NCBI GenBank assembly: GCA_008501735.1
Contig: QQUF01000035.1
Span: 124,001 to 188,000 of the forward strand
Length of the DNA stretch: 64,000 nucleotides
DNA from: Calditrichota bacterium
GTDB lineage: Bacteria; CLD3
Reading direction: 5' to 3'
The notes beneath the pieces are model-generated. The model saw only the letters and a program-made list of their open reading frames with translations. It was not told the DNA's origin and made no database searches. The position numbers were made by a program, and so were the translations under genes. Each line of letters starts with the position of its first letter. Positions within the stretch are counted from its first letter, which is position 1. Of the stretch, positions 1 to 64,000 are shown piece by piece.

Positions 1-5
1 CTCAG

Positions 6-908
6 TTGAAAATTGTAGAAAATGAAGTTCAAAAAGAAACTTTATCTGTTTGTCCTGTTGTAACAAAAGATCCTTTACCAAGTACTCAAAAGTTAAAAAT
101 TACAAAAATCAAAAATGGTGTTGCAACTAAAGTAATTGATGAAATTGCAACCGAAGAGCCTTTAGAAATTCGTGTCGGTTGGGTTGAAGGTGGAAAACAA
201 AAGATCAACAACATCGCCGTAACAATGCGAACTCCAGGAAATGATTTTGAACTCGCCGCAGGATTCTTGCTCAGTGAAGGAATTGTCAAGAAGAATTCTG
301 ACATCAAAAGCATTGACTACTGCAAAACTGCCAAAACAACCCAATTCCAAAACATCGTTACAGTTGAGCTAAACGAAGGGAGTAAGTTTGACTCTGAAAG
401 ATTTAGCCGAAAAGTTTTAACAAACTCAAGTTGCGGAATTTGTGGTCGAACTTCTTTGGAAATGGTTCGGAATCTTTCGCCAACAAAACCAAAAGGTAAT
501 TTCAAAGTTTCAGCAGATTTTTTTGTTAAGATTTTAGACTACTTGAACGACTCACAAAGAATTTTTTCAAAAACAGGCGGACTTCACGCTTCGGCACTTT
601 TTGATACAAAAGGTGAGTGTTTTGCAATTCGTGAAGATGTTGGAAGGCATAATGCTTTGGACAAAGTTCTCGGAGCGATGTTGCTTGAAAACAAACTTCC
701 TGCTTCTGACACAGCCCTTTTGGTCAGCGGAAGAACAAGTTTCGAGCTCGTACAGAAAGCAATCATTGGAGGAATTCCGTTTCTCGCTGGAATCGGAGCT
801 CCAAGCACTTTAGCAGTCGAATTAGCGAGAGAATTCGGAGTAACTTTAGTCGGCTTTTTGGGAAGAGAGAAGTGCAATGTTTATTCTAGTGGCGAAAGAG
901 TTTTCTAA
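6..908 (+). CDS. fdhD: Formate dehydrogenase accessory sulfurtransferase FdhD
   Basis: FdhD passes sulfur from the cysteine desulfurase IscS to the molybdenum cofactor so that formate dehydrogenase becomes active; it works in the cytoplasm. The family fingerprint is clear: the conserved cysteine pair in SSCGICG (C143/C146 in this numbering) and the REDVGRHNALDKVLG block near residues 209-223, followed by SGRTSFELVQKA. The reading frame is open to the left edge, and the first codon used here is a TTG at base 6, so the true start may lie outside the window; the first 30 residues are not conserved family sequence. It ends one base before the stop of the convergent histidine kinase. No formate dehydrogenase gene is in the window, so the enzyme it serves must be encoded elsewhere. 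Confidence 0.95.
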   Translation: MKIVENEVQKETLSVCPVVTKDPLPSTQKLKITKIKNGVATKVIDEIATEEPLEIRVGWVEGGKQKINNIAVTMRTPGNDFELAAGFLLSEGIVKKNSDIKSIDYCKTAKTTQFQNIVTVELNEGSKFDSERFSRKVLTNSSCGICGRTSLEMVRNLSPTKPKGNFKVSADFFVKILDYLNDSQRIFSKTGGLHASALFDTKGECFAIREDVGRHNALDKVLGAMLLENKLPASDTALLVSGRTSFELVQKAIIGGIPFLAGIGAPSTLAVELAREFGVTLVGFLGREKCNVYSSGERVF

Positions 909-909
909 C

Positions 910-3900
910 CTAAATCTCTGCACTCAAAATTTCTTTTATGGCTTTGGAAAGGTCTTCAACTCCATAAGGTTTGTTAAGAAATCCAACTGCTCCACCTTGT
1001 TCTACTTCTTCAATGTATTTTTCTTTCGAATAACCACTTGAGAAAAGCACTTTGACGTTTGGGTCAATTTCTTTCAGCTTGGCAAATGTTTCTTTTCCAT
1101 TCATATTTGGCATAATCATATCGCAAATTACAAGCGTGATTCTATTTTTATTCTTCTCAAAAACTTCAACGCCTTTTTCTCCGTCTTCTGCTAAGAGAAC
1201 AGAATAACCTAACATTTCAAGGCTTGTTTCCAAAAACTCACGTAAGAAATCTTCGTCTTCAATCACCAAAATTGTCCCAGAACCTCTAACGGGTTTAGTG
1301 TCTGACTTCTCTTCGTAGTCCAATTCTTGTTCTTTGACTTTTGGCAAATAAAGTTTTACTTCCGTTCCTTCACCCAAAACACTGTCAATTTCTACAAATC
1401 CGTTGTGACTTTCGATAATTCCGTAAGCAGTAGAAAGTCCAAGCCCTGTTCCTTTTCCAACCTCTTTAGTTGTAAAGAATGGTTCGAAAATCTTTGGCAA
1501 GTTTTCTTCCGAAATCCCTGAACCTGTGTCAACAATTTTGATTAAAATATAGTTTTCAAGAGGCTCTGATTTGGTTTTTGAAATAGTCGTCTCAGATGTT
1601 GAAACAATTATTCTTCCGCCTTGAGGCATTGCATCTCTTGAGTTATTTAGGAAATTGATAAGCACTTGTTCAATTTTACCTCCGTCTCCCAAAGTAAAAG
1701 AACTCTTTGCTTTTAATTCCAATACAACGCTAATTTTTTTATCGAATGAATGGGTTACAATTCCAAAAACATCTTTAATTACCGAATGCACATTAAATTT
1801 TTTGAAATCAAATTTTTCTTTTCTTGCGAAAGTTAGAAGTTGAGCAACTAATTCCGAAGCTCGTTGTGAAGATTTAATAATTTTTGAGACGTAATCTTCG
1901 CTTTTAGAATTCCATTCTGATTGTATTTCGAGCAGTGAAGCAAAGCCAAGAATTCCATTTAAAATATTATTAAAATCGTGGGCAATTCCTCCTGCAAGAG
2001 TTCCGATTGACTCCATTTTTTGAGCTTGAATGAGTTGTGATTTTAACTGTTTCTCTTCCGTAATGTCTCTGAAAATTGCCAAAGTTACAACTTCATCTTT
2101 TAAAGGAAGTGGTGCAACCCTTACAGAAATATCAAATTCTTTTCCGCATTTTTTAAGACCAATTGTTTCATATTTTTCTTCAACTCTGCCCAAAGACCAT
2201 TCCTTTTCCATTCTTTGAGTCATTTTCTTGCGGTCAGAATTTCCGATAAAATCTAAAATATATTTTCCAACCATTTCGTCAGGTTTTGCGAATCCCATTA
2301 ACTCAAGGCACTTTCTGTTCACAAACAAAACTTTACCATTTTTACTAATCGAAATTGCTAAAGGTGAATTTTCGATTAAAATTTTGTAACGTTCATCAGA
2401 TTCATTTTTTTCTTTCGTTAGTTGAAATTGTTCAATCGTCTTTCGCAAAATCCTAACTACATCTTGAAAAAGTTTGACTTCACTTTGTGAAAACTTGTGA
2501 AAATTTTTATGAAAACTAATATTAATTAACCAATCTTTGTCATTGAAAGGCTCAATCAAATCTCCAATACAAGATTTGGCATTGTTTCCTTCAACATTTC
2601 TTCCTAAATATTTTAAATCATTTTCAAACCAAGGCTCTTTTTTAAATTTATAAATGTCAACTCTTGCTTCCCTTTCAAAATCTCCTTTAAGTTTGATTTC
2701 GGTCCCTAAAGGTAATTTTAATGGTTCTCCTTCTTTAGACGCTGCATACAAAATTTTACCGAAAGGTTCATTCTTTTCCCAAGGATAAGCAATCGCACAG
2801 AAATCAGCGTTAAAGAATTTTACTAAATTTTTAGTAACCCATTCCATTGGTACTTTCAAGTCAGTCGCAGTTGTTACAACTTCAAGAAATTCATTAATAA
2901 ATTTTTGGTGCTGCCTTTGCTTTTCAAGTTTTAAATAATTTTTCTGTGCTTCCTTAAGTGCTTCAACCTTCTCTGTTGTGTCGTGTATTACAACATAGAG
3001 AAAGTTCTTTTGGTTAATGTCTACTCTTGAAAGCGTTACCTCTCCAAAAAATGTTTTGCCTTTGGTAGTTAAAAAACTCCATTGGAAATTGATAGATTTG
3101 TCTTTAGAAGCCATTTTGATAAGTTCTTTGAGCTTATCTTTTGAAAGTTTTCCGTCAGGCTGAAAATTAGTTGAAAATGATTTGTAAGTTAACAATTCAG
3201 ATTCATCACATTCAAAAAGCTTTAGGGCTTTAGGGTTGAAATCGACAATATGTTTTCCGTCAGGTGTAATTAGAAAAATTGCATCCTCTGAATTCTCAAA
3301 GATTGTTCGGTATCTAACTTCCGACTCAATTTCTTTTTGTCGGCTTGTTCTCAAAAGTTCAAGGTTTTTTTGTAGGGAATCGTTCAATAACACTCTTTCA
3401 ATGTCAATTCCTACTGCACTAATAAATGCTTCAAGAGATTTTATCAAACTTGGTGTTGGTCTTTTTCTTTCAACAGAATCATCTAAAGTCGCAAGTCCAA
3501 TCGCCTCATTTTTGGAGTTATTAATTGGAATTAGAAAAAAATCGTCTGGGTCCCAATCTTCGTTCAAATCTTTCTTTGGGATTTCACTTTTTATAGTTCT
3601 TTTCTCAGTACCAGTAATAATTTTTTTCTGTTCTTCTTCTGTAAGATAGTAAGAATTTGTTCCTTTATATTTATCACTTGAAGAAAGTTTTTCCAAAAGT
3701 GAGTCGAAAAAATTATAACTTGCATAAAGTTTCTCAAGCTCTTCTTGTTTGACTCCAAAATGACCGAGATGAACTTGCTGTAATTCTCTATCAAGCAAAT
3801 AAATTATTGCTCTTTCATAGAGTTCAGCTCTTTGAAAAGCTTTACAAGCGAGTTTAAGTTTTTGAGAAATCTTAGGCTCTTTTTGAATGTCATTCAAGTA

Positions 3901-3951
3901 ATCGAGAAGAAGGGTTGTTTTATCTGATTCTTTTGGAAGCATTAGTTTCAT
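910..3951 (-). CDS. Soluble hybrid sensor histidine kinase (GAF-PAS-GAF-PAS-HisKA-HATPase-REC)
   Basis: This is a large two-component sensor of 1,013 residues without a recognisable membrane segment, so it probably senses a cytoplasmic signal. Domains by eye: a GAF-like region about 30-190, PAS about 210-330, a second GAF-like region about 345-510, and PAS about 520-640 ending in IFRDITEEK. HisKA follows with phospho-acceptor H658 in AGGIAHDFNN, then a HATPase with the N box NNSRDAM, DTGSGI, and GTGLGLS (to about 870). A receiver domain with phospho-acceptor D944 in ICDMIMPNMNG closes the protein. The AHDFNN type of HisKA with a C-terminal receiver is common in orphan hybrid kinases. No response regulator with an output domain is adjacent. 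The signal and the target are unknown. Confidence 0.93.
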   Translation of the reverse strand: MKLMLPKESDKTTLLLDYLNDIQKEPKISQKLKLACKAFQRAELYERAIIYLLDRELQQVHLGHFGVKQEELEKLYASYNFFDSLLEKLSSSDKYKGTNSYYLTEEEQKKIITGTEKRTIKSEIPKKDLNEDWDPDDFFLIPINNSKNEAIGLATLDDSVERKRPTPSLIKSLEAFISAVGIDIERVLLNDSLQKNLELLRTSRQKEIESEVRYRTIFENSEDAIFLITPDGKHIVDFNPKALKLFECDESELLTYKSFSTNFQPDGKLSKDKLKELIKMASKDKSINFQWSFLTTKGKTFFGEVTLSRVDINQKNFLYVVIHDTTEKVEALKEAQKNYLKLEKQRQHQKFINEFLEVVTTATDLKVPMEWVTKNLVKFFNADFCAIAYPWEKNEPFGKILYAASKEGEPLKLPLGTEIKLKGDFEREARVDIYKFKKEPWFENDLKYLGRNVEGNNAKSCIGDLIEPFNDKDWLINISFHKNFHKFSQSEVKLFQDVVRILRKTIEQFQLTKEKNESDERYKILIENSPLAISISKNGKVLFVNRKCLELMGFAKPDEMVGKYILDFIGNSDRKKMTQRMEKEWSLGRVEEKYETIGLKKCGKEFDISVRVAPLPLKDEVVTLAIFRDITEEKQLKSQLIQAQKMESIGTLAGGIAHDFNNILNGILGFASLLEIQSEWNSKSEDYVSKIIKSSQRASELVAQLLTFARKEKFDFKKFNVHSVIKDVFGIVTHSFDKKISVVLELKAKSSFTLGDGGKIEQVLINFLNNSRDAMPQGGRIIVSTSETTISKTKSEPLENYILIKIVDTGSGISEENLPKIFEPFFTTKEVGKGTGLGLSTAYGIIESHNGFVEIDSVLGEGTEVKLYLPKVKEQELDYEEKSDTKPVRGSGTILVIEDEDFLREFLETSLEMLGYSVLLAEDGEKGVEVFEKNKNRITLVICDMIMPNMNGKETFAKLKEIDPNVKVLFSSGYSKEKYIEEVEQGGAVGFLNKPYGVEDLSKAIKEILSAEI

Positions 3952-4083
3952 TGTACAATTTAAGTATTTTTATTTTAAATAACTTAAGAACTTTGGAAAA
4001 AAGTCCCGAAAAATATTTTTTTTCTCTTATAAAAATTATCAGTACCTTACTCGCCAACTTTAATCAAAAATATGGAGAAAAAA

Positions 4084-4602
4084 ATGCAAAAAAGAATTAA
4101 CAAAATTGTTTCAATGGTTTTGATTGCTATTTTCTGTTCTTTCAGCCTAACAAGTTGTTACGGCAAGTTCAACCTCACCAAAAAACTTTACAACTGGAAT
4201 GGAAATCTTGGGGACAAGTGGATAAATTCAATTATGATGATTGTCTTGATGATTGTTCCTGCCTACTCAATTGCAGGTTTTGTTGACGTGGCAATTTTAA
4301 ATGTTATTGAATTTTGGACAGGAGACAACCCTGTTGCAATGAAAGAAGGCGAAAAGGAAACTAAGTTCGTAGAAATGGACGGAGAAAATTACGAAATCAC
4401 AGCCACAAAAAATCGTTTTGACGTTAAAAATCTTCAAACTGGAAAAGAGGCAAGCCTTCTTTTTAACGCAGATTCTCAATCTTGGTTTGTAGAGACAAAC
4501 GGAACTCAAACAAGAGTTGCCCAGTACGATGACGAAAACACAGATTTACTCGCTCTCATTAATCCTGACGGAAAACTCACAGAAGTAAACGTAGCTGAAT
4601 AA
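4084..4602 (+). CDS. DUF3332 family membrane lipoprotein
   Basis: The 172-residue product starts with a lipoprotein signal ending in SLTSC, continues with YGKFNLTKKLYNWNG and has a hydrophobic stretch (WINSIMMIVLMIVPAYSIAG), which is the usual layout of DUF3332. The C-terminal half is soluble and polar. The family has no known function. I chose the ATG at 4084 rather than the in-frame ATG at 4072 because GGAGA at 4074-4078 is then well placed as a ribosome binding site. It stands alone, divergent from the histidine kinase, and a strong hairpin follows it at once. Confidence 0.75.
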   Translation: MQKRINKIVSMVLIAIFCSFSLTSCYGKFNLTKKLYNWNGNLGDKWINSIMMIVLMIVPAYSIAGFVDVAILNVIEFWTGDNPVAMKEGEKETKFVEMDGENYEITATKNRFDVKNLQTGKEASLLFNADSQSWFVETNGTQTRVAQYDDENTDLLALINPDGKLTEVNVAE

Positions 4603-4613
4603 AATTTTAATTT

Positions 4614-4648
4614 GTAGTGAACAAAGTTTTTTGTTCACTACCTTTTTT
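4614..4648 (+). terminator. Intrinsic terminator after the DUF3332 gene
   Basis: A perfect 12-bp stem (GTAGTGAACAAA at 4614-4625, its complement at 4630-4641) has a 4-base loop and is followed by C and six T on the plus strand. It lies between the convergent DUF3332 and dtd genes and is best placed for the plus strand. The stem sequence recurs near 60113-60144, so it may also be a dispersed repeat used as a terminator. Confidence 0.85.
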
Positions 4649-5084
4649 AACTTTCAAGCATCAAAGTTACAGGTCCATCATTTTGGATTTCAACTAACAT
4701 ATCCGCTCCAAACTCTCCTGTCCCAACTTTCAATCCAAATTTTCTCATTTCAGAAATAAATTCTTCGTAGAGTTTCTCTGCGTAATCTGGTTTTGCTGAT
4801 TCGATAAAACTTGGTCTTCTGCCTTTTCGTGTGTCTCCATAAAGTGTGAACTGGGAGACTATCAAAATGTCTTTTTTGAGTGCCAAAGTTGAAAGGTTCA
4901 TCTTTCCATTTTCATCATTGTGGATTCGTAAATTCACAGCTTTTTCAGCAAGGAACTTCAAATCTTTTTCTGTGTCAGAATCGTGAAACCCGACTAGCAA
5001 AACAATTCCTTCTCCGATTTCTCCGACAACTTTTCCAGCAATTGTTACCGAGCCTTTTTTGACTCTTTGTAAAAGAATTTTCAT
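4647..5084 (-). CDS. dtd: D-aminoacyl-tRNA deacylase
   Basis: Dtd hydrolyses D-amino acids mischarged onto tRNA and so keeps them out of translation. The 145-residue length is typical. The start MKILLQRVKKGSVTIAGKVVGEIG, the central SQFTLYGDTRKGRRPSF and the C-terminal GEFGADMLVEIQNDGPVT are all diagnostic; the SQFTLYG stretch and the GPVT element form the active site in the family. The start overlaps the stop of the upstream DUF885 gene by 4 bases (5081-5084), so the two are probably co-translated. Confidence 0.97.
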   Translation of the reverse strand: MKILLQRVKKGSVTIAGKVVGEIGEGIVLLVGFHDSDTEKDLKFLAEKAVNLRIHNDENGKMNLSTLALKKDILIVSQFTLYGDTRKGRRPSFIESAKPDYAEKLYEEFISEMRKFGLKVGTGEFGADMLVEIQNDGPVTLMLES

Positions 5085-6862
5085 TTCAATTTTTCTTGTT
5101 CAATCCACTCGTCCATAACTTTCTCAAGAACACTGAGAGGAAGTCCACCATTTCTCAAAAGTGCGTCGTGAAATTCGCGAATGTCGAATTTATTACCAAG
5201 TTCTTTTGTAGCCTTTGCACGAATTTCTTTTATTTTCAATTCACCGATTTTGTAAGCTAACGCTTGCCCAGGCATCGAAATGTAACGCTCAACTTCTGAC
5301 TCAATGTCAACTTCTGCAAGGCTAAGATTTTTCATACAAAATGCAATCGCATCTTCGCGAGTCCATTTGAAGTAGTGCATTCCAGTATCAACAATCAAAC
5401 GAACTGCTCGCCAAGCTTCAAAAGTTAATCTTCCGTAATCAGAATAAGGGTCTTGGTAAAAACCTGCCTCTTTTCCCAAACTTTCGGCGTAAAGTCCCCA
5501 ACCTTCAACAAAAGCTGTTTCTCCTCCACCTTGACGGAATTTTGGTAAATTTTTAAGTTCTTGAGTAAAAGCAATTTGTAAGTGATGTCCTGGAACCGCT
5601 TCGTGGAAAGCAAGTGCTTCCATTGTGTAAAGTGCTCGTTTTTCAGGTAAACTTGTGTTCACATAAAAATACCCCGGACGCGAACGATCTTCAGGAGCAG
5701 AATAGTAGTAAGCAACAGGTGCAGAAAGTGCTCTGAATTCTTCAATCTCTTTTAAATCGTACTCTGACTCAGGAAGTCTTTTGAAAAACTTTGGTAACTC
5801 CTTGTCCATCTTTTTAAGAATTTCTCGAAAACCTTTCATTAATTGTTCACCAGAAGTTGCATAAAACTGCTTGTCTTCCCTTACGTAAGTAATGAACTCG
5901 TCAAGACTTCCTTCAAAACTAACTTTTTTCTTTACAGTTTCCATCTCCGCACGAATTCTTTTGAGTTCTTTTTTACCAAGTTCAGCAATTTCTTCAGGAG
6001 TTAAGTCAGTTGTTGTGTAAGATTTTGCAAGGTAAGCGTAACGTTCATTTCCGTTTGGCAAAGACCAAGTTCCAAAGTTTTCACGGCAATTTGGTAAGTA
6101 GTCTTTTTCAAAAAATTCAAGCAATTTTTGGTTTGCAGGATTAATTTTTTCTGAAATTGCCTTTGCCATTTTTTCCGAAAGTCCTTCTTTCTCTGCTTCA
6201 CTAAAGCTGTCAGGAAACTTACTTGCAGGTTTGAAAAGAATGCTTTCTTTCGGGTCATCTTTTATTAATGCTTGAATTTGTGGAACAACCTTTTCCATAA
6301 TTTTTTGTGGTGGAACAATCTTTTGTTCCACACCTTTTTTCATTCTTTCAATCAAATTATCAATTTGTTCTGCGTAACCGTTTAGCCTTGAAATGTAATT
6401 TTCATAATCTTTGACCGACTCGAAACGCGAGTAACCTTGAATTTGTGGAAATGAAATGTGAAAACCGTTTTGCTGTCCAATTGGCATCAAATGATAATTA
6501 AACTTGAAACTTTCAATTTGGCTTTCCAGACCATCTTTGTAAAGTAAGAGGTTTAACTTTTCTTCTTTCGGTAAAATCTCATAGTTGATTGCTTCGATTC
6601 TTTTTAAGACTTTCTTTGTCCTCTCTCGGTCTTTGAGAATTGCCTTTTCAGAAAAGTCAGGAAGTTTATCGTCAAAACGATGGTCTCCTTCGTAAGTAGC
6701 AGAAGTCGGATAACGTTCGAGGTAGTATTCCCAATTTTCATCGAAAATCTCGTGCATCTTTTTTACTTCTTTTTCAGATTCAGTTTCTGCTTTGACTTGC
6801 AAAGTCGCAAAACTTAAAATCGAAATTGTACAAAGAATGCTTAAAAAGTAAGTTCTGTACAT
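5081..6862 (-). CDS. Secreted DUF885 family protein (predicted metallopeptidase-like)
   Basis: This 593-residue protein carries an N-terminal signal peptide (hydrophobic to about residue 25, ending in LQVKAE) and so acts outside the cytoplasm. DUF885 hallmarks are present in the C-terminal half: HEAVPGHHLQ with its histidine pairs, then FVEGWGLYAESLG, which together resemble the zinc site of gluzincin peptidases. Many family members are annotated as peptidases but few have been tested. It is the middle gene of a minus-strand run, overlapping dtd by 4 bases and lying 35 bases after the TPR/hydrolase gene. Confidence 0.88.
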   Translation of the reverse strand: MYRTYFLSILCTISILSFATLQVKAETESEKEVKKMHEIFDENWEYYLERYPTSATYEGDHRFDDKLPDFSEKAILKDRERTKKVLKRIEAINYEILPKEEKLNLLLYKDGLESQIESFKFNYHLMPIGQQNGFHISFPQIQGYSRFESVKDYENYISRLNGYAEQIDNLIERMKKGVEQKIVPPQKIMEKVVPQIQALIKDDPKESILFKPASKFPDSFSEAEKEGLSEKMAKAISEKINPANQKLLEFFEKDYLPNCRENFGTWSLPNGNERYAYLAKSYTTTDLTPEEIAELGKKELKRIRAEMETVKKKVSFEGSLDEFITYVREDKQFYATSGEQLMKGFREILKKMDKELPKFFKRLPESEYDLKEIEEFRALSAPVAYYYSAPEDRSRPGYFYVNTSLPEKRALYTMEALAFHEAVPGHHLQIAFTQELKNLPKFRQGGGETAFVEGWGLYAESLGKEAGFYQDPYSDYGRLTFEAWRAVRLIVDTGMHYFKWTREDAIAFCMKNLSLAEVDIESEVERYISMPGQALAYKIGELKIKEIRAKATKELGNKFDIREFHDALLRNGGLPLSVLEKVMDEWIEQEKLK

Positions 6863-6897
6863 TTTGTTTTCCTTTCAGAAAGACTAAAGAATTTTTA

Positions 6898-8367
6898 TTA
6901 AAGTTTGGATTTTACCCAATTGATTACAAAATCAGAAACAACTTTTTCTGATTTAAGCAAACGAATTCCGACTTGTGGTGAGTCGAAAACATTTTTTTCT
7001 GTGAGGCTTTTATCGGAAATCTCAATCAATTCGTCAACCAAATCTAAAGACTCTGAGTCAACATTGCTTGTTACAAAAAGAGTCGGTTTTGGTGTCTTTG
7101 CTAACTTAATTGCTTTCCGTAAATCCGAGTAACGGTAAGTCTGTAGTGGAGAAATTAAAACGAAAGCCTTGACTTCATCTTTGAATTTAGTTGCGATTCT
7201 TCCAATTGAAGCACCTTCATCAATTCCAATAACTGCAATCCTCGAAGCATCAATTCCTTGAATCTTCTTTAAAACTGAAATTGCTTTTTTAATGTCAAAA
7301 GTGATGTTATGAAAGTCCACTGAATTCGCAGGAGCTTGCAATGCGTCAGGAACAGGAATTTGTTTGGAAACACTTCGTCCGTGCCCACGAAGGTCTAAAG
7401 TAAAAACATTTATTCCTGCTTTGACAAAAGATTTTGCAACAGAGGTTAGGCTTTTTTGTGAATCACCAAAAGGGTGAACAAAAACTACAACAGGTGAATT
7501 TGGAACTTTAGCTTTGTAAAGAATTCCTTCGATTTTGTGGTAGTCGTTTGTCTCAAAAGAAATAATTTCACCACCATTTTGCTCCACTACCAACTTGTAA
7601 TCTTCTTCTGCAGCTTTAAGACCTTCTGCGACTCTTCTATCAAAACCTTCTAAGTTTCCGTTATTAAAACCTTTGTAAGCGACTTTTAAATCTTGGCGAA
7701 TTTGAGGACTCAAACCTTTTGTTTCAGCATAAAGTCCAAGAATCAAATCAAAAGCCTCTTCATAATTATTTCCCAAAGCGTAAGTTTCCAAAAGATGTGA
7801 AATAGGAGAGACTGTCGGCAGAGAGTATTTTTCAAAAATCTTAATTGAAGACTTCAATTTCTCTTCTGCAAGGTCTAAATTTCCATTCAATGCAAAAGCC
7901 CAACCAAGTCCGTCTGCAATGTAACCTTCAAGAAGTTCATCACGTGGATTCAAAGTCTTTACTTTGTCTTCAGCACTTCGCAATAGCTTTAATGCTTTTT
8001 GGTGTTTTCCTTGGTCACTCAAAAGCAACAAGTAAGAACCAAGTTGAAAACTTATTCTTGGGTCTTCTGGTTCGAGAGCTAAAGCAGCTTCGTAGTTCTT
8101 GATTGTTTCGGTCGAATCTACTTGCTCCATAAATTGACCAAGAAGCTGATAAATTGTGCTTTTGTCTTTACCTTCATATTTGAGAAGCAAAGATTTCAAG
8201 TTTGCGACTCGTTTTTGAAACGGAAGTTCAGATTCAAGTACTTTTTTTAAATCCTTTTTTAAAGTTTCAGATTGGGCAAAAGATTCCATTGCAAAGACTG
8301 AAACAAAACAAAAAAGTAAAAGAATTTTTAGTGAGAAATTTAAGAAATTAGGTGGGTTTAAAATCAT
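6898..8367 (-). CDS. Secreted TPR protein with a degenerate alpha/beta-hydrolase domain
   Basis: The 489-residue product has a signal peptide (to about residue 31, ending SFAQ), a TPR-like helical region about 40-250, and an alpha/beta-hydrolase fold about 270-489. The fold is recognisable from VVVFVHPFGDSQKSL and FTLDLRGHGRS. At the nucleophile elbow, where Gly-x-Ser-x-Gly is expected, the sequence is GIDEG, placing aspartate 383 at the serine position. The expected catalytic histidine near residue 465 reads SPQVGIRLL, without a histidine. The domain is therefore probably not an ordinary serine hydrolase and may be a binding or scaffold module. Its start overlaps panD by 4 bases (8364-8367). 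Confidence 0.8.
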   Translation of the reverse strand: MILNPPNFLNFSLKILLLFCFVSVFAMESFAQSETLKKDLKKVLESELPFQKRVANLKSLLLKYEGKDKSTIYQLLGQFMEQVDSTETIKNYEAALALEPEDPRISFQLGSYLLLLSDQGKHQKALKLLRSAEDKVKTLNPRDELLEGYIADGLGWAFALNGNLDLAEEKLKSSIKIFEKYSLPTVSPISHLLETYALGNNYEEAFDLILGLYAETKGLSPQIRQDLKVAYKGFNNGNLEGFDRRVAEGLKAAEEDYKLVVEQNGGEIISFETNDYHKIEGILYKAKVPNSPVVVFVHPFGDSQKSLTSVAKSFVKAGINVFTLDLRGHGRSVSKQIPVPDALQAPANSVDFHNITFDIKKAISVLKKIQGIDASRIAVIGIDEGASIGRIATKFKDEVKAFVLISPLQTYRYSDLRKAIKLAKTPKPTLFVTSNVDSESLDLVDELIEISDKSLTEKNVFDSPQVGIRLLKSEKVVSDFVINWVKSKL

Positions 8368-8723
8368 CCTGTAATCTGCTTAATTTTGTTGTCGTCGTCA
8401 AGTAAAGCAACTCTTGGGACAACACTTTTTGCTTCTTCGTTTGTTACAAAGCCATAAGCAATTATGATTATTTTATCTCCGACTTGTCCAAGTCTTGCTG
8501 CTGCTCCGTTTAAACAAAAAACACCTGAACCAGGTTCTCCTTCGATAATGTAAGTTTCAAATCGCTGACCGTTGTTAACATTCACAACAGAAACCTTTTC
8601 ATAAGGTGCAATTTGAGCTTGTTCTAAAATTTCGGAATCAACAGTTAAACTGCCTTCGTAATGAAGTTCCGCTTGAGTTACAGTTGCACGGTGAATTTTC
8701 GCCCTGCACATTATTCTTAACAT
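8364..8723 (-). CDS. panD: Aspartate 1-decarboxylase (pyruvoyl-dependent)
   Basis: PanD converts L-aspartate to beta-alanine for pantothenate and coenzyme A synthesis. The proenzyme cleaves itself between Gly24 and Ser25 to create the pyruvoyl cofactor; here the site is HYEGSLTVD with exactly G24-S25. The start MLRIMCRAKIHRATVTQA and the block CLNGAAARLGQVGD are typical, and the 119-residue length fits. coaX, a later enzyme of the same pathway, lies about 5 kb away on the other strand. Transcription starts in the intergenic region shared with meaB. Confidence 0.98.
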   Translation of the reverse strand: MLRIMCRAKIHRATVTQAELHYEGSLTVDSEILEQAQIAPYEKVSVVNVNNGQRFETYIIEGEPGSGVFCLNGAAARLGQVGDKIIIIAYGFVTNEEAKSVVPRVALLDDDNKIKQITG

Positions 8724-8746
8724 TAAATTACCTTTTTCTAATGATT

Positions 8747-8773
8747 AATTACTAATGATTATGATTAGTAATT
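8747..8773. repeat. 10-bp inverted repeat upstream of panD
   Basis: AATTACTAAT (8747-8756) and ATTAGTAATT (8764-8773) form a perfect 10-bp stem around 7 bases. It sits 24 bases from the panD start, in the divergent panD-meaB region, so it could be an operator or a leader hairpin for panD. No known regulator motif is recognised. Confidence 0.45.
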
Positions 8774-8787
8774 TTAAACTAAATTGA

Positions 8788-8807
8788 AAGTACCAAAAAA
8801 GGTACTT
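8788..8807. repeat. Short inverted repeat AAGTACC-N6-GGTACTT
   Basis: A perfect 7-bp palindrome with six A in the centre lies between panD and meaB. Two other GTAC-N6-GTAC palindromes occur at 51294-51311 and 53842-53873. The size and spacing would suit a dimeric regulator, but this is only a pattern match. Confidence 0.35.
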
Positions 8808-8829
8808 AAACGCAGAATGATTTCCAAAT

Positions 8830-8859
8830 AATTTTTAGCAGTGAATTTTGCTAAAAATT
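8830..8859. repeat. 11-bp hairpin in the meaB leader
   Basis: AATTTTTAGCA (8830-8840) and TGCTAAAAATT (8849-8859) form a perfect stem around 8 bases, followed by TTGTTTT. It is about 100 bases upstream of meaB. It could be a leader hairpin or weak terminator; no gene upstream on that strand needs terminating. Confidence 0.4.
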
Positions 8860-8959
8860 TTGTTTTATTGCTTCGATTTTTAGCTTTTAAAATACCGAAT
8901 TTATCGCTTTAAAGTAAGCCTCTCGGTAAATAAATTTTAACTTAATTTTTAACTTTCAT

Positions 8960-9889
8960 TTGCACAAACTGACACAGAAAATTTTAGACGGGCACAAACT
9001 CTCAATCGCAAAAGGAATTACTGCGGTTGAAAATAATTTTCCCGATTCTTTGCAACTCTTGGAAGAACTTTTCCCGTACACAACCAAGTCAGTCAGAATC
9101 GGAATCACAGGTCCTCCAGGAGCAGGAAAATCAACTTTGACAAACGAACTTGCAAAGACTTTACGCTTACTCGGTAAAACTGTTGGAATTGTTGCTGTTG
9201 ACCCTTCAAGCCAATATTCAGGTGGAGCAATTCTTGGTGACAGAATTCGAATGTCAGAACTTTTTGGAGACAGTGGAATTTTTATCAGAAGTATGGCAAC
9301 TCGTGGGAGCCTTGGCGGACTTTCTTTGAAAGCTAAAGAAGTCGGTGACGTTCTTGCAGCTTCGGGCAAAGATGTTGTAATTTACGAAACTGTTGGAGTT
9401 GGTCAGTCAGAACTTGAAATTGTCAAAGCAAGCGACACAGTTGTTGTTGTTCTTGTTCCTGAAGCTGGTGATAGTATTCAAGCAATGAAATCTGGTTTGA
9501 TGGAAATCGCAGATATTTTCGTTGTGAACAAATCAGACCGCGAAGGCTCAGAAAGGTTTTGCATAAATTTGCAATCTGTTCTTGAAATTCGACTAAAAAG
9601 TATGGACTGGATTCCACCTGTCCTAAAAACTGTTGCCTTGAAATCAGAAGGGATTGACGAACTTTCCAAAAATATTTTGGCACACAGTGAATTTTTGAAA
9701 AAAAATAACATTTTAGAAATCAAAAAAGCCAAACAAAACGAAAACAAAATTAACGAAATCGTGGAGTCAGAACTCATTAAATTTTATAGAAATTCAGACT
9801 TGAGCAAAAAAACTTTAGAACAAAATGAGTCGCCTTACGCAAAAGCAAACGAAATTTTAGAAGAGATTTTTAAAAGGTTAGAGAGTTAA
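8960..9889 (+). CDS. meaB: Methylmalonyl-CoA mutase-associated GTPase MeaB (ArgK family)
   Basis: MeaB is a G3E-type GTPase that guards and reloads adenosylcobalamin in methylmalonyl-CoA mutase. Walker A is GITGPPGAGKST at about residues 49-60, followed by VAVDPSSQYSGGAILGDRIRM, the typical MeaB switch region with the base and magnesium ligands, then VGQSELEI and the base-recognition motif NKSD. The length of 309 residues fits. The start is a TTG at 8960 with no clear Shine-Dalgarno, so it is less certain than the rest. The mutase subunits are not in the window; the neighbour downstream is a giant lipoprotein only 6 bases away. Confidence 0.95.
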   Translation: MHKLTQKILDGHKLSIAKGITAVENNFPDSLQLLEELFPYTTKSVRIGITGPPGAGKSTLTNELAKTLRLLGKTVGIVAVDPSSQYSGGAILGDRIRMSELFGDSGIFIRSMATRGSLGGLSLKAKEVGDVLAASGKDVVIYETVGVGQSELEIVKASDTVVVVLVPEAGDSIQAMKSGLMEIADIFVVNKSDREGSERFCINLQSVLEIRLKSMDWIPPVLKTVALKSEGIDELSKNILAHSEFLKKNNILEIKKAKQNENKINEIVESELIKFYRNSDLSKKTLEQNESPYAKANEILEEIFKRLES

Positions 9890-9895
9890 TTTTTT

Positions 9896-12800
9896 ATGAA
9901 AAAAATACTTTTTATTTTTTTAATTCAAGCGATTCTTTTTGCTTGTGCTTCAAACAAAGAAACTGCCAAAATTGAAACAAATGAGGTTTCAGAAGTTGTT
10001 GCAGAATCCTTGCAAACAGAAGCAGTTCAAGATTCAGCTGTGAAAGAAGGTAGAAGCACTTTAGGGAATATTTGGTACTTCACATTCGGTTGGATTTTTG
10101 ACGGTTTAGGAAAAGGACTTGGTTACAGTTGGGACAAAACAGAATCTTTCCGTTCTTACTACAACACTCTGTACAATGCTAAGAAACTCTTCGAGAAAAA
10201 TGAGAGAGAATACCTTGCAAGACTCAAAACAGAATCTTTAAATCAAAATTCTCAGAAGAACCAAAACAAACGCTTGAAGTCAGATTTAAGCCGTAATGAA
10301 AAAAACAACTTCGACAAAGTAATCGAAAAATGTTCCAAAATCCTTGAAATTTACCCGACAAGCAAACACAGAGTCGAAGCACTTTTTTTGATTGGAAAAT
10401 CTTACTACTACAAGTGGGAATTTGAAAAATCTGTTACAAAATTTGAAGAATTAAAAGCGAACTTTCCTAAAAGCAATTTTGTTGAGAAATCAACTCTTTG
10501 GCAGGGAAAATCTCTTTTTAAAAGAAGAAGTTCTGAACCAATTGAAGCTGATAAAATCCAATTTACTAAGCAAGCTGAAGATGTTTTATTGGAGTTAGTT
10601 ACTCAATCAAAAAAAGACGAAATTCTTGGTGAAGCTTACTTTACACTTGCAGAAATCTCTTTAGTTAGATTGAACTTAGAAAAGGCCGTTGAACGGTTCA
10701 AAAAAGCAAGTGAATTTCTTGACGAAAAAGACAAAAAAATCAAAATTCATTTTGCTGTTGGAGATGCTCTAATTGAGTTAGAAAAATACGAGGAAGCGAT
10801 TACAGAATACAAAAAAATTGAAAAACTTTCACCTGGAATTGAAGACGAGTTTGACAAGGACTTTAAAGAAGGAAGAGCCTTAAAACTTTTGGGAAAATTA
10901 GAAGAAGCACAAAAGATTTTCTCTGACTTGCTCAAACTTGAAGTTGAAAGTTTTGGTGAAGAAAAACTCTTTCCACTCACAGAAGTCATTTTTCAAGTCA
11001 ACCCTTATACAGACAACAATTATACTGAAACAGAAACTCCAAGAACCGAAAGGAGTCAAAGTTTTGACAATGAAAGTAAGGATTTAGCAGGAGGAAGTGA
11101 CAGAATAGGAGATTCTCAAAATTTTAATCGAAACGTTACCCCTGAAGTCGAAATTCTCGAAGAATTAATCCCTGACAGAATCTGGTTTGCAAATTCGAAA
11201 GTCTCTTTTTACTTGCTTAAAGATTCAACAGTTTACAACATTCGAATCGCTCGTAAAAATGCAAATCAAACTAATAACAAATTTATCGAAGAACCTTTAA
11301 AACTTACTACGAGTACTAACTCAAAAGATTTATTCGAAGCAATCCCAATGACTACAACCGAATCGTCATTTTGGGGAATTATCTTTGAAAACAATAGACC
11401 AAAATTTGCGTCATTTGACCAAAACAGTTTAAGACTTTCAAAAACTTACTTGTTACCAAACGAGGCAAAAGTAACTCCCCAGACTCCTGGAGCCCTAACT
11501 TACGGAAACAACTGGCTTTGGTACTTAACTCCCGAAAACGACGTTTACAGAGTCAATCCAATTACAGGTTTGAGCGAGCCTTCTGCAATTTTTCGACTTT
11601 ATTTTTTACAAAATTCAAAGTATACAAAAAATATAACTTTTTCTTCTAACTTTCTCTGGGTAATTTCTGAGACAAAAGATGGAATTGCTTTAGTAAAAAT
11701 TAATCCTGCAAATGGGAAAAATGTGGCTGTTTTTCCTCTTCCAAATGAGCTTAAAAGTATCAGAAGCAACATTTTCCTTTCTTCAAATTCGAACAATGAA
11801 TTTTATATTATTGACCAAGAAAGACACTTTACTTACAGAGTTTCACTTGAAAAAGATTTGACAAATGTTGACCTTTCACAGCAAAATTTGAAAAATAAAT
11901 TCCCACAAGTTCGATTTAATTTCTCGGAAATTTACCTCAAAGAAGGAAATTACCCTGAGGCTTTAGGACAACTTCAAGAAGTAATTTACACTTACCCAAA
12001 CTCAGCTTTTAGTACAGAAGCTTATTACCGTTTGGGGCAAATTAATGAAAATTTATTTTTCGATTTTCCACAAGCTTTGGAAAACTATTCGAAGGCGAGC
12101 AAACAACAAAGTCACCCTGAATTTGCAGACCCTTCAAAAGAAAAAGAAAACTTGTTGAATAAATTTTTGGAGATTGCAAACAAAACATCAAGAACTCAGA
12201 TTGAACTTGATAGCCTTATAACAGATTCTTTGTTTTTTGCTTCCAAACTTGATTCCTTGATTAATTTGGGCGAAGTAACAACTCGAGAAGATGCTAAGGA
12301 ACTTTTTGCCCAAATTGTTTTTGATGATTCTGTTAAGGTTGCGGATTCCATTGCTGTTCTTGTTGATACAACTTTTGCTGACTCTTTAGGTGTTGACAGT
12401 TTAGACTTTGCTGAAACCGATTCGTTGTTAACAGACACTCTTGAAATCGCTGAAATCGACTCAAATGAAGTGGAAACCCTAACCGAAAATGAAAATCCCG
12501 AATTCTCGGAAGAGGAGTTTTTGGAATTCGAGTCTTTATTACTCAAAGGTTGGGATTTGAGGAAAATTCGTTCAGCGGACAAATTCAGAAAATTCACAAG
12601 AATTGATTTCTTTGAAGATGGTGAAGAAACAACTCAACAAAACGAGAATTTTGGAGAAAATTTAGAAAATGAAATTACACCTCAAGACTCTTCCGTACTA
12701 GATTCTTCTGCTACCAAACAAGAACCGACAAACAATTCATTTTTTGCAAAAATTGGAAGCAAGAGAGAAAAATTAGCTTCTGAAAAATTTGGACTTGCTG

Positions 12801-13774
12801 AATACCTTTTTATCGACTTCGCGAAACTTGATTCTGCAAAATCTTTTTATAAAGAGGTTTTGGAAATCACTAAAGATTCTACTTTAGTTGCAAAAACGCT
12901 CTACTCTTTACGTGCAGTTGAACTTTTGCAAGACAGCTCTTCGACTTTTGTTGACTCGTTAGAAAATAATATTTTGGAAAATCACCCGAAGACAATTTTT
13001 GCAAAAGAGATTCTGAAAGAAAGAGGAGTCTTGTTTGAAGAAGAAATTTTGGTTACTGAATCAGAAGAAATCGATAGTGCAAAAGTTGCTTTTTTGGAAG
13101 CAGAAAATAGCCTTTGGGAAACACAGGAGTACGAAACTGCAATTCGTAAATTTGGCGAAGTTGTCAAAGATTACCCCGAAAGTGAACTTGCTGCAAAAAG
13201 CCAATTTGCAATTGCTTGGACTTACGAGAATAAAATTCAAGACAAAAACAAAGCTCTTGAAGAATACACATTTTTATCTGAAAACTTCAACGTTCCAAAG
13301 TTGAAGAACTTTGCTTTAGCAAAAATTGCGACAGAAGCAGATTCAACAATGATTGATTCTTTAAAAAATGTTGTAGAAGACACTTTAGCTTCTGTTCCTT
13401 ACGATTCTCTAACTCAAGAAGAAAAAATGTTTTTAGCAGATAGAACAGAAATTCCATTTGACCAAATTGAACTAAAACCTATGCCAATAAGTTATGCAAC
13501 TGGGAATTTCAATGAAAGTTTTCGTTCTGCTTTTTTCAGCCAACTTAAAGGTGAAGAACGGAGAGATTTTATAAAGGCTGGAGATATTCAAATTGAATTT
13601 TCAATTTCTCCAATGGGTGAACTGCAAGACCTGAAATTTTTGAATGAGGTTTCGGAAAACTTACAGGAAATCATTGATGAAAAAATTAACAATTTACGGT
13701 TTACTCCTGGAGCTCACCAAGGTAAACCTGTAAAGACTATTCAAATTTTCTACGAATTTAAATCACGATTTTAG
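9896..13774 (+). CDS. Giant TPR-rich lipoprotein with a TonB-C-like terminal domain
   Basis: This is a 1,292-residue envelope protein with a lipoprotein signal peptide whose lipobox is LFAC. TPR-like helical pairs occur at about 135-350, again at about 670-730 (FSEIYLKEGNYPEALGQLQEV) and about 1070-1125 (WETQEYETAIRKFGEVVKDYP). Between them are a probable beta-rich region about 420-650 and an acidic stretch rich in Asp-Ser-Leu about 770-900. The final 70 residues (GDIQIEFSISPMGELQDLKF and LRFTPGAHQGKPVKTIQIFYEF) resemble the C-terminal domain of TonB-type energy transducers. The TPR-lipoprotein part recalls SprE-like proteins of T9SS bacteria, but I cannot assign orthology. coaX starts one base after its stop, so the two are probably co-transcribed. 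Confidence 0.75.
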   Translation: MKKILFIFLIQAILFACASNKETAKIETNEVSEVVAESLQTEAVQDSAVKEGRSTLGNIWYFTFGWIFDGLGKGLGYSWDKTESFRSYYNTLYNAKKLFEKNEREYLARLKTESLNQNSQKNQNKRLKSDLSRNEKNNFDKVIEKCSKILEIYPTSKHRVEALFLIGKSYYYKWEFEKSVTKFEELKANFPKSNFVEKSTLWQGKSLFKRRSSEPIEADKIQFTKQAEDVLLELVTQSKKDEILGEAYFTLAEISLVRLNLEKAVERFKKASEFLDEKDKKIKIHFAVGDALIELEKYEEAITEYKKIEKLSPGIEDEFDKDFKEGRALKLLGKLEEAQKIFSDLLKLEVESFGEEKLFPLTEVIFQVNPYTDNNYTETETPRTERSQSFDNESKDLAGGSDRIGDSQNFNRNVTPEVEILEELIPDRIWFANSKVSFYLLKDSTVYNIRIARKNANQTNNKFIEEPLKLTTSTNSKDLFEAIPMTTTESSFWGIIFENNRPKFASFDQNSLRLSKTYLLPNEAKVTPQTPGALTYGNNWLWYLTPENDVYRVNPITGLSEPSAIFRLYFLQNSKYTKNITFSSNFLWVISETKDGIALVKINPANGKNVAVFPLPNELKSIRSNIFLSSNSNNEFYIIDQERHFTYRVSLEKDLTNVDLSQQNLKNKFPQVRFNFSEIYLKEGNYPEALGQLQEVIYTYPNSAFSTEAYYRLGQINENLFFDFPQALENYSKASKQQSHPEFADPSKEKENLLNKFLEIANKTSRTQIELDSLITDSLFFASKLDSLINLGEVTTREDAKELFAQIVFDDSVKVADSIAVLVDTTFADSLGVDSLDFAETDSLLTDTLEIAEIDSNEVETLTENENPEFSEEEFLEFESLLLKGWDLRKIRSADKFRKFTRIDFFEDGEETTQQNENFGENLENEITPQDSSVLDSSATKQEPTNNSFFAKIGSKREKLASEKFGLAEYLFIDFAKLDSAKSFYKEVLEITKDSTLVAKTLYSLRAVELLQDSSSTFVDSLENNILENHPKTIFAKEILKERGVLFEEEILVTESEEIDSAKVAFLEAENSLWETQEYETAIRKFGEVVKDYPESELAAKSQFAIAWTYENKIQDKNKALEEYTFLSENFNVPKLKNFALAKIATEADSTMIDSLKNVVEDTLASVPYDSLTQEEKMFLADRTEIPFDQIELKPMPISYATGNFNESFRSAFFSQLKGEERRDFIKAGDIQIEFSISPMGELQDLKFLNEVSENLQEIIDEKINNLRFTPGAHQGKPVKTIQIFYEFKSRF

Positions 13775-13775
13775 A

Positions 13776-14513
13776 ATGATTCTTACGGTTGACATTGGAA
13801 ATACAAAGGTAAGTTTCGGTTTTTTTGAAAATGAAAAACTTACTCGCAAAGAATTTGTTTTGACTGAGTCTTTAACTAAAACTTCAGAACTTACTGAGAT
13901 TTTTTCAAATGACTTTCCGATAGGAATTTCGTCAGTTGTACCGAATGCAACAAATTTCCTTATAGAGTTTCTAGCAAAGAATTTTAAGAAAAAACCTTTT
14001 GTCATTACTTCAAAATCCAAATTGCCAATTAAACTTGACTACAAAACTCCGCAGACTTTGGGAGTTGACCGAATTTGCAGTTCTGTTGCAGCCTTTAATA
14101 AATTTGGTAAAAATCAAAACATTGTTGTTGCAGACATTGGAACAGCTTTGACTCTTGACGTTGTTACGAAAGAAGGAAAATTTATCGGTGGAGTAATTGC
14201 TCCTGGTCCGAAAACTCTTCTTTGGTCGCTCACTCAAAAAGGTGCTCAACTTCCAGAAGTCCCTTTTGAGTTTTCCGCTTCTCCTGTTGGTAAAAATACA
14301 ATTGAGTGCATTCAGTCAGGAGTTTTTTGGAGTACTGTTTTTCAAATTGATTCATTTTCTAAATTTCTAGAAAACGATTTTGGTGAAAAACCTTTGGTAG
14401 TTGCAACTGGTGGTTTTGGAGAATTAATTTCACAAAAATCAAACTCTATTGATAAAATTGAGCCTGAATTAGTCCTTGAGGGAGTTCGAGATTTAATAAA
14501 ATTAAACTCCTAA
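13776..14513 (+). CDS. coaX: Type III pantothenate kinase
   Basis: CoaX phosphorylates pantothenate, the first committed step of coenzyme A synthesis, using ATP and a monovalent cation. Diagnostic motifs are MILTVDIGNTKVSFGFF (phosphate loop), LGVDRICSSVAAF and VADIGTALTLDVV, then the FIGGVIAPG block. The length of 245 residues is typical. It begins one base after the giant lipoprotein stop and its end overlaps the convergent lipoprotein gene by 4 bases. Confidence 0.96.
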   Translation: MILTVDIGNTKVSFGFFENEKLTRKEFVLTESLTKTSELTEIFSNDFPIGISSVVPNATNFLIEFLAKNFKKKPFVITSKSKLPIKLDYKTPQTLGVDRICSSVAAFNKFGKNQNIVVADIGTALTLDVVTKEGKFIGGVIAPGPKTLLWSLTQKGAQLPEVPFEFSASPVGKNTIECIQSGVFWSTVFQIDSFSKFLENDFGEKPLVVATGGFGELISQKSNSIDKIEPELVLEGVRDLIKLNS

Positions 14514-14971
14514 AATGCTGCTTCGTGTGTAAGTTTTATGTTGTAATCTGTGACTTGGTTCGGGAAAATTTCAAAAATGGTCAACATCCCTTGACCATCG
14601 AAAGAATTTCCGTAAAGCCCTTTACCTTCTTCCTCTACTAAAATCGAATATTTTCCAGGCGGTAAGCCGATTGTGAAATTTCCATTTTCATCAGACATTG
14701 ATTCTGCGACTTTCGCTTCTTTAATTCCATCAAAAAAAACACCATCTTTCGGTGAATAATTTGTAGAAAGAATAGGTTTAAAGACTATAACTTTTCGGGA
14801 GACAGGTGTCATTTTTCCTGAAGCACTTCCAGGCATAAAGTTTCCTTTGTAATAAATTACTTTGCCTTTGACTCCTTGAAAGTGTGAACCGAACTGTGAT
14901 TTTGGTGAACAACTTGAAAATAAAATGGTTAGAATTATTAAGACTAAATTTAAGTACATACTTTTTTCCAA
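14510..14971 (-). CDS. Small lipoprotein with a carboxypeptidase-regulatory-like domain
   Basis: The 153-residue product has a lipoprotein signal (LTILFSSCSPKSQ). The rest resembles a beta-sandwich of the CarboxypepD_reg-like or Cna-B type: VKGKVIYYKGNFMPG near the start, then ESMSDENGNFTIGLPPGKYSILVEEEGKGLY. Bacteroidota secrete many such proteins. A specific role is not visible. Confidence 0.7.
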   Translation of the reverse strand: MEKSMYLNLVLIILTILFSSCSPKSQFGSHFQGVKGKVIYYKGNFMPGSASGKMTPVSRKVIVFKPILSTNYSPKDGVFFDGIKEAKVAESMSDENGNFTIGLPPGKYSILVEEEGKGLYGNSFDGQGMLTIFEIFPNQVTDYNIKLTHEAAF

Positions 14972-15099
14972 TTTTTTATTAGATTTAGGATTACTGTTCA
15001 GTAATTTAAACTTAACAGTGAATTTAAGACTTTTATAATATACTTTAAGAAAAAATTTATTTTAGTCTTTCAAAAGGTTTAGCAAAAGGTAAAATCAAA

Positions 15100-15567
15100 A
15101 TGGAATCTAAAGAAATACTTTCTCTTTATTCGAACAAGAGTCTTCAAGAATGGCTTAGAAACAACTTAGAAGATGGTCAAAGAGCTCGTGTTTTTGGTAC
15201 ACAGCTAACAAAATATTACAATGCGAACAAAAAAGTTTGGATTGATGTTTACCACAACACAACTGTTACTCAACTCTCGTTCATTCCAAGTACCCAATGG
15301 GTTTTAGTTCCTTCTGCAAACCAAATGGAATTGTATATTTCTGAGTTTTGCTCAAGAAATAAACTCGTTTGGAGCTATGTATTGCGAGGTTTAGACCAAC
15401 ATTTAATTGAAATTTATAACAATAATTTCGACTTGATTTATGCAACTATCGAAGATTCAAACACCAAGTCAACAACTTGTGAAAAATCAAGAATGATTGC
15501 AATGAATTGGATTGTTAAAACAGCTGCAAAAACCAACAAATACAGATCTGTCGTTGTTGCGAGTTAG
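15100..15567 (+). CDS. Conserved-looking protein of unknown function
   Basis: I do not recognise this 155-residue protein. It has no signal peptide or membrane segment and a mixed helix-strand pattern. Aromatic-rich segments include TKYYNANKKVWIDVYHN and NKLVWSYVLRGLDQHLIEIYNNNFDLIYATIED. Codon use and GC (about 35% in a sampled line) match the neighbours, so it is probably native. The GNAT gene begins 5 bases after its stop, which suggests one transcript. Confidence 0.6.
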   Translation: MESKEILSLYSNKSLQEWLRNNLEDGQRARVFGTQLTKYYNANKKVWIDVYHNTTVTQLSFIPSTQWVLVPSANQMELYISEFCSRNKLVWSYVLRGLDQHLIEIYNNNFDLIYATIEDSNTKSTTCEKSRMIAMNWIVKTAAKTNKYRSVVVAS

Positions 15568-15572
15568 TTTTG

Positions 15573-16007
15573 ATGAATTATTCTTTTTCTTCTCCATCTG
15601 AAAAAGACTTAGAAATTATCCAAAATATTCTTTGCCATTTCTCACTTCCTTTTGAAGACATACAAAAACATCTTTCAAATTTTATTTTAACTTTTCACCA
15701 AAATAAATTGGTTGGAATAGTAGGTTTGGAAATTTACGGTTCAATCGGTTTGCTCCGTTCTTTAGTAGTTTTGGAGACCCAAAGGAATTTTGGGCTTGGA
15801 AAATTACTTGTTCAAAAAGCAATAGATTTAGCTCTATCAAAAGAAGTGAAAGAACTATTCCTTCTTACCACAACTGCTGAAAATTATTTTCTGCGACTTG
15901 GTTTCGAAAATTTTGATCGAAAAAAAGTCCCTTTAAAGATTTCGGAAACTATGGAATTCTCTTCTCTTTGCCCTTCAAGTGCAATTTGCCTTCACAAAAT
16001 TATCTAA
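15573..16007 (+). CDS. GNAT family N-acetyltransferase, ArsN2-like
   Basis: The 144-residue product has the GNAT acetyl-CoA loop in LRSLVVLETQRNFGLGKLLVQKAIDLA (motif A, the Q/R-x-x-G-x-G/A form). The C-terminal part (LLTTTAENYFLRLGFENFDR and EFSSLCPSSA) closely resembles ArsN2, GNATs often found with arsenic resistance genes. No other ars gene is here, so a link to arsenic is not supported by context. The frame also contains a TTG at 15570; I chose the adjacent ATG at 15573. Confidence 0.82.
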   Translation: MNYSFSSPSEKDLEIIQNILCHFSLPFEDIQKHLSNFILTFHQNKLVGIVGLEIYGSIGLLRSLVVLETQRNFGLGKLLVQKAIDLALSKEVKELFLLTTTAENYFLRLGFENFDRKKVPLKISETMEFSSLCPSSAICLHKII

Positions 16008-16073
16008 TAACTTTTCAATAATTGTTAATAACTTGTGGAAAAAGTGTAAATTATGTTTATACCTTTTGAAATC

Positions 16074-16484
16074 TTACTTTTCGTCTAAATAATTTCGCAA
16101 TATAATTGATGCTGCAATTTCGTCAATTTTAGCTTTATTCTTTCCTGTTTTCTTTCCCATTTTGTGAAGTATCTTATGGCTTTCAACTGTTGTGAGCCTT
16201 TCGTCTTGCAAAATAATTGGAATCTCAAACCTTTCCTTTAGTTTCTCAACAAAGAATAACGTCTCATCTGTTTTCTTTGAATTTTCTCCACTCATACTAA
16301 TTGGTAATCCAATTACAAGTTCTTCTGGTTCGTATTTATCAAGTAATTTTTGAATTTCTTCAAAGACTCTTGGTGTTACCTTTTTATCGATAGTTTTGAC
16401 TCCAGAAGCGATAATTTGCATAGTATCAGTAACGGCAACACCGATTCTTCTTGTTCCATAATCAAGACATAAAATTCTGCCCAT
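16074..16484 (-). CDS. ruvX: Putative pre-16S rRNA nuclease / Holliday junction resolvase RuvX (YqgF)
   Basis: The YqgF family has an RNase H-like fold. It is implicated in 16S rRNA 5' end maturation, and in some species in branched DNA cleavage. Signatures are LCLDYGTRRIGVAVTD with the first catalytic Asp, LVIGLPISMSGE, ILQDERLTTVES with the conserved Glu, and the closing KIDEIAASIILRNYL with the last Asp. The length of 136 residues is typical. It follows the pilC terminator on the same strand and is probably a separate unit. Confidence 0.95.
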   Translation of the reverse strand: MGRILCLDYGTRRIGVAVTDTMQIIASGVKTIDKKVTPRVFEEIQKLLDKYEPEELVIGLPISMSGENSKKTDETLFFVEKLKERFEIPIILQDERLTTVESHKILHKMGKKTGKNKAKIDEIAASIILRNYLDEK

Positions 16485-16504
16485 AAAAATTTTTCCTCTA
16501 AAAC

Positions 16505-16536
16505 CAAAAAAGCCCCAACAAAAATGCTGAGGCTTT
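16505..16536 (-). terminator. Intrinsic terminator after pilC
   Basis: Read on the minus strand, AAGCCTCA and TGGGGCTT pair (one T-G wobble) around a T-rich loop and are followed by TTTTTT. It lies 23 bases past the pilC stop and ends the pilB-pilC unit. Confidence 0.85.
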
Positions 16537-16558
16537 AAAATTGTAATAATTTTTATTC

Positions 16559-17818
16559 TTAACGAACACCACCTTGTTTGAGGTAAGCTTCTCCAAGATA
16601 GAAAATCGGAAAGTAAATTGTAAATACAACCGAAAGGATTGCAATCGCCATAATGATAATCAAAATCGGCTCAATTACAGATGTTAATCTCGTAATTGTA
16701 GCATCAACTTGTTTATCGTAAAAATCAGCGGCTTTTCCAAGCAGTTGGTCAATTTCTCCTGTTTCTTCACCTGTAGCAGCAAGCTGTAATAAAATATTTG
16801 GGAAAACACCAGCAAGTCTCATCGCATGAGCAATTGTAGTTCCTTCCTTAATACTTGACATAATTTTTGAAATACCTCTTTCAATAATTATGTTGTCCAC
16901 AACTTTATTTACAAGTTTAAAAGCATCCAAAACTGGAACACCAGAGGCAAGAAGAATACTTAGTGTTCTAGAATACTTAGACATAATTGAGCCATTTACA
17001 AGATTACCAACAATTGGAAATTTCAACTTTACAGTATCTATTATCAGAGCTCCTGTATTCGTAAGTGAGGAAATCCAAATTCCAATTAACATAATAGCAA
17101 GAATAAAGAAGGTAACCAGTCCATTTTCAGCGAGAAAATTACTAAAAACAATCAACGCCGCTGTCGCAGGTGGTAATTCAGCTCCTACTTTATCATAAAT
17201 AGCTTTAAATTCAGGAACAAGTAAAACAACCATTGCAACAACTACAATTGCTGTAAATGTTAAAATTACAACAGGGTAAGCCATAGCAGAGATTACTTTT
17301 CGCTTTGTATCCTCTAACATCTCCAAATAATCCGCTAATTCTTCAAGAGTCGTGTGAAGTGTACCTGAAACTTCTCCCGCTTTTACGATTGCAACGTAAA
17401 GAGAAGAAAAGACAGCAGGATATTTCTGTAATGCATCAGAAAGGCTTTGACCTCTCTTAACATCAGCAGTAATTTCTTCACAAACCTTTCTGAATCTTTT
17501 GTGTTTCTGTTCTTCGGTAATATTTGTTAATGATTTTTCTAATGTAAGCCCAGCGGAGAACATTGTTGCAAGCTGCCTTGTAAAGAATACTAGAATATTC
17601 AAAGGGACTGAATTTTGAATTTTGTCAAGTGACGCTTTAACTTTATCGTTAATCGTGAGCTGACGGTCTTCAGAACCTTCTCTTGCAGCTTTCAAAGAAA
17701 TTACAACATTACCACTTTCCTGAAGCTTTGTAATCGCTTCTTGTTGGTTGGTAGTAGTAATAACCCCTTGTTTTTTTATTCCTTTTGGGTCTTTCAGTAC
17801 GTAAGCATAATTTGGCAT
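16559..17818 (-). CDS. pilC: Type IV pilus inner membrane platform protein PilC
   Basis: PilC/GspF is the inner-membrane platform on which the assembly ATPase acts. The 419-residue length is typical. Two T2SSF domains are seen at about 70-195 (LNILVFFTRQLATMFSAGLTLEKSL) and about 275-400 (SKYSRTLSILLASGVPVLDAFKLV). Membrane segments lie near 180-205, 230-255 and 385-410. The N-terminal YAYVLKDPKGIKKQG is the usual start of the family. It is 15 bases downstream of pilB, in one operon, and is followed by a terminator. Confidence 0.96.
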   Translation of the reverse strand: MPNYAYVLKDPKGIKKQGVITTTNQQEAITKLQESGNVVISLKAAREGSEDRQLTINDKVKASLDKIQNSVPLNILVFFTRQLATMFSAGLTLEKSLTNITEEQKHKRFRKVCEEITADVKRGQSLSDALQKYPAVFSSLYVAIVKAGEVSGTLHTTLEELADYLEMLEDTKRKVISAMAYPVVILTFTAIVVVAMVVLLVPEFKAIYDKVGAELPPATAALIVFSNFLAENGLVTFFILAIMLIGIWISSLTNTGALIIDTVKLKFPIVGNLVNGSIMSKYSRTLSILLASGVPVLDAFKLVNKVVDNIIIERGISKIMSSIKEGTTIAHAMRLAGVFPNILLQLAATGEETGEIDQLLGKAADFYDKQVDATITRLTSVIEPILIIIMAIAILSVVFTIYFPIFYLGEAYLKQGGVR

Positions 17819-17833
17819 TTAATTACCTCAGGC

Positions 17834-19546
17834 TTATTCTTCGTAAGTTGTTTTAATTACTTCTGCAGCAGTTGTTGATCCTGCTTTCATTTTTCTAAGT
17901 CCACTATCACGCAATGTAATCATTCCTGTTCTGATAGCCTCATCACGAATTTCATCTTGATTTTTTTTCGCGAAAATCATTTTTCTAACATCACGGTTTA
18001 CTTCAAGGATTTCAAATAATGCATTTCTTCCTTGATATCCTGTATTTCTACAGTGAATACAACCTTTACCTGTCATAAAATTAATTTCTTTGACTTCTTC
18101 AGGTGTTAGTCTTAATGCCTCTATTTCGATATCAGTTGGAGTATATGGTTCTTTACATTGGTCACAAATTTTTCTTACAAGTCTTTGTGCTACAACCATA
18201 TTCAAAGATGATCCTACGAGAAATTCAGGAATTCCAATATCAATCAAACGAGTAATTGTCGCTGGAGCATCATTTGCGTGAAGTGATGCAAATACAAGGT
18301 GACCAGTAAGCGAGAATTTAACAGCGATATCCGCCGTCTCCATATCACGAATCTCACCAATAAGTAGAACATCAGGGTCTTGTCGAAGAATTGACCTCAA
18401 AGCTGCCGCAAAAGTTAACCCGATTTTTGGAATACAATGAACTTGGTTAATTCCTGCAATTTGATACTCAACTGGGTCTTCTACAGTAGTAATGTTTACT
18501 TCACTTGATTTTACTTCAACTAAAGATGAATAGAGTGTAGTTGATTTTCCAGCTCCTGTTGGACCTGATACAATGATAATTCCATAAGGCAATGCAATCC
18601 ATTTACGGAAAATTGCCAACATATCGTCATCAAAACCAAGGTTTGTAAGAGAAAGCGTAAATGATTTTTTGTCCAAAAGTCTCATTACAACTTTTTCACC
18701 TGTTACAGTAGGCAAAATAGAAGTACGAACATCAACTTCTTTATCAGTAAATTTCATTGTAAAACGACCGTCTTGAGGAAGCCTACGCTCTGCAATATTT
18801 AAATCTGCTAAAATTTTAATACGTGATGTAATCGCATTGTGAGCAGTTTTTGGTGGACGCATAATCTCGTGAAGAACACCATCAATTCTATAACGAACTA
18901 AAGTATGAGTATCAAGACCTTCAATATGAACATCTGTTGCTCTATCTTTAATTGCCTCACGAAGTAAGATATTTACGAACTTAATAATTGGTCCTTCATC
19001 AGACAAATCTCCAAGCTCATTCAAATCTAAATCATCATCTTCTTCAATTCCACCGACAAATTCAACACCTTGAAGAGTTGACGAAACCTGTCCTTCAATC
19101 TTAAGTTCTTTATAATGTCTATCAATTGCTAAATTGATCATTTTCTCAGTAGCAATTATTGGAATTATTTCACACCCTGTTATTTTTTTTAAACTATCGA
19201 GAAGAACAACATCATCAGGATCAACCATAACAACCTTTAAAATATCGTGGTCGCGTGCCAATGCAATGACATTATTTTCATTTGCAAATGGTTCAGGAAT
19301 TAATCTGACAATATCTTTTTCTACTCTAAGTAAAGCGTCTTCATCAACTGTTTCGAAACCAAGCTGCATTCCAAGGGCTGAAAGTACATTTTGCTCAGTT
19401 ACGTAACCTTGCTTTACTAAAACTTCACCTATTTTTTCACCTGGATTTCGTCTCTGAAAATCTAAGGCATCTTGAAGTTGGTTTTCACTAACCAAACCTT
19501 CTTTAACTAGAATAGTCCCTAACTGAACGAATTGGTAGTTACTCAT
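17834..19546 (-). CDS. pilB: Type IV pilus assembly ATPase PilB
   Basis: PilB/GspE hydrolyses ATP to drive pilus extension. The 570-residue protein opens with an MshEN-type domain (LVKEGLVSENQLQDALDFQRRNPGEK; such domains bind c-di-GMP in some relatives) and then carries the ATPase core. Walker A is SGPTGAGKSTT, the Asp box lies around VHIEGLDTHTLVRYRIDG, Walker B is DVLLIGEIRD and the His box is GHLVFASLHAND. The zinc-binding CxxC pairs CDQC and CIHC lie near the C-terminus. A clear CAGGAGA precedes the start. Confidence 0.97.
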   Translation of the reverse strand: MSNYQFVQLGTILVKEGLVSENQLQDALDFQRRNPGEKIGEVLVKQGYVTEQNVLSALGMQLGFETVDEDALLRVEKDIVRLIPEPFANENNVIALARDHDILKVVMVDPDDVVLLDSLKKITGCEIIPIIATEKMINLAIDRHYKELKIEGQVSSTLQGVEFVGGIEEDDDLDLNELGDLSDEGPIIKFVNILLREAIKDRATDVHIEGLDTHTLVRYRIDGVLHEIMRPPKTAHNAITSRIKILADLNIAERRLPQDGRFTMKFTDKEVDVRTSILPTVTGEKVVMRLLDKKSFTLSLTNLGFDDDMLAIFRKWIALPYGIIIVSGPTGAGKSTTLYSSLVEVKSSEVNITTVEDPVEYQIAGINQVHCIPKIGLTFAAALRSILRQDPDVLLIGEIRDMETADIAVKFSLTGHLVFASLHANDAPATITRLIDIGIPEFLVGSSLNMVVAQRLVRKICDQCKEPYTPTDIEIEALRLTPEEVKEINFMTGKGCIHCRNTGYQGRNALFEILEVNRDVRKMIFAKKNQDEIRDEAIRTGMITLRDSGLRKMKAGSTTAAEVIKTTYEE

Positions 19547-19595
19547 TAAATCTCCTGTCGCACATTTTAAAGATTTTTTTCACTAAAAATTAAAA

Positions 19596-19625
19596 TTCAG
19601 AGACACTTTTAAAAGTGTCTCTGAA
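19596..19625 (-). terminator. Terminator between the Ig-repeat lipoprotein gene and pilB
   Basis: A perfect 30-bp palindrome with 15-bp arms (TTCAGAGACACTTTT and its complement) lies 11 bases past the lipoprotein stop. On the minus strand it is followed by TTTTAATTTTT, as expected for an intrinsic terminator. It separates the pilM-to-lipoprotein unit from pilB-pilC. Confidence 0.8.
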
Positions 19626-19636
19626 AAATATAAGTT

Positions 19637-22600
19637 TTACTTAGCTGTATAAGCTTCTACTTGCTCAACTAAATTAGCAACTGGTCCACAACCGATAGTG
19701 TACCAATTTGTACAACTTCCATCTGGAACTTCAAAAACTTCACGACTTCTGAAATCAAGAACTTTTCTTTTAAGGTCTTTTGATGTTAAATCAATTGGGT
19801 CAACAATTGATTTAAAACAGAATGGAGAACCCCAAGGAGAAGCACCGTTTACACAAGTTCCAACACGACATTTTAAATCTGCAGGAGATTGTGGATCTTC
19901 ACCTGGATTGTAATGTTGTTTTGTTAATGTAATTGAAGGTGGTTGATCATTTACTCCTGTTCCAATTACAGATACAGTAATTGTAACATTTTCAGTAGAA
20001 ATAATTGGGAAAGGAGGATCAGTTTGTTGTGGGTCATCAACATCATCACAAGCAAAAACTAATGTGTTTGTTGCAGAACCACCAGAATTTGTTAAAACTG
20101 AAGCAATCAATGGTTGAACAAAATCTTCAGGATAATTTGGTAAAGGTTTTCCTGGATTCAACAATTGATAGTTTAAAGCATAACAAGAGTTTGCATCAAG
20201 CTCACCTGAAATAGGATCCACTTCATACAAGCAATTATTTACCCAACCGTCGAGGTCAATGTATTCTGTAAATCTTCCTCTAGTTGCTGTAAACTGAATA
20301 GGTGTTCCTGTAATTGCATTTTGTTGACCATCAACAAGATTAGCCGTTACATCAATTCTTGTCCAACAAGCACCTGCTTCATTAATAATTCCAGGCTGAG
20401 TAGCTGAAGAAGAAAGTTCTGGTTCATTCAAACCGAGGTCTACAAGTAAACTATCAATTATAGGATCTCCATTTGCACCAGCTGCAGAAGCAAAAACCCA
20501 AACTTCTCCATTAGTTTCAAAACCTCTGTAAGTAAGCTCAGTATATGCTACACCTTTAGTTTGATCACCACCAAGTGGAGATTCATTAAAAGTCACAGCT
20601 GCACCACCAATATTTACTTCAGAACCAGAAACAGGGTTTTGTAAATCTACAACTTCACATTGTACAGGAGGATTCCCTGCAGTACCTGGAATTCTTCTGA
20701 TGATTTTGAAAAAGTCATTTTCATCAGTTGTAAAGAAAACAGCTGTTGAATCTTGAACAGGGTTATCATAAGCATCAACTACTGATGCAGAAACTTCTGT
20801 TTTCCAAAGCCCACCACCAATGTTTTCACCTGCTGGAGCATAACCAACAAATATATTTGCTGGAGGACCAGAAGTAATTACGATTTGACTATAACCTGCA
20901 TTAATGTTTGCTGAAGGAATCGAAGCTCTAATTGAAATTGGACCGTTATCAGTTCCAGAAGTCATTTGAATATTAGCAATTCCTGCATTGTTTGTTGTTG
21001 ATGTAATTGGATTTTCACCAAAATGATGTTGTGCACTATTATTTGTTGTAAAGAGTACAGGTTGATCATTCAATGGATCGTTTCCGTTTGGAACACTAAT
21101 AAAACTAAATTCTACTTCTTGTCCAGCAGTTACAGGTTGACCTGTTCCGTCATAAACAATTGCTTGAACTGTTATAGTTTCAGTTCCACCAGTCCCTTTA
21201 ACTTGAACTTCATTTGAACTCACATCAATATCAATTGATGCTGGAGTTGCAGTTGAAACTACAGAAAAAGCGATAGAATCTTGTAAAGTTGCACCATCAG
21301 TTTGATTCACAGTAATTGTGATTACCTCTGTTCCTGATTCTTGTAAACCAGTGTAAATAACTCTTGCTGCACCTTCAAAATTTTCACCGCCCCAAGAGAA
21401 GCTTTCTGTTAAAACATTTTGAGGAGTAACACTGCCCAAAACAGGAGCAAAATTGATTGATTTGTTGTTTACTGCATTGCCATCAGCATTTCTTAATTCA
21501 ACTAATAAGTATGAATCCTCAAAAGTAGTAACTTGAGCGAGTGGTGAAATTGAGTTTTCATCAAACTCGTAAGGACCACTAATATTCATTACTGTCGCAA
21601 CTTGTGGAGTTGGTTGAACTCTTACAACATTAAAATAAGAAGTATCACTAAAAGTTTCGCCTGAATTTCCATAAATTTGAACTGTAACAGTATCTTTTGT
21701 GATACCATTGTCAACAAATACTCCTGTTGCATCATAAAACAAGAAATCTGTTTTACCATTCGACGATGTTGTTTCCGAATTAACTGCTGTTCCACCTGAA
21801 GTCTCAGTATAGAATTTTCCAGAATTCGAAGTGTTTGGATAACCAACTAACTTTGAATTAAAAGAAACAGCTACATTTTTTGCATTGTCACCGTCAACAT
21901 AAGTTGCACCAACTGAGATAGCCCTTCGTTGGTTATTAAGAATTGTTCTTGGAGCAGTAATTGTCCCTACAGGATTTGGTTCAGCAATTTTCAATTGGAC
22001 TTTTGTATCCTGAATATTGTAAGAATACCATTTTGTAAGGCCTGTTTGATTTTTTGCCGTTTTATGAGTTACACTAAAAACCCCGCTATAAATTGGTCTT
22101 CCGTCAGAATCTTTTTTAGAAATAATACTTGTGTAAGGTCTATAGATTGTACCATCAGAAAGATAACTATAGCTGTTATTTGAGAAGAAGTTATTGAGCA
22201 AACTTGTAGAATCTGCATCAAATCTTTTCATCTCAACTCTTGCATTACTAAGAATATCACTACCATCAAGAACCTTTAATTCAATCGCAAACTTTTCTTG
22301 TGTTGAAGAAAGCGTTCCGAGTAGAATTGGGTCTAAATCTGTAGAATTCTCAGTAAATACAGGAATGTTTACTGAATCAAGAGGCGTTGCACTTACGTCG
22401 TTTCCAATGTAATTTGTTTGTGCGAGTCTTTTTAAAGAAACTTCAAACCCTGTGGCTTGACGCTCAACAAAAGACATTTTGATTGCCTTAGTTGTTTTTA
22501 CATTATCCTTAGAATCTGTTGCTCTAATTTGAACTGTTACAGAACCTTCTTTACCATTATTTTGAACATTAACAAAAGATGAAGTTACAAAAGCAGAAGG

Positions 22601-22957
22601 AGCAAATCCTTCTGAAGCACCTGTCATTAACACTTCAACATTATCTGTTGAAATTGTGTTAGTTCCATCAGTTGTAAATGCAGTATAAGGAACTCTTGCA
22701 GTAACATCATTTCCTTGGACAAAACCATTAACGATGTTAAAAATATAAGTTCCGTCAGTTGGGTCAGTTGAAACAACTACATTTGTAGAGTCAACTCCGG
22801 AAAATGAAGGATTACCAGTAATTTGCACTTGCGTCAATTCTGATATGCCTCCAGAAGCTCCCGGTTCACCAATTGCTTTATCACCTTCACATCCCATTAA
22901 TGAGAAAGAAAGTAATAAACCAGTCATTAGCAGTCCGCTAAACTTTTTAGTTTTCAT
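19637..22957 (-). CDS. Large Ig-repeat (invasin/Big-like) lipoprotein in the pilus operon
   Basis: The 1,106-residue product has a lipoprotein signal peptide with lipobox LMGC and is then a string of beta-sandwich repeats. Big_1/invasin-like units are visible around 590-690 (ETITVQAIVYDGTGQPVTAGQEVEF), 720-800 (KTEVSASVVDAYDNPVQDSTAVFF) and 880-930 (ITGTPIQFTATRGRF). The C-terminal 100 residues are cysteine-containing and unlike the repeats. Such proteins are surface adhesins or spacers. It is the last gene of the unit starting at pilM, 55 bases after the secretin gene, so it is probably made with the pilus. Its ribosome binding site sits in a leader nearly identical to that of the pilV-like gene. 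Confidence 0.82.
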   Translation of the reverse strand: MKTKKFSGLLMTGLLLSFSLMGCEGDKAIGEPGASGGISELTQVQITGNPSFSGVDSTNVVVSTDPTDGTYIFNIVNGFVQGNDVTARVPYTAFTTDGTNTISTDNVEVLMTGASEGFAPSAFVTSSFVNVQNNGKEGSVTVQIRATDSKDNVKTTKAIKMSFVERQATGFEVSLKRLAQTNYIGNDVSATPLDSVNIPVFTENSTDLDPILLGTLSSTQEKFAIELKVLDGSDILSNARVEMKRFDADSTSLLNNFFSNNSYSYLSDGTIYRPYTSIISKKDSDGRPIYSGVFSVTHKTAKNQTGLTKWYSYNIQDTKVQLKIAEPNPVGTITAPRTILNNQRRAISVGATYVDGDNAKNVAVSFNSKLVGYPNTSNSGKFYTETSGGTAVNSETTSSNGKTDFLFYDATGVFVDNGITKDTVTVQIYGNSGETFSDTSYFNVVRVQPTPQVATVMNISGPYEFDENSISPLAQVTTFEDSYLLVELRNADGNAVNNKSINFAPVLGSVTPQNVLTESFSWGGENFEGAARVIYTGLQESGTEVITITVNQTDGATLQDSIAFSVVSTATPASIDIDVSSNEVQVKGTGGTETITVQAIVYDGTGQPVTAGQEVEFSFISVPNGNDPLNDQPVLFTTNNSAQHHFGENPITSTTNNAGIANIQMTSGTDNGPISIRASIPSANINAGYSQIVITSGPPANIFVGYAPAGENIGGGLWKTEVSASVVDAYDNPVQDSTAVFFTTDENDFFKIIRRIPGTAGNPPVQCEVVDLQNPVSGSEVNIGGAAVTFNESPLGGDQTKGVAYTELTYRGFETNGEVWVFASAAGANGDPIIDSLLVDLGLNEPELSSSATQPGIINEAGACWTRIDVTANLVDGQQNAITGTPIQFTATRGRFTEYIDLDGWVNNCLYEVDPISGELDANSCYALNYQLLNPGKPLPNYPEDFVQPLIASVLTNSGGSATNTLVFACDDVDDPQQTDPPFPIISTENVTITVSVIGTGVNDQPPSITLTKQHYNPGEDPQSPADLKCRVGTCVNGASPWGSPFCFKSIVDPIDLTSKDLKRKVLDFRSREVFEVPDGSCTNWYTIGCGPVANLVEQVEAYTAK

Positions 22958-23012
22958 GAAAAAACCTCCATAGGTTTAATTTTGAGAGTTTATGCTTCTC
23001 CCTCAAAATTAT

Positions 23013-24590
23013 CTATTCTTCTGTATTTGTTGTTTCACTGTTGTCTTCTTCAACGCTTTCTTCTGAAGAATCGTCGTCTTCCATACTTGAATCTTCTTCC
23101 ATTTCTTCTTCGAGTTTGAAGCCTTCAAGCTGGAATAAGATTTCTTCCATAGTTTCTCCGTCAACTGTTTCACCTTCTGGATTAACAAGTTTTCCGTCTT
23201 TTAAAACGTGAGGAGTAACTTTGATGATTAAGTCTGTCTTTTCATTTGAAGCAACTTCGTGTCTAAAAAGGTGTCCAAGAATTGGCAATTCATTAATTGC
23301 TTCAATTTCACCTAAGTAAGGAAGTTTGCTATCTGCAGATTTATCTTCATTTTTCAACAAACCAGCAATGATTGCAGACTGTCCGTCTTTCATTCTTACA
23401 GTTGTTTCAGCAAATCTAACTTTAGTCCAAGGAACTTCGTTTCCTTCAGGTCCTACAAATCTAAAGATTGAACTTGCTTCTGGTCTGATTGCTGTTTCGA
23501 TATAATTTGCTTCATAAAGTCTTGGAGTTATGTGAAGTTTTATACCAACATTTACAAATCTTGTACGGAATTGTCCACCAAGTCCACTTGCTTGTAAGAT
23601 GTAAGGTACTTGGTCAGTTACTTCAACAACTGCTCTTTTACCATTAATTGTAGAAACTTGAGCGTCAGAAAGAATTTCAGCTTTACCAGAATTCAACAAG
23701 AAATCTAAAGTAAAGTCAAAAGCGTTTAACTGACGACTGTATCCTTGAGATGGTAAAATATCAAGACCATTTTTGATTGGTTGAAAAATATGAGCGTCTG
23801 GGGCTTGTCCGATTGGAACTGGACTACTAAATTCAGCTTGAGTTGGAATATAGTAGTTTGGAAGTCCGCCTAATCCAGATTGGTTCACAAGGTCAACATT
23901 TACATCTTCAATGAGAACGTTTCCACCATTTCCTGTGAAAGTTGCAGAAGGATTTTCAGCAATGATTGTTGAAAGATGATTAAGTCTTTCCCAATCAATT
24001 CCGTATTCTTCTTCAGCTTGAGCAGAAACTTCTATTATTTTTGAATCAAGAAGAATTTGCTTAGGTGGTTGGTCAACTTCAGAGATTAATTTGTCAATTT
24101 GATCCAAAACTTTAGGACTTGCGAGAACTAAAATTTTATTTTGAACTGGGTCAACTTGAACTTTTTTAGTTAAGTCTTTTAATAACTTTTGAACATCAAC
24201 AGCTTGACTGTTTCTTAATTGGAATACCTTAGCAGTAATCCCAACTTCTTTTTTGATGTCTTTTTCACTTCCAACAAGGAAAGAACTTCCAACTAAATCA
24301 TAAGAAAGTCCTGCAGCTCTTACAACTAAGTTCATTGCTTGTTCGATTGGTGTATCTTTTAAGTGAATCGAAATTCTTTCTTTTTTATTAACACCAGGTC
24401 CAGTAACAATATTATAACCACTTGCTGCTGCCAAAATTGATAAAATATCTGGTAACGATGAATCGTCTGCGTCAATGGTTACTTTTGTATCCAAGCTTTG
24501 AGCTTGAAGGTCTGCATTAGGTAAAACCACAGCAAGTGACAAGGCAAAAGCACTGCCAATCACAAGACTTTTTGGTAAATCAAATTTCAA
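23013..24590 (-). CDS. pilQ: Type IV pilus secretin PilQ
   Basis: PilQ forms the outer-membrane channel through which the pilus emerges. The 525-residue precursor has a signal peptide (to about residue 31, DLQAQ) and an STN/N0 domain (IDADDSSLPDILSILAAASGYNIV). An N1-like domain (AKVFQLRNSQAVDVQKLLKDL) follows, then the secretin core from about 290 to 460 (VPYILQ, VGIKLHITPRL, VRMKDGQSAIIAGLLKNE, LPILGHLFRH). It is shorter than proteobacterial PilQ and lacks AMIN domains. The last 55 residues are strongly acidic (Glu/Asp/Ser) and probably disordered. It follows the pilMNO genes, as in other pilus loci. Confidence 0.95.
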   Translation of the reverse strand: MKFDLPKSLVIGSAFALSLAVVLPNADLQAQSLDTKVTIDADDSSLPDILSILAAASGYNIVTGPGVNKKERISIHLKDTPIEQAMNLVVRAAGLSYDLVGSSFLVGSEKDIKKEVGITAKVFQLRNSQAVDVQKLLKDLTKKVQVDPVQNKILVLASPKVLDQIDKLISEVDQPPKQILLDSKIIEVSAQAEEEYGIDWERLNHLSTIIAENPSATFTGNGGNVLIEDVNVDLVNQSGLGGLPNYYIPTQAEFSSPVPIGQAPDAHIFQPIKNGLDILPSQGYSRQLNAFDFTLDFLLNSGKAEILSDAQVSTINGKRAVVEVTDQVPYILQASGLGGQFRTRFVNVGIKLHITPRLYEANYIETAIRPEASSIFRFVGPEGNEVPWTKVRFAETTVRMKDGQSAIIAGLLKNEDKSADSKLPYLGEIEAINELPILGHLFRHEVASNEKTDLIIKVTPHVLKDGKLVNPEGETVDGETMEEILFQLEGFKLEEEMEEDSSMEDDDSSEESVEEDNSETTNTEE

Positions 24591-24621
24591 GATTTATTCC
24601 TCCTGCGAAATACTTTATTTA

Positions 24622-25176
24622 TTAATAATTTCTAATTTTTGCTAATTTTAGTTCTTCTTCACTTGCTCCCTCGACATAACGAGTAATTCTGCCTTCCGGA
24701 GTTTGAACAACAACATGGTCGTCTTTTAAAGAAACTAATTTACAATCTCTACTGATTTTATCTCCAGGATTAGAGACTGCCCAGTTTTTTGCATCAAATT
24801 TAATAAGTGCTTTTCTTGAACCGTCATCAGTTGCAATGATTGCACTAAGTCTTAGGAAATCGAATCTATTGCCCAATTCCTCAGTATTAGCTGATTTTTT
24901 AATTCTGAGACTTTCAACAACATTTTTGTGAATAGTTAATGGGTCTCCATTAACATTTTTGTTAAAGTCATTACGAGCATTAAGGCTTTTTTCAATGCCT
25001 TGAATAACACCTTGTAATTCTTTATTCTCAACTTCACCTTGGTCAATTCTTTTAGCCAAAATTTTAGAAGTTGTGTTGTTAATATCAAAGAATGCAAAAT
25101 ACATAGTAACAATAAAAATCAACACAGCTATTGCCAAAATACTACTTTGGAATACTTCAAGTTTTCTTAAATCCAT
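24622..25176 (-). CDS. Single-pass membrane protein in the pilP position
   Basis: The 184-residue protein has one N-terminal membrane segment (SSILAIAVLIFIVTMYFAFFD, about 12-32), a helical region about 45-65 and a C-terminal part with short strands (DCKLVSLKDDHVVVQTPEGRITRYVEG). That closing pattern resembles the small beta-domain of PilP and GspC that docks on the secretin. It lies between pilO and the secretin, exactly where pilP sits in other genomes, but I cannot see PilP's lipobox or a clear sequence match. I infer a PilP-like role with moderate confidence. Confidence 0.6.
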   Translation of the reverse strand: MDLRKLEVFQSSILAIAVLIFIVTMYFAFFDINNTTSKILAKRIDQGEVENKELQGVIQGIEKSLNARNDFNKNVNGDPLTIHKNVVESLRIKKSANTEELGNRFDFLRLSAIIATDDGSRKALIKFDAKNWAVSNPGDKISRDCKLVSLKDDHVVVQTPEGRITRYVEGASEEELKLAKIRNY

Positions 25177-25181
25177 CTTGA

Positions 25182-25730
25182 TTATCCTTTCACCAAAGTT
25201 AGAGTGTTGATTGAGATATTTGCAGTGTATTTACCTAAGTCTTCTTCTTTTTCCATACTTAAGTATTGTCTAAGGTCATTTTTAACCTCAAAACCATTTA
25301 CATAAATTAACCTTGGGGATTTTTCCATTTTCTCAAGAAGTTTTGTAATTTGGTCGTAAGTTCCTTCGATTTTTATGTCGTAAGGAGTACGAACAAAGTT
25401 TCCAATTTTTCTTTGAGTTTTTGGTTCAATACTCAAAAGAGAAAGTCCCATTCGGTTAACTTCGTCTGTCATCTCGTCTATAAAAGGAACAGAGCCTTGT
25501 TTTGCAAGACTGTCCTGAGCTGACAAAGCCACATTTTTCTTTAAAAGGTCAGCAACCTTATTAAGTTTTTGGTCTAAAATTTGAGCACTTAAGAGGTCTT
25601 CTCTTTTCTTTTCAATATTTCGCTCAACATTTTTGATTTTTCTTGGAAGAGGTTGATATTCTCCATAAAGCCAGTAAAATCCACCAACGTAACCGATAAG
25701 TAAAATTGCTGCAACTATTAGCCATTTCAT
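25182..25730 (-). CDS. pilO: Type IV pilus alignment protein PilO
   Basis: PilO is a bitopic inner-membrane protein that pairs with PilN to link platform and secretin. The 182-residue product has an N-terminal membrane segment (LIVAAILLIGYVGGFYWLYG), a coiled-coil stretch about 30-75 and a ferredoxin-like periplasmic domain (MGLSLLSIEPKTQRKIGNF and YDIKIEGTYDQITKLLEKME). These are typical PilO features. Position between pilN and the pilP-like gene supports the call. Confidence 0.88.
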   Translation of the reverse strand: MKWLIVAAILLIGYVGGFYWLYGEYQPLPRKIKNVERNIEKKREDLLSAQILDQKLNKVADLLKKNVALSAQDSLAKQGSVPFIDEMTDEVNRMGLSLLSIEPKTQRKIGNFVRTPYDIKIEGTYDQITKLLEKMEKSPRLIYVNGFEVKNDLRQYLSMEKEEDLGKYTANISINTLTLVKG

Positions 25731-25756
25731 AGTTAATTAACCTATCCTATTTTAAT

Positions 25757-26470
25757 TTATCTTCTTTTTCTTTTGCGTTTGGTGCTGACTTTAACTTCAC
25801 CCTTATTATTTGCATTACAAACCAACGAAAATGCAATCAAATCTTGAGTTGCTTTTTTGGTTCTACCATCTAACTCGTCAAGTTCTCGCTTGAGTTGTTC
25901 AGGAGATTTATATCTATCTTTCGGGTCAACGATTTCACCTTTGATAGTAGTCAACTCTGCAAGTTCAAACTTAATATCGTCTAAACTTTTATAGAATGAT
26001 GCATCACTTTCAAGGTTATTGATAAGTTTAATAACAATATCAATATTTTTTTCATCAGCTTCTTTTTTGACCTTAACTCTTGCAATTCCGTCTAAACTTA
26101 AACGACCATTATTAAAAGTTACAGCAGTAAAAGCCATACCCGATGGAATCAAATCAGGAAGTTGGGTAAATTTTTCAGTCCAGAAAATTCTACTTTCCTC
26201 AACTTGAGCTAAGTCTCTTATGTCTTGCTCAGAAATACTTTTACCCTCTGTTTTGATTCTTGTAATTTCGTCTTCAATTTGTTGAAGTTGCTTTTGAAGC
26301 TCTGAATGTCGAGCTCCTAATTGCTCAGTTCTTACATATGCAAAAGCAAAAACAGCCATAAAAACAATCGCCCCTAAAACCGTTCCCAAAACGGTAGTTC
26401 TATTTAAAGCGAGTAAATCCTTATTTTCTTTTGCTTCTTTATTAAGATTTATATTATAACTAAAAGCCAT
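25757..26470 (-). CDS. pilN: Type IV pilus assembly protein PilN
   Basis: PilN binds PilM in the cytoplasm through its N-terminal INLNKEAKENK-like segment (here YNINLNKEAKENKD) and crosses the membrane once (about 28-47). It then forms a coiled coil and a small periplasmic domain. All these parts are visible in the 237 residues, followed by a basic tail (KVSTKRKRKRR) that is unusual. The gene starts 3 bases after pilM. Confidence 0.88.
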   Translation of the reverse strand: MAFSYNINLNKEAKENKDLLALNRTTVLGTVLGAIVFMAVFAFAYVRTEQLGARHSELQKQLQQIEDEITRIKTEGKSISEQDIRDLAQVEESRIFWTEKFTQLPDLIPSGMAFTAVTFNNGRLSLDGIARVKVKKEADEKNIDIVIKLINNLESDASFYKSLDDIKFELAELTTIKGEIVDPKDRYKSPEQLKRELDELDGRTKKATQDLIAFSLVCNANNKGEVKVSTKRKRKRR

Positions 26471-26473
26471 ATC

Positions 26474-27508
26474 CTATTCTCTCCTCAAAGCTAAACCAAC
26501 TGCTTGCGTATACTGAGTATCCGCAACGCCACCACTTACAAGTGCCATTGGGTTGTAAGCAGAAGTTGTAAGATTTAGGTTTTTGTTAATAAATTCAACA
26601 AATCCTGGAATTTTAGCTCCACCACCACAAATTAGCACTTCTTTAAAAGCAGAGTTGCTATTTTCTTTTGCGTAGTATCTGAGAGAACGTTTCAACTCTT
26701 CTAATAATTGTTCGTAAGAATTCTTCTGAACCATTTGAAGCGAAAGACCATCTCCTTCAGTCTTAGTTTCAAAAATATTATTTGATTTTTTGAAATTCTC
26801 AGCATCTAAATAAGTCATTTTTTTAGTTTCCGCTAAGTCTTCAGTGATTTTATGACCACCAACTTGAATACTTCTACTAAAAAATGGAGAATCTTTGCCA
26901 ATAACTAAAATATTAGAACTTCTTGCACCAATCTCCAAGATGATTGTTAAACCATCATTATCCACCTTCTTTTGCATCAAGAAAGCATTTGCAAGAGCCA
27001 AAACATCTACATCAATAATTGCTTCATCAACCTGAAATCCCGTGTCTTTTAGGATTTCTCTGTGCTTATCAAAAGCTTTTCTTGATGTAGCAACTAACAT
27101 TACATCCATATCGGTGGAGTTTGCATCGCCTCTAAGAATCTGAAAATCAAGAAGCGGTTGCTCTTCATCAAGAGGCAAATGCTTTCGAGCTTCAAATATC
27201 AAAGAAGAGTTTAACTCCTCCGCAGAAAGAGGTACAGATTTGATCTGCTTAACATGAGTTGATTGTCCGCCAATCGAAGTAACCAAAGCTTTGACTTTCT
27301 TCGGGTTGACTTTTGCCTCTGTTAAACATGCGTTCAGGGTTTCAAGAATCTGGTCAGCGGTTGGTCCCTCAGGATTGTATTCCTTTCCACTGAAAATCTC
27401 CTTAGAAGCACAACCAATTAGTTTGCTTCCTGTATCGGAATTTTCCAATTGGACAACCTTTACGCTGTGAGATCCTAAATCTACCCCAACAACATTCATT
27501 GTTTTCAT
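26474..27508 (-). CDS. pilM: Type IV pilus assembly actin-like ATPase PilM
   Basis: PilM is an FtsA-like cytoplasmic protein that nucleates the PilMNOP alignment complex. The 344-residue protein shows the actin-fold phosphate motifs (VVGVDLGSHSVKVVQLE at the start, LTIILEIGARSSNILVI in the middle) and the adenosine motif EVLICGGGAKIPGF. It is the first gene of a unit that runs through pilN, pilO, the pilP-like gene, the secretin and the Ig-repeat lipoprotein. AAGGAGA precedes the start. Confidence 0.95.
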   Translation of the reverse strand: MKTMNVVGVDLGSHSVKVVQLENSDTGSKLIGCASKEIFSGKEYNPEGPTADQILETLNACLTEAKVNPKKVKALVTSIGGQSTHVKQIKSVPLSAEELNSSLIFEARKHLPLDEEQPLLDFQILRGDANSTDMDVMLVATSRKAFDKHREILKDTGFQVDEAIIDVDVLALANAFLMQKKVDNDGLTIILEIGARSSNILVIGKDSPFFSRSIQVGGHKITEDLAETKKMTYLDAENFKKSNNIFETKTEGDGLSLQMVQKNSYEQLLEELKRSLRYYAKENSNSAFKEVLICGGGAKIPGFVEFINKNLNLTTSAYNPMALVSGGVADTQYTQAVGLALRRE

Positions 27509-27574
27509 TGCGTTAAATTCTCCTTAGCACTTATTTAAAAAGCTAATTAACTTAAAGTCCCATTTGTATAAAAT

Positions 27575-27595
27575 AACAGGGGTTAAACCCCTGTT
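27575..27595 (-). terminator. Terminator between the pilX-like gene and pilM
   Basis: AACAGGGGTT and AACCCCTGTT form a perfect 10-bp stem around one base, directly after the pilX-like stop; the minus-strand 3' flank is ATTTTAT. It separates the minor-pilin unit from pilM. The T-run on the plus side would let it work in both directions. Confidence 0.75.
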
Positions 27596-27596
27596 T

Positions 27597-29207
27597 TTAT
27601 CTAACTACCAAACTTAGATCACTCTGCCCAACCGAGAAAAAGTATCTTGGAGGTGAAGTAGTGAATCGTGTATCGTAAATTCCTATTCTTTGAGGTCCCG
27701 TTGCTCCAGTTCCGAGTAGAGTTCCACCATAACCGCCTCTTGTTCCTTGATTAATAATCCCTCTTCTTTTTTGAGCGATTGAACCAAGATGATTTATTGT
27801 TCCGTGGTTTCCGAGCAAAGGATAAGTTGGATTACTTGTACCACCATAAGGATCTCCTGGATATCTTTCAAAATTCGGGAAGTCAGCTGAAAAAGTCATA
27901 AATGACTCGCCCAGTGCAACCATTCCAGCATTAATAATCACACCTTCTTGGTGGCTATTATGAGCATAACTTGAATCAAAATTAGCCCAAGAAAAACCTT
28001 TATTTGTCGCAATATGACGAGTATCCATTAAGATATTCTTCACAGCAATTAGGCCTAATTTGTCATCGCACTCAACACCAGTAAAATTCAAACCTGTACT
28101 ATCCGTACAAGCATATTTTAAATCGTTATCAATAATTATATTCCCACAAGAACCAACTGTTAAATCACTATTAACTAAGCCACTTATATAAACATCTCCA
28201 GTAACAAAAACAGCTCCATTTTCAGGATAAGCAACTTGTTGATCTCCCCCCCAAACACCTGGACCAAATAATTGAAGCAATGCTTTATTTGATTCTTGAA
28301 TAACCATACCTGTTGAAGTAAACCTAATTCTTTTAGCAGAAGTTGGATCAGGTACAGTAACATAAACTCCGCCTGCAAGAGCAGCATTAAGAACTAAATC
28401 AGGAGTTTGTGAAAAGTCAATTGGAGCATCTCTTACAACCATCCCAGAAGCATTACATTCATCAAGAAAAGTAACACCTGCAAGTGGTGGAGGCGGAAAC
28501 ATTAAAGTTCCTGCTGGAATTGGAGGAACTGCTGCATAAAGCCCACTCGCTGTAACACATTTTTGCATTGTTACGTTCGGTGGTCCACCAAAAAAGAAAA
28601 AATCATTTGTATGCACTAATCCATCAAATCTATCTGGACCTCTCAACAAAAGAAACTGTTGAGAATCGCTACAAAGTTCAACTGCACTTGGGCAATTCGT
28701 ACAATCTGGTGGAACAAATTCTTGTCTCTGTCTTTCACAATCAGTCAACCAATAATATTTCCCAAAAGTGCTATTATTTGAGAAAGTAGTTGCTTGCTTG
28801 CTAGTAACAGCATTGTCATTCAAATCAATACCTGTTTCAAGAACAAAATTATTTTCATCTCCTGGCACTGGACTTAATTCAATAGTTTGAATTCCGTCAT
28901 AAGTAGCACCATTTGGAATAAAAGAACTTGGCTGATAATTAATTGAAAAATTCGCTAAAGTCTGAGCTTTAAACCAATCTATCGAATTACTCGAAACTGC
29001 AATTAGAGAATTAAACCCTTTAAGGATGTAACCATTTTGCACAGCTTCAACCCTTGAATAACTTGGACCAGATTGACTCGTTGCAAAATATGCCCAAGAA
29101 GTTGCCATCAAAACAGTGGCAAGATTAAATGCCAAAGCGGCAATTATTGAGATTCCTGCTTCGGAATCTTTAAAAAACTTAAATTTCTTATTTAATTTAC
29201 TAAACAT
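27597..29207 (-). CDS. PilX-like minor pilus protein
   Basis: The 536-residue protein begins with a short basic segment, then a hydrophobic helix (AGISIIAALAFNLATVLMATSWAYFA) after FKDSEAG. That arrangement resembles PilX-type pilin-like proteins that lack the strict FTLIE motif. The large remainder contains several cysteines (CERQRQEFVPPDCTNCPSAVELC) and many short strands. It is third in a group of minor-pilin-like genes and 14 bases after the pilW-like gene. The assignment rests on the N-terminus and position. Confidence 0.68.
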   Translation of the reverse strand: MFSKLNKKFKFFKDSEAGISIIAALAFNLATVLMATSWAYFATSQSGPSYSRVEAVQNGYILKGFNSLIAVSSNSIDWFKAQTLANFSINYQPSSFIPNGATYDGIQTIELSPVPGDENNFVLETGIDLNDNAVTSKQATTFSNNSTFGKYYWLTDCERQRQEFVPPDCTNCPSAVELCSDSQQFLLLRGPDRFDGLVHTNDFFFFGGPPNVTMQKCVTASGLYAAVPPIPAGTLMFPPPPLAGVTFLDECNASGMVVRDAPIDFSQTPDLVLNAALAGGVYVTVPDPTSAKRIRFTSTGMVIQESNKALLQLFGPGVWGGDQQVAYPENGAVFVTGDVYISGLVNSDLTVGSCGNIIIDNDLKYACTDSTGLNFTGVECDDKLGLIAVKNILMDTRHIATNKGFSWANFDSSYAHNSHQEGVIINAGMVALGESFMTFSADFPNFERYPGDPYGGTSNPTYPLLGNHGTINHLGSIAQKRRGIINQGTRGGYGGTLLGTGATGPQRIGIYDTRFTTSPPRYFFSVGQSDLSLVVR

Positions 29208-29221
29208 AAAAATCCCCTTTC

Positions 29222-30202
29222 TTAGTTACACCCACTTGGACAAGCAGATTGAAAACTTGTTGACAAAGAATTTTTGGAACTTGGAACTCCGTTAGGAATT
29301 TGTGCTCCAGCTAAACTAAAGTATTCAATTGAAAACCCGTCAACGTCATTTGATGTAGCTTCAAGTCGCGAACCTCTAAAATAATCAAGAGGGCTATTTC
29401 CGAAACCGCCTCTTCCTTCTCTATCAAGATTTGCTGTAACTTGAAACCAATACTTTATCAAACCTGAAAAAGCATATCGCCAATCTTCAGGATTGTAACT
29501 AACAATAGGATTTGATTTCACAACACTTTCAGGAGATTGGCCTCCTGACTCAGTTATGTATCGAGAAAACTTAAGCCCTTCAACATCTAAAAGATATTGC
29601 TCTCCGCTCCTATTCCTATCCAAGATATTTTTGAAATAAACCGCTTGGTTAAATTCGGGATTGTAAAGATAATAAATTTTACGTCCACCAACAGCTCCAG
29701 GTCCTGAAGTTTCGAGGTTTAGTAAAATTTGTTCTTTGTTGTAAAGTTGCTCAAGTGCTGTTCTATCATCTTGGCTTCTTCCTCTAAAAATAACTTCTTC
29801 ACCCGAAATTTTAATTTCACCAATAATTGGCCTTCCTTCGCCTTTTACTTGATCACTTACTGAATAATTCACAGCAGTATTTTCACTTGGCTCAGGATAA
29901 TCATAAATTGCGAGTTCGAGTTCATTTCCATTATTAGCTGGATAAGGATAAAGAATTGAAATATTGAAAGGGTCTTGATAAGCTGTCGAACGATTTATTA
30001 TGTCTCTAATATCCAAAATCATTTGACCACCAGCTGCATTAAGCTTACTAATTATAAAATCTTGTTCGAAATAGTAAGAATAGTGCGATACCAATGCGGC
30101 AGAACTTGTAATCACAGTAGCTGTTACAACCGAAGAGACCAAAACCTCAATCAGTGTAAAACCTTTTTGTGATTTTAATGCTTTACAGATTTTTTTTAAC
30201 AT
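29222..30202 (-). CDS. PilW-like minor prepilin
   Basis: The type III signal SQKGFTLIEVLVSSVVTATVITSSAALVSHYSYYFE shows a prepilin cleaved after Gly by the prepilin peptidase, with the Glu5 needed for assembly. The body of the 326-residue protein is large, as in PilW/PilJ minor pilins. I moved the start to the ATG at 30202 because AAGGGGA lies just upstream; the longer frame from 30241 would add 13 residues and overlap the previous gene. Confidence 0.83.
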   Translation of the reverse strand: MLKKICKALKSQKGFTLIEVLVSSVVTATVITSSAALVSHYSYYFEQDFIISKLNAAGGQMILDIRDIINRSTAYQDPFNISILYPYPANNGNELELAIYDYPEPSENTAVNYSVSDQVKGEGRPIIGEIKISGEEVIFRGRSQDDRTALEQLYNKEQILLNLETSGPGAVGGRKIYYLYNPEFNQAVYFKNILDRNRSGEQYLLDVEGLKFSRYITESGGQSPESVVKSNPIVSYNPEDWRYAFSGLIKYWFQVTANLDREGRGGFGNSPLDYFRGSRLEATSNDVDGFSIEYFSLAGAQIPNGVPSSKNSLSTSFQSACPSGCN

Positions 30203-30212
30203 TTCTATCCCC

Positions 30213-30800
30213 TTACTTCCTTTGTGTAAAATAATCTGCATACAAAGCTACATCTCTGCCTTCTGTCTCAACAAGCATATAAAGAGGTTTAGCCTCACTA
30301 CCGCCTGTTACTTCGAGATTAGTTTGAACATGAACCTCAACAGGGAAACGACTCGTCAAAACATTGCTACTAGCACCTCTGGCAATTCTTGAAGACAAAT
30401 TAATTCTATCAGGCTCTCCTGTTAAAGGAATCCTTCTTAGAAAAACTTCGTATTCAATTTCTTCGCCATTAACTTCAGCAGTTTTAGTTCTCGAACCACC
30501 ATTAAAAATGAATTGAACTTCTTGATTTTCCGTAAGTTCAATTTTTCCCTGTGTCGCTTCCGAAGCTTCTACGACGTATTTTACAAATTCCATCGTATCA
30601 ATTGCAAAACCAAGAGCAACATTACTTCGGACATCTAAATAAATTGAAGCATTTGCCAAGCCCATCAATGTAGTAAAACCTGTAATTCCAATTCCTGAAA
30701 TTACTGTTGCCGCCAAAGCCTCTATCAAAGTAAAGCCTTTTTCGGTTTTCACCGATTTTACAAATTTGCTTAGCATTTTCTCGAAAAAATCGAGTTTCAT
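30213..30800 (-). CDS. PilV-like minor prepilin
   Basis: The 195-residue prepilin carries EKGFTLIEALAATVISGIGITGFTTLMGLANASI, with Gly-Phe cleavage and Glu5, as in PilV-type minor pilins. I chose the ATG at 30800 because GGAGG lies 8 bases upstream, while the frame's earlier ATG at 30815 would overlap this ribosome binding site. Minor pilins of this type prime pilus assembly with the PilW-like and PilX-like proteins encoded next. Confidence 0.83.
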   Translation of the reverse strand: MKLDFFEKMLSKFVKSVKTEKGFTLIEALAATVISGIGITGFTTLMGLANASIYLDVRSNVALGFAIDTMEFVKYVVEASEATQGKIELTENQEVQFIFNGGSRTKTAEVNGEEIEYEVFLRRIPLTGEPDRINLSSRIARGASSNVLTSRFPVEVHVQTNLEVTGGSEAKPLYMLVETEGRDVALYADYFTQRK

Positions 30801-30859
30801 TGAAAAAACCTCCATAAGAGTTTTGAGTTCTATTTAGATGTCAAGCCAAAATATTTACT

Positions 30860-31915
30860 CTAGAAAATTGCTTCACTTTCGAAAAGTTTAGCGTTGTCTG
30901 CACGTTTCGCAGCTTCCGCTCTATCAACTCTACCTTCCATAACAAGACGTTGTAAATCTTGGTCAACCGTTTGCATCCCAGCTTTACTACTTGCTTGGAT
31001 AACAGAAGGGATTTGATAGATTTTATCTTCTCTAACAAGGTTACGAATCGCTGTTGTCGCCAACATAATCTCCATTGCTGCAACACGACCTTTACCGTCT
31101 TTTGTAGGAAGAAGTTTTTGAGCGATTACCGCTTCTAAAGACTCAGAAAGCATTGAACGAACCTGACCTTGTTGCCCAGTTGGGAAAATATCAATAATTC
31201 TATCAATTGTTTTCGAAGCACTATTTGTATGAAGAGTTGCTAAAACCAAGTGACCTGTTTCAGAAGCCGTAAGAGCTAAAGAAACTGTTTCAAGGTCTCG
31301 CATCTCACCAACAAGAATAACGTCTGGATCTTCACGAAGTGCAACACGCAACGCATTTGAGAAAGAGTGAGTACTTGCACCAATCTCTCTTTGGTTAACA
31401 AGGCTATTTTTAGTTTTATGAACAAACTCCACAGGGTCTTCGATGGTGATAATGTGACAATGTTTGTTTTCATTAATGTAATCAATCATTGTTGCCAAAG
31501 TTGTTGACTTACCACTTCCTGTTGGACCTGTAAGAAGTATCAAACCTTTTTCTTTAAGAGCCAAAGACTTCATTACGTTAGGAAGCCCTAGATCTTCAAA
31601 AGTTTTGATTTCTGTAGGAATTGTTCTAAAAACAGCCGCAATACCATTAATCTGCTGAAAGACATTAATTCTAAAACGAGTGTCTTCATCTAACTTTCTT
31701 GAGAAGTCAATCTCATGGTTTTTTGAAAAAATCATTCTTTGCTCATTGGTCATAATCCCGAAAATCAATTCTTCAAACTGATCTTTTGAAAAATCAGGCA
31801 TATTGATTTTCTGCATTTTACCATTAATTCTGAGCATTGGGCTCGATCCGACACTCAAATGGAGGTCGGAAGCACCGTTGTCTTTCGTAAACCTTAATAA
31901 TTCTTCTATTGTCAT
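30860..31915 (-). CDS. pilT: Pilus retraction ATPase PilT
   Basis: PilT depolymerises the pilus and powers twitching. The 351-residue protein has the PilT order: MTIEELLRFTKDNGASDLHLSVGSSPMLRINGKM, Walker A LTGPTGSGKSTT, Walker B DVILVGEMRD, the His box GHLVLATLHTNSA, and the PilT-type AIRNLVREDKIYQIPSVIQ (the AIRNLIRE motif needed for retraction). It is encoded 54 bases after the pilA-like gene, probably in one unit. Confidence 0.97.
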   Translation of the reverse strand: MTIEELLRFTKDNGASDLHLSVGSSPMLRINGKMQKINMPDFSKDQFEELIFGIMTNEQRMIFSKNHEIDFSRKLDEDTRFRINVFQQINGIAAVFRTIPTEIKTFEDLGLPNVMKSLALKEKGLILLTGPTGSGKSTTLATMIDYINENKHCHIITIEDPVEFVHKTKNSLVNQREIGASTHSFSNALRVALREDPDVILVGEMRDLETVSLALTASETGHLVLATLHTNSASKTIDRIIDIFPTGQQGQVRSMLSESLEAVIAQKLLPTKDGKGRVAAMEIMLATTAIRNLVREDKIYQIPSVIQASSKAGMQTVDQDLQRLVMEGRVDRAEAAKRADNAKLFESEAIF

Positions 31916-31969
31916 TTTTCTTGGTTCTTTACTTAGTAAGAAGTATTGATTATTAGGTTATCCTAATTA

Positions 31970-32377
31970 TTATTGGTCGTCGTCGCTACTGATATAGCCA
32001 GTGTTTGTACTGTAAGCTACTTCAATACCTTCGTTACTACCATCTGGAGCAATTCCAACTGCACGAACAGTAACATTATTACCATCAGGAATAATTTCAA
32101 ATTCCCATTCTTCGCGGAGTACTTGCTCAACTTCAATTCCTAAGTCTTCTTTTTCAATACTTGTTGGCCAAGTACCTTTTTCGTTGTATCGAATTTTAGC
32201 CGAGTTAACAATCGACTGAACAACTGCTTCTGCCTCTGATTTTTTAGCTTTTTCGACATAACCAAAGTAAATCGGAGCTGCAACAGCTGCCAAGATTGCG
32301 ATAATGATAACCACAACAAGGATTTCGATAAGTGTAAACCCTTTTTCTTCCTTACGGAAATTGCTGAAAAGTTTCAT
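31970..32377 (-). CDS. pilA: Major type IV pilin-like protein PilA
   Basis: The 135-residue prepilin has the signal EEKGFTLIEILVVVIIIAILAAVAAPIY followed by FGYVEKAKKSEAEA, the standard start of major pilins and major pseudopilins (GspG-like). The small body ends in an acidic SSDDDQ. A strong GGAAGGAG precedes the start and a sigma-54-like site lies about 90 bases upstream. Size and position make it the likely major pilin, though a GspG-like pseudopilin cannot be excluded. Confidence 0.85.
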   Translation of the reverse strand: MKLFSNFRKEEKGFTLIEILVVVIIIAILAAVAAPIYFGYVEKAKKSEAEAVVQSIVNSAKIRYNEKGTWPTSIEKEDLGIEVEQVLREEWEFEIIPDGNNVTVRAVGIAPDGSNEGIEVAYSTNTGYISSDDDQ

Positions 32378-32432
32378 TTTGAAATTCTCCTTCCAAAAAT
32401 GAAGTTAAGTTAAAAGTTGATTGCTTAATCTT

Positions 32433-32447
32433 ACCCTAAATTAGGGT
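32433..32447. repeat. Palindrome in the pilA leader
   Basis: ACCCTAA-A-TTAGGGT gives a 7-bp stem with a one-base centre, between the predicted pilA transcription start and its ribosome binding site. It may be a leader hairpin or an operator. Confidence 0.4.
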
Positions 32448-32464
32448 GGGAAAAAGTAATCTGT

Positions 32465-32481
32465 TGCAAATAAAGAACCAA
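32465..32481 (-). promoter_or_regulatory. Sigma-54-like promoter for pilA
   Basis: On the minus strand the site reads TTGGTTCTTTATTTGCA. It has the -24 GG and -12 GC exactly 10 bases apart and keeps TTGG, the C at position 7 and TTGCA of the consensus TTGGCACGNNNNTTGCA. pilA genes are sigma-54-dependent in many bacteria. The expected start is near 32455, giving a leader of about 75 bases. An alternative TATAAT-like -10 lies further upstream near 32533-32538. Confidence 0.5.
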
Positions 32482-32638
32482 GAAAAAATTATATTTTTGG
32501 CTTGACGCACAATTGATTTTTCTATTGCAAAAATTATACCAACTACTTATCAGACAAAACACTTGAATATTTAGTGTTAAAAGAACCTAAGAACACTATA
32601 AAAAGAAAATTAAAGGGAAACTCTGTGTTCAAAATTCG

Positions 32639-33418
32639 TCAAAATTTTAAAAAATTGACAATTTCTGAACTCTCAATGAAAATAAAGATGTAAGCAGAAA
32701 GACAAAGTGCAGGACCAAAAGCAAATTGATTTACTTTTTCTTTTTCGATTGATTTAAAAATTAAGAAAAGAATTACACCCAAAAATGAAGCTAAGAAAAA
32801 TAAGATTATTGCTTTAAAAGCACCAAGGAAAGCTCCTAACAGAAACATCAACTTAAAATCTCCCATTCCAAAACCTGATTTTCTTGTAACAATCCAGAAA
32901 AGGAGAAAATGAAAAGTGATAATTCCAATTCCTATTCCACCACCAATTACAAAACTCAAAATTTCATCTAAAACATTTCCGTTCACAACTCCCAACGAAA
33001 CTCTACTAACAAAAACCAAAACAACTCCAACCAACAAAACTACATTTGGAATTATTTTATGTCTAAAATCAATCACACTTACAACTACTAATATAGATGT
33101 AAAGACAAGTGCTTCAGGAAGTCTCAAGACCAAACCGTATTTTTGGTAAACAACTAAAAATAGAATTCCTGTTAAAAGTTCGCCAAAAGGGTAAATTTTC
33201 GAAATTGGGTTTTTGCAGTTTCTACACTTCCCTCCAAGGAATAACCAACTAAAAACCGGAATGTTATCGTAAAATTTAATTTCATAACCACATTTTGGGC
33301 AACCTGAACGACCTTCAATTTTCTTTTCCTCAGGAATTCTCAAAATGCAAACATTCAAAAAGCTGCCGATTGCAAGCCCTAAAACAAAAATAAAAATGTC
33401 AGGTAAGTAAAAAATCAT
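32639..33418 (-). CDS. pilD: Prepilin peptidase PilD
   Basis: PilD cleaves and N-methylates prepilins in the inner membrane. The 259-residue protein has the zinc-binding CxxC pairs CPKCGYE and CRNCKNP near the N-terminus. The two catalytic aspartates are in SVIDFRHKIIPN and GMGDFKL (the GxGD motif), among about eight hydrophobic segments. The start at 33418 is preferred over 33436 because AGGTG precedes it. It is separated from pilA by 261 bases holding the pilA promoter and leader. Confidence 0.95.
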   Translation of the reverse strand: MIFYLPDIFIFVLGLAIGSFLNVCILRIPEEKKIEGRSGCPKCGYEIKFYDNIPVFSWLFLGGKCRNCKNPISKIYPFGELLTGILFLVVYQKYGLVLRLPEALVFTSILVVVSVIDFRHKIIPNVVLLVGVVLVFVSRVSLGVVNGNVLDEILSFVIGGGIGIGIITFHFLLFWIVTRKSGFGMGDFKLMFLLGAFLGAFKAIILFFLASFLGVILFLIFKSIEKEKVNQFAFGPALCLSAYIFIFIESSEIVNFLKF

Positions 33419-33504
33419 AAAAAAACACCTAATCAAAAATTCTAATTTTCTAATTCTTTAAACACTGTTGTCTAAATTTTTAATTTTAATTAACTTCCGC
33501 AACT

Positions 33505-34533
33505 ATGAAAAATAAACAAAACCTCAAAGGCTTAACTCTTCCTCAATTAGAAGAGTTCTTCCTAAAAATCGGCGAAAAAAGATTTCGTGCTGAACAAGTA
33601 TTTCTTTGGATTTACAACAAAAAGGCAAAATCTTTTGACGAAATGACAAACCTCTCAAAAGCAACTCGCGAGAAACTCAAAGAACTTGCTTACATCGAAA
33701 ATCTAGAAATTGCTCAAGTCCAAGTTGACTCTGAATCTAACACACACAAATTTCTTTTCCAACTGATTGACGGCAAAAAAATAGAAAGCGTTTTACTTTT
33801 TGGCAACAAAAGAAAAACTGTCTGCATTTCTTCACAAGTCGGTTGTGCTGTTGATTGCGGTTTTTGTGCAACAGCACAAATGGGACTCTTCAGAAACTTA
33901 ACTGTCAGTGAAATCATTGACCAACTTTTGACAATCGAAAGAGACTTTGAAGTCAAAGTTACAAACATTGTTTTTATGGGAATGGGAGAACCTTTCCACA
34001 ACTACGAAAATGTAATCGAATCTGCAAAGTTAATGTCTGACGAGAAAGTAACTGGAATTTCACAAAGAAAAATCACAATCTCGACAAGTGGTGTTTTACC
34101 CAAAATCAGAAGGTTCACAGATGAAAACCACAATTTTAAACTCGCAATTTCGCTCAATGCTACTGACAACGAAACTCGAACTAAACTAATGCCTTTGAAC
34201 GCAAAATGGCCAATCGAAGCACTCTTGGAAGAATCGAAATTCTACTCAGAAAAAAACAGAAACAAAATTACGCTTGAGTACGTCCTCCTTGAAGGAATAA
34301 ACGATTCAATCGAAGACGCGAAAAGATTCTCAAAATGGTGTGCCGAATACAACTGCAAAGCAAATGTAATTCCTTACAACCCAACAAACTCAGACTACAA
34401 ACGACCTTCTAAAGAAAAAATTGAAAGATTTATGGCAGCACTTGGAGACAAATATGCTTCTGTTACTCTCAGAGACACTGGTGGAAAAGGAATCAAAGCT
34501 GCTTGCGGACAACTTGCAGTCGAACAAGATTAG
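33505..34533 (+). CDS. rlmN: Dual-specificity RNA methyltransferase RlmN
   Basis: RlmN is a radical SAM enzyme that methylates C2 of adenosine 2503 in 23S rRNA and A37 of some tRNAs. The radical SAM cluster motif is CAVDCGFC (CxxxCxxC). GMGEPFHNY, ISTSGVLPKI and LAISLNATDN follow, and the C-terminal LRDTGGKGIKAACGQL contains the methyl-carrying cysteine. At 342 residues it is full length. It leads a plus-strand run into the SIR2-like gene, a glycosyltransferase and recR. Confidence 0.97.
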   Translation: MKNKQNLKGLTLPQLEEFFLKIGEKRFRAEQVFLWIYNKKAKSFDEMTNLSKATREKLKELAYIENLEIAQVQVDSESNTHKFLFQLIDGKKIESVLLFGNKRKTVCISSQVGCAVDCGFCATAQMGLFRNLTVSEIIDQLLTIERDFEVKVTNIVFMGMGEPFHNYENVIESAKLMSDEKVTGISQRKITISTSGVLPKIRRFTDENHNFKLAISLNATDNETRTKLMPLNAKWPIEALLEESKFYSEKNRNKITLEYVLLEGINDSIEDAKRFSKWCAEYNCKANVIPYNPTNSDYKRPSKEKIERFMAALGDKYASVTLRDTGGKGIKAACGQLAVEQD

Positions 34534-34541
34534 GTACAAAA

Positions 34542-35696
34542 ATGTCTAGAGTTTTTATAGTTGGTGCAGGTTTTTCAAAAGCACTTGCAAATGCTCCTTT
34601 AACTTATGAGATAGTTGAAAAAATTTATAAAATAGCAAAGTCTAAATTAGAAATAGACAGAAATGCTAACTCCTTTATTAAACTCATTGATATTTTAAGA
34701 ACTCCAATAAGTAATGCTTTTAAATCTCCTCTTTTTTCTGAAGAAGATTCTAAAAATTTAAAAAATAGAGATCAAGAACAAATTCCTCTTTCAATTGATA
34801 TTGAATTTTTATTTACAATAATAGACTTAAATCTTTTAAGACCGTTTATTCCTAATGGCAAAGGAGTGGATTACAGTAGTGTTCCCATTCCTTACTTAGA
34901 TGGTTTAAACTCTCTGGAACTTGAAAAGGCTAAAGTATTTCTAAAAAATGAGTTCGTAAAGTTACTACTTCCAGACTCTTTATCACCTAAAAAGAATGAA
35001 TTAAATAAGTTTACCAAGTTCTTAAACGAACAAGATAAAATCATAACATTTAACTATGACTTACTTTTAGAACAAAACCTGTGGAATGAAAAACTATGGA
35101 ATCCATTAGATGGTTATTTCATAGGTAAAGTTGAAGAAGAAAATTACCTAAGTATCAAAAAACCAGAAACATTAATACCAATAATTAAACTTCATGGCTC
35201 AATAAATTGGCAAGAACGTAGAGATTTAAGTGATTATATTAAAATTAGCTTAGAATCACCAATAAGTTCAAAATCTTATTTTTCAGGAATAGAGCTAAGA
35301 AATGAACCTAATCCTATTCCTGAACATCCATTAACCTCTTTTATGACACTTCCTTCTTTTATTAAATCTTTTAGCAAAATTTGGGAGCATAAACTAATTA
35401 AAATTGCTCTAGAGTATTTAAGTAATGCAAATGAAATCATAACTTTAGGTTACAGTTTTCCTAACTCTGATTCTATGACAAACTTTTTAATGTCTCAATT
35501 AACGCAAGATGTAAAAATAAAAATTGTAGATAAACAAGCAAATGATATTAAAGAAAGGTTAGAAGAAGAATATCAATTCAAAAATATAGAACCTGAACAA
35601 ATTGGTATCGAAGAGTGGATTAAAAATGAATTTCAGTATAAAGAATTTGAAAAATATACTAAAAACCAAAGATTTATAAGATCTATTCTATCTTAA
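34542..35696 (+). CDS. Stand-alone SIR2-like domain protein (candidate defence NADase)
   Basis: The 384-residue protein matches the SIR2-like family (SIR2_2 type) found in phage defence effectors. It has the NAD-binding GAGFSKA (G8-S12), TFNYD with N171 and KLHGSINW with H218, the catalytic pair in the family, then EIITLGYSFPNSDS near the C-terminus. No other domain or membrane segment is visible. The start is the ATG 8 bases after the rlmN stop; a longer frame would run back into rlmN. Sampled lines have about 23-27% GC, against 35-42% in rlmN and recR, which suggests transfer. In known systems such domains destroy NAD upon infection, but usually with a partner or second domain, so activity here is inferred. 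Confidence 0.82.
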   Translation: MSRVFIVGAGFSKALANAPLTYEIVEKIYKIAKSKLEIDRNANSFIKLIDILRTPISNAFKSPLFSEEDSKNLKNRDQEQIPLSIDIEFLFTIIDLNLLRPFIPNGKGVDYSSVPIPYLDGLNSLELEKAKVFLKNEFVKLLLPDSLSPKKNELNKFTKFLNEQDKIITFNYDLLLEQNLWNEKLWNPLDGYFIGKVEEENYLSIKKPETLIPIIKLHGSINWQERRDLSDYIKISLESPISSKSYFSGIELRNEPNPIPEHPLTSFMTLPSFIKSFSKIWEHKLIKIALEYLSNANEIITLGYSFPNSDSMTNFLMSQLTQDVKIKIVDKQANDIKERLEEEYQFKNIEPEQIGIEEWIKNEFQYKEFEKYTKNQRFIRSILS

Positions 35697-35704
35697 AAAG
35701 ATTA

Positions 35705-36835
35705 ATGAAAGTCCTTCACATAATTTCAAGCCTAAATCGAGGCGGAGCGGAAGTTCTGCTTTTGGATTTAATCAAAAACTCCTCAGAAAGTTTTGAACAC
35801 ACAGTCTTTTTTTACGAAACTCACCAAAGACAAGAACTCCTCAAAGATTTCCAAAACGAAGGGATTTCAATTTTAAGTGAAAATATTTTCAACGACTGGA
35901 AAAACTTCGACGACTTTCCAAGATTCCGAAAAACTCTAAAAAGAATCAGACCTGACGTTGTTCACTTGCACAATTCCTTGGGCTGGAGATTCTGTTTTGC
36001 TATTTCGGCTTGGCTCTCAGGCTTCACAAAAATCGTCGCTTCGATTCACGGAACTCCAAAAGAACTTTCTAATTTTGACCTTAAGGTTTACAGAATCACC
36101 GAAGGAATTTTAAACTTCGTTGTTTCAAGGTACGTTTCAATTTCCGAACAAGTAACAGTTTACCAAACAAAATTTTACGGAACGAACACGAATAAAATCG
36201 AACTAATTCACAACGGGATTGACACCGAAAGGCTTGTTCCTCAAAGGACAAAAACTCAAGTAAGAACCGAACTCGGTATTTCAGAAAATGAATTGGTTGT
36301 CGGAACAGTCGGAAATTTACGTTTTATCAAAGGTCAGGATTTGCTCGTTGAATCAGTGAATTCACTTTTGCCTGAATTTCCAAATCTAAAACTTGTGCTT
36401 GTCGGTAATTTTTCAGAAAAAGATTTTGTAGAAAAGATTCAAAGTTTAATCGAAAACTCTCCCAAGCCTGAAAATTTTGTTTTGACAGGCGGAAGAAAAG
36501 ACGTTGCCGATTTGGTAAATATTTTTGATGTTTACGTCCAACCTTCAAGACGTGAAGCTTTCGGCATTGCCTTAGCAGAAGCAATGTTTCTTGGAAAACC
36601 TGCGATTGCTTTTGCCGTCGGTGGAATTCCTGAAATTTTGATTTCGGAAGAAGTCGGGTTTCTGGCAGAACCTGAAAACTCAAAAGACCTTGCAGGTAAA
36701 ATTCGCGAGATGATTCTTTCAAAAAAGCGAAGAGAAATCCGAACAAACGGGCAAAATTTCGTAAAAGAAAACTTTACTATCCAAAAGATTGTAAAAAAAT
36801 ATGAAAATCTTTACATTCGGATAATTAACTCTTAA
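35705..36835 (+). CDS. Family 4 glycosyltransferase
   Basis: The 376-residue protein has the GT-B fold signatures of GT4: MKVLHIISSLNRGGAEVLLLDLIK at the start, GTVGNLRFIKGQDLLVESV opening the second domain, and PSRREAFGIALAEAMFLGKPAIAFAVGGIPEIL with the EX7E donor-binding motif. It transfers a sugar from a nucleotide donor, probably to a surface polysaccharide; the acceptor is unknown. It starts 8 bases after the SIR2-like gene, within the rlmN-recR run. Confidence 0.92.
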   Translation: MKVLHIISSLNRGGAEVLLLDLIKNSSESFEHTVFFYETHQRQELLKDFQNEGISILSENIFNDWKNFDDFPRFRKTLKRIRPDVVHLHNSLGWRFCFAISAWLSGFTKIVASIHGTPKELSNFDLKVYRITEGILNFVVSRYVSISEQVTVYQTKFYGTNTNKIELIHNGIDTERLVPQRTKTQVRTELGISENELVVGTVGNLRFIKGQDLLVESVNSLLPEFPNLKLVLVGNFSEKDFVEKIQSLIENSPKPENFVLTGGRKDVADLVNIFDVYVQPSRREAFGIALAEAMFLGKPAIAFAVGGIPEILISEEVGFLAEPENSKDLAGKIREMILSKKRREIRTNGQNFVKENFTIQKIVKKYENLYIRIINS

Positions 36836-36862
36836 GCCCACGAAAAAGGTGAAAAGTAAAAA

Positions 36863-37453
36863 ATGTCTTACCAAATTAATTCTCTAAATCAACTAATTGA
36901 AAATCTCGCCAAACTTCCTGGAATCGGCAAAAAAACCGCACAACGTTTGGCATTTTTCATTCTCAAAACAGAACGAAGCGAAGTAATGGAACTTGCGAAG
37001 GCTCTTGTCTCAGTCAAAGACAACGTAAAATCTTGTTCGGTTTGTTTTAATATTACCGAAACAGACCCTTGTGAAGTTTGCACAAATCCACGAAGAGACA
37101 AGTCGATAATTTGTGTTGTAGAAGAGCCAAGTAACATTCTTACAATCGAAAGAACAAACGAATTTCGTGGACTTTACCACGTTCTTGGAGGAGCTTTGTC
37201 TCCTTTAACAGGAGTTTCGCCTGATACTTTAAAAATTCGTGAATTAATTTCGAGATTAGAAGGCGACGTGAATGAAATTATTTTGGCGACAAACCCGACT
37301 GTTGAAGGAGAAGCAACGGCAATTTACCTTTCAAAGACACTTGGGAATCTTGGAGTAAAAGTTACAAGAATTGCACGAGGACTTCCGATGGGCGGCGACA
37401 TTGAGTATGCTGACGAAGTTACTTTAGCGAAGGCTTTTGCGAATCGAAGTTAA
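36863..37453 (+). CDS. recR: Recombination mediator RecR
   Basis: RecR with RecO loads RecA onto SSB-coated single-stranded DNA gaps. All parts are present in 196 residues: the helix-hairpin-helix LPGIGKKTAQRLAFFIL and the four-cysteine zinc motif CSVC...CEVC. A Toprim domain starts at IICVVEEPSNILTIE, and the C-terminal ARGLPMGGDIEYADEVTLAKA completes it. It ends flush against the convergent DUF4287 gene. Confidence 0.98.
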   Translation: MSYQINSLNQLIENLAKLPGIGKKTAQRLAFFILKTERSEVMELAKALVSVKDNVKSCSVCFNITETDPCEVCTNPRRDKSIICVVEEPSNILTIERTNEFRGLYHVLGGALSPLTGVSPDTLKIRELISRLEGDVNEIILATNPTVEGEATAIYLSKTLGNLGVKVTRIARGLPMGGDIEYADEVTLAKAFANRS

Positions 37454-38005
37454 TTACCTTGCAGACTCGTAAGCTTCTTTAAGCCAAGAAACAACTTCAG
37501 CAGAAACTTCTTCTTTACTTTCAAGTTTCACTCTGTGTGAACACATCGCATTAAAACTGCCCGAATTTTCAAGTTTTCCTGAAGGTTCTTTGCCTTTTAA
37601 ATTCAAACCTAAATCCAATCTCTTTTTTGTAGAAGGCTGAATAATTGCGAATTGTTTTTTGCTTCTGACACTCACGTAGGCTTTTTTCGGTGCGAATTCA
37701 ACGTCGTTACCAAAAGCTTCAATTTCACTTTTGAGAACCTCGTAAATTTCTTTTAGATTTTCTTTTCCTTCATATTGTTTTGCAACAAGATCTTCTTTTG
37801 GAGTTTCAGAATCTTCTTTAGATAAATGAACAATTGTATTCGCAAAACCGTGAGTTACACCGAACTCCGTTTTCAAATATTTTACAGCTTCCATATGTTT
37901 CGCAAATGCTTTTGTTTTGAGAATCGTCTTCCATTCCTCCAAAGTTTTACCCGTTTTTTCAGGAATGTTGTTGAGCATTTTTTGTAGCATTTGATCTTTG
38001 TCCAT
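37454..38005 (-). CDS. DUF4287 and DUF5655 domain protein
   Basis: The 183-residue protein has DUF4287 at about 10-65 (PEKTGKTLEEWKTILK and YLKTEFGVTHGFANTIVH) and DUF5655 at about 85-180 (EIYEVLKSEIEAFGNDVEFAPKKAYVSVRSKKQFAIIQPS). The latter resembles nucleic-acid-interacting alpha/beta domains, but no activity is established. There is no signal peptide. The stop is adjacent to the recR stop. Confidence 0.85.
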   Translation of the reverse strand: MDKDQMLQKMLNNIPEKTGKTLEEWKTILKTKAFAKHMEAVKYLKTEFGVTHGFANTIVHLSKEDSETPKEDLVAKQYEGKENLKEIYEVLKSEIEAFGNDVEFAPKKAYVSVRSKKQFAIIQPSTKKRLDLGLNLKGKEPSGKLENSGSFNAMCSHRVKLESKEEVSAEVVSWLKEAYESAR

Positions 38006-38035
38006 TTTTATACCTTTATTTTTTAAAAATACTTT

Positions 38036-39007
38036 TTAAGCCACAACTCCTAAAACCATAAATGAGTAAAGAATGTAGCAGAGGACTAAGGCAACAGCTT
38101 CCCAGAAGGCAAATTTTCCATTTTCAAAAAACTTAATCATCAAAACCAAAGCAACAAATTGCATCGGTAAAGTAAACATCAAATTTTCATTCGACATTTG
38201 GTAAGTTTCACCTGTTAGAACTGTATTAGCAATTCCAGGAATCCCGATTACTAAAGTACTGTTGAAAAGTGTTGAACCTGTAAGAGTTGCAAGTCCAGCT
38301 TCTTTGTCCTTAAACCAAAAAATTCCAATTAAAGCTGTTATTAATTCAGGCATACTTGTGGCGATTGCTGAAAAGACTTCCGCAACTGCTCCGCTTCCTA
38401 TTCCCATAGAATCGGAAATACTTTGAACTCCGCTTACTACAAAATCTCCTGCAAAATAAAAACCTGCAATACTTATTAAAATGAGCAAAATTGCTACTGG
38501 CAAAGCAATGTTTGGAACTTCTTCTTCCTCATCTTCTACTTCTGAAAGCTGGTTGCTTTTGTAAACTGTAAAGATATAGAAACAAATCAAAAGAATATTC
38601 AACCAAACTGGTATAAAACCTTTCGTCAAAGCCACAATTACAAAGAAAACTGAGAAGAAAACAAGCAAATCCATTGCTTCTTTAATCGACTGTTTTGGTG
38701 CAATTTCAACGTAGGTCTGTTTAGTAAAAACCATTGTAGCAAGTGCAATTAACCCAAGAATCAAAGTTACATTACAAACATTTGAACCAAGTCCATTTCC
38801 AACTGCTATTGAAAGGTCAGGAATCGGAGAGTAAAAAACCCCGTAAAGTCCAGACATCAACTCAGGCAAACTTGTTCCCGCAGCTCCAATCACAAAAAAT
38901 ACCATTCTTTGTGAAAGACCGATTTTTACACCGACAACTTTTCCGCCTTCTATCAAAGCAATACTTGCAAGGACACAAATTGTCATTCCAATTACAAAAT
39001 CTAACAT
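38036..39007 (-). CDS. CaCA-family sodium/calcium exchanger (YrbG-like)
   Basis: The 323-residue integral membrane protein has two inverted repeats, each with an alpha-repeat ion site: GAAGTSLPELMSGLYGVF with NGLGSNVCNVTLILGL, and AIATSMPELITALIGIF with GSTLFNSTLVIG. The acidic linker SEVEDEEEEVPN near the middle lies in the expected cytosolic loop. It exports calcium (or another cation) against sodium or protons. It stands 30 bases after the DUF4287 gene on the same strand. Confidence 0.92.
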   Translation of the reverse strand: MLDFVIGMTICVLASIALIEGGKVVGVKIGLSQRMVFFVIGAAGTSLPELMSGLYGVFYSPIPDLSIAVGNGLGSNVCNVTLILGLIALATMVFTKQTYVEIAPKQSIKEAMDLLVFFSVFFVIVALTKGFIPVWLNILLICFYIFTVYKSNQLSEVEDEEEEVPNIALPVAILLILISIAGFYFAGDFVVSGVQSISDSMGIGSGAVAEVFSAIATSMPELITALIGIFWFKDKEAGLATLTGSTLFNSTLVIGIPGIANTVLTGETYQMSNENLMFTLPMQFVALVLMIKFFENGKFAFWEAVALVLCYILYSFMVLGVVA

Positions 39008-39146
39008 CGTTTTCCGTCTTCGTTCTTGGTTAAAATTGGCAAGAAAGGTAACTAAAAGACTAAAAAAACTATCAAGATTTTTAGGGAAAAACTAAAATTA
39101 TGTTGTTAAATTCGAGCACTTTAGAAATAACAGGTAAACTTTTTTT

Positions 39147-40259
39147 ATGGATTTTCAAGTTACAATTATTGGAGCAGGAGCAGTTGGTTGTGCCGTTGCT
39201 TACGAGCTTTCTCAAGATTACGAAACAATCGCAGTTATCGAAAAGGAAGAAGGTGTTTGTCGTGGAGTTTCAAGCCGAAACAGCGAAGTAATTCACGCAG
39301 GAATTTACTATCCTAAAGACTCTCTAAAAGCAAAAGTCTGCGTCGAAGGAAACAGACTTCTTTACGATTTTTGTCAAACAAACGACGTTCCGCACAAAAA
39401 ATACACAAAACTAATCGTTGCAAACGGAAGTGAAGAAGAAAGTTTGCTTGAAGGAATTTACCAAAGAGGGACTGAGAATGGAGCAGAATTACAAATTTTT
39501 ACACAAAGCGAAGTCCGAAAACTTGAGCCAAATATCAACGCAACTGCTGCAATCTTCTCACCAAACACAGGAATAATTGATTCTCACTCACTTACTGACG
39601 CTTACTTACACAAGTCAAATGCAGAACTTTTCGCACACACAAAAGTTATTGGAGTTGAAAAAATTGAAGGTGGCTACGAAGTTATTGTTAGAGAACACAC
39701 AGGCGAAGAATTTAGTTTTACGACTGAAATTCTTGTGAACTCAGCAGGACTTTACTGCGACGAAGTTGCCAAGCTCTGCGGAATTGATTCTGAAAAAGAA
39801 AAATATACTTTGGTCTTTTGTAAAGGAGATTACTTTAGTGTTCAAAATGGAAAAAACAAACTCGTAAGCCGCTTAATTTATCCAGTTGTAAAGAAGAACT
39901 TTAAAGGTCTAGGAGTTCATGTAACTCTTTCACTCGGCGGAGAAATGAGACTTGGACCTGACGTTGAGTTTATTTCAAAAGAGGAAAATTACTACGTCAA
40001 TCCTTCAAAATCTGCTGAATTTTACGAAGCTGTAAAATCATTTTTGCCATTCGTTGAACCTCAAGATTTAGCCCCTGAAATGTCTGGAATAAGACCAAAA
40101 CTTGCAAGCCACATTGAAGCTCCACCTGATTTTATTGTTTCAGAAGAAAGTGAAAAAGGCTTTAAAAACCTTGTAAATTTAATCGGAATCGAATCTCCTG
40201 GACTTACTTCAAGTTTAGCGATTGCAAAGTTAGTTCGAGAGAAAATTGGGAAACAGTAG
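39147..40259 (+). CDS. FAD-dependent oxidoreductase, L-2-hydroxyglutarate oxidase-like
   Basis: The 370-residue protein begins with a Rossmann FAD motif (IIGAGAVGCAVAYELSQ). The family signature SSRNSEVIHAGIYYPKDSLKAKVCVEGNRLLYDFC, LVNSAGLYCDEVA and the C-terminal GIESPGLTSSLAIAKLV match the LhgO/DAO group acting on 2-hydroxy acids. The natural substrate may be L-2-hydroxyglutarate. Its stop codon lies inside a palindromic repeat (40256-40282). Confidence 0.88.
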   Translation: MDFQVTIIGAGAVGCAVAYELSQDYETIAVIEKEEGVCRGVSSRNSEVIHAGIYYPKDSLKAKVCVEGNRLLYDFCQTNDVPHKKYTKLIVANGSEEESLLEGIYQRGTENGAELQIFTQSEVRKLEPNINATAAIFSPNTGIIDSHSLTDAYLHKSNAELFAHTKVIGVEKIEGGYEVIVREHTGEEFSFTTEILVNSAGLYCDEVAKLCGIDSEKEKYTLVFCKGDYFSVQNGKNKLVSRLIYPVVKKNFKGLGVHVTLSLGGEMRLGPDVEFISKEENYYVNPSKSAEFYEAVKSFLPFVEPQDLAPEMSGIRPKLASHIEAPPDFIVSEESEKGFKNLVNLIGIESPGLTSSLAIAKLVREKIGKQ

Positions 40260-40282
40260 AGACGCAATGCTTGCGTCTCTAC
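40256..40282. repeat. 12-bp palindromic hairpin over the end of the LhgO-like gene
   Basis: GTAGAGACGCAA (40256-40267) and TTGCGTCTCTAC (40271-40282) form a perfect stem with a 3-base loop. The TAG stop codon of the oxidoreductase is inside the left arm. There is no T-tract, so it looks like a REP-type dispersed palindrome rather than a terminator. Confidence 0.6.
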
Positions 40283-40304
40283 AACAAATAAATTGGAAAA
40301 TAGA

Positions 40305-41411
40305 ATGTTTCAAAATGTAGTCGGACAAAACAGAGTAAAAGATTTCTTCACTCGTGTAATTCGTGAAGATAGACTTTCTCACGCTTACATTTTTTCAGGA
40401 ATGTTGGGTGTTGGCAAAAGTGCTGTTGCTTTTGAACTTGCAAAAATTCTGAATTGCCCGAACAACAATTGTGGTGTTTGTCCTGACTGCATTCAAGTTT
40501 CAAAATTACAACACCAAAATTTGCACCTTGTTTACCCACTTCCTTCTGTTTCTTCAAAAAATCGAGACGACCACCCTTTGAAAGGCTTGAGCGAAAGGGA
40601 CATTGAACAAATCAAAGAAGAGATTTCCGCAAAAGCGAAAAACCCTTACCACAGAATCGTGATTACAAAAGCTCGTGAAATTCTGACTCAAAGTATTCGG
40701 CATCTTTCGAGTGAAGTTTCTTTCAGTATTTCAAAACACAATTACAATTTTGTGATAATTTTTCAAGCAGACACAATGAACGAACACTCCGCAAATGCTT
40801 TTTTAAAATTGCTTGAAGAGCCACCACAGAAGACTATCTTTATTCTACTTACAGATTTACCGAAAAACCTTTTGACGACAATTCTTTCTCGTTGCCAATT
40901 AATTCGTTTCGACTTGCTTAGCGAAGCAGAAATTGTTGAATCTCTTGTTTCACAAGGTTACACAAAAGAAGAAAGCGAAAAAGTAGCTTTGATTTCAAAC
41001 GGAAGTCTAAAGAATGCTTTAGAAAATTTGAATATAAATTTGACAGAAAAGTTTGATTTAGCTCTAAATTTTTTAAGAGTAGTTGCTATTTGCGACCCAC
41101 AAAAAGTAATTTCTTTAGCAAAAACTCTAAGCAAATCTGAACGGAGTGAATTGATAAATTTGCTTAGATTGATGATGAGTTGGTTTACCGATTGCTTGAT
41201 TTTGAAAGGTGAGTTAACGGAGCGTAAATTGGTTTTTGAGCCTTACAAAGAAAATCTTGAAAAATTCATAGAAAGGTACAAGTTCGCAAACTTGCAAAAA
41301 GCCGTCGAACTCCTTGAGAAAGCAATTGATTCGATTAATCGTAATGTTTATATTAATTTGCTTTTAACTGATTTAATGATTCAGTTGAACAAGACAATTA
41401 TTGCTCGATAA
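40305..41411 (+). CDS. holB: DNA polymerase III delta' / clamp-loader subunit
   Basis: Clamp-loader subunits open the sliding clamp at primed DNA. The 368-residue protein starts FQNVVGQNRVKDFFTRVI. It has Walker A FSGMLGVGKSAVAFELA, the four-cysteine zinc module CPNNNCGVCPDC, LLEEPPQKTIFILLT and the SRC motif TILSRCQLIRF. Length and lack of a tau-type C-terminus favour delta' over DnaX. I chose the ATG at 40305 rather than a TTG at 40293. A terminator follows. Confidence 0.9.
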   Translation: MFQNVVGQNRVKDFFTRVIREDRLSHAYIFSGMLGVGKSAVAFELAKILNCPNNNCGVCPDCIQVSKLQHQNLHLVYPLPSVSSKNRDDHPLKGLSERDIEQIKEEISAKAKNPYHRIVITKAREILTQSIRHLSSEVSFSISKHNYNFVIIFQADTMNEHSANAFLKLLEEPPQKTIFILLTDLPKNLLTTILSRCQLIRFDLLSEAEIVESLVSQGYTKEESEKVALISNGSLKNALENLNINLTEKFDLALNFLRVVAICDPQKVISLAKTLSKSERSELINLLRLMMSWFTDCLILKGELTERKLVFEPYKENLEKFIERYKFANLQKAVELLEKAIDSINRNVYINLLLTDLMIQLNKTIIAR

Positions 41412-41436
41412 GAAAGCAAAATTTTACTTTGAAGTT

Positions 41437-41458
41437 ACCGACTTTTAGTCGGTTTTTT
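41437..41458 (+). terminator. Intrinsic terminator after holB
   Basis: ACCGACT and AGTCGGT pair around TTT and run into six T. It ends just where the longest frame of the next gene would begin (41457), which argues that the RicT-like protein starts further downstream. Confidence 0.88.
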
Positions 41459-41510
41459 GCTTTTAACAATTTTACAGTTTTTATGGAAAACTGAACGAAA
41501 GGAAAATGAT

Positions 41511-43034
41511 TTGATTTTTTTAGAAGTAAAGTTCAAAGGCGGAAGAAAAATATTTTACAGAAACCCTCAGGAATTTCCGCTAAGAGCAGGTGATAGAGTT
41601 ATCGTTCAAGCCGACAGAGGCTACGATTTAGGAAAAGTTGCTGTTCCACAAGTTGACGACTCTATCGCTCACAAGGAGTTTTTTGAAGTAATCAGAAAAC
41701 CAAACAAAACCGACTTAGATAAACTGGTTGAGAATAAAAAATTAGAAAAAATAATTTTTCGCGAAGTAAAAAAAACTATGCGAGAATTTAATCCAATGAT
41801 GAAACTTGCAGACGTTGAATATCAATTTGACCGAAGTAAAATTTCTTTCTTTTTTACTTCCGATAGACGAATTGACTTTAGAGATTTAGTCAAAGAATTA
41901 GCTTCTCGTTACAAAGCAAGAATCGAATTACGCCAAATCGGAGTTCGAGACGAAGCCAAAAGAATCGGCGGTTGTGGAGTCTGTGGTCTTGAACTTTGTT
42001 GCACAACTTTCCTCAAAGGCTTCGAGCCAATCTCAAGTCAGTACGCAAAAGAACAAAGCCTTACTTTGAATGCCTCAAAACTTTCAGGTTCCTGTGGAAG
42101 GCTCAAATGTTGCTTAGTTTACGAAAGAGATTTTTACGTCGAAGAACTCAAAAAATATCCTGAAATTGATTCAATTCATAAAATTGAAGGGGTTCCTGTT
42201 TTAATTGACAAAATTGACGTTTTTAAAAACATAATTTACGTCAAAAATTTACTTGATAACTATTGGGATAATTTTACTCCTGAGCAGTGGGAAGAACTCA
42301 AACCTGAATTTATGCTTCCGCCAGAGGAAATTGAAACAATCACGCGACCAAACTACGCAAAATTAGATGCAAAATTTCAACCAACTCGTGATGAAGTTGC
42401 CGTCCTACGAAAAGTCTATTCTGAAAGACTTGGAGAAGTAAAAAATCAAGAAAATGATTCAACAAATTCTTCGAGTGGGAACGGTAAAACGAACCAAAAG
42501 GTTGTTTCAAAATTCAAAGCTGTTGAAGAAGAAAATCAATTTGAAAAAGATGCGATTGTTGGAACAGAACCTCAGAAGAAAAATGAAAACCGCTCAGCAA
42601 AAAAACGCTCTCAGAAATCGAGACAACAAAACAATCAGCAAAAACCTAAGTCAAAAAATCAGAACAAACCTCAAAAACAACAAAATAACAATACTAATGC
42701 GTCTAAAACCCCAGCTAATCCAATTAAAAATGATTCTCAGAAGAAACCAAACGAACAAAAAACAAAAGTAACTTCTTCAGGAATTCCAATTCCTGAAATT
42801 AGAAATACTTCTCAGAAACCACAAAATTCTGAAAAAGCAAAAGTAACTTCTTCAGGAATTCCAATTCCACCAGTTAAAAATGTTTCTCAAAAAACAAAAA
42901 ATGACGCAAAGCCTAAAGTAACTTCTTCAGGAATTCCAATTCCACCAATCGCTAAATTTGTAAGAGAGAAACAGAAAAAAACCGCTGAAAAAACAAACTC
43001 GCAACCAAACGAAAACCCTGAAAATAAAAGTTAA
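41511..43034 (+). CDS. PSP1/RicT family protein with a basic repeat tail
   Basis: RicT-type PSP1 proteins belong to the YaaT/YlbF/YmcA complex that in Bacillus governs RNase Y-dependent mRNA maturation. The conserved cysteine blocks CGVCGLELCC and CGRLKCC lie in the PSP1 domain (about 1-270). The last 150 residues are Lys/Asn/Gln-rich and disordered, and end with three 25-residue repeats beginning KVTSSGIPIP. The upstream frame from 41457 overlaps the holB terminator; AAAGGA precedes the TTG at 41511, so that start is preferred. metG follows 11 bases later, as seen in several genomes where ricT lies near holB and metG. Confidence 0.88.
   Translation: MIFLEVKFKGGRKIFYRNPQEFPLRAGDRVIVQADRGYDLGKVAVPQVDDSIAHKEFFEVIRKPNKTDLDKLVENKKLEKIIFREVKKTMREFNPMMKLADVEYQFDRSKISFFFTSDRRIDFRDLVKELASRYKARIELRQIGVRDEAKRIGGCGVCGLELCCTTFLKGFEPISSQYAKEQSLTLNASKLSGSCGRLKCCLVYERDFYVEELKKYPEIDSIHKIEGVPVLIDKIDVFKNIIYVKNLLDNYWDNFTPEQWEELKPEFMLPPEEIETITRPNYAKLDAKFQPTRDEVAVLRKVYSERLGEVKNQENDSTNSSSGNGKTNQKVVSKFKAVEEENQFEKDAIVGTEPQKKNENRSAKKRSQKSRQQNNQQKPKSKNQNKPQKQQNNNTNASKTPANPIKNDSQKKPNEQKTKVTSSGIPIPEIRNTSQKPQNSEKAKVTSSGIPIPPVKNVSQKTKNDAKPKVTSSGIPIPPIAKFVREKQKKTAEKTNSQPNENPENKS
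42765..42989 (+). repeat. Three 75-bp tandem coding repeats in the ricT tail
   Basis: Lysine codons opening KVTSSGIPIP lie at 42765, 42840 and 42915, exactly 75 bases apart, so each unit is 25 residues. The first ten residues are identical in all copies and the remaining fifteen have diverged. Confidence 0.85.
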
Positions 43035-43045
43035 CGGAGCAAACT

Positions 43046-44728
43046 TTGTTCAAAGATAAATTATTAGTTACAAGTGCAATTATTTATGCAAACGGACCAG
43101 CTCACCTTGGGCATTTTGCAGGAGTTTACTTTCCTGCTGATGTTTTTGTCCGTTACTCAAAACTAAGAAACAGAAACGTAATTCACATTTCAGGCTCTGA
43201 TGAACACGGTGTTCCAATAACTTTTGCAGCAATTAAAGAAGGAATAACTCCAAAAGAAATCACCGACAAATATTACGAATTGAACAAAAAAGCTTTTGCA
43301 GATTGCGGAATTCATTTTGATTCTTTTACCAGAACTTCAAGCCCGACAAATCACAAACTTTCACAGGAATTTTTCCTTGAACTTTTGAAAATCGGAGCAT
43401 TGGAAGAACGTTCCGGTAAACAACTTTATTGTGAAAACGACGAAATGTTTTTGAGCGACCGTTACGTTGAAGGAATTTGTCATCACTGCGATTCAGAAGG
43501 TGCAAGAGGCGACCAATGCGATTCTTGCGGAAAATTAGTTGACGCACTTTCACTAAAAGAACCAAAGTGTCAACTTTGCGGAAACACCCCGAAAATAAAA
43601 ACTGCAACTCACTACTACCTTTTGTTAGAAAAATTCCAAAACGAAGTTGAAGAGTGGTTTGAAACTCGTTCTGAATTTAAAAGTAATGTTAAATCTTTTT
43701 GCAAAGCACTTTTGAAAAAAGGTCTTCAAGACCGTGCAATCACAAGAGATTTGGATTGGGGAATTCCTGTTCCGCTTGAAAGTGCAAAAGGGAAAGTTCT
43801 TTACGTTTGGTTCGACGCTCCAATCGGCTACATTTCTGGAACTCACGAATGGGCTGAAAAATTAGGAAAACCAGAACTTGCCAAAGAATTTTGGGAAAAC
43901 TCCGACAAAGACACAACTCTCATAAATTTTCTTGGAAAAGACAACATCATTTTCCACGCAATTCTTTTCCCTTTTATGCTTTTAAAGCAAAGTAAAGATT
44001 ACATTTTACCAACTTACATTCCTGCAAGTGAGTTCTTAAACATTGGCGGAGAAAAGTTTTCTAAAAGCAAAAATAGAGCAATTTACATAAAAGATTTAAT
44101 AGCTACTTTTGAAGCTGACACCTTGCGTTGGGCGATTGCAAGAAACTTACCTGACACAAAAGACTCGGATTTTACTTTGGAAGATTTTCAGAGTAGAGTG
44201 AACGGTGAACTTGTTGGAGTAATCGGGAATTTCGTAAACAGAGCTTTGACTTTTGCTCACAAATATTTCGATGGAAAACTTCCTGCTTTAAAACCCGAAC
44301 TTGGCGACCTTGACAAAGAAATGTTAGAGAAAATTCTAAGCATCGGAAAAGATGTTGGCGAATCTTACGATAACTTCGCAGTCCGTGAAGCAGCAAACAA
44401 AATTTTCCTTTTTGCAAAAGACTGCAACCAATACTTTGATTTTAAAGCTCCTTGGAAATCAAGAAAAGATGACCTCGAAGATTGCGGAACAGCAATTAGC
44501 CTTTGCTTACAAGCTGCAAAAACAATGGCAGTAATTTTTAATCCGATAATGCCTTTTAGTGCTGAAAAAGTGTTTGAACTTCTAAATTCACCAAGCAAAG
44601 ATTTTGCTGATTCGGAAAAATTGAGTCTTAAAGTCGGACAACCCCTAAACAACCCTCAAATACTTTTCGGAAAAATCGAAGACTCGCAATTAGAAGAGTT
44701 CACTGATTCGATTGGTTTGAAAAAGTGA
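43046..44728 (+). CDS. metG: Methionyl-tRNA synthetase
   Basis: MetG charges tRNA-Met. The 560-residue protein has the HIGH-class motif PAHLGH near residue 20 and the zinc knuckle module with CHHC, CDSC and CQLC. VWFDAPIGYISGTHEWA and the KMSKS-equivalent KFSKS follow. It lacks the C-terminal tRNA-binding EMAP-like domain of longer bacterial MetG, as many bacterial forms do. The start is a TTG preceded by GGAG. Its last 29 bases overlap the antisense HEPN-motif gene. Confidence 0.96.
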   Translation: MFKDKLLVTSAIIYANGPAHLGHFAGVYFPADVFVRYSKLRNRNVIHISGSDEHGVPITFAAIKEGITPKEITDKYYELNKKAFADCGIHFDSFTRTSSPTNHKLSQEFFLELLKIGALEERSGKQLYCENDEMFLSDRYVEGICHHCDSEGARGDQCDSCGKLVDALSLKEPKCQLCGNTPKIKTATHYYLLLEKFQNEVEEWFETRSEFKSNVKSFCKALLKKGLQDRAITRDLDWGIPVPLESAKGKVLYVWFDAPIGYISGTHEWAEKLGKPELAKEFWENSDKDTTLINFLGKDNIIFHAILFPFMLLKQSKDYILPTYIPASEFLNIGGEKFSKSKNRAIYIKDLIATFEADTLRWAIARNLPDTKDSDFTLEDFQSRVNGELVGVIGNFVNRALTFAHKYFDGKLPALKPELGDLDKEMLEKILSIGKDVGESYDNFAVREAANKIFLFAKDCNQYFDFKAPWKSRKDDLEDCGTAISLCLQAAKTMAVIFNPIMPFSAEKVFELLNSPSKDFADSEKLSLKVGQPLNNPQILFGKIEDSQLEEFTDSIGLKK

Positions 44729-45689
44729 GAATTTTGTATTCTTCTTCTGTAATCTCCCAAGATGAATCTTGCTCAACTAACCTTTTATAAGATCTAACTG
44801 CGTATAGATTTTCTTTCTCTTCAACAACAAGTTTTTCTAAATCCATTTTATAAGAATTTAGTTTTTCTAAGTTTGCTTTTTTAGATGTCTTGTATAATCT
44901 TACTTTTTGATTTTTTGAATTAAAACCACTAATCTCACTTTCTGAGCAATTATAATCTTTTAATACCAAGAAAATTGAACTAGGAAAAGTCTTTTTAGAT
45001 AACATTTCATAAGTGTTTTGAAGGACAGGATTACAACTTAGAAAAAGTGTATTTTCCACAAGTTCAAAATTTATAAAATTATAAATTAAAGGTCCTTTTA
45101 CTAAACCTATTTCTAAAATTAATAACTCTTTACCAAAAACTAATAAAAACTCTTCCAACTTTTTCTTTTCTTTATAACGTGCTAAATGCCAATCATCATT
45201 TTGAAAAAGATGATTTAAAACAACAACAAATAATCGAATGTTTCTTCCTGAACCGCCAACAGCACCCATATAAGAATTACTTTCAGGGTGAACTTGAGAA
45301 TTCCTAATCTTTCGACTTCGATTAAGTTGATACTTTAACTCTTCTAAATGTTCTTTATTACAAATTTCATTTATCAATCTCACTAAAGTTTTAGGTCGTT
45401 TCTTGTTTCTTTTGTCGTTAAATCTCAAGTCAATCTTTAACAATTTAGCTTTTAACTTAATTGCCATTTCTAAAGTTAGCAAAGCTTTTCTGAATGCTTC
45501 ATCGTACATCTGCCAAAGGTAATAAGAATGAGCTAAAAGATATTCAACAGTTATAAATGCTTCTACAACATCTTTGGGTACATCTTCGTGAAAATGCCCT
45601 TTAATCAAATAATTTTGCAAATATTCCTCTCGTGATTTTATACCAAAAAAAGCTTTCCATCTTTCATCAGGTTCAAAATATTCTTCCAT
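44700..45689 (-). CDS. HEPN-motif protein of unknown function (candidate RNase or abortive-infection gene)
   Basis: The 329-residue protein is unfamiliar as a whole. Its N-terminal 170 residues look like a HEPN helical bundle: long helices about 40-90 (VEYLLAHSYYLWQMYDEAFRKALLTLEMAIK) and then SRKIRNSQVHPES. The latter gives R129-N130-x3-H134, the RN-x3-H (R-x4-6-H) active-site motif of HEPN RNases. The C-terminal half is mixed alpha/beta and not recognised. A sampled line is about 23% GC, far below the neighbours, which suggests acquisition. Its 3' end overlaps metG antisense by 29 bases, and a large inverted repeat lies upstream of its start. No nucleotidyltransferase partner (MNT) is adjacent. 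Confidence 0.65.
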   Translation of the reverse strand: MEEYFEPDERWKAFFGIKSREEYLQNYLIKGHFHEDVPKDVVEAFITVEYLLAHSYYLWQMYDEAFRKALLTLEMAIKLKAKLLKIDLRFNDKRNKKRPKTLVRLINEICNKEHLEELKYQLNRSRKIRNSQVHPESNSYMGAVGGSGRNIRLFVVVLNHLFQNDDWHLARYKEKKKLEEFLLVFGKELLILEIGLVKGPLIYNFINFELVENTLFLSCNPVLQNTYEMLSKKTFPSSIFLVLKDYNCSESEISGFNSKNQKVRLYKTSKKANLEKLNSYKMDLEKLVVEEKENLYAVRSYKRLVEQDSSWEITEEEYKILTFSNQSNQ

Positions 45690-45742
45690 AAACTTGTCTC
45701 CTAGTTAAGTATAATTTTCAATTTTATATTAAAATCTAGCAG

Positions 45743-45802
45743 AACGTGTTAGAAATATTAATAACGTGTTAAATCCAATAGTGTTTTTAACACGTTATTA
45801 AT
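45743..45802. promoter_or_regulatory. Perfect 17-bp inverted repeat and extra half-site upstream of the HEPN gene
   Basis: ATTAATAACGTGTTAAA (45757-45773) and its exact complement (45786-45802) flank 12 bases. The core AACGTGTTA occurs a third time at 45743-45751, 20 bases from the first copy. It sits between the HEPN gene start and the LEA2 gene end, both on the minus strand. It could be an operator for the HEPN gene or a terminator for the LEA2 gene, but no T-tract follows. Confidence 0.55.
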
Positions 45803-45808
45803 AATCTC

Positions 45809-46678
45809 TTACTTCAAAACGTCTAACAAGCCTTTGCTGTCAAAAGGAAAATCAACACTTTTCAAATAAGGAAGTGAAGTCCCTAAATCGAAATCGCTTT
45901 TGAAATTGTAGTCGATTTTGTCGTTTCCTGTGAGCATTCCGTAAACTGTCATTCCAACTTGTGAGAAGTCGAGTTTCACAGGAATTGTGATTTCGCTCTT
46001 ACCTTTTGAGGTCGCTTTTGACATACTTGTCAACGCACCTTTTGCCCAACTTTTTCCGCTTACTTCAAAGTCGTAGTCGAATTTGTTCAAATTAATGTCG
46101 AATGAATTTGGGTTTTCGAACTCAAGTTGAAGTTCCATTTCTGCACCTGTAAAACCCATTTTGTCAAGTTTGAGCCCTTTTACGGAAACAGAAGGTAATT
46201 TTATCGTTGGCAAAACCCCTGATTTACTGACAGGAACTCTTGTTTCACCCAAAATTGGAACATCAAAAGCAAATCCACAAGCCATATCAAAAGTTGATTC
46301 ATCAGAATTTTTGACTGATTTTACTGTGTTGTAAAGTTCGTTGAAGTTTAATGAAACAGGAATTTCGATTGTGCTTGAACCATTTTTTGCCAAAGTCATT
46401 TTTTTATCTTGAAGTCCTTTTACAAAAGAATTTCCGTTGACTTTAAAATCAAAATCAAAACTGCTCAATGAAACTGCAATCGGATTTGGGTTCTCCAATT
46501 TTACGTCAAAAGCAAGGTCAATTCCAGTGAACGAAGCATTTTTAAACTGAACGTTTGTGATGCTTGCAGTTGGCTTTTTGGTTTTTGCCATATTTTTGAC
46601 TTGTTTGAGTTGTGAGCAACTTCCCAAAACAAAAGTCGCAATAGTTAAAAGTCCTAAAGTTTTAAGAGAATTTTTCAT
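45809..46678 (-). CDS. LEA type 2 (WHy-domain) lipoprotein
   Basis: The 289-residue product has a lipoprotein signal with lipobox VLGSC and two successive WHy/LEA2-type beta domains, about 35-150 and 165-285. Each contains the pattern F-x-x-D-x-x-F-x-V-x-G/N-S and the recurring L-E-F/V-x-N-P element (VKLENPNPIAVSLSSFDFDFKV and LEFENPNSFDINLNKFDYDFEV). LEA2 proteins are linked with desiccation or envelope stress, but the bacterial role is not settled. It is transcribed alone. Confidence 0.88.
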   Translation of the reverse strand: MKNSLKTLGLLTIATFVLGSCSQLKQVKNMAKTKKPTASITNVQFKNASFTGIDLAFDVKLENPNPIAVSLSSFDFDFKVNGNSFVKGLQDKKMTLAKNGSSTIEIPVSLNFNELYNTVKSVKNSDESTFDMACGFAFDVPILGETRVPVSKSGVLPTIKLPSVSVKGLKLDKMGFTGAEMELQLEFENPNSFDINLNKFDYDFEVSGKSWAKGALTSMSKATSKGKSEITIPVKLDFSQVGMTVYGMLTGNDKIDYNFKSDFDLGTSLPYLKSVDFPFDSKGLLDVLK

Positions 46679-46946
46679 TTTACGCTACTTCCTAAAAATT
46701 AAAATTATTGTGTCTAAAAATCAGCCTTGAAGATAAAATGAAAATTTCCAAAAATCAGAATCTTTTACTTTTGCTTCTCAAAAATAAGAGACCAAAAAAG
46801 TTTAAATGCTTCCCTTTAGCCTTTAAAAGAGAATTTATTTTAAGGCATTGAGTTTGCCTAATCAAAATAGTTGGATTGAAAATTTGGAATCTTGAAGAAG
46901 GGTTACAAATTTTCAATCTTAACTAAACTCTCTTAAGGAGAATAAA

Positions 46947-48335
46947 ATGGCAACTCTAAAAAACAGACCTCAACCGTTTGTTTTCCCTGAATATTGTAAG
47001 GGCTGTGAACGTTGCATTGACGCTTGTCCTAAAGAATGTATTCACATTGGAACAGAAATAAATCCACAAACAGGTTTAATACCAATCACTTTAGATTTAG
47101 CTGAATGTAACGGTTGCGGGCTTTGCGTTACTGCTTGCCCTGAGCCTTACGGATTACAACTTCCTGATGAAGAATTTGAACTCGAAGACCCTCACAAAAT
47201 CATCGGACCAAAACACACAACTTCACCTAAACCAATTACAATTCCTAATAAAATTATCGCACTTCCTGAAACAGAGCCTTTGGTAATCAAAGGAACTTAC
47301 GCTTCTTCAATCGGAGCACTTTTGGCAGGTTGCAGACATTTCTTCGGTTATCCAATTACTCCTTCAACTGAAGGTGCGGAATTAATGGCGAAACTTTTGC
47401 CAAATCTCGACGGAGTTTTTGTTCAAGCAGTCAGCGAAGTTGCAACTGTAAATATGATGTACGGTTGTGGTGGAGCAGGTTTACCTTGTATGACTTTCAC
47501 TTCTTCACCGGGTTTCAGCTTGATGCTCGAAGGAATTTCGTATATGATTGGTGCGGAAGTTCCCGGAGTTTTCGTAAATGTAATGCGTGGTGGTCCTGGA
47601 CTTGGAAATATTGGACCTGAACAAGCGGATTTGAAACTCGTTTGTCGCGGACTTGGACACGGAAACACTCACGCAATCGTTCTCGCTCCTTCGACTCCAC
47701 AAGAAATGCTTGACCTTACAATTTTGGCTTACGAACTAACATTCAAGTACAGAAATCCTGTTGTGATTGTTGGAGACGGTTACTTGGGTCAAATGACCGG
47801 AAAAGTCAATTTGCCGCAAACAATGACAAAACCCGGATTGCCTGATTGGGCGGTTTTTGGTGATGAAATGCACAGAGGAAATTTGATTTGTTCAATCGAA
47901 CTTAGCGAACCTGACCTCGAAAGACACAACATTCATTTGAATGAAAAATACGCTCAAATGATTGAAAATGAACAACGAGCAGACACTTTTTACTGCGATG
48001 ACGCAGAAGTTTTGCTTATTGGTTGTAATACTCCTTCAAGAATGGCAAAAGGTGCTGTCGAAATGCTTCGTGAAAAAGGTGTTAAAGCAGGACTTTTCAG
48101 ACCTGTTACAGTTTGGCCATTTCCAATTGAAGCACTAAAACCAATTCTTCCAAAAGTTAAGAAAATCGTTGTTGTCGAAGCAAGTAACGGACAACTCGAA
48201 GACGAACTCAGATTGGCTCTTAGCCACGCAGAAATTAGGGATTTTCCTGAAATTCACAATATTCGTCATTTCGGCGGTGTTCTTCCACAGCAAAAGGAAA
48301 TTGTTAACAAAGTTCTTGAATTAGGGGGTGAATAA
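46947..48335 (+). CDS. 2-oxoacid:ferredoxin oxidoreductase, ferredoxin-alpha fusion subunit
   Basis: This subunit and the next form an enzyme that oxidatively decarboxylates a 2-oxoacid (2-oxoglutarate or a branched-chain oxoacid) to acyl-CoA and reduces ferredoxin, or runs in reverse. The first 70 residues are a two-[4Fe-4S] ferredoxin module (CKGCERCIDACPKEC and CNGCGLCVTACPEP). The rest is the alpha pyrimidine-binding domain (GCRHFFGYPITPSTEGAELMAK, LMLEGISYMIGAEVPGVFVNVMRGGPGLG) plus the C-terminal domain (LFRPVTVWPFPIEALK). A clear AAGGAG precedes the start. The exact substrate cannot be told from sequence here. Confidence 0.92.
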   Translation: MATLKNRPQPFVFPEYCKGCERCIDACPKECIHIGTEINPQTGLIPITLDLAECNGCGLCVTACPEPYGLQLPDEEFELEDPHKIIGPKHTTSPKPITIPNKIIALPETEPLVIKGTYASSIGALLAGCRHFFGYPITPSTEGAELMAKLLPNLDGVFVQAVSEVATVNMMYGCGGAGLPCMTFTSSPGFSLMLEGISYMIGAEVPGVFVNVMRGGPGLGNIGPEQADLKLVCRGLGHGNTHAIVLAPSTPQEMLDLTILAYELTFKYRNPVVIVGDGYLGQMTGKVNLPQTMTKPGLPDWAVFGDEMHRGNLICSIELSEPDLERHNIHLNEKYAQMIENEQRADTFYCDDAEVLLIGCNTPSRMAKGAVEMLREKGVKAGLFRPVTVWPFPIEALKPILPKVKKIVVVEASNGQLEDELRLALSHAEIRDFPEIHNIRHFGGVLPQQKEIVNKVLELGGE

Positions 48336-48336
48336 A

Positions 48337-49764
48337 ATGTCAACACCAGTTTTTTATAAAAAATTTGAAAGACACGCTCACGGCGAAGGCTTGAAAGGAC
48401 AATCAACTCATTACTGTCCAGGTTGCGGTCACGGTTTGGCTCACAAATATCTTGGCGAAGCAATTGAAAAACTTGGAATCCAAGACAGAGTAGTTGCGGT
48501 TTCGCCTGTTGGTTGCAGTGTTTTTCTTTACTACTACTTTGATGTAGGAAACACTCAAGCTGCTCACGGAAGAGCTCCTGTTGTGGCTCTTGGACACAAA
48601 GTCGCAAATCCCGAATCAATTGTAATCAGTTACCAAGGTGACGGAGATTTGGCTTCAATCGGTTTGGCAGAAATCATTTCGGTTGCACAAATGGGAATTC
48701 CGATTTCGGTAATTTTCATCAACAACGCAATTTATGGAATGACAGGTGGACAAATGGCTCCAACAACTTTGATTGGACAAACAACTTCCACAACGCCTTA
48801 CGGAAGACCTCAAATGTTTGGGCAGCCGATGAAAGTTGCTGAAACAATCGCTCAGCTTGACGGACCAATTTACGTTGAAAGAGTTGCTCTTTTCAACAAC
48901 AAGCAAAGAAAACGTGCCGAAAAAGCAATTCACAAAAGCCTAAAAATGCAAGTTGAGAACAGAGGATTTTCTTTCGTGGAAGTTTTGGCAGAATGCCCAA
49001 CTCACTTGAAATCAACTCCTGAACAAGCAGAAAAATGGGTTGAAGAAAGTCTCGTTCCAATGTTTCCACTTGGTGTCAAAAAAGACCTCGAAGTTGAGCC
49101 ATTTTTTGATTTCGGCAAACCAAAATTTGAACCTGAAAAATTAGTAGAAACCGTTGGTGCAAGCTCTGAAAAAATCGAAAGGTTTTGTAAAGAATTCCCT
49201 AAGCACATTGCACCAAAAGATATTTCGATGAAACTTGCAGGAGCAGGAGGAGACGGAGCACAAACTGCTGCAATGCTCATCACAAGAGCAGGAATTCACG
49301 AAGGATTCGACGCAACTCACATTCCAAGTTACGGACCTGAATCTCGTGGAGGAACTTCTTACGCAGACGTTCACGTTGCAGAAGACGAAGTTCTTTCGCC
49401 TGCATCACCACATCCGCATATTTTAATTGCTTTTAACTCACCAAGTTTGACAAAATTTGGACCTGAAGTTCGGGAAGGTGGAGCAATTATTTACGATAAT
49501 TCAGTAATTCACGATTTACCCGAACTTGGAAAAGATGTCAAAGTTTACGGAGTTCCTTTTACACAAATTGCGATGGACCTTGGCAAAGTAATGGTTAAAA
49601 ATGTTGTTGCACTCGGAGCTTTACAAGCCGCAACAAATATTTTCCCCGAAGAAACACTACTCACTTCGATTCGTGAAGCACTGCAAAGTAAATGTGCAAT
49701 GATTCCACTGAACGAAGAAGCCTTTGCTTGGGGCGTAAAATCAGTAAAAGAACTCGTCAACTAA
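48337..49764 (+). CDS. 2-oxoacid:ferredoxin oxidoreductase, beta-gamma fusion subunit
   Basis: The 475-residue protein joins the thiamine-diphosphate beta subunit and the gamma subunit. Beta (about 1-275) has the proximal cluster/TPP motifs HYCPGCGHGLAHK, GDGDLASIGLAEII and NNAIYGMTGGQMAPTT. Gamma (about 290-475) starts at DISMKLAGAGGDGAQTAAM and contains THIPSYGPESRGGTSYADVHV. I chose the ATG at 48337; a GTG at 48328 in the same frame overlaps the upstream stop and gives the GGGGGTG that may serve as ribosome binding site. The beta-gamma fusion with a ferredoxin-alpha partner is known in Bacteroidota. Confidence 0.92.
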   Translation: MSTPVFYKKFERHAHGEGLKGQSTHYCPGCGHGLAHKYLGEAIEKLGIQDRVVAVSPVGCSVFLYYYFDVGNTQAAHGRAPVVALGHKVANPESIVISYQGDGDLASIGLAEIISVAQMGIPISVIFINNAIYGMTGGQMAPTTLIGQTTSTTPYGRPQMFGQPMKVAETIAQLDGPIYVERVALFNNKQRKRAEKAIHKSLKMQVENRGFSFVEVLAECPTHLKSTPEQAEKWVEESLVPMFPLGVKKDLEVEPFFDFGKPKFEPEKLVETVGASSEKIERFCKEFPKHIAPKDISMKLAGAGGDGAQTAAMLITRAGIHEGFDATHIPSYGPESRGGTSYADVHVAEDEVLSPASPHPHILIAFNSPSLTKFGPEVREGGAIIYDNSVIHDLPELGKDVKVYGVPFTQIAMDLGKVMVKNVVALGALQAATNIFPEETLLTSIREALQSKCAMIPLNEEAFAWGVKSVKELVN

Positions 49765-49801
49765 GTTCCTTTCCCTTTTTTTCTCTTTCTTTAGTTAGAC
49801 A

Positions 49802-49838
49802 AAGAACCCTTCAAGATTTTAAATTTTGAAGGGTTCTT
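49802..49838 (+). terminator. Intrinsic terminator after the oxidoreductase operon
   Basis: AAGAACCCTTCAA and its exact complement form a 13-bp stem; the inner bases GATTTTAAATT can extend it further. It is followed by GCTTTCC and lies 37 bases after the beta-gamma stop. Confidence 0.8.
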
Positions 49839-49942
49839 GCTTTCCTCTAAAAAATTTTAAAATAAAATCGCAAGTTTTGAAATTTCGTGTCGTCTAAGGT
49901 TTTAAACAGGCAACAAAAAATTTAAATTAAGGATTTAAAAAA

Positions 49943-50434
49943 ATGAAGACTTCAAAACTTAAACTCACAGCAACACTCTTAGTGTTATTCTTAGTAGGAT
50001 TTGTAAGCTACTCAATGAAAGCTTATGCACAACCCGGCTTTGGTAAAGGATTTAAAGGAGAAAAAAGAGTTGAGCATAGACACGGAATTGAACACAAAAT
50101 TCCAGACCTTACAGAGAGTCAAAAAGACCAAATCGAAAAATTACGAACAGAGCATATGAAAAAAACTCTTCCAATGAAAAATGAAGTTGGTGAGAAAGAA
50201 GCTCGATTGAGAACTCTTACAACTGCTGAAAATGTAAATATGAGTAAAGTCAACAGTGTAATCGAAGATATTGGCGAACTCAAAACCAAAATGGCAAAAG
50301 AAAGAGAAGCTCACAGACAAGAAATTCGTAAACTTCTAAATGATAAACAAAGAGTAATGTTTGATAGCTTTCCTCCAAGAAAACCTCACGGACCAAAGAA
50401 TAAGTCTTTTGGTCGTCGTGGCGGAAGAAGATAA
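49943..50434 (+). CDS. Spy/CpxP-like periplasmic protein
   Basis: The 163-residue protein has a signal peptide (LLVLFLVGFVSYSMKAYAQ) and the LTxxQ motif of Spy/CpxP (DLTESQKDQIEKLRTEHMKK), followed by long amphipathic helices. Spy-type proteins are ATP-independent periplasmic chaperones or metal-linked sensors. The C-terminus is rich in Pro, Lys, Gly and Arg (SFGRRGGRR). A strong terminator follows at 50452-50487. Confidence 0.8.
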   Translation: MKTSKLKLTATLLVLFLVGFVSYSMKAYAQPGFGKGFKGEKRVEHRHGIEHKIPDLTESQKDQIEKLRTEHMKKTLPMKNEVGEKEARLRTLTTAENVNMSKVNSVIEDIGELKTKMAKEREAHRQEIRKLLNDKQRVMFDSFPPRKPHGPKNKSFGRRGGRR

Positions 50435-50451
50435 CCGTAAACAACGCAATT

Positions 50452-50487
50452 AAACTGCTCAGAGTTTAAACTCCGAGCAGTTTTTTT
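50452..50487 (+). terminator. Intrinsic terminator after the Spy-like gene
   Basis: AAACTGCTC pairs with GAGCAGTTT, with an inner GAGTTTAAACTC palindrome and one mismatch, followed by seven T. It ends the Spy-like transcript, so the next gene needs its own promoter or read-through. Confidence 0.9.
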
Positions 50488-50531
50488 ATTCTAAAAACCT
50501 CTCACTTAAATATTTTTTAGTGATTTAAAAA

Positions 50532-51278
50532 TTGAAAAATTTACTTTTGCTTTTTTCCCTTGTACTACTCATCGGTTGCGGTGAAAAAAAAATTGAAAGC
50601 CAATGGTCAGATAGAAATTTCATTGTTGACGGTAGCAGTAAAGATTGGGAAAATTTTCCACTCGTTTATGACGAAGATTTGAGACTCCTTTACGGAATTG
50701 CTAACAATGACACTTGCCTCTATTTAATGGTAAGATTTAGTGACAGAAGAATTTTTCACCAACTCTCAAGGCTTGGTTTTACGGTTTGGTTTAACGAAAA
50801 TAATGAAAAACAAGAGACCTTAGGAATTCACTACATTAATGAATTTGAAAATAATTTTTCAAATGAAACTGTTAGAAATTTACCTCAAGAAATTACACAC
50901 TCAGGAACTTTTACTTTATCAGAAAGAGATTCTATAACAGGTGGAATTAACATCAAAAATGTTCGTGGGCTGCAAGCAGCAGCAAGTTACGAAGACGGTT
51001 CACATTGCTTTGAACTAAGTATTTCACTAAACGAAACAGAGAAAATGATTCAATCTTTGTCTATTTCGAGTGATGGCAAAATTAAACTTTGCTTGGAGAT
51101 AGGTAATCTTGGTGAAACAGAAATGGTACAAAGAAGTCAAGATAGAAAATCAGGAGTAAGAAGAGGCGGAAGAGGTGGAGGAAACGGAAGAAGACAAGGC
51201 AAACCTCTTGAAAATTTTACTAAAAACTTAGAAAATAAAAAAATTTGGTTAACATTGAAACTTAACTCCAAAAGTTAA
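50532..51278 (+). CDS. CBM9-like lipoprotein with an Arg/Gly-rich tail
   Basis: The 248-residue product has a lipoprotein signal with lipobox LIGC. Residues about 25-195 resemble the CBM9-like sandwich (FIVDGSSKDWENFPLVYDEDLRLLYGIANNDTCLYLMVRFSD and LGFTVWFNE). Such domains bind sugars or heme/cytochrome partners in different families. A basic stretch RRGGRGGGNGRRQGK lies near residues 215-229. It precedes the two CotH genes but is 158 bases away and probably separate. Confidence 0.75.
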   Translation: MKNLLLLFSLVLLIGCGEKKIESQWSDRNFIVDGSSKDWENFPLVYDEDLRLLYGIANNDTCLYLMVRFSDRRIFHQLSRLGFTVWFNENNEKQETLGIHYINEFENNFSNETVRNLPQEITHSGTFTLSERDSITGGINIKNVRGLQAAASYEDGSHCFELSISLNETEKMIQSLSISSDGKIKLCLEIGNLGETEMVQRSQDRKSGVRRGGRGGGNGRRQGKPLENFTKNLENKKIWLTLKLNSKS

Positions 51279-51293
51279 TTATAAATTATAATG

Positions 51294-51311
51294 TTGTACC
51301 ATAAAGTACAA
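51294..51311. repeat. Short inverted repeat TTGTAC-N6-GTACAA
   Basis: A perfect 6-bp palindrome around CATAAA lies upstream of the first CotH gene. It resembles sites at 8788-8807 and 53842-53873, which also have GTAC arms separated by six bases. Confidence 0.35.
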
Positions 51312-51383
51312 TTCCAACACTCAAAATTCTTCAGAAAACAACAAAGTGCTTTTCTAAGAGCTTAAAAGGGTTAGTTTGAATTT

Positions 51384-51400
51384 TTGGTATGAATCTTGAA
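51384..51400 (+). promoter_or_regulatory. Sigma-54-like promoter for the first CotH gene
   Basis: The site TTGGTATGAATCTTGAA has TTGG at -24, then A and G as in the consensus, and TTG at -12 with the usual GC changed to GA; GG and GA are exactly 10 bases apart. An almost identical site lies at the same place before the second CotH gene. The start would be near 51411, with the ATG at 51437. Confidence 0.5.
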
Positions 51401-51436
51401 TTAAGAAATAGAAATTAAAAATAAGGAACCTAAAAA

Positions 51437-53737
51437 ATGAAAAAAATTACTCTACTACTCACAAGTTCAATTTTGTTGCTTGTTACGCTAAACCTTTTCA
51501 GTCAAGGTTTGTATGATATTAACACAATCAACACGATTGACATTACTTTCACAGAATCAAATTGGGACCAAATTTTAGACAATTATTACGCTGCTGAAAA
51601 CGATGAAAGACTCATAGGAACTGCTGTTATCAACGGAGTTCAGTACGACAGCGTTGGAGTTAAGTACAAAGGCAATTCAACTTACAGTGCAAACAACGTT
51701 AAGAACCCTCTTAATATCAAGCTAAATTACATTTTAGACCAAGACTATGACGGTTATAAAACTCTAAAATTATCAAATGGGGCAAATGACCCTGCTTTCA
51801 TTCGTGAGGTTCTTTCATACGAAGTCGCAAGAAAATATATGGATGCTTCGTTAGCAAATTTCACGAAAGTTTACATTAATGGAAATTACCACGGACTTTA
51901 CACAAGTGTCGAATCGGTCAACGGAGATTTTCAAGAAAATTTCTTAAATGCAGATGATGACAACACAAGAATTAAATGTAATCCTGTCAGTGTCCAGAAT
52001 GGTGGCTCTTCTTTAAGTTACTTGGGAACTGACTCAACTTCTTACTATAACTACTACGAAATGGCTTCTGATTATGGTTGGCAAGATTTGATTGATTTGA
52101 CTTACACAATCAACAACGACCCAACAAACATCGAAAACATTCTTGATATTGACAGAACTTTATGGAAATTAGCTTACAATAATGTTTTTGTAAATTTAGA
52201 CAGTTACACAGGTGTTTTTCGCCAAAATTATTATTTAATCAAAAATGACAACGGAATCATCTCTCCTGTAATTTGGGATTTAAATATGTCTTTCGGGGGA
52301 TTTGGAATGTTAAACCAAGGACCTGGCGGAAGTGGCTCAACTACTTTAATAACTATGGATCCTCTTTTAAGACAAAACGAATCAGGTTGGCCACTCCTCA
52401 ACTTGCTTCTTGGAAATCCGACTTACAAAAAAATGTATATGGCCCACTGCCGAACAATGTTGGAAGAAAATGTTATCAATGGTTGGTACTCAGCAAAAGC
52501 AGATTCTTTGCAAGACTTAATTGCTGTTGATTACCAAGCAGACCAAAACAAGTTTTATACTTATTCACAAATGCTTACAAATTTAAATTCTTCAGTTTCA
52601 GGTGGTGGAGGCGGACCTGGCGGTTCAACAGTTGGAATTACTCAACTTATGGAAGCACGAAGAACTTACTTGGAAACTCACGCTGAATATACTTACACTC
52701 CTCCAACAATCAGTAACATTCAAGTAAGCAATACAAGTTCTTTGGCAACTTTTAACGTAACAATTACAAACGGAACCACTGCTTTCCTCGGTTATAAACT
52801 CAGTAAAAAAGATGAGTTCACAAAAGTAGAAATGTTTGACGACGGAAACCACAACGACGGTGCTGCAGGCGATGGAGTTTTTGGAATTGAAGTTCCTGTT
52901 CAAGTTGGAAAAGTTAAATACTATTTTTACTCTGAAAATACAAACGCAGGAATGTTTTCACCTGAAAGAGCTCAGCACGAATTTTATGAATTGCCTGTAA
53001 ACAGCGATGTTGTGATTAACGAATTTATGGCTTCAAACGATACAACTGTTGCTGACCAAGATGGTGAATTTGATGATTGGATTGAACTTTACAATACTTC
53101 AAACAGCCCAATTTCTCTAAATGGATTCTTCTTAACTGACGACAACAACGACTTAACTCAATGGGCTTTCCCTGACACAACAATCGGAGCGAATGATTTT
53201 CTAATCGTTTGGGCTGATAACGATTCTGGACAAGTTGGTTTACACGCAAATTTCAAACTTTCTGCTGGAGGCGAAGATATTTTCCTTGTTGATGCTGACA
53301 CAAACATTGTTGACGAAGTTGATTTTGGAAATCAAAATAATGATGAATCTTATGGAAGATTTCCAGATGGAACAGGAGATTTTGGAATAATGACAAATCC
53401 TACTTTTGCTGCTCCAAATTCGAACCTCACAAGTATTTTTGAAGGTGAAGAAATTACTCCAAGAAGTTTTAGCCTTGAGCAAAACTTCCCTAATCCTTTC
53501 AACCCAACAACTACGATTAATTACGAATTAGAAATTACGAATTACGAATTTGCGAGACTCTCAATTTTTAATGTTCTTGGACAAAAGGTAAAAGAATTTG
53601 AACTTACAGAACCAAAAGGTTCGGTTGTTTGGAACGGAACTGATTCTTTTGGAAAACAAGTTTCAAGCGGAGTTTATTTTTACCGATTAGAATCTGCAAA
53701 CCAAGTCCAAACTCGTAGAATGATTTTACTAAAATAA
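51437..53737 (+). CDS. Secreted CotH-kinase / lamin-tail protein with T9SS sorting domain (copy 1)
   Basis: The 766-residue protein has a signal peptide (to about residue 23, FSQG) and a CotH domain about 25-400 (NWDQILDNYY, YDSVGVKYKGNSTYS, YINGNYHGLYTSVESVN). A glycine-rich linker GGGGGPGGS follows, then a beta-rich region and a lamin-tail domain about 530-640 (VVINEFMASNDTTVADQDGEFDDWIELYN). The end is a T9SS type A sorting domain (SLEQNFPNPFNPTTTINYEL to RMILLK). CotH proteins are atypical kinases in Bacillus spore coats; in T9SS bacteria they are surface proteins of unknown substrate. From base 52481 the gene is identical to the next one. AGGAACC lies upstream. Confidence 0.9.
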   Translation: MKKITLLLTSSILLLVTLNLFSQGLYDINTINTIDITFTESNWDQILDNYYAAENDERLIGTAVINGVQYDSVGVKYKGNSTYSANNVKNPLNIKLNYILDQDYDGYKTLKLSNGANDPAFIREVLSYEVARKYMDASLANFTKVYINGNYHGLYTSVESVNGDFQENFLNADDDNTRIKCNPVSVQNGGSSLSYLGTDSTSYYNYYEMASDYGWQDLIDLTYTINNDPTNIENILDIDRTLWKLAYNNVFVNLDSYTGVFRQNYYLIKNDNGIISPVIWDLNMSFGGFGMLNQGPGGSGSTTLITMDPLLRQNESGWPLLNLLLGNPTYKKMYMAHCRTMLEENVINGWYSAKADSLQDLIAVDYQADQNKFYTYSQMLTNLNSSVSGGGGGPGGSTVGITQLMEARRTYLETHAEYTYTPPTISNIQVSNTSSLATFNVTITNGTTAFLGYKLSKKDEFTKVEMFDDGNHNDGAAGDGVFGIEVPVQVGKVKYYFYSENTNAGMFSPERAQHEFYELPVNSDVVINEFMASNDTTVADQDGEFDDWIELYNTSNSPISLNGFFLTDDNNDLTQWAFPDTTIGANDFLIVWADNDSGQVGLHANFKLSAGGEDIFLVDADTNIVDEVDFGNQNNDESYGRFPDGTGDFGIMTNPTFAAPNSNLTSIFEGEEITPRSFSLEQNFPNPFNPTTTINYELEITNYEFARLSIFNVLGQKVKEFELTEPKGSVVWNGTDSFGKQVSSGVYFYRLESANQVQTRRMILLK

Positions 53738-53800
53738 TTTTACTTTCTTTTCATAATGGGTTCCTAAATAGCGTCTCGATTTATTTCAAGACGCTATTCC
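52481..53800 (+). repeat. Exact 1,320-bp direct repeat, copy 1
   Basis: This segment matches 55031-56350 base for base in my line-by-line comparison, with sharp borders. It covers the last 418 codons of the first CotH gene, its stop and the following hairpin. The offset is 2,550 bp. Confidence 0.93.
53767..53798 (+). terminator. Hairpin after the first CotH gene
   Basis: AATAGCGTCT and AGACGCTATT form a perfect 10-bp stem with a 12-base loop, followed here by CCCTTTTT. An identical hairpin follows the second CotH gene (56317-56348) inside the exact repeat. Confidence 0.65.
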
Positions 53801-53841
53801 CTTTTTGGGACTTTTAATTCTAAAATTATTTTTTCATTTAA

Positions 53842-53873
53842 ATTAGAAGTGTACAGATAAGTACACTTCTAAT
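53842..53873. repeat. 13-bp hairpin between the CotH genes
   Basis: ATTAGAAGTGTAC (53842-53854) and its complement (53861-53873) flank AGATAA. It lies upstream of the second CotH promoter. The GTAC-N6-GTAC centre matches the smaller palindromes at 8788-8807 and 51294-51311. Its role is unknown. Confidence 0.55.
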
Positions 53874-53936
53874 ACCCCAAACTTAGCTTTAACAATCAAA
53901 ATCCCCCTATCAAAGTTTTAAATCCATTTTTTAATT

Positions 53937-53953
53937 TTGGTACGAATATTGAC
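53937..53953 (+). promoter_or_regulatory. Sigma-54-like promoter for the second CotH gene
   Basis: The site TTGGTACGAATATTGAC keeps TTGG, ACG and TTG at consensus positions, with GA instead of GC at -12 and GG-N10-GA spacing. It is 40 bases before the start codon, nearly the same as in the first copy. Confidence 0.5.
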
Positions 53954-53992
53954 TGAGTAGTAAATAAAAAATTAAACTTAGGAACTAATAAA

Positions 53993-56287
53993 ATGAAAAA
54001 AATTACTTTACTTACAAGCTCAATTTTACTACTTGTCTCACTAAACCTTTTCGGTCAAGGTTTTTACGACACTAACACAATTAACACAATCGAAATTACT
54101 TTCGCCGAATCTAATTGGGACCAAATTTTAGACAATTATTATTCGGCTGGAAATGACGACAGACTTATTGGAACTGCTTTAGTAAATGGAGTTCAGTACG
54201 ATAGTGTTGGAGTTAAGTACAAAGGTAATTCAACCTATAGTGCAAACAATGCCAAAAACCCTCTTAACATAAAATTAAATCATATTTTAGACCAAGACTA
54301 CGATGGTTACCAAACTCTAAAACTTTCAAGCGGAGCAAAAGACCCTTCATTTGTGCGTGAGGTTTTATCTTACGAAATTTCAAGGAAATATATGGATGCT
54401 TCACAAGCAAATTTCATAAAAGTTTACATCAACGGAAATTATCACGGACTTTACACAAGTGTCGAATCTGTGAACGGAGATTTCCAAGATGGATATTTAA
54501 ATGCGGACAAAGACAACACAAGAATCAAATGTAATCCTGTCAGTGTTTTTAATGGAGGTTCTTCACTTGAATATTTGGGAACCGATTCAACATCTTACTA
54601 TGACTACTACGAAATGGCTTCTGAGTATGGTTGGCAAGATTTGATTGATTTGACTTACACAATCAACAACGACCCAACAAACATTGAGAACTTTCTCGAT
54701 ATTGACAGAACTATTTGGAAACTCGCTTTCAACAATGTTTTTGTAAATTTGGACAGCTATACTGGACCTTTTAAACAAAACTATTATTTAATAAAAAATG
54801 ACAACGGAATTTTAGTTCCTGTAATTTGGGACTTTAATGAAAGTTTTGGTGGTTTTTCAATGATTGGTGGCACTGGAGGAGGAGGACAAACTGCCTTAAT
54901 GCAACTCGACCCTCTTTTAAGACAAAACGAATCTGATTGGCCACTTTTAAATCTACTTCTTGGAGACCCAACTTACAAAAATATGTACATTGCACATTGC
55001 CGAACAATGCTTCAAGAAAATGTTTCAAGCGGTTGGTACTCAGCAAAAGCAGATTCTTTGCAAGACTTAATTGCTGTTGATTACCAAGCAGACCAAAACA
55101 AGTTTTATACTTATTCACAAATGCTTACAAATTTAAATTCTTCAGTTTCAGGTGGTGGAGGCGGACCTGGCGGTTCAACAGTTGGAATTACTCAACTTAT
55201 GGAAGCACGAAGAACTTACTTGGAAACTCACGCTGAATATACTTACACTCCTCCAACAATCAGTAACATTCAAGTAAGCAATACAAGTTCTTTGGCAACT
55301 TTTAACGTAACAATTACAAACGGAACCACTGCTTTCCTCGGTTATAAACTCAGTAAAAAAGATGAGTTCACAAAAGTAGAAATGTTTGACGACGGAAACC
55401 ACAACGACGGTGCTGCAGGCGATGGAGTTTTTGGAATTGAAGTTCCTGTTCAAGTTGGAAAAGTTAAATACTATTTTTACTCTGAAAATACAAACGCAGG
55501 AATGTTTTCACCTGAAAGAGCTCAGCACGAATTTTATGAATTGCCTGTAAACAGCGATGTTGTGATTAACGAATTTATGGCTTCAAACGATACAACTGTT
55601 GCTGACCAAGATGGTGAATTTGATGATTGGATTGAACTTTACAATACTTCAAACAGCCCAATTTCTCTAAATGGATTCTTCTTAACTGACGACAACAACG
55701 ACTTAACTCAATGGGCTTTCCCTGACACAACAATCGGAGCGAATGATTTTCTAATCGTTTGGGCTGATAACGATTCTGGACAAGTTGGTTTACACGCAAA
55801 TTTCAAACTTTCTGCTGGAGGCGAAGATATTTTCCTTGTTGATGCTGACACAAACATTGTTGACGAAGTTGATTTTGGAAATCAAAATAATGATGAATCT
55901 TATGGAAGATTTCCAGATGGAACAGGAGATTTTGGAATAATGACAAATCCTACTTTTGCTGCTCCAAATTCGAACCTCACAAGTATTTTTGAAGGTGAAG
56001 AAATTACTCCAAGAAGTTTTAGCCTTGAGCAAAACTTCCCTAATCCTTTCAACCCAACAACTACGATTAATTACGAATTAGAAATTACGAATTACGAATT
56101 TGCGAGACTCTCAATTTTTAATGTTCTTGGACAAAAGGTAAAAGAATTTGAACTTACAGAACCAAAAGGTTCGGTTGTTTGGAACGGAACTGATTCTTTT
56201 GGAAAACAAGTTTCAAGCGGAGTTTATTTTTACCGATTAGAATCTGCAAACCAAGTCCAAACTCGTAGAATGATTTTACTAAAATAA
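53993..56287 (+). CDS. Secreted CotH-kinase / lamin-tail protein with T9SS sorting domain (copy 2)
   Basis: The 764-residue paralogue of the preceding gene has the same layout: signal peptide, CotH domain, glycine-rich linker, lamin-tail domain and T9SS sorting domain. The first 346 residues differ from copy 1 at about 60 positions by eye (roughly 83% identity), while the last 418 residues are identical even at DNA level. The divergence in the CotH part includes the loop GGFSMIGGTGGGGQTALMQ against GGFGMLNQGPGGSGSTTLIT, two residues longer in copy 1. This pattern suggests an old tandem duplication followed by recent gene conversion of the 3' half. It has its own promoter-like site and hairpin. 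Confidence 0.9.
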   Translation: MKKITLLTSSILLLVSLNLFGQGFYDTNTINTIEITFAESNWDQILDNYYSAGNDDRLIGTALVNGVQYDSVGVKYKGNSTYSANNAKNPLNIKLNHILDQDYDGYQTLKLSSGAKDPSFVREVLSYEISRKYMDASQANFIKVYINGNYHGLYTSVESVNGDFQDGYLNADKDNTRIKCNPVSVFNGGSSLEYLGTDSTSYYDYYEMASEYGWQDLIDLTYTINNDPTNIENFLDIDRTIWKLAFNNVFVNLDSYTGPFKQNYYLIKNDNGILVPVIWDFNESFGGFSMIGGTGGGGQTALMQLDPLLRQNESDWPLLNLLLGDPTYKNMYIAHCRTMLQENVSSGWYSAKADSLQDLIAVDYQADQNKFYTYSQMLTNLNSSVSGGGGGPGGSTVGITQLMEARRTYLETHAEYTYTPPTISNIQVSNTSSLATFNVTITNGTTAFLGYKLSKKDEFTKVEMFDDGNHNDGAAGDGVFGIEVPVQVGKVKYYFYSENTNAGMFSPERAQHEFYELPVNSDVVINEFMASNDTTVADQDGEFDDWIELYNTSNSPISLNGFFLTDDNNDLTQWAFPDTTIGANDFLIVWADNDSGQVGLHANFKLSAGGEDIFLVDADTNIVDEVDFGNQNNDESYGRFPDGTGDFGIMTNPTFAAPNSNLTSIFEGEEITPRSFSLEQNFPNPFNPTTTINYELEITNYEFARLSIFNVLGQKVKEFELTEPKGSVVWNGTDSFGKQVSSGVYFYRLESANQVQTRRMILLK

Positions 56288-56350
56288 TTTTACTTTCTTT
56301 TCATAATGGGTTCCTAAATAGCGTCTCGATTTATTTCAAGACGCTATTCC
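55031..56350 (+). repeat. Exact 1,320-bp direct repeat, copy 2
   Basis: This is the partner of 52481-53800. The bases next to both borders differ (T against C on the left, C against A on the right), so the identity ends abruptly, as after gene conversion or unequal exchange. Confidence 0.93.
56317..56348 (+). terminator. Hairpin after the second CotH gene
   Basis: The same 10-bp stem as at 53767-53798 is followed here by CCATTTTAG. It is the expected end of the second CotH transcript. Confidence 0.6.
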
Positions 56351-56423
56351 ATTTTAGAGCAAAATTTAGTAACTGCAACCAAATTCAAATTTCCTTAGTA
56401 TTGCTTTCCAATAAAAAAGAGGT

Positions 56424-57911
56424 TTGAAAATGCTAAGACAGTTTTTCCTAATTTTAACTTTACCGTTAACCCTTTCAGCACAAGAAACAAAAATCCAACC
56501 AAACGACACTTCAAGTGGTGACTTCTTCGGTCAATCAGTTGACTGTTGGCAAAATTTCGCCGTTGCTAGTTCTCCGAAAAATTTGAATCTTGGGGCAGTT
56601 TATATTTTTGAAAAATTAGGAATGAACTGGAATGAAACTACAAAACTTACCGCTTCTGACGGAAGTTTAGGAGATGATTTTGGTACTTCTGTTTCAATCG
56701 AAAGTAACTTAGTTGTAGTTGGTTCACAAAATGACAGCACAGGTTCAGTTTATATTTTTGAAAAGCAAAATTCCACGTGGAACGAAGCTGCAAAGCTGAT
56801 TCCGAATGACGGACAAGAGTTTGACAAGTTTGGAAGTTCAGTTTCAATTTCAGGTAGTTTTATTGCAATCGGTTCAAAAGATAACGATACAAACGGTAAC
56901 AACTCGGGAGCTGTTTACATTTTTGAGAAAGTCGGAAACAGCTGGGTTCAAAATTCGAAAATCACTGCAAGCGACGGAAGTGCAAACGATAGATTCGGAA
57001 ACTCCGTTAAAATTGAAAATGATTTTTTAGTAGTAGGAGCAAGTGGGAACAGCGATTTCGGAGGGAATTCTGGCTCGGCTTATATTTTTAGAAAAATTGG
57101 TTCAAGTTGGATTGAAGAGGCAAAACTTTTACCAAATGACGGTCAATTAGGTGCATTTTTTGGAAACTCAGTTTCGATTTCTGATAGCACTGTTTTAGTT
57201 GGTGCTTTTCGAGATTTCAAAAATGGAATTCCCGAAGGCTCAGCTTATATTTTTCAAAAAAGTGGAAACATTTGGTCACAAGAAGCAAAGCTCGAAGGAG
57301 CAGACATAACCGATAATGACTTTTTTGGAAGTTCTGTTGAAATTAAAAACGATTTAGCTTTTGTTGGAACTTATTGGGGCAAAGCAAACGGAATTCACTC
57401 TGGAACTGTTTACATTTTTGAAAAGTCAGGAAATCTTTGGAATTTTGAATCAAAATTAAGTGCAAGCGATGGAGCTTCACTTGACCATTTTGGAGGTTCA
57501 GTAGCTTTTGATAACGGGAATCTTTTAGTTGGAGCAGCTTACGACGACGACAATGGAATGAATTCAGGCTCGGCTTACATTTACGATTTAAATTCAGTTG
57601 TTTCTGTCAACGAGGGACAAAATCTTTTCACTCCGAAAGGTTTCACCCTTGAACAAAATTTTCCAAACCCTTTTAATCCAACAACAACAATAAATTACGA
57701 ATTGGAAACGACATTTTTTAAAAATGCAAAAATCCAAATCTTTAACGTTCTCGGAAGAAAAATCAGGGAGTTTAAACTAATAAACCCAAAAGGTTCGGTC
57801 GTTTGGAATGGAGAAGATATTTCGGGAAACAGAGTAGCGAGTGGAATTTATTTTTACAGATTAAAATTTGGGAAAAAAAGCAAAATCAGAAAAATGATTT
57901 TGCTTAAATAA
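56424..57911 (+). CDS. FG-GAP-like repeat protein with T9SS sorting domain
   Basis: The 495-residue secreted protein has a signal peptide (ILTLPLTLSAQ) and about seven FG-GAP-like beta-propeller repeats of roughly 52 residues. Each has the pattern DxFGxSVSI...VGSxxDxxxGSVYIFEK, for example SLGDDFGTSVSIESNLVVVGS and SANDRFGNSVKIENDFLVVGA. The C-terminus from about 408 is a T9SS type A domain (FTLEQNFPNPFNPTTTINYEL ending RKMILLK). Such propellers usually mediate binding at the cell surface. The stop is 2 bases from the convergent DUF2884-like gene. Confidence 0.9.
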   Translation: MKMLRQFFLILTLPLTLSAQETKIQPNDTSSGDFFGQSVDCWQNFAVASSPKNLNLGAVYIFEKLGMNWNETTKLTASDGSLGDDFGTSVSIESNLVVVGSQNDSTGSVYIFEKQNSTWNEAAKLIPNDGQEFDKFGSSVSISGSFIAIGSKDNDTNGNNSGAVYIFEKVGNSWVQNSKITASDGSANDRFGNSVKIENDFLVVGASGNSDFGGNSGSAYIFRKIGSSWIEEAKLLPNDGQLGAFFGNSVSISDSTVLVGAFRDFKNGIPEGSAYIFQKSGNIWSQEAKLEGADITDNDFFGSSVEIKNDLAFVGTYWGKANGIHSGTVYIFEKSGNLWNFESKLSASDGASLDHFGGSVAFDNGNLLVGAAYDDDNGMNSGSAYIYDLNSVVSVNEGQNLFTPKGFTLEQNFPNPFNPTTTINYELETTFFKNAKIQIFNVLGRKIREFKLINPKGSVVWNGEDISGNRVASGIYFYRLKFGKKSKIRKMILLK

Positions 57912-57913
57912 GT

Positions 57914-58486
57914 TTAGAACCAATCCAATTTACCCAATTCAGGAACTTTATCTTTAATTTCATCTTTCATATCTTTGAGATGGTCACCGACTTTTTCTAA
58001 GGCTTTAGCTTTCTTTTCCAAGATTTCACCTTTTACTTCAAGTTCATTGGCTTTTTTTTCAAGGTCAGCTTCAACGTCTTCAAGTTCAGAATCTGAAAAC
58101 ATTGCTTCGAAAGCACCTGAAACAGCTTCAAGACCTAACTCTACTCCGTCTTTTCCTAATTCAACTCCTTCAAGTCCAATATCTTTTACCTTTTCAAGTA
58201 ACTCCAAAAAGGTTTCGTTAAACTCTCCAACAAGTCTCTTTTGTTTTGAGTTTAACTTTATTTTTTCACCATCAATAAAAATTTCGTTATCAGAAGTAAA
58301 TTTGACTTCTGAGCCATCATTTTTAAAAGTAACATTTCTGTCGTCGTCAAAATCCAAATCGCAATCAAGATTCAGAAATTCCATATCCTGAACTTTATCG
58401 TAAGAAGAGCCTTTTTTTCCACCAATTGCAAAACTTTGTGAAAAAATTGACACAACAATAAAAAGTGAAATTAATAACTTTTGCAT
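57914..58486 (-). CDS. DUF2884 (YggN)-like periplasmic protein
   Basis: The 190-residue product has a signal peptide (SLFIVVSIFSQSFA) and an acidic N-terminal part (LDCDLDFDDDRN). It then shows the DUF2884-like core KFTSDNEIFIDGEKIKLNSKQKRLVGEFNETFLELL, with helical regions to the end (KKANELEVKGEILEKKAKALEKVGDHLKDM). The YggN family is periplasmic and uncharacterised. The match is by pattern and less than certain. Confidence 0.65.
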   Translation of the reverse strand: MQKLLISLFIVVSIFSQSFAIGGKKGSSYDKVQDMEFLNLDCDLDFDDDRNVTFKNDGSEVKFTSDNEIFIDGEKIKLNSKQKRLVGEFNETFLELLEKVKDIGLEGVELGKDGVELGLEAVSGAFEAMFSDSELEDVEADLEKKANELEVKGEILEKKAKALEKVGDHLKDMKDEIKDKVPELGKLDWF

Positions 58487-58551
58487 TTTTTATGAATCCT
58501 TAGAAATTTAATTTTAAGAACTTACGCACTAAAATTTGGTTGGTTACAAAA

Positions 58552-60084
58552 TTACTTAATCAAAGTAATCTTTAAATTCTGAGTTTTGTTTCCCGCCTTG
58601 ATTCGCAGAAAATAATTTCCTAAGGCAAGTCTTTCCTCACCATTTTCCCAAAAACTAAATTCTTGAATCGGAGACGAAAATCTTCCATTAAATTTCTTCA
58701 CTTCTTGTCCAAGAACGTTGAAAATCTTTGCTTCAAAATTTGCAAAAAAAACTTCCAATGGAATTTGAACCTTGAATTTTCCACTTGTAGGGTTTGGAAA
58801 AACTAACCAAGAATCAAAGTCTTCGGGACTTGCTTCTAAAAAATTAAAAAGTCTTTCAAAGTCTGCGATTCCATAGCCGTAAGTATTGTTTGGCAAGTTT
58901 CCACCAAAATCTGTGTTTGCAGTAAAACGAAGCCCGTCAGCGACTCTTTTTGGTGTCAAAGTTTTATCTAATTCTAAAAGTAAAGCAATTCCACCGGCAA
59001 CCAAAGGTGCAGAAAAAGATGTTCCAGATGAAAAAGTAAAAGTTGAATCCGAAAAATTGCTAACTGTCAAAACTCTCGCTCCCATTGCACAAATGTCAGG
59101 TTTAATTCTTCCGTCAGAAGTTGGTCCGTTTGAACTGAAAGAAGTAATTTCACCAAATTCATTAACTGCACCAACGGAAATAACTTCTTCAACGTCAGCA
59201 GGAGTTAAGATTGTTGTTGGAGAATTTCTCCCTTCGTTTCCCGCTCCGACAACGACAACCATTCCTCTTTCAACGGCAATTTTTGCCGCTTGTGCAACGA
59301 CAGAAGTTTTGCCGTCAAGTTCATCTTTTCCGTAACCTGTTCCGTCTTCAAAAATGTTGTAACCAAGAGAACTTGTTACCAAATCTGCTCCAAGACTGTC
59401 AGCCCATTCCAAAGCTGCAACCCAATTGTCTTCCTCAATGCGGATTTCTTGGTCGTCAATTTCTGTTTTTGCCAAAACAAAAGAAGCTTTTGGAGTAACT
59501 CCGATTAAGTTTCCAACTGAATTTCCTGCCAAAACAGAAAGCACTCTTGTTCCGTGAGAATCTTGTGTTGGAGAATCTCCTACTTCATTTTTTGTAATCG
59601 AATCATTGTTAATAAAATCTCTTTCAGCGATAACTTTTATTCCTGCAAATGCTTCGTGTTCGAGGTTAAAACCTGTGTCAATTACTCCAATCAAAATTCC
59701 TTCTCCAAAAAACCCTTTCTCGTGGAGTTTGTCAATTGTAATTGTTGTGAGTTGTTTCTCTGAGAGACCGTAGTTTGTCGAGTCTGAAACTTGGTTTTTG
59801 TGAACTACTTTTTGAGGTGTGATTTTCTTTCTTACAAAAGTTTGGACTTTTTGGATTTTATTGACGAAAGGTAATTTTTCAATTTTTGGAATTTCGTCTT
59901 GGTTTGCTAAAATGCTAAAAGCACTCAAGAATCTGCTTTGAAAGAGAACTTCTAAGTCAAGTTTTTCAAGTTCAGAGTAATGTGAAATTTCTTGGTAATC
60001 TTTTTTTACGAAAATCCAAAACTTTGATTTCTGAGCAAAACCAAGTTGAGTAAGGATAAACAAAAAAAACAAAACTCTAATCAC
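58552..60084 (-). CDS. Subtilisin-family serine protease with T9SS sorting domain
   Basis: The 510-residue S8 protease has a signal peptide (to about residue 18) and an N-terminal propeptide. The catalytic triad is D136 (IGVIDTGFN), H177 (DSHGTRVLSVLAG) and S356 (SGTSFSAPLVAGG), and a GAGNEGRN block is also present. A T9SS type A domain follows from about 430 (WLVFPNPTSGKFKVQI to LKITLIK). It should be secreted to the surface or medium, where it degrades protein or processes other T9SS cargo. It is on the strand opposite to the CotH and FG-GAP genes. Confidence 0.95.
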   Translation of the reverse strand: MIRVLFFLFILTQLGFAQKSKFWIFVKKDYQEISHYSELEKLDLEVLFQSRFLSAFSILANQDEIPKIEKLPFVNKIQKVQTFVRKKITPQKVVHKNQVSDSTNYGLSEKQLTTITIDKLHEKGFFGEGILIGVIDTGFNLEHEAFAGIKVIAERDFINNDSITKNEVGDSPTQDSHGTRVLSVLAGNSVGNLIGVTPKASFVLAKTEIDDQEIRIEEDNWVAALEWADSLGADLVTSSLGYNIFEDGTGYGKDELDGKTSVVAQAAKIAVERGMVVVVGAGNEGRNSPTTILTPADVEEVISVGAVNEFGEITSFSSNGPTSDGRIKPDICAMGARVLTVSNFSDSTFTFSSGTSFSAPLVAGGIALLLELDKTLTPKRVADGLRFTANTDFGGNLPNNTYGYGIADFERLFNFLEASPEDFDSWLVFPNPTSGKFKVQIPLEVFFANFEAKIFNVLGQEVKKFNGRFSSPIQEFSFWENGEERLALGNYFLRIKAGNKTQNLKITLIK

Positions 60085-60112
60085 AATTTTTCCTAATTAA
60101 ATGACTTCTTTC

Positions 60113-60144
60113 TTGTAGTGAACAAAAATACTTGTTCATTACAA
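60113..60144. repeat. 13-bp hairpin of the TTGTAGTGAACAA family
   Basis: TTGTAGTGAACAA (60113-60125) pairs with TTGTTCATTACAA (60132-60144) with one G-T wobble. The left arm matches the terminator stem at 4612-4625, 55 kb away, so both belong to one repeat family. It lies between the subtilisin gene and the next minus-strand gene; no T-tract follows on the minus strand. Confidence 0.55.
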
Positions 60145-60164
60145 ATTTCCCTGTGAATTATTCT

Positions 60165-60839
60165 CTACGGGCTTTTTAAGTGATTTTCAAGGTTTGGAAG
60201 TTTGACTTCTTCATAAATGACTTTGTTTGTGGAATCAACTTTGAGAGCTTTAATTTCACTCTTTAATCGTTGAATTTCTTCCTCTGTCATTTTGTTTTCA
60301 CGTTCCCGTTGAGTTAAAGTTTCTTTCAATTCTTTTGGTGAGTACCAACTTCCCTCAAAGTTTATGTAGCCTTTTGATTTGTAAACTTCATCTTCGGTTT
60401 GCCACTTCCCATTCTCAAATCTGTAGCCGAGTTTTAATCTTGATTTTTTGTGTTGAGGATTGAGTTTTATTGCTTTACGGAAAGCATTTTTAGATTCAAC
60501 AGAAAATGAAGAAGAAAACTTTTCACACCAAATTCCGAAGTTGTACCAGGATTCTGAGGAGCCTTTGTCAACTTGTGAAAGTTTATTTTCATAAGTTTGT
60601 AAAAGCGAGTCGTTTGCAGTTGCTAGAGTATAAACAATTTTTTTTATCGAAGATTTAGGCAAAGACATTTTGCCTTTTCGCGTTCCGTTTGCAAACTCAA
60701 AAGAAACGTTCTTTTCCGTCTTTTTAAGAATTTTGACATCAAGTTCGTTACCATTATGCAAAATTATTTTGTCTGCAAAAACTTGCTGAAAGACTAATGA
60801 GTTTATGATTAGTAAAAAAAGAAAAAAAGATTTTCTCAT
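60165..60839 (-). CDS. Secreted protein of unknown function with a TPR-like segment
   Basis: The 224-residue protein has a signal peptide (LLIINSLVFQQVFA). The start DKIILHNGNELDVKILKKTEKNVSFEFANGTRKGKMSLPKSSIKKIVY has the Sm-like or SH3-like pattern seen at the front of many envelope proteins. A TPR-like unit (FRKAIKLNPQHKKSRLKLGYRFENGKWQT) and a helical, charged C-terminus follow. The repeated W-x-x-x-E/K-E-x-Y-x-x-x-G-Y/F pattern near 145-170 resembles proteins with no assigned function. It shares a strand and a 22-base gap with the outer-membrane gene upstream. Confidence 0.6.
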   Translation of the reverse strand: MRKSFFLFLLIINSLVFQQVFADKIILHNGNELDVKILKKTEKNVSFEFANGTRKGKMSLPKSSIKKIVYTLATANDSLLQTYENKLSQVDKGSSESWYNFGIWCEKFSSSFSVESKNAFRKAIKLNPQHKKSRLKLGYRFENGKWQTEDEVYKSKGYINFEGSWYSPKELKETLTQRERENKMTEEEIQRLKSEIKALKVDSTNKVIYEEVKLPNLENHLKSP

Positions 60840-60861
60840 CTAAGACAATCTGAGTCCAATT

Positions 60862-61482
60862 TTATTTTATGAGTTTTCCAAAATTCACCATCAAGGCAAA
60901 ATTTGAGTATTCATCGTCAGTTCCAAAAAGCGGTTCTGCAAACTTCACAAAATTGTAACGAATGTTAAAACCAAAGTATGAAAAATTTGAAGAAAAATAA
61001 TCAACTCCCAAATTCACAAAACCCGTTGGAGCCATTGCAAAGTTGTTTTTTACTCCATCTTCTGCATCGTCACGTGGAAAACTCCAACCTAAAATCCCAC
61101 CAACTCCAACTCCAAAATGAGGGCGTAAACTTGGATCAAGTGCGTCAAAATGTGGATAGTAACGAGTTTCTAAAATAACAGGAACCATTAAAATTGTACT
61201 TTCATTATTTATTGTTTCACCTGTTACAGTATTTCTTGGAATATCTCCGTCTTCTTGAATTAAGTCCAAACGACTTGAAAGATTAAACCAAACATTATCA
61301 AAAGCTCTCTTGCCCCAAGTTCCTCCGAACCCAAGTCCGATTGTTGAGACTTGAAAGTTGAATCCTCGATTTTCATTTAAAGAAGAAAGTGGAGTAGTGT
61401 AAATCGGAGAATGTTGTGCTTTAAGCGAACCAAAACTTAAAAAAGCTAAGACGATTGCAGAAAAAATTGTAAGTAATCGCAT
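60862..61482 (-). CDS. Predicted outer-membrane beta-barrel protein
   Basis: The 206-residue product has a signal peptide (FSAIVLAFLSFGSLKAQ). It shows alternating beta-strand patterns such as FQVSTIGLGFGGTWGKRAF, TILMVPVILETRYYP, GVGVGGILGWSF and FGFNIRYNFVKFA, ending in MVNFGKLIK. This fits a small eight-stranded barrel. The exact family is not clear. Confidence 0.65.
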   Translation of the reverse strand: MRLLTIFSAIVLAFLSFGSLKAQHSPIYTTPLSSLNENRGFNFQVSTIGLGFGGTWGKRAFDNVWFNLSSRLDLIQEDGDIPRNTVTGETINNESTILMVPVILETRYYPHFDALDPSLRPHFGVGVGGILGWSFPRDDAEDGVKNNFAMAPTGFVNLGVDYFSSNFSYFGFNIRYNFVKFAEPLFGTDDEYSNFALMVNFGKLIK

Positions 61483-61688
61483 TGATTTATCCTTGAAAAT
61501 TAAGTTCTAAGTTAGAAATTAAAACTAACGTTTCTAAAAAGAAATTCCAATAGTGAATTTATGGCTAAATAGAGTAGAGTAATCGAAAACCGAATTCATT
61601 TGCAAGTTAGTATTTTTCTAAATAAATTCTTTTTCCATTGGTGAAATTCTATTTTAATTAAAATAAACAGGTAGGAAATTGAGTCCAA

Positions 61689-61716
61689 TTGTTTTTCGTG
61701 AAAAAGACTTTATACT
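61689..61716 (+). promoter_or_regulatory. Sigma-70-like promoter for the carbonic anhydrase gene
   Basis: TTGTTT at 61689-61694 and TATACT at 61711-61716 are 16 bases apart, giving a likely start near 61723 and a leader of about 40 bases. The -35 box matches the TTGACA consensus only in part. Confidence 0.4.
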
Positions 61717-61763
61717 TCCTTTAGAACTCTAGTAAAAATTAAACAAAAAAGCAAAGTTAAGAA

Positions 61764-62393
61764 ATGCGAAAATTAAAACATCTTTTTGAACGAAACAAAA
61801 ACTGGTCTGAAAAAATCAAAGAATCTGACCCTGAATTTTTCTTTAATCTTTCCAAACAGCAATCACCTAAATACTTATGGATTGGTTGTGCAGATAGCCG
61901 AGTTCCTGCAAATCAAATTGTTGACCTTATGCCTGGCGAAGTTTTTGTTCACCGAAATATTGCAAACCTTGTTGTTCACACAGACTTGAATTCTCTCTCA
62001 GTAATTCAGTACGCTGTTGAAGTTCTAAAAGTAAAACACATAATTGTTTGTGGACATTACGGTTGCGGTGGAGTTCAAGCTGCAATGCAAAATAATGCTT
62101 TGGGATTGATTGACAATTGGTTAAGGCACATTAGAGATACTTACAGAAATTACCAAGGTGAAATTGATAGAGTCGAAGATGAAAAAGGAAAATTGAATTT
62201 ACTTTGTGAAAAAAATGTCATTGAGCAAGTTGCAAATTTAAGTCACTCAACAACTGTCCAAAATGCTTGGAAAAATGGACAAGAACTCGCAATTCACGGC
62301 TGGATTTACAGCATTCAAAATGGAATTCTCAAAGACCTAAATGTTTGTACAACAGGTTTAGACGAAATTTCACAGACTTATCGGGTTAAGTAA
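61764..62393 (+). CDS. can: Beta-class carbonic anhydrase
   Basis: The enzyme interconverts carbon dioxide and bicarbonate for biosynthesis and pH balance. The zinc site is complete: C42, D44 and R46 in GCADSR, and H98 and C101 in CGHYGCGG, the same numbering as in E. coli Can. Other conserved blocks are MPGEVFVHRNIANLV and the C-terminal LAIHGWIYSIQNGILKDL. At 209 residues it is full length. The gene stands alone with its own promoter. Confidence 0.97.
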   Translation: MRKLKHLFERNKNWSEKIKESDPEFFFNLSKQQSPKYLWIGCADSRVPANQIVDLMPGEVFVHRNIANLVVHTDLNSLSVIQYAVEVLKVKHIIVCGHYGCGGVQAAMQNNALGLIDNWLRHIRDTYRNYQGEIDRVEDEKGKLNLLCEKNVIEQVANLSHSTTVQNAWKNGQELAIHGWIYSIQNGILKDLNVCTTGLDEISQTYRVK

Positions 62394-62439
62394 GCCTGAT
62401 TTTATTTAAATTTATTCCAACTTTTACAAAGGGGTAGAA

Positions 62440-62943
62440 ATGAAATTTTTATTGATTTTTTTGACAACTACAATATTTTTTTCGTGTAGCAACGAAACAC
62501 GTACAAGCACTTTAACTCCTATCAATTGGAAAAAAAGAAGCATTGAGTTAAATAATTTAGAAAACCTATTTTTAGGAAGTTCCTATTTATCCGTTTATTC
62601 CGAAATTTATAGCCAATCAGACCAAAGAGTTCACGGTTTGACTGTAACAGTAAGTATGAAAAATATAAGCTCTGTAGATTCCACCTTCATTTTGAAAGCT
62701 GATTATTTTAACACTGAAGGACATTTGATAAGAACATATTTTGATAAACCTATTTTCCTTAAACCATTAGAAACCATTGAAATTGTGATTAGTGAAAAAG
62801 ATAAAGAAGGTGGTACTGGCGGAAATTTTATTTTTGAGTGGGCAAGTAAAAATGTAAAATCTGAACCTCTTTTTGAGGGAGTTATGATTTCAACTTCTGG
62901 ACAACAAGGTTTGTCATTCACGACTCAAGGAATCAAAAGGTAA
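62440..62943 (+). CDS. DUF3124 family lipoprotein
   Basis: The 167-residue protein has a lipoprotein signal (TTTIFFSCSNET) and the DUF3124 features: SVYSEIYSQSDQRVHGLTVTVSMKNIS, DYFNTEGHLIRTYFDKPIFLKPLETIEIVI and FEWASKNVKSEPLFEGVMIST. The function is unknown. A GGGGTAG motif precedes the start. It follows the carbonic anhydrase gene by 46 bases. Confidence 0.85.
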   Translation: MKFLLIFLTTTIFFSCSNETRTSTLTPINWKKRSIELNNLENLFLGSSYLSVYSEIYSQSDQRVHGLTVTVSMKNISSVDSTFILKADYFNTEGHLIRTYFDKPIFLKPLETIEIVISEKDKEGGTGGNFIFEWASKNVKSEPLFEGVMISTSGQQGLSFTTQGIKR

Positions 62944-63111
62944 AAAAGTAAATTCATTATTGCCTGTTTTTAGCGGAACGATTTTGGGATTCGTGTTGAA
63001 TTTGGTGTGAAACTGAAATTGTCTCTTGGTGAACATTTTCCATTTTCGTGCCATTCTACTCGTACTTAGATTTCTAAATAATGTAACAACTGTTAAATTT
63101 TAAAACTTCAC

Positions 63112-64000
63112 TCACTTAAGCAAAAACCTTAGTGGAATATTTACACGTTTTCGCCAAGCTCTTTCGGAGTGTTCGTGTCCTTCGAACTTCTTTGTAATCC
63201 AATTTTTATCTCTTTCAAAACCTGCACTTTCCATTAATTCGTCGGCTTTGAGTTGGTAAGGTTCGTACTTTGCGTCAAGAGTTTCTGTTCCGTAGTCAAA
63301 ATAAATTTTGTGCGTTTGTGGGTTTGGAAGGTGATTTTTTGCGTAATCCAAAACTAATCCGTCCCAAACAACCCAATGAGTCGAAATACAAGCAGCTCCT
63401 CCAAAAACTTCTGGGAATTCACAAACTGCGTAAAGTGAGATTAATCCGCCCATACTCGAACCAATTACAAAAGTATTTTCTCGGTTAGACAAAGTCTTAA
63501 AGTTTGAGTCAACAAAAGGCTTGAGTTCTTCAACGATGAATTTCAAGTAAGAATCTGCAATCCATTCAGAACCGTATTTTTTCATAAATTCTTCTTTTTT
63601 AGATTGGTTCAATTCTTCAATCGGTTTTTGTGGCATATATTCAGGATAGCGTTTGGGACTGTTCCAAATTCCAACAATGATTGCTTCAAGATTTTCTTTT
63701 TCGCTTAGCTCAGTCATTGTTTCGTCAATTCCCCAATCAACTCCAATGTAAGATTTTTCAGGGTCAAAAAGGTTCTGTCCGTCGTGCATAAAAATTACTG
63801 GAAATCTTTTGTAAGAATCTTCAGAGTAACTCTGTGGAAGCCAAATGTCAACGTGGCGACTTTCCACAAATTTTGATTCAAAATTCAAAAACCGCTTTAC
63901 AGTTCCCGTTACATTTATATTTTCGGTTTCAGGTGATTTTCTATTCATAAAATTGTATGAAAGAATTACGAGTAAAACTAATGTTAGAGTGATTAAAAGT
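63112..64000 (-). CDS. Predicted secreted esterase (alpha/beta hydrolase, Esterase D-like), 5' end outside the window
   Basis: The visible part includes the oxyanion region VIFMHDGQNLFDPEKSY and a nucleophile elbow FVIGSSMGGLISLYAV (GxSxG with the nucleophile Ser). A C-terminal His lies in EGHEHSERAWRKRV. The first ATG in frame is at 63948, but the frame stays open to the window edge. The codons upstream read LLITLTLVLLVILSYNF, a clear signal peptide or anchor, so the true start lies beyond 64000. The fold resembles enterochelin-esterase-type and acyl esterases; the substrate is unknown. Confidence 0.85.
   Translation of the reverse strand, partial: LLITLTLVLLVILSYNFMNRKSPETENINVTGTVKRFLNFESKFVESRHVDIWLPQSYSEDSYKRFPVIFMHDGQNLFDPEKSYIGVDWGIDETMTELSEKENLEAIIVGIWNSPKRYPEYMPQKPIEELNQSKKEEFMKKYGSEWIADSYLKFIVEELKPFVDSNFKTLSNRENTFVIGSSMGGLISLYAVCEFPEVFGGAACISTHWVVWDGLVLDYAKNHLPNPQTHKIYFDYGTETLDAKYEPYQLKADELMESAGFERDKNWITKKFEGHEHSERAWRKRVNIPLRFLLK

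Follow-up and report, generated by a model that had tools for sequence, protein, structure and literature searches.

What history could leave two adjacent genes diverged over their first halves and matched base for base over their second? This question is raised by a tandem pair of CotH genes in the window, i.e., the whole stretch of 64,000 nucleotides analysed here, which belongs to the genome of a Calditrichota bacterium (hereafter G000) from a sparsely sampled phylum.

Gene pair and domain architecture

The two genes are arranged as follows:
51437-53737, + strand: CotH copy 1, an open reading frame of 766 aa
53993-56287, + strand: CotH copy 2, an open reading frame of 764 aa with the domain order of copy 1

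In copy 1, a signal peptide-like N-terminus is followed by a CotH kinase-like domain (aa 75-379), a choice-of-anchor X region, a lamin tail (aa 522-630) and a T9SS sorting tail (aa 684-763). The two proteins scored 131.8 and 138.8 bits against the PF08757 (CotH kinase family) profile, for which the curated cut-off is 23.8. The CotH domain profile also matched the Bacillus CotH structures 5jd9/5jda (E = 4.4e-34) with both key aspartates aligned; a single-sequence PDB search gave no real match, and the CotH structure was recovered by the profile alone. Residues D255 and D281 (copy 1 numbering) were invariant in alignment A1, were retained in both copies and aligned with the Asp pair of 5jd9, which is spaced 23 residues apart, like D228/D251 of B. 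subtilis. The Bacillus CotH mutants D228Q and D251A are inactive (PMC7821199). The profile match and the aspartates thus place both copies in the CotH kinase family, with kinase activity predicted. Unlike the Bacillus spore-coat kinase, the window proteins are predicted to be secreted, carry a lamin tail and a T9SS tail and give no sign of a spore-coat role.

Both proteins matched TIGR04183, the C-terminal T9SS sorting domain, and SprA is encoded on another contig of the same genome (G000:C28); from the sorting domain and this translocon gene, both are predicted to be T9SS cargo. Many Bacteroidota and members of neighbouring phyla encode similar CotH-LTD-T9SS proteins, at about 30-50% identity, and the two copies are ordinary representatives of this protein type. 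A literature search for CotH combined with T9SS found nothing relevant.

Each gene is preceded by an inverted repeat:
51295-51310, + strand: TGTAC-N6-GTACA, about 127 bp 5' of the copy-1 ATG
53850-53865, + strand: TGTAC-N6-GTACA, about 128 bp 5' of the copy-2 ATG, with arms reaching 12 bp

The flanking bases show compensating changes between the copies. A count over 4.14 Mb gave only five exact sites (0 for the reversed control), and one besides these two lies upstream of a lamin-tail gene (L265). The motif is possibly an operator or a hairpin. Elsewhere in the window, a 75-bp unit occurs three times in tandem at 42722-42949, at about 79% identity; if coding, it would specify a 25-residue repeat. 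An Rfam scan of 46-62 kb returned no matches.

Identical tract and its borders

The features that define the identity pattern are listed below:
52481-53800, + strand: identical tract, copy-1 side, 1,320 bp exact, beginning at codon ~349 and ending directly after the hairpin
55031-56350, + strand: identical tract, copy-2 side, an exact 1,320-bp match to the copy-1 side
53767-53800, + strand: terminator-like hairpin after copy 1, inside the tract (-20.8 kcal/mol, z -5.0), repeated after copy 2
53801-53992, + strand: spacer between the copies, ~62% identical to the region upstream of copy 1
52073-52131, + strand: short identical tract within the diverged 5' half, 59 bp exact, at an offset of 2,553 and in a local block with dS 0.44

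The assembly thus contains the exact repeat, stop codon and hairpin included, that the original prediction had described. The two matching stretches, offset by 2,550, begin close to where the CotH domain ends and span the anchor-X, lamin-tail and T9SS-tail regions, the stop codon and the hairpin. Within the coding 5' half, directly before the border, identity drops to ~80%; beyond the 3' end of the tract there is no clear homology between the two copies. Shuffling the 197 differences 20,000 times never produced an identical run above 165 bp; the 1,320 bp observed are thus far more than chance would give. The 59-bp tract had P = 0.0004 under a uniform shuffle, which ignores codon constraint. 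The 156 bp upstream of both copies share ~62% identity; since the spacer resembles the region upstream of copy 1 to this extent, the duplicated unit included the promoter region.

Reliability of the assembly

The caution of the original prediction that an assembly artefact must be ruled out was well placed. Where contig ends of this genome overlap exactly, they do so by 127 bp, with no overlap of 141 bp or more; from this we infer short-read assembly on a de Bruijn graph at k = 127, so that the copies could hide collapsed SNPs. A repeat of 1,320 bp is too long for such k-mers to span, and within the 212-kb contig it was probably walked as a simple graph loop A-R-B-R-C. Scattered 3' SNPs might have been collapsed in the graph, as SPAdes collapses bulges (PMC6736328), or the repeat count might be wrong, with more than two R-B units. 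Yet segment B (53801-55030, the spacer and the 5' half of copy 2) is flanked by the repeat on both sides, which leaves the tandem layout as the one simple path through the graph, forced unless a free circle exists. Furthermore, a 3' half diverged by 20% would not collapse at k = 127, and dense divergence begins exactly at the border. An artefact of this kind is therefore an unlikely source of the pattern. The tandem arrangement, the high similarity and the much closer resemblance of the 3' halves than of the 5' halves are secure. The same does not hold for perfect identity or for a count of precisely two copies, and the 3' halves are best described as at least nearly identical.

Three contigs of the same genome, C18 (59 kb), C22 (45 kb) and C27 (39 kb), overlap themselves, with exactly 127 bp shared between their own two ends. 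This gives C18 and C27 the look of circular molecules (plasmid or phage); C22 overlaps C11 as well.

Divergence classes and proposed history

Over the first 348 aligned protein columns, 58 differ between the copies, in line with the roughly 60 amino acid differences originally counted. The 5' halves gave dS 0.90, dN 0.11 and dN/dS 0.12 (0.04-0.18 per block), against a dS of 0 for the 3' halves, where no difference occurred over 268.7 synonymous sites. The orthologue in G001, the only same-family relative in the comparison, shared 68.3% DNA identity with the 5' half and 69.7% with the 3' half. This homologue alignment, which the original prediction had proposed as a check for conversion, shows that stronger conservation is no inherent property of the 3' half; because G001 diverges equally in both halves, the 3' match points to recent copying rather than to selection on the sequence. 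Of the sites at which the 5' halves differ, G001 shares 76 with copy 1 and 75 with copy 2. Given this equidistance, the duplication most simply postdates the split from G001, with the 3' halves homogenised later. The 5' halves represent old duplicates held under purifying selection. Synonymous identity is thus bounded within otherwise diverged copies whose outgroup is normally diverged, as expected for gene conversion, and the predicted recent conversion, or an equivalent unequal exchange, is supported by the sharp borders and the contrast in dS.

These results very probably reflect a tandem duplication, divergence under purifying selection and then recent homologous recombination between the copies over the 3' half. 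In this history, a CotH-type kinase gene would have been duplicated together with its upstream region and terminator after the lineage left G001, the nearest relative compared, and the copies would then have diverged under purifying selection. RecA-type homologous recombination between the direct repeats may subsequently have overwritten ~1.3 kb of one copy with the other, from codon ~349 to past the terminator. Triplication and deletion by unequal exchange would be an alternative route leaving the same trace; the two are indistinguishable by pattern, and either copy may have been the donor. The tract at 52073-52131 is probably the trace of an earlier, shorter event. CotH genes at C103 and C225 of G001 and at C24 of G000 were considered as sources of the tract and rejected as different paralogues, the 5' half at C24 having 30% identity.

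An older truncated gene that very recently gained the 1.3-kb 3' segment, by partial duplication or insertion, would have reached the same end state. However, the two genes and the orthologue in G001 are all complete and colinear, and the upstream regions are homologous; it is simpler to suppose that a 3' half already present was replaced, and the insertion route seems very improbable.

A dedicated system for antigenic or substrate variation, in which CotH heads are exchanged on a shared tail, appears no more probable than such an insertion. The repeats could recombine into one chimeric gene, and a comparable logic is known for the bab genes (PMC4552749), but the 5' dN/dS of 0.12 and the absence of extra copies stand against it, as does the lack of conservation of the pair in relatives; no host or immune pressure is known. 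The suggestion that the CotH domain is left free to vary was not supported: no block exceeded a dN/dS of 0.18 and both copies keep the catalytic aspartates. Changes between the copies cluster most densely in a glycine-rich loop near codons 290-307. Nothing in the pairwise dN/dS, which is low throughout although averages could hide a few selected sites, speaks for adaptive CotH variation. Nor did the proposed antigenic-variation or dosage device find support: this genome yielded no further gene copy able to act as a silent cassette, and the tandem pair was not seen in the other genomes among the nine of the phylum, the G001 orthologue lying on a short 5.5-kb contig where a neighbour was possibly collapsed. 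Neither donor cassettes nor diversifying selection, the marks of antigenic or phase variation, were thus found.

That selection alone holds the 3' half identical is scarcely conceivable, even for functionally constrained lamin-tail and T9SS-tail domains, as the synonymous sites are identical too and the DNA identity of this half with G001, just 70%, is on a par with that of the 5' half.

Comparison with known systems

Recombination between the copies, the preferred reading, has close precedents. The rgpA, kgp and hagA genes of Porphyromonas gingivalis carry adhesin repeats that are identical within and between genes and defeat automated assembly (PMC5266723). Like the window pair, these gingipains and haemagglutinin are T9SS-exported surface proteins, and the gingipain genes join distinct catalytic heads to shared identical sequence; unlike the pair, they are not tandem CotH genes, the shared part consists of adhesin repeats, and the organism is a host-associated pathogen. 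The outer-membrane paralogues babA, babB and babC of Helicobacter pylori are homologous (>90%) in their C-terminal region and variable in the middle, and they undergo gene conversion within the genome (PMC4552749). The common C-terminal part and conversion between copies recall the window pair, whereas separate loci, phase-variable CT repeats and demonstrated variation between isolates have been shown for the bab genes only. In the concerted evolution of prokaryotic duplicates such as tuf, paralogues are made alike by conversion (PMC6053082), with same-genome copies alike at synonymous sites as here; those cases are whole-gene and long-lasting, while the window pair involves the 3' half only, with one recent event and the trace of another. 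The mechanism is therefore covered by a known process and is not a new system, and ordinary concerted evolution, with no additional function, would probably suffice.

Similar mosaics elsewhere

A second T9SS tandem array occurs in the same genome at the starts of C9 and C58, and also C49 (L144, G000:C9:1-4000; L192, G000:C58:1-4000). Its proteins combine a HYDIN-type Ig domain with a T9SS tail and match Vps10/BNR weakly. Identity ranges from 65 to 100% per 150-bp window, with an exact run of 252 bp, and the array looks like a product of mosaic recombination, with the caveat that the contigs break inside it. In G056, from another phylum, tandem CotH genes (L263 7453-11510; G056:C36) reach 99% and 94% at codons 451-510, which fall in the lamin-tail region, and mostly 50-80% elsewhere. 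An exact 140-bp repeat in G056, considered as a 3'-end tract, actually lies mid-gene in the lamin-tail region. As both the C9/C58 array and the G056 pair are mosaic, such recombination is probably routine. No comparable tract was found in the tandem or nearby CotH pairs of L073, L083, L087, L090, G100, G107, G111, G120, G247, G135 and G059, indicating that the tract is not universal among tandem CotH pairs.

Implications

The pair is a clear and well-controlled example of concerted evolution confined to half a gene, here in tandem genes for secreted proteins from a phylum for which nine genomes were compared. It also serves as a warning against trusting short-read genomes on how many copies of such genes exist and whether these are exactly identical. 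It is conceivable, though doubtful, that the tandem T9SS arrays of this lineage are continually reshuffled by recombination, combining common anchoring tails with differing heads and so giving a free-living bacterium a permanent source of surface diversity. If the mosaicism of the second array is general, the surface-protein families of this genome would evolve more by recombination than by point mutation.
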